Part shown: piece by piece, positions 1 through 12,617 of the stretch
How positions within the stretch are numbered: position 1 is the first letter of the stretch
Layout: every line of letters begins with the position of its first letter
Translations under genes and position numbers: made by a program
The notes under the pieces: model-generated
The model's input: only the letters and a program-made list of their open reading frames with translations
What the model was told of the DNA's origin: nothing
Databases searched by the model: none
From: an uncultured bacterium
GTDB lineage: Bacteria > Patescibacteria > Microgenomatia > Levybacterales > UBA12049
Length of the DNA stretch: 12,617 nucleotides
Direction of reading: 5' to 3'
Assembly (NCBI GenBank): GCA_946885425.1
Contig: CAMPGJ010000020.1
Coordinates: forward strand, 1 to 12,617

Positions 1-1
1 A

Positions 2-916
2 TTTGAAATAGCTTCGTCAAAAGAATTGCGCGTGCTTATTGAACTGGGAGTACCTCCTGAAAGAATAGTTTGTTTTCATACAATAAAAACACCTGAGTTT
101 CTAGTGGAATTGAAGAAGAAAAAAATCAAAATTCTTGCTTTTGATTCCTTTGAGGAAATAGATAAGATAGCAAAATTTGCTCCAGGAAGTGAGGTTGTTC
201 TTCGTATTGTTGTTAATAATGAGGGAAGTGAATGGCCGCTGACCAAAAAATTTGGTATTGAGGCTGGAAGCGCGATAAAATATCTTAAATATGCAAAGAG
301 TAAAGGCTTAAAACCTCTTGGTTTAACATGTCATGTCGGTTCTCAATGTATGAATAAAAATAATTGGATAAGTGCCTTGTATGAGTACGATGCTATTTGG
401 GAACAAGCTAAGAAACTTGGTATACAGTTGACATTGTTAAGTCTCGGCGGTGGATTACCCGTTAAGCATCTTAAAGCTATTCCTACAATTGAAGAAATAG
501 CTCACACGATAAACCCTGCTTTGAAGAAATTTAAAGCAAAACATAATGATGTTGTTGTTACTTTTGAGCCGGGGCGGGGATTAATTGGTGATACCGGCAT
601 TATGGTCACGAGTGTAATCGGTCATGCCAAGAGAGAAAAAGAAGATTGGATTTATACAGATCTGGGAGTTTTCAATGGGCTTATGGAGACAATTGAGGGA
701 TTCATGTATGAGATTAAAACAGAGAAAAATAGAAAAAAGAAGATAGTTACAGTGGGTGGTCCTTCTTGTGATAGTGTAGATATTCCATTTAAGGATATTG
801 CAATTCCTGAGGTCAAATTAGGTGAAAGATTGTATTTACTTAATAGCGGAGCGTATACGACTGTGTATGCGGCTCCCTTTAATGGATTTGACGTACCGGA
901 AGTTTATTTTATCTAA
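2..916 (+). CDS. Ornithine/lysine/diaminopimelate-type PLP decarboxylase (5' partial)
   Basis: Fold-type III (alanine racemase-like) PLP decarboxylase of the eukaryotic-type ornithine decarboxylase/LysA family, which decarboxylates a basic amino acid to a diamine or lysine. The reading frame is open to the left window edge: codons from position 2 read FEIASSKEL, matching the family's F-x-x-AS-x-x-E-L segment. The gene therefore starts upstream, and the TTG at 26 is internal. Numbering from that TTG, visible motifs are HVGSQ (H103, stacks on PLP), GGG 141-143 and EPGRG 181-185 (phosphate binding), CDSVD 248-252 (catalytic Cys from the partner subunit), GAYT (Y277) and a C-terminal FNGF. The PLP lysine would lie upstream of the window. 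The C-terminal motifs fit ornithine/lysine decarboxylase better than LysA, but substrate cannot be fixed. The methyltransferase gene follows after 4 bp, suggesting co-transcription and a shared pathway. Confidence 0.9.
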   Translation, partial: FEIASSKELRVLIELGVPPERIVCFHTIKTPEFLVELKKKKIKILAFDSFEEIDKIAKFAPGSEVVLRIVVNNEGSEWPLTKKFGIEAGSAIKYLKYAKSKGLKPLGLTCHVGSQCMNKNNWISALYEYDAIWEQAKKLGIQLTLLSLGGGLPVKHLKAIPTIEEIAHTINPALKKFKAKHNDVVVTFEPGRGLIGDTGIMVTSVIGHAKREKEDWIYTDLGVFNGLMETIEGFMYEIKTEKNRKKKIVTVGGPSCDSVDIPFKDIAIPEVKLGERLYLLNSGAYTTVYAAPFNGFDVPEVYFI

Positions 917-920
917 TAGT

Positions 921-1715
921 ATGGAAAGAAGAGTAGGAATACATGAAGAAGCATTAGCAATAAAAGAGAATGGCAAGTTTCAAAATGAGTGGGTACCAAA
1001 AGATTATTTGCGTACTTATTACAGTGAGCTTGAGCCTGATGAGGTAGATACTATCAAATTTTTTGTTGATGCAGTGAAAAAGGTTGATCATTCAGGACCA
1101 GTTCTGATTTTCGGTACTGGGCCAGCTTTGCATCATGCTTTCTTACTGGCGACCAATGAGATACATGTGGCTGATTATCTTCCTGAGAATCTTCGGGAGA
1201 TTAAAAAATGGGTTGATAACGATGAGGATGCTCACAATTGGAAACCTTTTGTCAAATATACGCTGCAATGTGAGGGTACCCCCTCCCCTACTGATGAAGA
1301 AATCATAGCCCGGGAAGATTTGGTGAGAAGTAAAATCACAAAATATATTCAGGTTGATGCCGGGGATACTGATCCGTTAGGTACTGAAAAACGGGAATCG
1401 TATGGATTAGTTTTGAGTCCATATTGTGCTGATTCAGCTACTGGTGATAAAGATATTTGGAAAAAGTACATGCGCAATATTTCTTCAGTGGTTAAGCCTG
1501 GGGGAACATTTATTACAGCGGCACTACGGGATTGTGCTTCATATGAAGTGGGAAATAGAACGTTCCCTTGTGCGAATATTAATGAGAAAGATATGAAGAA
1601 ACTTTTTAGAACGCTTGACTTTTCCAGTAGAAATACTAACATAGAATATAGGGAGTTAGAAGGGCATGGCTATACAGGTATTGTTTTGGCCCATGGATTG
1701 AAAAACCCCAAATAG
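921..1715 (+). CDS. NNMT/PNMT/TEMT-family SAM-dependent methyltransferase
   Basis: Class I SAM methyltransferase of the family containing nicotinamide, phenylethanolamine, indolethylamine and thioether methyltransferases, which methylate small amines or similar nucleophiles in the cytosol. The ATG at 921 gives 264 aa, a typical family length. The frame is open back to 822, but that would overlap the decarboxylase by about 95 bp and add no family sequence. Motifs in family order: YY 33-34 near the N-terminus; SAM-binding FGTGPA 64-69; ADYLPENL 84-91 with the acidic ribose-binding D85; a W-x-P segment around 107-109 followed by the CEG turn; VDAGDTDPLG 145-154, matching the family's D-V-x-x-x-x-PLG; PYCADSA 167-173; and VKPGGTFI 191-198. 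No Shine-Dalgarno is visible, so translation may be coupled to the upstream gene. The substrate may be the decarboxylase product, but that is inference. Family assignment is strong; exact activity is unknown. Confidence 0.85.
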   Translation: MERRVGIHEEALAIKENGKFQNEWVPKDYLRTYYSELEPDEVDTIKFFVDAVKKVDHSGPVLIFGTGPALHHAFLLATNEIHVADYLPENLREIKKWVDNDEDAHNWKPFVKYTLQCEGTPSPTDEEIIAREDLVRSKITKYIQVDAGDTDPLGTEKRESYGLVLSPYCADSATGDKDIWKKYMRNISSVVKPGGTFITAALRDCASYEVGNRTFPCANINEKDMKKLFRTLDFSSRNTNIEYRELEGHGYTGIVLAHGLKNPK

Positions 1716-1717
1716 TA

Positions 1718-2557
1718 ATGAAATTTACTTCTGCCTCACTATTTTTAAGCGGGTTTTACGCGACACTGGTATTATTGTGGTTTACAGTTTCATCATTAGG
1801 TCTAATAGCCTCACCTCATCTTGATACTTTTCTTACTGGTGTAAAGGACGCTCCTTATAGTTATTTCTTCGCGTTTGCATATGGTCTAATCCCTATTATT
1901 GGAGGAGTACTTGGGTTTAATAGCGCGCAGAAATGGGGACTTTTCAAAAGCAGCATGGGTATAGCACTTTTTTTCCTCTCCATGGGCCTCATCACTTGGG
2001 GATATGGTGAGCTGATATGGTCGTACTATAATTTCTTCTTAAATCAGGAGATCCCCTATCCTTCATGGGCTGACGCGAGCTTCATTCTGAGTTGGCCATT
2101 GTGGTCAATTGGTGTTCTTTATTTGGGTAAAGCGACAGGAATAAAGTTCGGTTTACGTAATAAAGGAGGACAGCTTCTCTTGATACTGGTCCCTCTTTTT
2201 GCTATGCTCGTATCATATTATCTTTTGGTTGTGGTGGCCCGTGGCGGTTCATTGCAGCTGGAAGGTGGTATGCTTAAGATATTTTTTGATCTTGCTTACC
2301 CACTTTTGGATGTTGTTATACTGACATTAGCTGTTATTGTATATGGATTGTCGTTTAAATATTTGGGAGGGCAATTTAAATGGCCTGTTCTGATAACCTT
2401 GTTCGGTTTTGTTGTTAATTATATGGCAGATTTTGCCTTTTCTTATACGACAACCGTAGGAACATTCTCAAACGGCAATTGGGTTGATTTATTATTTGCT
2501 ACTTCGGTATTTATTTTGAGTTTTGGTATAACAAGTTTTGAATTAAAAGAAAGTTAG
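1718..2557 (+). CDS. Eight-helix integral membrane protein, sensor-like
   Basis: A 279-aa hydrophobic protein with about eight predicted membrane helices, at roughly 7-30, 48-67, 77-101, 117-137, 152-174, 187-212, 222-243 and 256-274. Loops are short and there is no soluble catalytic domain. Polar or aromatic motifs sit at helix ends: PYPSWAD 113-119 before helix 4, and LAYPLLD 192-198 in helix 6. This P-S-x-AD and YPLLD combination reminds me of multi-helix input domains found at the N-terminus of some diguanylate cyclases and kinases, but here it stands alone. It starts 2 bp after the methyltransferase stop and ends 9 bp before the 92-aa gene, so all are probably co-transcribed. No Shine-Dalgarno is visible. 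It could be a membrane sensor for the nearby soluble kinase, or a transporter or anchor unrelated to it. No substrate can be named. Confidence 0.75.
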   Translation: MKFTSASLFLSGFYATLVLLWFTVSSLGLIASPHLDTFLTGVKDAPYSYFFAFAYGLIPIIGGVLGFNSAQKWGLFKSSMGIALFFLSMGLITWGYGELIWSYYNFFLNQEIPYPSWADASFILSWPLWSIGVLYLGKATGIKFGLRNKGGQLLLILVPLFAMLVSYYLLVVVARGGSLQLEGGMLKIFFDLAYPLLDVVILTLAVIVYGLSFKYLGGQFKWPVLITLFGFVVNYMADFAFSYTTTVGTFSNGNWVDLLFATSVFILSFGITSFELKES

Positions 2558-2566
2558 ATTTAGATT

Positions 2567-2845
2567 ATGGATATTTACGCACAGATAGCAGAAAAAATTA
2601 TTAGAGAGCAGCAGACTATTATTGGACCTATTGCTGTTGAGCAAGCAGGTAAAGTTCCCGGGCTTAGGGTGAGTTTGAAAAATGATCAGGTAGTGATTGA
2701 AGGGAATAAAAAAGATGTCCTGGAAAAGCTGGTGAAGCAGTATGAAAAATTGTTTGGATTGACCTCAGTGGAAGTTTGTAGAGACGCGGTAAAAAATATT
2801 ATCTCTCAAGCTCCTCAGGATCAGATCCCTAAAATGCTCCTCTGA
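2567..2845 (+). CDS. Small conserved-looking protein of unknown function (92 aa)
   Basis: I do not recognise a named family. The sequence has no signal peptide or membrane segment. By eye it falls into an N-terminal helix (1-28, charged with a hydrophobic face), a short beta pair around LRVSLKN and QVVIEGN (33-47), and two C-terminal helices (48-64 and about 68-80) joined by FGLTSVEVC. The length, regular secondary-structure pattern and tight spacing after the membrane-protein gene support a real gene. Its position between a membrane sensor-like protein and a histidine kinase suggests a signalling adaptor, but that is only context. It ends with TGA, and the gap that follows contains a repeat element. 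Confidence 0.65.
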   Translation: MDIYAQIAEKIIREQQTIIGPIAVEQAGKVPGLRVSLKNDQVVIEGNKKDVLEKLVKQYEKLFGLTSVEVCRDAVKNIISQAPQDQIPKMLL

Positions 2846-2868
2846 GATGCTAAATTAACAGCATCTAA

Positions 2869-3005
2869 GAAATTCGAAATTCAAAGCACGAAATCGAAAT
2901 AATATCAAAATTATAATTTTCTACATTCAAAAACGTTTTGACATTTTGTATTTTTTGTTCATTTGAATTTGTTTCGGATTCCGATATTCGATATTCGGAT
3001 TTATT
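2869..3005. repeat. Degenerate heptad inverted-repeat element
   Basis: This element fills most of the 218-bp gap between the 92-aa gene and the kinase. The left arm reads as 7-bp steps: gaaattc, gaaattc, aaagcac, gaaatcg, aaataat (2869-2903). The right arm has inverted-sense steps: gtttcgg, attccga, tattcga, tattcgg (2971-2998). The reverse complement of the right arm gives cgaata/tcggaat words resembling the left arm, so the whole is an imperfect palindrome. The centre holds two smaller palindromes, aaaattataatttt (2907-2920) and caaaaacgttttg (2928-2940). Upstream, agatgc/gcatct (2845-2850 and 2861-2866) makes a weak 6-bp stem without a T-run. The rest of the gap (3006-3063) shows no convincing promoter; tagaat at 3036 and tattat at 3041 are possible -10 boxes without a matching -35. 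Confidence 0.6.
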
Positions 3006-3063
3006 GATTTCCTGAGCATAATGCAATGACAGGAATAGAATATTATGGTAATCTGAATATAGA

Positions 3064-4515
3064 ATGGATTTGTTGAAATTTTTAGGTATTGGTAAAAAGG
3101 AAGAAAGCAGCCCCTCAGATGATCTGGCCCACATCAACCAGGAAATGTATAAGAAAAGTTTTGAGCTTTCTGAGAGGAATAAAATGCTTTCACTTCTGCG
3201 GAAAATTGATGAGATAATCCTTGATTCTATTACTCACCCTGAAGAAATTGCGCGCCAAGTCACCTCTTTATTGGTGGCAGAGAGCGATTTTCCTATAGCT
3301 AGTATTTTTATGTTCGATAAGAAACATAAAATATTGAAGAGAGTGTCATTTTCCCGCAATAATAGCGATGAAAAGGATAGTTTACAGGAAGAACAGGCAC
3401 TAATTCTTGAAGTCTCATCTGAAAAAGCAACTAATGTTCTGGTGCAGGCAATACAGGAGAGAGTCGTCAAAACATCAAACACACTCGTGAATGTTTTGTT
3501 TTCTGAGGATTGGCGTGATAAAGCCCTGAAAACACAGGAATCATTTAGTATTAGATCAGTTTCTGTATATCCGCTCATAGTCCGTAATGAAATCATCGGA
3601 GTGATGGCAATCTGCCTGAAAGATGAGGAGCAGCATGTATCATCTTATTTGAGAGATCTTTTGGATCGTTTGGCTCAGGTTATTGGTATTGCTATGGATA
3701 ACTCGATTCTCTATAACGAAGTTCAAATGTCGAATGAACGGTTAAAAGAGCTGGATAAATTAAAAGATGAGTTCGTATCAGTTGCCTCACATGAGTTAAG
3801 GACACCAATGAGTGCCATAAAATCATATTTATGGATGGCGTTGGAAGGAAAAGGTGGTCCTTTAACAGAAAAACAGAAGTATTACCTGGAGCGATCATAT
3901 AGTTCTGTTGATCGATTAATTAAATTAGTTAACGATATGCTTAATATTTCACGAATTGAATCTGGGCGTATAACAATAAAAATGCAGGAGGTTGCTCTAC
4001 AAGAATTGGTGGGTGAGGTTATGGAAGAGGTTGGACCACGGTCCGACGAACTTGGTGTATCGGTAAGGCTGGTTCATTCCGAATCTCTACCGCATGTCAT
4101 GGCTGATCCGGATAAAATCAAGGAAGTCTTATTTAACATTATAGGAAATTCACTGAAATTTACGCCTAAGGGCGGAACTATAACGATGTCATTTTCTCAA
4201 AAAGAAGCTATGGTAGAAACCTTGGTGAAAGATACAGGGGCAGGCATCCCACCTGAGGATATGCCCAAGCTGTTCCAGAAATTTGGTCTTCTCCCCGGTT
4301 CATATACCGTAAATAGGACAGCATCGGGTACAGGTCTGGGTCTATATATTTCCCGCTCTATTATCGATCTTCATGGAGGGAAAATTTGGGCGGATTCTCA
4401 AGGCCGCGGTAAAGGATCAGAGTTTGGATTTTCTCTGAAAGTATTTAAAGAATCAGATTTGCCAGTACAGCAAACAGAACAAGAAGATATCGGCATCATC
4501 CACACAAAGATATAA
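3064..4515 (+). CDS. Soluble GAF-domain sensor histidine kinase
   Basis: A 483-aa two-component sensor kinase that autophosphorylates on His and passes the phosphate to a response regulator, none of which is encoded here. There is no signal peptide or membrane helix, so it is cytoplasmic. A helical start (about 20-55) leads into a GAF-like sensory domain (about 40-215, with VSVYPLIVRNEIIGVMAI typical of the last GAF strands) and a short coiled linker, 216-235. The HisKA dimerisation helix has SHELRTP with phospho-acceptor H243. The HATPase domain has N-box N362 (NIIGNSLKFTP), G1 DTGAGIP 390-396, F-box LFQKF 403-407 and G2 GTGLGL 422-427. All catalytic motifs look intact. A polar 20-aa tail follows. 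The ATG at 3064 has no Shine-Dalgarno. The eight-helix protein upstream could supply membrane sensing, and the downstream pilus locus is a possible regulatory target; both are inferences. Confidence 0.93.
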   Translation: MDLLKFLGIGKKEESSPSDDLAHINQEMYKKSFELSERNKMLSLLRKIDEIILDSITHPEEIARQVTSLLVAESDFPIASIFMFDKKHKILKRVSFSRNNSDEKDSLQEEQALILEVSSEKATNVLVQAIQERVVKTSNTLVNVLFSEDWRDKALKTQESFSIRSVSVYPLIVRNEIIGVMAICLKDEEQHVSSYLRDLLDRLAQVIGIAMDNSILYNEVQMSNERLKELDKLKDEFVSVASHELRTPMSAIKSYLWMALEGKGGPLTEKQKYYLERSYSSVDRLIKLVNDMLNISRIESGRITIKMQEVALQELVGEVMEEVGPRSDELGVSVRLVHSESLPHVMADPDKIKEVLFNIIGNSLKFTPKGGTITMSFSQKEAMVETLVKDTGAGIPPEDMPKLFQKFGLLPGSYTVNRTASGTGLGLYISRSIIDLHGGKIWADSQGRGKGSEFGFSLKVFKESDLPVQQTEQEDIGIIHTKI

Positions 4516-4568
4516 CCTTGTTACGGCTTAGTAGCTTTTTTAAGGATAGTTCTGCATAATAGTAGTAC

Positions 4569-5339
4569 ATGGAGCAGTTGGTTTATTTTATTGTTTTTCT
4601 TTTGGGTTGCGCTGTTGGGAGCTTTTTGAATGTTGTCGTTGATAGGAGCAATGAGGGGAAATCTTTTTTAAAGGGCCGTTCTCATTGTGATCACTGTAGA
4701 CATAAACTGCACTGGTTTGATCTCATACCAATTGTATCCTTCCTTTTATTAAGCGGTAAATGCAGATATTGCAAAGCGAAATTGAGTTTCTATTATCCTA
4801 TCGTTGAGATTATAACCGGACTATCATTTGTTTGGATTTCGGTTCTGTACTTCCCTTCCCTACTCACGATTGGCTATTTTTTCTTTATTATCTCCTGCCT
4901 TATCGTCATATTCTTTGCAGATTTGAAATATGGAATTATTCCGTTTTTTAGTGTTATTCCCGCTGTTGCTCTTGCTTTTCTTTGGTATTTGTTTATACCT
5001 GGTAATCTACCTATAAGTAATTATCTCCTTTCTGGATTGGGAGCTTTCCTTTTCTTTTTTCTTCTATTTGCTATAACCAAGGGCAAAGGAATGGGGTTTG
5101 GAGATGTTGTTTATGCTTTTTTGATGGGATTTTTATTGGGTTTCCCAAAAATTGTCTTAGGTTTTTATACAGCTTTTATAGCTGGCGCTCTCATCTCTTT
5201 ATTTCTCGTTTGGCTCCATAAAAAGAAGCTCAAAGGGTCTACAATTCCCTTCGGACCATTTCTTGTAGCGGCTACAGTAATAAGTATGTTTTGGGGAGAC
5301 CAACTAATTGAAAAGGCTCTTGGGTTCTTAGTAAGATAA
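4569..5339 (+). CDS. pilD: Type IV prepilin peptidase / N-methyltransferase PilD
   Basis: Integral membrane aspartyl protease of the inner membrane. It cleaves the leader of type IV prepilins after the conserved Gly and, in the bifunctional family, methylates the new N-terminus. The 256-aa length is typical. Residues 10-20 carry GCAVGSFLN, the family's first-helix motif. The cytoplasmic zinc-binding loop has two C-x-x-C pairs, C40/C43 and C65/C68, with DLIPIVSFLLL between them. The catalytic aspartates are D118 (in FFADLKYGIIP) and D179 (in GMGFGDV), the signature of the peptidase family, so the enzyme looks active. About seven hydrophobic helices follow the usual order. Its substrates are evidently the pilins encoded directly downstream, starting 11 bp after its stop. 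The 53-bp gap before it holds no clear promoter. Confidence 0.96.
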   Translation: MEQLVYFIVFLLGCAVGSFLNVVVDRSNEGKSFLKGRSHCDHCRHKLHWFDLIPIVSFLLLSGKCRYCKAKLSFYYPIVEIITGLSFVWISVLYFPSLLTIGYFFFIISCLIVIFFADLKYGIIPFFSVIPAVALAFLWYLFIPGNLPISNYLLSGLGAFLFFFLLFAITKGKGMGFGDVVYAFLMGFLLGFPKIVLGFYTAFIAGALISLFLVWLHKKKLKGSTIPFGPFLVAATVISMFWGDQLIEKALGFLVR

Positions 5340-5348
5340 GGGAGAGGG
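5340..5348 (+). promoter_or_regulatory. Strong Shine-Dalgarno for first pilin gene
   Basis: The purine run gggagaggg lies directly after the pilD stop and just before the ATG at 5351. It is the best ribosome-binding site in the window, where most genes have none. It supports the 5351 start and suggests high translation of this pilin. Confidence 0.6.
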
Positions 5349-5350
5349 TT

Positions 5351-5899
5351 ATGAATAGAAAATTTCAAATTTCCAATTTCAAATTTCAAATTTCCGCTCT
5401 TAGGGTGGGCTTCACTCTCATTGAACTTATATTAGTTGTGGCTGTTATGGCTATCTTCTCTACCCTCATTTTGTATACCCTCAATCCGTTTGAACAATTG
5501 AAAAAAGGAAGTGATTCGAAAAGAAAATCTGATCTTAGCGAACTCCAACGGGCCTTAGAAACATATTATCATGATTTTGGAGCATATCCATCATCATCAG
5601 GAGATTATAGAATTCTTAATGATGCAATAAAAGTAGAGTGGGGATCTTCATGGGCTCCTTATATGACTAAATTGCCGGCGGACTCTTCTTCAGGAAGAAC
5701 GTATGTGTATTATTCACCTCCTTCATCTGGTGGGCAATCTTATTATATTTATGCTAGTCTGGAAAGAGGGGCAAAAGATAACGATGTTTGTAATGGAGGA
5801 GATGCTTGCTCAAGCTTGGATCAATCAGGTTTCCCCTCATCTAATGCCTGTATTGATGTTTGTAATTATGGAGTGTCGAGTCCCAACGTTTCTCCCTAG
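5351..5899 (+). CDS. Type IV pilin / GspG-like prepilin (first of two)
   Basis: Class III signal peptide: a 20-residue leader ending LRVG, cleavage before F21, then FTLIE with the conserved E25 (+5), and a hydrophobic helix to about residue 45 (LILVVAVMAIFSTLILYTL). The segment after the helix, KRKSDLSELQRALETYYHDFGAYPSS, is the usual start of the GspG/PilE globular domain in major pilins and pseudopilins. The 182-aa protein ends with a variable region holding five cysteines (about 148-171), which could form stabilising disulfides. It would be anchored in the inner membrane, cleaved by PilD and built into the pilus fibre. The leader is unusual: residues 4-15 (KFQISNFKFQIS) are the translation of five 7-bp repeat units. 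The gene is in the pilD operon with a strong Shine-Dalgarno. Which of the two GspG-like pilins is the major one cannot be decided. Confidence 0.93.
   Translation: MNRKFQISNFKFQISALRVGFTLIELILVVAVMAIFSTLILYTLNPFEQLKKGSDSKRKSDLSELQRALETYYHDFGAYPSSSGDYRILNDAIKVEWGSSWAPYMTKLPADSSSGRTYVYYSPPSSGGQSYYIYASLERGAKDNDVCNGGDACSSLDQSGFPSSNACIDVCNYGVSSPNVSP
5360..5394 (+). repeat. Five tandem 7-bp units inside prepilin leader
   Basis: Exactly five consecutive heptamers: aaatttc, aaatttc, caatttc, aaatttc, aaatttc. They start 9 bp into the pilin gene and encode leader residues 4-15, ahead of the PilD cleavage site. Because aaattt is self-complementary, the array can pair with itself. Confidence 0.8.
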
Positions 5900-5906
5900 G
5901 GATAAA

Positions 5907-5934
5907 GGTTAACAGTTAACGGCTATCATTAACT
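5907..5934 (+). repeat. Four heptad units abutting the second pilin start
   Basis: The heptamers are ggttaac, agttaac, ggctatc and attaact, the last ending at the base before the ATG at 5935. agttaa (5914-5919) and ttaact (5929-5934) are inverted partners, giving a small hairpin with its 3' side touching the start codon. It has the layout of the other heptad loci but is short and weaker. Confidence 0.5.
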
Positions 5935-6420
5935 ATGAATTTAATAATTACTTTTCTAAATACGTTAAAAAGACAACGCATTGCCCATGTGAAGCCCCTT
6001 CGTGGCTTTACCCTCATGGAGTTGCTTATTGTTATAGCTATAATAGCGTTGTTGACTACGTTTACTGTTGCCAATTTTTTAACTGGGAGGAACAGAGCTA
6101 GAGATGCGCAGCGAAAATCAGATTTACGCCAGATCCAGGCAGCTTTGGAGCTATATAGAGCAGATCAGGGGTCCTACCCGGCATCGTTTCCTGCATGCGG
6201 GTCATCTTTGACCGGTGGAGGAGTTACCTATATGCAAAAAGTGCCTTGCGATCCTGCAAATTCTGGTCAGCATATATATACATATGTTTATACAGGTACA
6301 GAGTATAAGCTTGTTTCCTGCTTGGAGAATACAAATGATAAACAAAAAGATGCTTCCAATGATACAGTTTATTGTGCAGGGGGAGAAGCTAATTGGTCGT
6401 ATACCCTAACAAATCCTTAA
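5935..6420 (+). CDS. Type IV pilin / GspG-like prepilin (second)
   Basis: A 161-aa prepilin with a 24-residue basic leader ending KPLRG, cleavage before F25, then FTLMELL with E29 at +5 and a hydrophobic helix (LIVIAIIALLTTFTVANFL). The next segment, ARDAQRKSDLRQIQAALELY, followed by ADQGSYP, is the classic GspG/PilE signature. Four cysteines (about 87, 100, 129 and 147) probably form disulfides. PilD would process it, and it is likely a fibre subunit. No Shine-Dalgarno is visible; the start is chosen as the ATG directly after the heptad repeat. Its stop TAA overlaps the next ATG by one base (TAATG), pointing to translational coupling with the FimT-like gene. It resembles the preceding pilin in architecture, suggesting an old duplication or a major/minor pair. 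Confidence 0.93.
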   Translation: MNLIITFLNTLKRQRIAHVKPLRGFTLMELLIVIAIIALLTTFTVANFLTGRNRARDAQRKSDLRQIQAALELYRADQGSYPASFPACGSSLTGGGVTYMQKVPCDPANSGQHIYTYVYTGTEYKLVSCLENTNDKQKDASNDTVYCAGGEANWSYTLTNP

Positions 6421-6967
6421 TGAATAAATCTTCCATTTTCCAGGTTCCATTTTCCATTGATTTACTATTTAATAATGTAAAAATTAAATGGAAAATGCCA
6501 AATGGTAAATTGCAAATCCCTAAGGGGTTTACTCTTGTTGAGTTAATTGTTGTTATTGGGATTATTGCGATTCTTACTTCTTTTGGTATTGCTTCATTTG
6601 CTTCATACAATAATAGGCATACTTTGGAAATGGCTGTTGCAGATGTTAGTACGATGATTACTACTGCCAGATCCCGTTCTCTCTCTCAAGTAAAGCCATC
6701 CCAATGCGCAGCTCAGGTGCTTTCAGGATATCAGGTTGTTATAGATGTTCTATCGGGCGAATATACATTGAGAGTGTTGTGCGGCAATGCATATACACTT
6801 GAAACAAAAAAAATTCCTGAGGATATTACTTTTGGGTCTGATGCAACAACAACAATTTTCTTTCCTGTTCTAACAGGCGATCTATCTGAGTCATCCCGCG
6901 TTCCATTAAGTGGGAGTGGAGTAACAAAGGTGATAGAAGTAGATGTTAATGGGACGGTTATGGTGAA

Positions 6968-6971
<4 letters not shown>
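6420..6971 (+). CDS. fimT: FimT/GspH-like minor pseudopilin
   Basis: Minor pseudopilin of the initiation/tip complex. From the ATG at 6420 the protein is 183 aa with a 36-residue leader, long for this class, ending QIPKG. Cleavage precedes F37, then FTLVE (E41 at +5) and the helix LIVVIGIIAILTSFGIASF. The segment ADVSTMITTARSRSLSQ after the helix is typical of FimT/GspH, as is the beta-rich C-terminal domain ending in VDVNGTVMV. Two cysteines, about 102 and 125, may pair. An alternative ATG at 6495 would give an 11-residue leader (MPNGKLQIPKG) of more usual length; neither has a clear Shine-Dalgarno. The 6420 start overlaps the preceding stop, favouring coupling. The extra leader is encoded by an inverted heptad repeat. 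The 3' end overlaps pilV (ATGA). Confidence 0.88.
6431..6515 (+). repeat. Heptad inverted repeat (hairpin) within fimT leader
   Basis: The left arm is 7-bp steps ttccatt, ttccagg, ttccatt, ttccatt (6431-6458). The right arm is atggaaa, atgccaa, atggtaa, attgcaa (6488-6515). The core cattttccatt (6448-6458) pairs perfectly with aatggaaaatg (6487-6497), and pairing continues imperfectly outward. The loop is about 28 bases and AT-rich. The alternative fimT start ATG at 6495 lies inside the stem. All of it is translated if fimT starts at 6420. Confidence 0.8.
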
Positions 6972-7542
<571 letters not shown>

Positions 7543-8109
7543 ATGAAAAAAAAGTTTATGAATTATTATAAAGATACTTTTAAAAGATATTTCTCAACTC
7601 TCAACTTTCAATTCTCAAAAGGTTTCTCTCTTGTGGAGCTATTGTCTGCTGTAGCGATATTTTCTGTTATCGGGATAATTGTTGTTTCCATTCTTACGCT
7701 TACATTACGGGGTAGCAGAAAAGCAGATTTAACGGAATCTTTACGGCAAAATGGTGATGTTGTCTTATCAAAGGTAGTAAGATCTATCCGATATGCAAAG
7801 AGTATAGATGATCCCCTGTGTATTCCCTCTGCTACTGCATCAGCGATAACTATTACTACGCTTACAGATCAGGAGACGACGCTTAGCTGTGATTCTAATG
7901 GGATTACATTAAATACCTTGCCGCTTATTGATACAAACACCATCCTGGTTCAGGATTGTTCCTTTGTTTGCCGTCAGCCAACATTGACAGACTCACCAAC
8001 TGTAACAGTGCAATTTACACTTTCTTCCAATAATACAAGCAATTTTTTTGAACAGAATGTTACTATTCCTTTTCAGGCTACAGTAATGATGAGGAACTTG
8101 AATAGATAA
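7543..8109 (+). CDS. pilW: PilW/GspJ-like minor pseudopilin
   Basis: A 188-aa pseudopilin with a 27-residue leader ending QFSKG, cleavage before F28, then FSLVE (E32 at +5) and a helix (LLSAVAIFSVIGIIVVSILTLTL). The segment ADLTESLRQNGDVVLSKVVRSIRYA, where the C-terminal domain begins, is typical of PilW/GspJ proteins. Four cysteines (about 88, 110, 134 and 138) may form two disulfides. Leader residues 17-26 (FSTLNFQFSK) are encoded by inverted copies of the upstream heptad array. The GGAG four bases before the ATG supports this start. It sits between PilV and the VWA protein, the order of the classical pilV-pilW-pilX-pilY1 minor pilin operons, which supports a role in pilus priming and in displaying the tip protein. 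Confidence 0.9.
   Translation: MKKKFMNYYKDTFKRYFSTLNFQFSKGFSLVELLSAVAIFSVIGIIVVSILTLTLRGSRKADLTESLRQNGDVVLSKVVRSIRYAKSIDDPLCIPSATASAITITTLTDQETTLSCDSNGITLNTLPLIDTNTILVQDCSFVCRQPTLTDSPTVTVQFTLSSNNTSNFFEQNVTIPFQATVMMRNLNR
7592..7619 (+). repeat. Four inverted heptad units inside pilW leader
   Basis: The units are tctcaac, tctcaac, tttcaat and tctcaaa. The first two are perfectly complementary to any adjacent gagagtt pair of the 7473-7528 array (14 bp, with many possible registers). They end just before the codons for the cleavage-site Gly. Confidence 0.9.
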
Positions 8110-8124
8110 GAATATATAGTAGGA

Positions 8125-8166
8125 TTTGCTCAAGTGTAACATCGTGAACTGAGCAAAATATGTTAC
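8125..8166 (+). promoter_or_regulatory. Two interlocked inverted repeats before the VWA gene
   Basis: The 66-bp gap before the VWA gene contains tttgctca (8125-8132) with tgagcaaa (8150-8157), and gtaacat (8136-8142) with atgttac (8160-8166). The order is A1-B1-A2-B2, so the stems are either mutually exclusive or form an H-type pseudoknot. The second ends 9 bases before the ATG at 8176. No T-run follows, so a simple terminator is unlikely. Possible roles are an RNA switch or a protein-binding operator. Confidence 0.5.
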
Positions 8167-8175
8167 TATTTATCT

Positions 8176-10470
8176 ATGAAAATGCTTTTAAATAAGAAAC
8201 ATTTCTTTTTTGTTGCAGTTGCATTCCTATTTTTCTCTTCATTAACTGTAATAATTTTTTCAAACCAAGTACATGATATTGAGGTCAGTAATGAGAGTTC
8301 TGAGAAAGCTAAACTAAATTCTTCTCTTAATAAAAATAAAAGTGTTCTTGCCGCTGCTGATATCATTATAGACAATAATTCAGCAAATGTTGTCGGCACG
8401 TGGGATACACGGACATCTACATATGATAAATATGGGAGTAGCTATCGCTCTAAGAGCGATGGTAATGGTTCTGCTTATTTGCAATATACGCCAAATATAA
8501 CAACACCAGGAGAATATAATGTGTATGAATGGCATCCGGAGGGAAGCAATCGTCCTACTGATGCGCAGCATATTATTAATTATAACGGTGGTTCACGGAC
8601 GATTAATGTTAACCAGCAAAATAATGGTGGGCAATGGAATCTACTCGGCAAGTTCACTTTCGCCAGTGGTAACATGGGATACGTTAGAATAAATGATAGT
8701 TTTTCCGCAAGTTCCGGTGGATATAATGATGGTGGTTCCGGAGGTTATAACGATAGAGGTTCGGGAGGATATAATGATGGTGGTTCCGGAGGATATAATA
8801 ATGAAGATACAAATACTACTGTAGCATCTGATGCAATTAGGTTTGTGTATGCTGGTTCATCAACTCCTCAACCGACACCAATACCCGTAGGAACAGATGC
8901 TTGTGTTGACGCTAAAGTGTTTGATTTTATCATCGTTTTTGATCATACAGGTTCTATGGGTCAGGATGGTAATACAGGAGAGACCAAAATAGCTGTAGCT
9001 AAAAGAGCTGCAAAGGATTTTGTAGATATAATTGCCGCAAAGATCCCCACAGCACGTATTGGAGTAGTCAAATGGGCAGGTAATCAAAATTTCCCAAATA
9101 ATTCAGAAACATCAGTAGCTGTTAATTTAACAAACAATTTTAATTCAGTAAAGACAGGTATAGATAATATACGTGATCTTCGTGGACAGGGAGATATAGC
9201 TTCATCATGTTTTGAATGCGGTGTTAAACTCGCTAATGATCACTCAAAAGCTAATACGAGAGCCAATTCTCAAAAAATACAAATATTTATGACTGATGGG
9301 AACGTGAATCAAACGATTAATGGCTCTCAGCAGGGTGCTACAGAAAATGACCCTGCAGCAGAGGATGCCGCGATGAGGCAAGCTCAGGATGGGGTTACGA
9401 AACAAGGTATTATTTATTATACGGTTGGTATGTTAGGAGGGCAGCATGCCAGTGAAGGTTTCTTAAGAGATCTTGCTTCTTTAAACGGGGGTACTTATTA
9501 TAGGGGAAATGAAAGTGAAATGGAGCGTATTTTTGGGGAGCTTGCTACTACATTTATTCCATCGGGTACGATTAATGGCTATGTTTTTGAGGATAAGGAT
9601 TCAGATGCTGTTCTTGATAGTAATGAACCTAAGATTCCCAATTGGACAGTTCAACTCTCTGGAGGGAAACAAATTCAAACAAATAGTTCTGGGAATTTTT
9701 CATATACAGCGCTTTGTTCCGGCAATTATACAGTATCTCAAATCGTTCAACCAGGTTGGGCTCCTACCACAAATACCTCCCGGTCGGTTTCTGTTGTAAA
9801 TGGTACTACATATAATAATATAATCTTTGGTAATGAGCGGGAATATACAATCTCGGGGAATGTTTACATTGACATTAACGGAAATGGAGTTAAAGATGCC
9901 GGTGAGGTCAATTCTACTACCCCTATTATTATTTCAACTGATAAAGGTGATGTGACTGTAACGAATGGCACATACTCCGTGAGTAAACTTTTAGATGGTC
10001 CGGTGAGTGTGTCCTATACTTCTCTCCCCGCAAATTATGCTGTGACGTACCCAACTGGTGCTTCTTCCTCATTTGCAGTAAATGTTGGTTCTTCTTGTAC
10101 AGCGAACGGAGCGAGGAGTGCTGCTTGTACGAATGGAAATATAATCAACCTGAATTTTGGAATTAAACAACAATTATTTACCATTTCAGGGAGTATTTAC
10201 ATGGACGCAAACAAAAATGGAATAAAAGATGCTACTGAATCAAACTATTCTGGAACACCCTCTCTTACAGCAAGCCGAGGAACAGTCAACGCAAACTCAA
10301 ATGGAACCTACACCATCAGTAATTTATTACCTGGAACTGTTACTGTTTCATTAAATACAGTACCTCAGGGATATTCGATGACTTATCCGCTTAATGGACC
10401 ACCTCCTTCCTTTCAAGTAAGTGTCGGTCCCGGCTGTTCAGTAAATGTAGCCGGAGGGGAATGTAAATAA
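8176..10470 (+). CDS. Secreted VWA/SdrD-B surface protein in the PilY1 position (putative pilus tip adhesin)
   Basis: A 764-aa exported protein. A basic start and hydrophobic stretch (8-30) form a signal peptide or anchor. Residues about 62-226 resemble the golvesin C-terminal/xanthan-lyase carbohydrate-binding-like domain (IIIDN start, VYEWHPEGSNR, VNQQNNGGQWNLLG, ending SDAIRFVYAG). It is interrupted at 181-208 by a Gly-Tyr-Asn-Asp repeat. A PQPTPIP linker leads to a VWA domain, about 247-460, with MIDAS elements DHTGS 256-260 and FMTDG 371-375, so metal binding looks retained. Three SdrD-B/Cna-B-like beta domains follow (about 465-553, 559-663, 670-764), the last two with D-x-N-x-NG-x-K-D calcium-type loops. 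There is no LPXTG motif or C-terminal membrane helix. Lying between PilW and PilX, it occupies the place of PilY1, also a VWA-containing tip protein, although no PilY1 beta-propeller is present. The tip-adhesin role is inference from context. Confidence 0.85.
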   Translation: MKMLLNKKHFFFVAVAFLFFSSLTVIIFSNQVHDIEVSNESSEKAKLNSSLNKNKSVLAAADIIIDNNSANVVGTWDTRTSTYDKYGSSYRSKSDGNGSAYLQYTPNITTPGEYNVYEWHPEGSNRPTDAQHIINYNGGSRTINVNQQNNGGQWNLLGKFTFASGNMGYVRINDSFSASSGGYNDGGSGGYNDRGSGGYNDGGSGGYNNEDTNTTVASDAIRFVYAGSSTPQPTPIPVGTDACVDAKVFDFIIVFDHTGSMGQDGNTGETKIAVAKRAAKDFVDIIAAKIPTARIGVVKWAGNQNFPNNSETSVAVNLTNNFNSVKTGIDNIRDLRGQGDIASSCFECGVKLANDHSKANTRANSQKIQIFMTDGNVNQTINGSQQGATENDPAAEDAAMRQAQDGVTKQGIIYYTVGMLGGQHASEGFLRDLASLNGGTYYRGNESEMERIFGELATTFIPSGTINGYVFEDKDSDAVLDSNEPKIPNWTVQLSGGKQIQTNSSGNFSYTALCSGNYTVSQIVQPGWAPTTNTSRSVSVVNGTTYNNIIFGNEREYTISGNVYIDINGNGVKDAGEVNSTTPIIISTDKGDVTVTNGTYSVSKLLDGPVSVSYTSLPANYAVTYPTGASSSFAVNVGSSCTANGARSAACTNGNIINLNFGIKQQLFTISGSIYMDANKNGIKDATESNYSGTPSLTASRGTVNANSNGTYTISNLLPGTVTVSLNTVPQGYSMTYPLNGPPPSFQVSVGPGCSVNVAGGECK
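8716..8811 (+). repeat. Four 24-bp in-frame repeats encoding GGYNDGGS units
   Basis: Units of eight codons (8716, 8740, 8764, 8788) encode GGYNDGGS, GGYNDRGS, GGYNDGGS and a diverged GGYNNEDT. Nucleotide identity between units is high, so the duplications are recent. The block sits inside the golvesin-like domain just before its last strand (SDAIRF), apparently an expanded surface loop. Confidence 0.9.
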
Positions 10471-10485
10471 CTTTAAAATTTTTAT

Positions 10486-10515
10486 TTGACACATTACCCT
10501 CTTGGTTGGTACGAT
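10486..10515 (+). promoter_or_regulatory. Sigma70-type promoter candidate for pilX-pilM-pilN
   Basis: A perfect TTGACA (10486-10491) is followed after 18 bp by TACGAT (10510-10515), which keeps the T1, A2, A5 and T6 of TATAAT. It lies in the 73-bp gap after the VWA gene. Transcription would begin about 20 bases before the pilX start. Confidence 0.55.
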
Positions 10516-10533
10516 AAAGTGGAGTATATTGTA

Positions 10534-10539
10534 GAGAGG
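10534..10539 (+). promoter_or_regulatory. Shine-Dalgarno of pilX-like gene
   Basis: gagagg lies four bases before the ATG at 10544. It is one of only three clear Shine-Dalgarno sites in the window and fixes this start. Confidence 0.55.
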
Positions 10540-10543
10540 TATT

Positions 10544-11371
10544 ATGAAGCTATATTATCGTAGAGATTATCAACGGGGTCAAGCTCTGCTTATTGTTATT
10601 CTGGTTATGGTAACTGTGCTGACAGTAGGATTATCTCTTGCCACACGCACCATTACCAATGTCAGAGTTACTCAGGAGGAGGAAAATTCTGAGCGGGCTT
10701 TTTCTGCTGCAGAGGCTGGAATTGAACGATCAGTGGCGACCAATATTGAAGCATCCGGGAATTTCCCGAATGGTACATCATATCAAACTTCAGTTGTTAA
10801 AGTTGCTGGTGTGGAGTTCCTCATGAATAATGGTGCTTCTGTGCTTAAAGATAGCGCAGTAGATGTTTGGCTTACAGATTATCCAGCCTATTCCACATCA
10901 TGGAATGGTAATGTCACTATTTATTGGGGAAATTCGTCTGATGTCTGTTCAGCAGATGAGTTTGATAATACAGCTGCTGCATTAGAAATTGATGTCATAT
11001 CCGGTACGAAAGCAAATCCAGTAAATACTAAGTATGCAGTAGACCCCTGTTCATCACGTGCTTCTGTTAATAAATTTGAATATGTCCCTTCAAATGGTGG
11101 AGTCATAGGTGAAAAGACATTTGCTCGTAAGAAAACAATACCTGTCTCTTCCGGACTTGTTATCAGGGTTACCCCCCTTTATGCTTCTACTGCGTTGGGA
11201 GTAAATGGTTGTGATGCCATAAATTCTAATTGCCTTTCTCTACCAAGTCAGGGTTCACTCGTTGAGTCAGTTGGTAAATCAGATACTACTACTCGTAAAG
11301 TTGTTAGCTTTGTAGGTTATCCTCAGTTACCAACAGAGATGTTTCCACTTGTTTTATATTCACCAAAATAA
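10544..11371 (+). CDS. pilX: PilX/GspK-like minor pseudopilin
   Basis: A 275-aa protein with a short 12-residue leader ending YQRG and predicted cleavage before Q13. A helix follows (ALLIVILVMVTVLTVGLSL) without the +5 glutamate, as in PilX_N and GspK proteins, which cap the fibre rather than pack within it. After the helix comes EEENSERAFSAAEAGIERS, the strongly conserved PilX N-terminal-domain motif (A-F-x-A-A-E-A-x-x). The rest is a beta-rich domain with several cysteines (about 131, 168, 220 and 227) and low conservation. With FimT, PilV, PilW and the VWA protein upstream it completes a minor pilin set. It has its own promoter candidate and Shine-Dalgarno, so it may also be expressed with pilM and pilN. 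PilM starts 9 bp after its stop. Confidence 0.87.
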   Translation: MKLYYRRDYQRGQALLIVILVMVTVLTVGLSLATRTITNVRVTQEEENSERAFSAAEAGIERSVATNIEASGNFPNGTSYQTSVVKVAGVEFLMNNGASVLKDSAVDVWLTDYPAYSTSWNGNVTIYWGNSSDVCSADEFDNTAAALEIDVISGTKANPVNTKYAVDPCSSRASVNKFEYVPSNGGVIGEKTFARKKTIPVSSGLVIRVTPLYASTALGVNGCDAINSNCLSLPSQGSLVESVGKSDTTTRKVVSFVGYPQLPTEMFPLVLYSPK

Positions 11372-11380
11372 TAAAAATAT

Positions 11381-12418
11381 ATGAAATCAACTGCCTTTGG
11401 TTTAGATATTGGTACAACAACAATGAAAGTTGTTTCGGTTGAACGCGACAAAAACGCTATCACTTATAATTCTTCATTTTCCGTCTTTACTCCTCAACAA
11501 GGCATGCAATCAGAATCACCTTTTGACCATCAAGAGATGGCAATCATTATTAATAAGCTTGTTATTGATGCAAAAATTACCACAAATAATGTTAATATTG
11601 CTCTCCCTGAGAACCACGCTTATAGTAAAGTAATCGAAATGCCCTCATTGTCGGATGATGAATTGTCGAATGCAATTTATTGGGAGGCTGAACAGTATGT
11701 TCCTGCTCCACTTGATACGGTAACCTTAGCCTGGAGCAAACTGCGTACTTTTAGAAATGTTCTGGGAGAAGAAAAAATGCAGGTTTTTTTAGTCGCGGCT
11801 CCTAAGGATGTCATTAGCCGATATCAGACAATTTTAGATTTGGCAGGTTTAACCATTGTTTCAATAGAGACAGAAACACTGGCAATGGTACGTGGTGTCA
11901 TAGCAGATTCTACAGCTCCAACTGCTCTTTTGATGAATATCGGTTCCATGAACACATCACTATGTATTTTACAAAATGGTATTATCGTTTTTAACTATTC
12001 TTTCCCGCTCGGCGGTATCGCTTTGACCCGCGCAATTGCATCTGATTTTGGTTTTACTCCTCAACAAGCTGAAGAGTATAAAGCTGCATATGGATTGTCA
12101 GACAAAAATTTTGGAGGCAAAGTGAGGAAAGCAATAGATCCTATTTTAACATCGATGATGACTGAAGTAAGGAAAGCAATAACTTTTTATAATGAAAAAT
12201 ATAAAGGAGAGTCTCAAATTTTTCAAATTCTTTTAACAGGAGGAGGTGCCAACCTTCCCGGTCTGGCAGTTTATTTCGCTCAAAATATTGGAATAGAAAC
12301 GCTTATTGCCAATCCTTGGGAAATGCTCCAGGTCCAGAAGGTTCCTGCTGATGTACTGGCAAGAGGACCTCTTTTCACCATCGCGCTAGGCTTGGCTCTG
12401 AAGGAATTCGAGTCCTAA
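11381..12418 (+). CDS. pilM: Type IV pilus assembly actin-like ATPase PilM
   Basis: Cytoplasmic actin/FtsA-like protein that binds ATP and the cytoplasmic N-terminus of PilN, linking the inner-membrane alignment complex to the assembly motor. The 345-aa length is typical. The phosphate-1 motif is GLDIGTTTMKVV (7-18), the phosphate-2 region LMNIGSMNTSL (184-194), and the adenosine motif LTGGGANLPGL (285-295). The 1C-type segment EMPSLSDDELSNAIYWEAEQ (86-105), followed by YVP, is highly characteristic of PilM. All nucleotide-binding motifs look intact. The ATG at 11381 has no Shine-Dalgarno and follows pilX by 9 bp, suggesting coupled or leaderless-like initiation. PilN begins 74 bp downstream, after a repeat hairpin. 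Confidence 0.96.
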   Translation: MKSTAFGLDIGTTTMKVVSVERDKNAITYNSSFSVFTPQQGMQSESPFDHQEMAIIINKLVIDAKITTNNVNIALPENHAYSKVIEMPSLSDDELSNAIYWEAEQYVPAPLDTVTLAWSKLRTFRNVLGEEKMQVFLVAAPKDVISRYQTILDLAGLTIVSIETETLAMVRGVIADSTAPTALLMNIGSMNTSLCILQNGIIVFNYSFPLGGIALTRAIASDFGFTPQQAEEYKAAYGLSDKNFGGKVRKAIDPILTSMMTEVRKAITFYNEKYKGESQIFQILLTGGGANLPGLAVYFAQNIGIETLIANPWEMLQVQKVPADVLARGPLFTIALGLALKEFES

Positions 12419-12481
12419 ATGGTTAATGGTCATATGGCTAAATGGTTAAGAACCATATAACCATCGAACCATAATAGCCAT
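12419..12481 (+). repeat. Heptad/octad inverted repeat between pilM and pilN
   Basis: Starting at the base after the pilM stop, atgg recurs at 12419, 12426, 12434 and 12442, and inverted ccat at 12453, 12461, 12469 and 12478 (steps of 7-9 bp). The inner atggtt (12442-12447) and aaccat (12451-12456) make a tight hairpin with a 3-base loop, and the outer units pair imperfectly. There is no T-run. It ends 11 bp before the pilN ATG. Confidence 0.75.
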
Positions 12482-12492
12482 TTATCAAGTTT

Positions 12493-12617
12493 ATGAAGAA
12501 TAATATAAATCTTTTAGTAGATAAAAAAGATCAGCATCTGGGTAGGGTTGACACATTGCGTGTATTGCGGTTTAGCGCAATAGTTCTTCTATTTTTAATA
12601 GCCTCATCAACAATTAC
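12493..12617 (+). CDS. pilN: PilN-like type IV pilus assembly protein (3' partial)
   Basis: The frame from the ATG at 12493 is open to the window edge (41 codons plus two bases). It reads a short cytoplasmic start containing INLL, the motif by which PilN docks onto PilM, then a charged stretch (VDKKDQHLGRVDTLRVLR) and the start of a membrane helix (FSAIVLLFLIASSTI). This is the standard PilN N-terminus, a bitopic inner-membrane protein of the alignment complex, and its place after pilM fits. No Shine-Dalgarno is visible. The rest of the gene lies outside the window. Confidence 0.8.
   Translation, partial: MKNNINLLVDKKDQHLGRVDTLRVLRFSAIVLLFLIASSTI

Follow-up and report, generated by a model that had tools for sequence, protein, structure and literature searches.

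The paired heptad loci of the window (the whole stretch of DNA analysed, 12,617 nucleotides) are probably short representatives, without a gene, of a family of small mobile elements in bacteria. In its full form, such an element would consist of a heptad array, one S23/IVP gene (PF05635) and a heptad array in inverse complement, and it would lie mostly at gene junctions. Two loose ends are possibly united in this way, the scattered heptanucleotide repeats of bacteria and the S23/IVP protein of rRNA intervening sequences (IVSs), a protein for which we know of no established function. If this connection is real, S23 activity has a readable record in the heptad arrays, and the arms raise the sharp question of inverted arrays that stay alike while their word changes.

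Heptad loci of the pilus operon

The window carries a pilus operon of Levyibacteriota-like type, and its heptad loci (Table 1) all lie in or between the genes of this operon, none of them in an rRNA gene, the location by which IVSs are recognized. The 7-bp period given in the preliminary description is borne out. At the strict threshold, two period-7 arrays are found in the window, at 5360-5394 and 7472-7541, as compared with a mean of 0.02 and a maximum of 1 in 50 dinucleotide shuffles, and when periods 3-24 are scanned, scores are obtained only at 7, 14 and 21, apart from a single stretch at 23 and another at 24. At low score, TRF lists further period-7 stretches (2982-2997, 6431-6458, 6486-6517, 7592-7618 and 12418-12449) and one stretch of period 8 (12449-12473). 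The excess of period 7 that was to be looked for in relatives is also found: 41 related loci (624,563 bases) have 53 such arrays versus 0 in one order-2 Markov resample, and the other periods give 0-7 arrays each, except 14 (42) and 21 (12).

Table 1 Heptad features of the window (positions count from its first letter)
Feature	Position	Strand	Context and basis
S23-less dispersed element	2866-3006		Gap before histidine kinase ORF; homology to S23-element arms
Layout of locus 2869-3005	left arm ~2869-2906, right arm ~2957-3001		Spacer of ~50 bases, without S23 gene
Tandem AAATTTC array, five units	5360-5394	+	In frame, leader of pilin ORF 5351-5899
GTTAAC-type stretch, at most two units	5907-5934		Between pilin ORFs
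Forward arm, TTCCATT units	6431-6458		In frame, leader of pilin ORF 6420-6971; TRF
Inverted arm, AAATGGC/AAATGGA units	6486-6517		Leader of pilin ORF 6420-6971; TRF
Forward arm, GAGAGTT units, about nine	7472-7541		TRF and strict period-7 scan
Inverted arm, CTCAACT units	7592-7618		Leader of pilin ORF 7543-8109; TRF
Heptad/octad hairpin	12419-12481		Between pilM stop (12416-12418) and next start codon (12493)

Six loci had been described as sharing one architecture, usually a forward block followed by inverted units, with a different word at each locus. The shared architecture with differing words is upheld, and the paired layout stands for three of the six, since only these fold significantly when each locus is compared with 200 shuffles; they are short and gene-less, and their terminal inverted repeats are able to form a stem. 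The arms 6431-6458 and 6486-6517 pair with each other (fold of 6425-6520, z -2.41, 1/200 shuffles as good), the hairpin 7473-7619 has a z of -8.45 (0/200) and the fold of 12415-12485 a z of -5.45 (0/200). The pairs 6431-6517, 7472-7618 and 12419-12481 are likely to be the same kind of element as the gene-carrying copies described below; an S23 element with their words was not found. Such an insert as that at 12419-12481 is absent, by eye, from the same junction in 27 of 28 relatives, and the orthologous gaps that were compared are empty or carry another word, in keeping with the comparison proposed beforehand. One ORF ends at 7474, and its stop codon lies within the first bases of the arm 7472-7541; the start codon of the following pilin ORF sits between this arm and its inverted partner.

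The remaining loci are of three different kinds. Locus 5360-5394 is a plain tandem array and not a hairpin: no inverted partner was found, and the fold of 5355-5400 is not significant (24/200 shuffles equally good). The stretch 5907-5934 is not supported as a family member, being absent from the TRF list and having no significant fold at 5900-5940 (40/200). The fold of 2866-3006 is not significant either (43/200), and the assignment of locus 2869-3005 to the family is made on homology and not on its own fold: it matches the arms of an S23 element (L148, z 17.8), as well as S23-less copies (L283, z 16.2; L286, z 13.5; L285, z 3.8). This match is as expected if locus 2869-3005 derives from a gene-carrying element by gene loss; for the other window loci, no word-matched parent was found. 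The preliminary description had argued against dispersal of one element. This is correct in that the words differ between loci, but locus 2869-3005 aligns with a dispersed sequence family, which goes halfway towards what that description had given as a refutation. No S23 match is found when the six-frame translation of the window is searched with a profile built from 22 S23 proteins, a result that counts against the mobile-element reading. Neither PF01797 (Y1 transposase) nor PF00078 (reverse transcriptase) is found among the 14 window ORFs scanned.

S23 genes between inverted heptad arms

S23/IVP genes are flanked on both sides by inverted heptad arrays. When the arms are compared, for most loci no further than 200 nt from the domain match, an arm match (score at least 14) is observed in 89 of the 124 S23 loci examined versus 1 of 182 control ORFs. 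By group, the match is seen in 40/55 loci of Levyibacteriota (the best-scoring 55 of 69 matches), 19/30 of the Acidobacteria-type set (30 of 79 matches, from 20 genomes including one labelled cyanobacterium and one labelled Acidimicrobiia), 22/29 of other Patescibacteria and 8/10 plasmid loci (10 of the 24 plasmid records with S23), and with swapped flanks in 1.75%, 0.8%, 1.1% and 8.9%, respectively. The other 35 loci are below this score, including a Chloroflexota copy (12.5). A period-7 score of at least 8 is reached in 81/124 loci and by period 8 in 27, with fewer for other periods. The gene-carrying form is something that a reader without tools had no way to see.

A shared generating process, slippage plus template switching or a hairpin-making enzyme, had been suggested for the window loci; a mobile-element family accounts for more than slippage alone, since inverted heptads of the same copy-specific kind enclose the S23/IVP genes. 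It is unlikely that slippage of the polymerase is the whole explanation, making the period 7 by itself and the inverted arms by occasional template switching, with S23 nearby by chance. According to PMC4679880, which relates the survey of long simple sequence repeats by Mrazek (2007), heptamers are the commonest 5-11 nt repeat class in most surveyed genomes, and neighbouring units have, by eye, substitutions in common, as expected from duplication, but the rate of inverted arms around S23 as compared with control ORFs argues against this explanation.

The heptad word varies between S23 copies, yet it is common to both arms within a copy. The arm pairs of five Nostocales copies have 3/3 or 4/4 units (five Nostoc plasmid copies were added for units and junctions, together with two of Planktothrix), and an AATTCGC/AATTCGT difference is present in both arms. 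As evidence to the contrary, three Planktothrix strains differ by heptad indels in both flanks, but by different ones per flank. A near-identical element occurs at two unrelated sites of two genomes (L134 and L136, with 94% identical S23 proteins), and the common sequence runs from arm to arm, such that the element moves together with its own arms, which also speaks against slippage only.

This common sequence ends at the outer arm ends, a geometry which is difficult to reconcile with arrays that came first, as independent targets that were split into arms by insertion of an S23 gene. Such an order of events is very improbable: arrays without S23 are common, as it would have them, but a split array would yield direct and not inverted repeats, and the empty junctions of Nostoc HK-01 and Planktothrix are without heptads. 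By eye, a gap in Chroococcidiopsis contains a short TTTTGACTTTTGAGTTTT stretch, and Calothrix has a non-heptad hairpin. The empty sites have diverged too far to be aligned for target-site duplications.

It has also been considered that selection on transcript folding (an RNase III site, operon processing) keeps the arms complementary, the heptads being a by-product. The hairpins are indeed found at operon junctions, and RNase III excises rRNA IVSs, as described in PMC4990558. This explanation is nevertheless improbable, as it leaves the private words and the period 7 unexplained, and there is no excess of RNA-compatible mismatches in the arms, because mismatched positions on the sense strand comprise 109 G-U versus 95 A-C pairs (p 0.36; locus L095 was in the wrong orientation, which affects few of these 204 cells and none of the arm counts). 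Selection on RNA pairing was rejected on this missing G-U excess. 

Within the proposed mobile-element family, the likeness of the arms is possibly kept at the DNA level: exposure of the palindrome would allow one arm to serve as template for the other, and steps of 7 nt would alter both arms together. Insertions may survive where the harm is small, as at stop/start junctions, in pilin leaders and in loops of TrmD, RecG and leader peptidase.

Gene-less copies and array density

Gene-less copies are also observed elsewhere, S23-less copies being found in 4/379 genomes, and S23 may serve such copies in trans. In comparisons made regardless of kinship and largely on MAGs, arrays are concentrated where S23 is present. 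In sampled Patescibacteria (no more than 20 kb, from the first contig of each genome), 29 arrays are found in 274,667 bases with S23 versus 1 in 338,187 without, which again argues against slippage only; the 20 S23-positive genomes were taken in listing order with some weak-match ones skipped, and the 20 S23-negative genomes are those listed individually, 39 further negatives being outside the sample. In Levyibacteriota, there are 37 arrays in 500 kb with S23 versus 2 in 300 kb without. One word family, counted by hand from result tables, is present in 26/86 S23-positive versus 2/59 S23-negative genomes, and the reversed-pattern control matches in 7 genomes, all S23-positive.

The link between S23 and arrays is not absolute. 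Levyibacteriota pilus loci of five S23-negative genomes also bear arrays (6 in 95,088 bases versus 29 in 272,468), and the Acidobacteria-type loci give 1 array in 81,180 bases versus 14 in 267,253. An S23 dosage effect was rejected, as array density among the Acidobacteria-type loci shows no rank correlation with the number of S23 genes (p 0.61). Single arrays are commoner than pairs, because only 3/37 arrays in the 500 kb of S23-bearing Levyibacteriota have an inverted partner within 400 bp and 34/37 have none; these single arrays and those of the S23-negative pilus loci are in agreement with slippage.

Comparison with known systems

A further, more tentative reading is that S23/IVP elements form a mobile-DNA class of their own, which has no transposase and whose ends are heptad arrays, with a word private to the copy or close lineage, that are rewritten jointly. 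S23 would then hold the palindrome while the host polymerase copies arm onto arm, stepping by seven, and S23 would act in trans on gene-less copies too. If this is true, many unexplained bacterial heptad repeats are footprints of S23 elements, and rRNA IVSs are merely the best-known landing site.

A close likeness is to the 23S IVS of Coxiella, in which the S23 gene lies within terminal inverted repeats, with tandem heptamers just upstream of S23p whose number varies by strain (PMC4990558); IVP ORFs are also present in rRNA insertions of CPR bacteria (PMC11270868). In the portions of the literature at hand, heptamers beside S23 are described only for this Coxiella sequence. The elements described here differ in that they lie outside rRNA, at gene junctions in many phyla, in that the word changes from copy to copy and in that gene-less copies are common. 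The direct TAACTGA repeats that MacGregor (2015, PMC4679880) described in Beggiatoaceae, cyanobacteria and Bacteroidetes are likewise tandem heptamers, mostly intergenic and near start codons, with 7-nt indels between related strains, but as far as the available text of that paper goes they have one main word and direct orientation, and S23 is unnamed. Tandem TAACTGA was rejected as the word of the present elements, TAACTGATAACTGA being absent from the 326 fetched loci.

Locus 2869-3005 resembles a MITE: it is short and gene-less, and its inverted ends are homologous to those of an element that carries a gene. MITE families, however, have a common end sequence, whereas the ends here vary by copy and no transposase is known. 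Rickettsia palindromic elements are also palindromic inserts in frame within protein genes; each of their families has a single consensus, and they are not known to show a period of 7. REP palindromes, of which REP tags are a feature, are small, intergenic and have a partner protein as well. That Y1 transposases make and move the present loci, as REP/RAYT-type palindromes, is hardly credible. PF01797 genes occur in 13/20 Levyibacteriota genomes, and inverted flank matching is above 95% of swapped flanks in 6 of the 12 RAYT loci tested (from 15 fetched), but period 7 (score at least 8) is found in only 1/12 of these flanks, and 3/15 S23-positive genomes are without a PF01797 match. A RAYT origin was thus rejected, the other 11/12 flanks being without heptads although Y1 transposase genes are common.

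Avd, the four-helix-bundle accessory protein of diversity-generating retroelements, and S23 are related proteins. Searched against the PDB, the S23 profile (22 proteins) matches only 2rld and 2gsc, and the link to Avd by sequence was rejected; by eye, no heptads are seen in the flanks of one Avd-like gene. An origin driven by reverse transcriptase was also rejected: the enzyme (PF00078) is found in 7/20 Levyibacteriota genomes and in only 6/15 S23-positive ones, and because it is missing in the other 9/15, it is, MAG gaps aside, not a general partner. In one genome (G014), two weak PF05635 matches adjoin a reverse transcriptase.

Heptad arrays of the window and its relatives

The window holds a type IV pilus gene cluster (leader peptidase, several pilin-like ORFs, a von Willebrand/SdrD-like surface protein, a PilX-like protein and PilM), and its PilM-nearest relatives (L001-L041) are Levyibacteriota and other Patescibacteria-type MAGs, with 45-72% identity. 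The tests wider than the window were run on relatives. The period of 7 in the window is confirmed, and the relatives likewise have 53 arrays in 624,563 bases (41 loci), as compared with 0 in one order-2 Markov resample of these loci and with 0-7 arrays for each other period, except 14 and 21. The preliminary description had proposed six heptad loci in the window, most of them paired; three of these are significant hairpins and the other three are not.

Features of the window
Position	Feature
2869-3005	Degenerate dispersed element
5360-5394	Tandem array
5907-5934	Unsupported as a heptad locus
6431-6517	Significant heptad hairpin
7472-7618	Significant heptad hairpin
7543-8109	Pilin; word of its array CTCAACT
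8176-10470	Golvesin/SdrD/VWA-like ORF
8711-8803	24-bp tandem repeat, about 4 units, within ORF 8176-10470
12419-12481	Significant heptad hairpin

At the pilin 7543-8109, orthologous sites carry different words. A candidate orthologue of this gene is present in 37 relatives, of which 10 (L001, L003, L010, L016, L020, L021, L022, L023, L034 and L040) have a heptad array ahead of the GFTLIEL-type motif, with words other than that of the window, including AATTAAA, GAATTAT, AAATTCA and AAATATC. At this site L001 also has an upstream forward array, and in L003 the inverted arm is preceded by GTTGA-type units. More generally, a prepilin motif lies at most 100 nt downstream of 29 of 55 arrays (42 loci), compared with 3.1% for random placements. 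Within genes, too, there are arrays that keep the reading frame and contain no stop codon: in one TrmD loop of three species (words TTTGCAC, TTAATTT and GGCGTGT), in RecG (Pfam check of three) and in the leader peptidase (also three checked). The heptad hairpin at the pilM/pilN junction is found in the window only; 27 of 28 relatives, read by eye, are without an insert, and in the pilM/pilN gap of L001, just after 9641, a non-heptad inverted repeat with arms of about 12 bases is seen by eye.

S23 genes between matching arms

Four-helix-bundle genes of such bacteria seem to lie among repeats, which prompted the test of S23 (PF05635). These genes are present in 15 of 20 Levyibacteriota genomes and in 0 of 14 control genomes, often with heptads upstream and the inverse of those downstream, the words varying by locus. 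The flanks match (arm score of at least 14) at 40 of 55 Levyibacteriota S23 loci (1.75% when flanks are swapped between loci), at 19 of 30 Acidobacteria-type loci (0.8%), at 22 of 29 loci of other Patescibacteria (1.1%) and at 8 of 10 plasmid loci (8.9%), the matching plasmid copies being from cyanobacteria and one Bacteroidota strain; a Chloroflexota plasmid copy, with a score of 12.5, falls below 14. Control ORFs of 90-180 residues from pilus loci have matching arms in 1 of 182 cases. The commonest period in all four S23 sets is 7 (81 of 124 loci), followed by 8 (27).

At loci of Y1 transposase (RAYT) genes (L096-L110), the same test gives inverted flank matching in 6 of the 12 tested and heptads in only 1 of 12, as expected of REP-type palindromes. 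Neither reverse transcriptase nor Y1 transposase is a general partner of S23 elements.

The preliminary finding is partly borne out and opens onto more than it described: a widespread family of elements whose heptad ends are paired and private, which can be placed with the S23/IVS kind. In Coxiella, an independent case from another phylum, the IVS is described in PMC4990558 as having strain-variable tandem heptamers upstream of S23p, within terminal inverted repeats; a CPR survey reports IVP ORFs in rRNA insertions (PMC11270868). TAACTGA repeats close to start codons, which vary between strains by 7-nt indels, are known (MacGregor 2015, PMC4679880), and the excerpted text makes no mention of S23 or four-helix proteins. 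Among the matches listed in the open-access literature, none ties S23 genes to copy-specific inverted heptads outside rRNA.

The mobile unit, its sites and its gene-less copies

What moves is the element as a whole, an S23 gene enclosed by inverted heptads specific to the copy, and relatives without the gene exist. For two genomes with S23 proteins that are 94% identical (L134 and L136), the alignment is sharp, from outer arm end to outer arm end, with unlike flanks; L148 and L150 (77%) have gene and arms in common and little outside them. Among the arms of 15 annotated plasmid copies, 12 left and 12 right ones overlap the adjacent CDS or are no more than 20 bases away from it. At the helicase/methylase junction, Dolichospermum has an S23 element; read by eye, the gap is short and free of heptads in Nostoc HK-01 and Planktothrix, contains a non-heptad hairpin in Calothrix, and is longer in Chroococcidiopsis, where it includes a short stretch resembling heptads. 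Elements of two S23 lineages lie ahead of the start codon of a gene which we take to be of the PrgI family (L083, L087, L089, L131, L133 and L137), making it a hot spot; their words vary inside one lineage (L083 compared with L087 and L089), with within-copy arm scores of 13-22. Plasmid S23 genes of L220, L221, L223, L226 and L228 lie within defence operons, with no gene disrupted (drmD/S23/MmeI-like; cas2/S23/cas1, twice; helicase/S23/N-6 methylase or hypothetical).

The window stretch 2866-3006 resembles the arms of L148, gene left out (z 17.8), and the gene-less copies L283 (z 16.2), L286 (z 13.5) and L285 (z 3.8). Its 20-base core occurs at 5 places in 4 of 379 Patescibacteria genomes, with no S23 profile match in the fetched 2.4-3 kb.

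Genomes compared for arrays with and without S23 are largely MAGs of unmatched kinship, among which 20 S23-positive genomes have 29 arrays in 274,667 bases (any array in 9) versus 1 in 338,187 bases, an AT-rich simple stretch, in 20 negative ones; Levyibacteriota genomes have 37 arrays in 500 kb with S23 versus 2 in 300 kb without; and one word family occurs in 26 of 86 positive versus 2 of 59 negative genomes (Fisher p 2.7e-5). Speaking against the S23 link, pilus loci of five S23-negative Levyibacteriota genomes have 6 arrays in 95,088 bases versus 29 in 272,468 in fifteen positive ones. The Acidobacteria-type loci also speak against it, with 1 array in 81,180 bases versus 14 in 267,253 and no rank correlation of S23 with arrays. 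The S23-positive Patescibacterium L321 has 12 heptad arrays in 20 kb, with several words, some in long mixed blocks.

Joint change of the arms

Where the S23 proteins of a pair are more than 60% identical, both arms are shared (score of at least 14) in 9 of 27 pairs, and in 5 of 1458 where identity is lower; the word travels with the element yet drifts fast. In Nostocales plasmid copies both arms move together. The unit numbers (left/right) are 4/4 in L276, L278, L279 and L228 and 3/3 in L277. The latter has neighbours like those of L278 and L279 and is a unit shorter than these two in either arm, and the difference between AATTCGC and AATTCGT is present in both arms. The evidence from three Planktothrix strains is less close, with heptad indels in both flanks that do not coincide. 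This joint rewriting of both ends may be a ground for a separate class.

No mark of selection for RNA pairing is seen on the arms: their mismatched positions comprise 109 G-U and 95 A-C (p 0.36), which makes copying at the DNA level the likelier reading. It is possible that replication exposes the palindromic arms, that one arm then acts as template for the other, and that steps of seven bases alter both. S23 would hold the palindrome structure and let the element move, gene-less copies included. The solved S23 relatives 2gsc and 2rld each have five chains, and the Xanthomonas protein is described as a toroidal homopentamer in PMC4990558.
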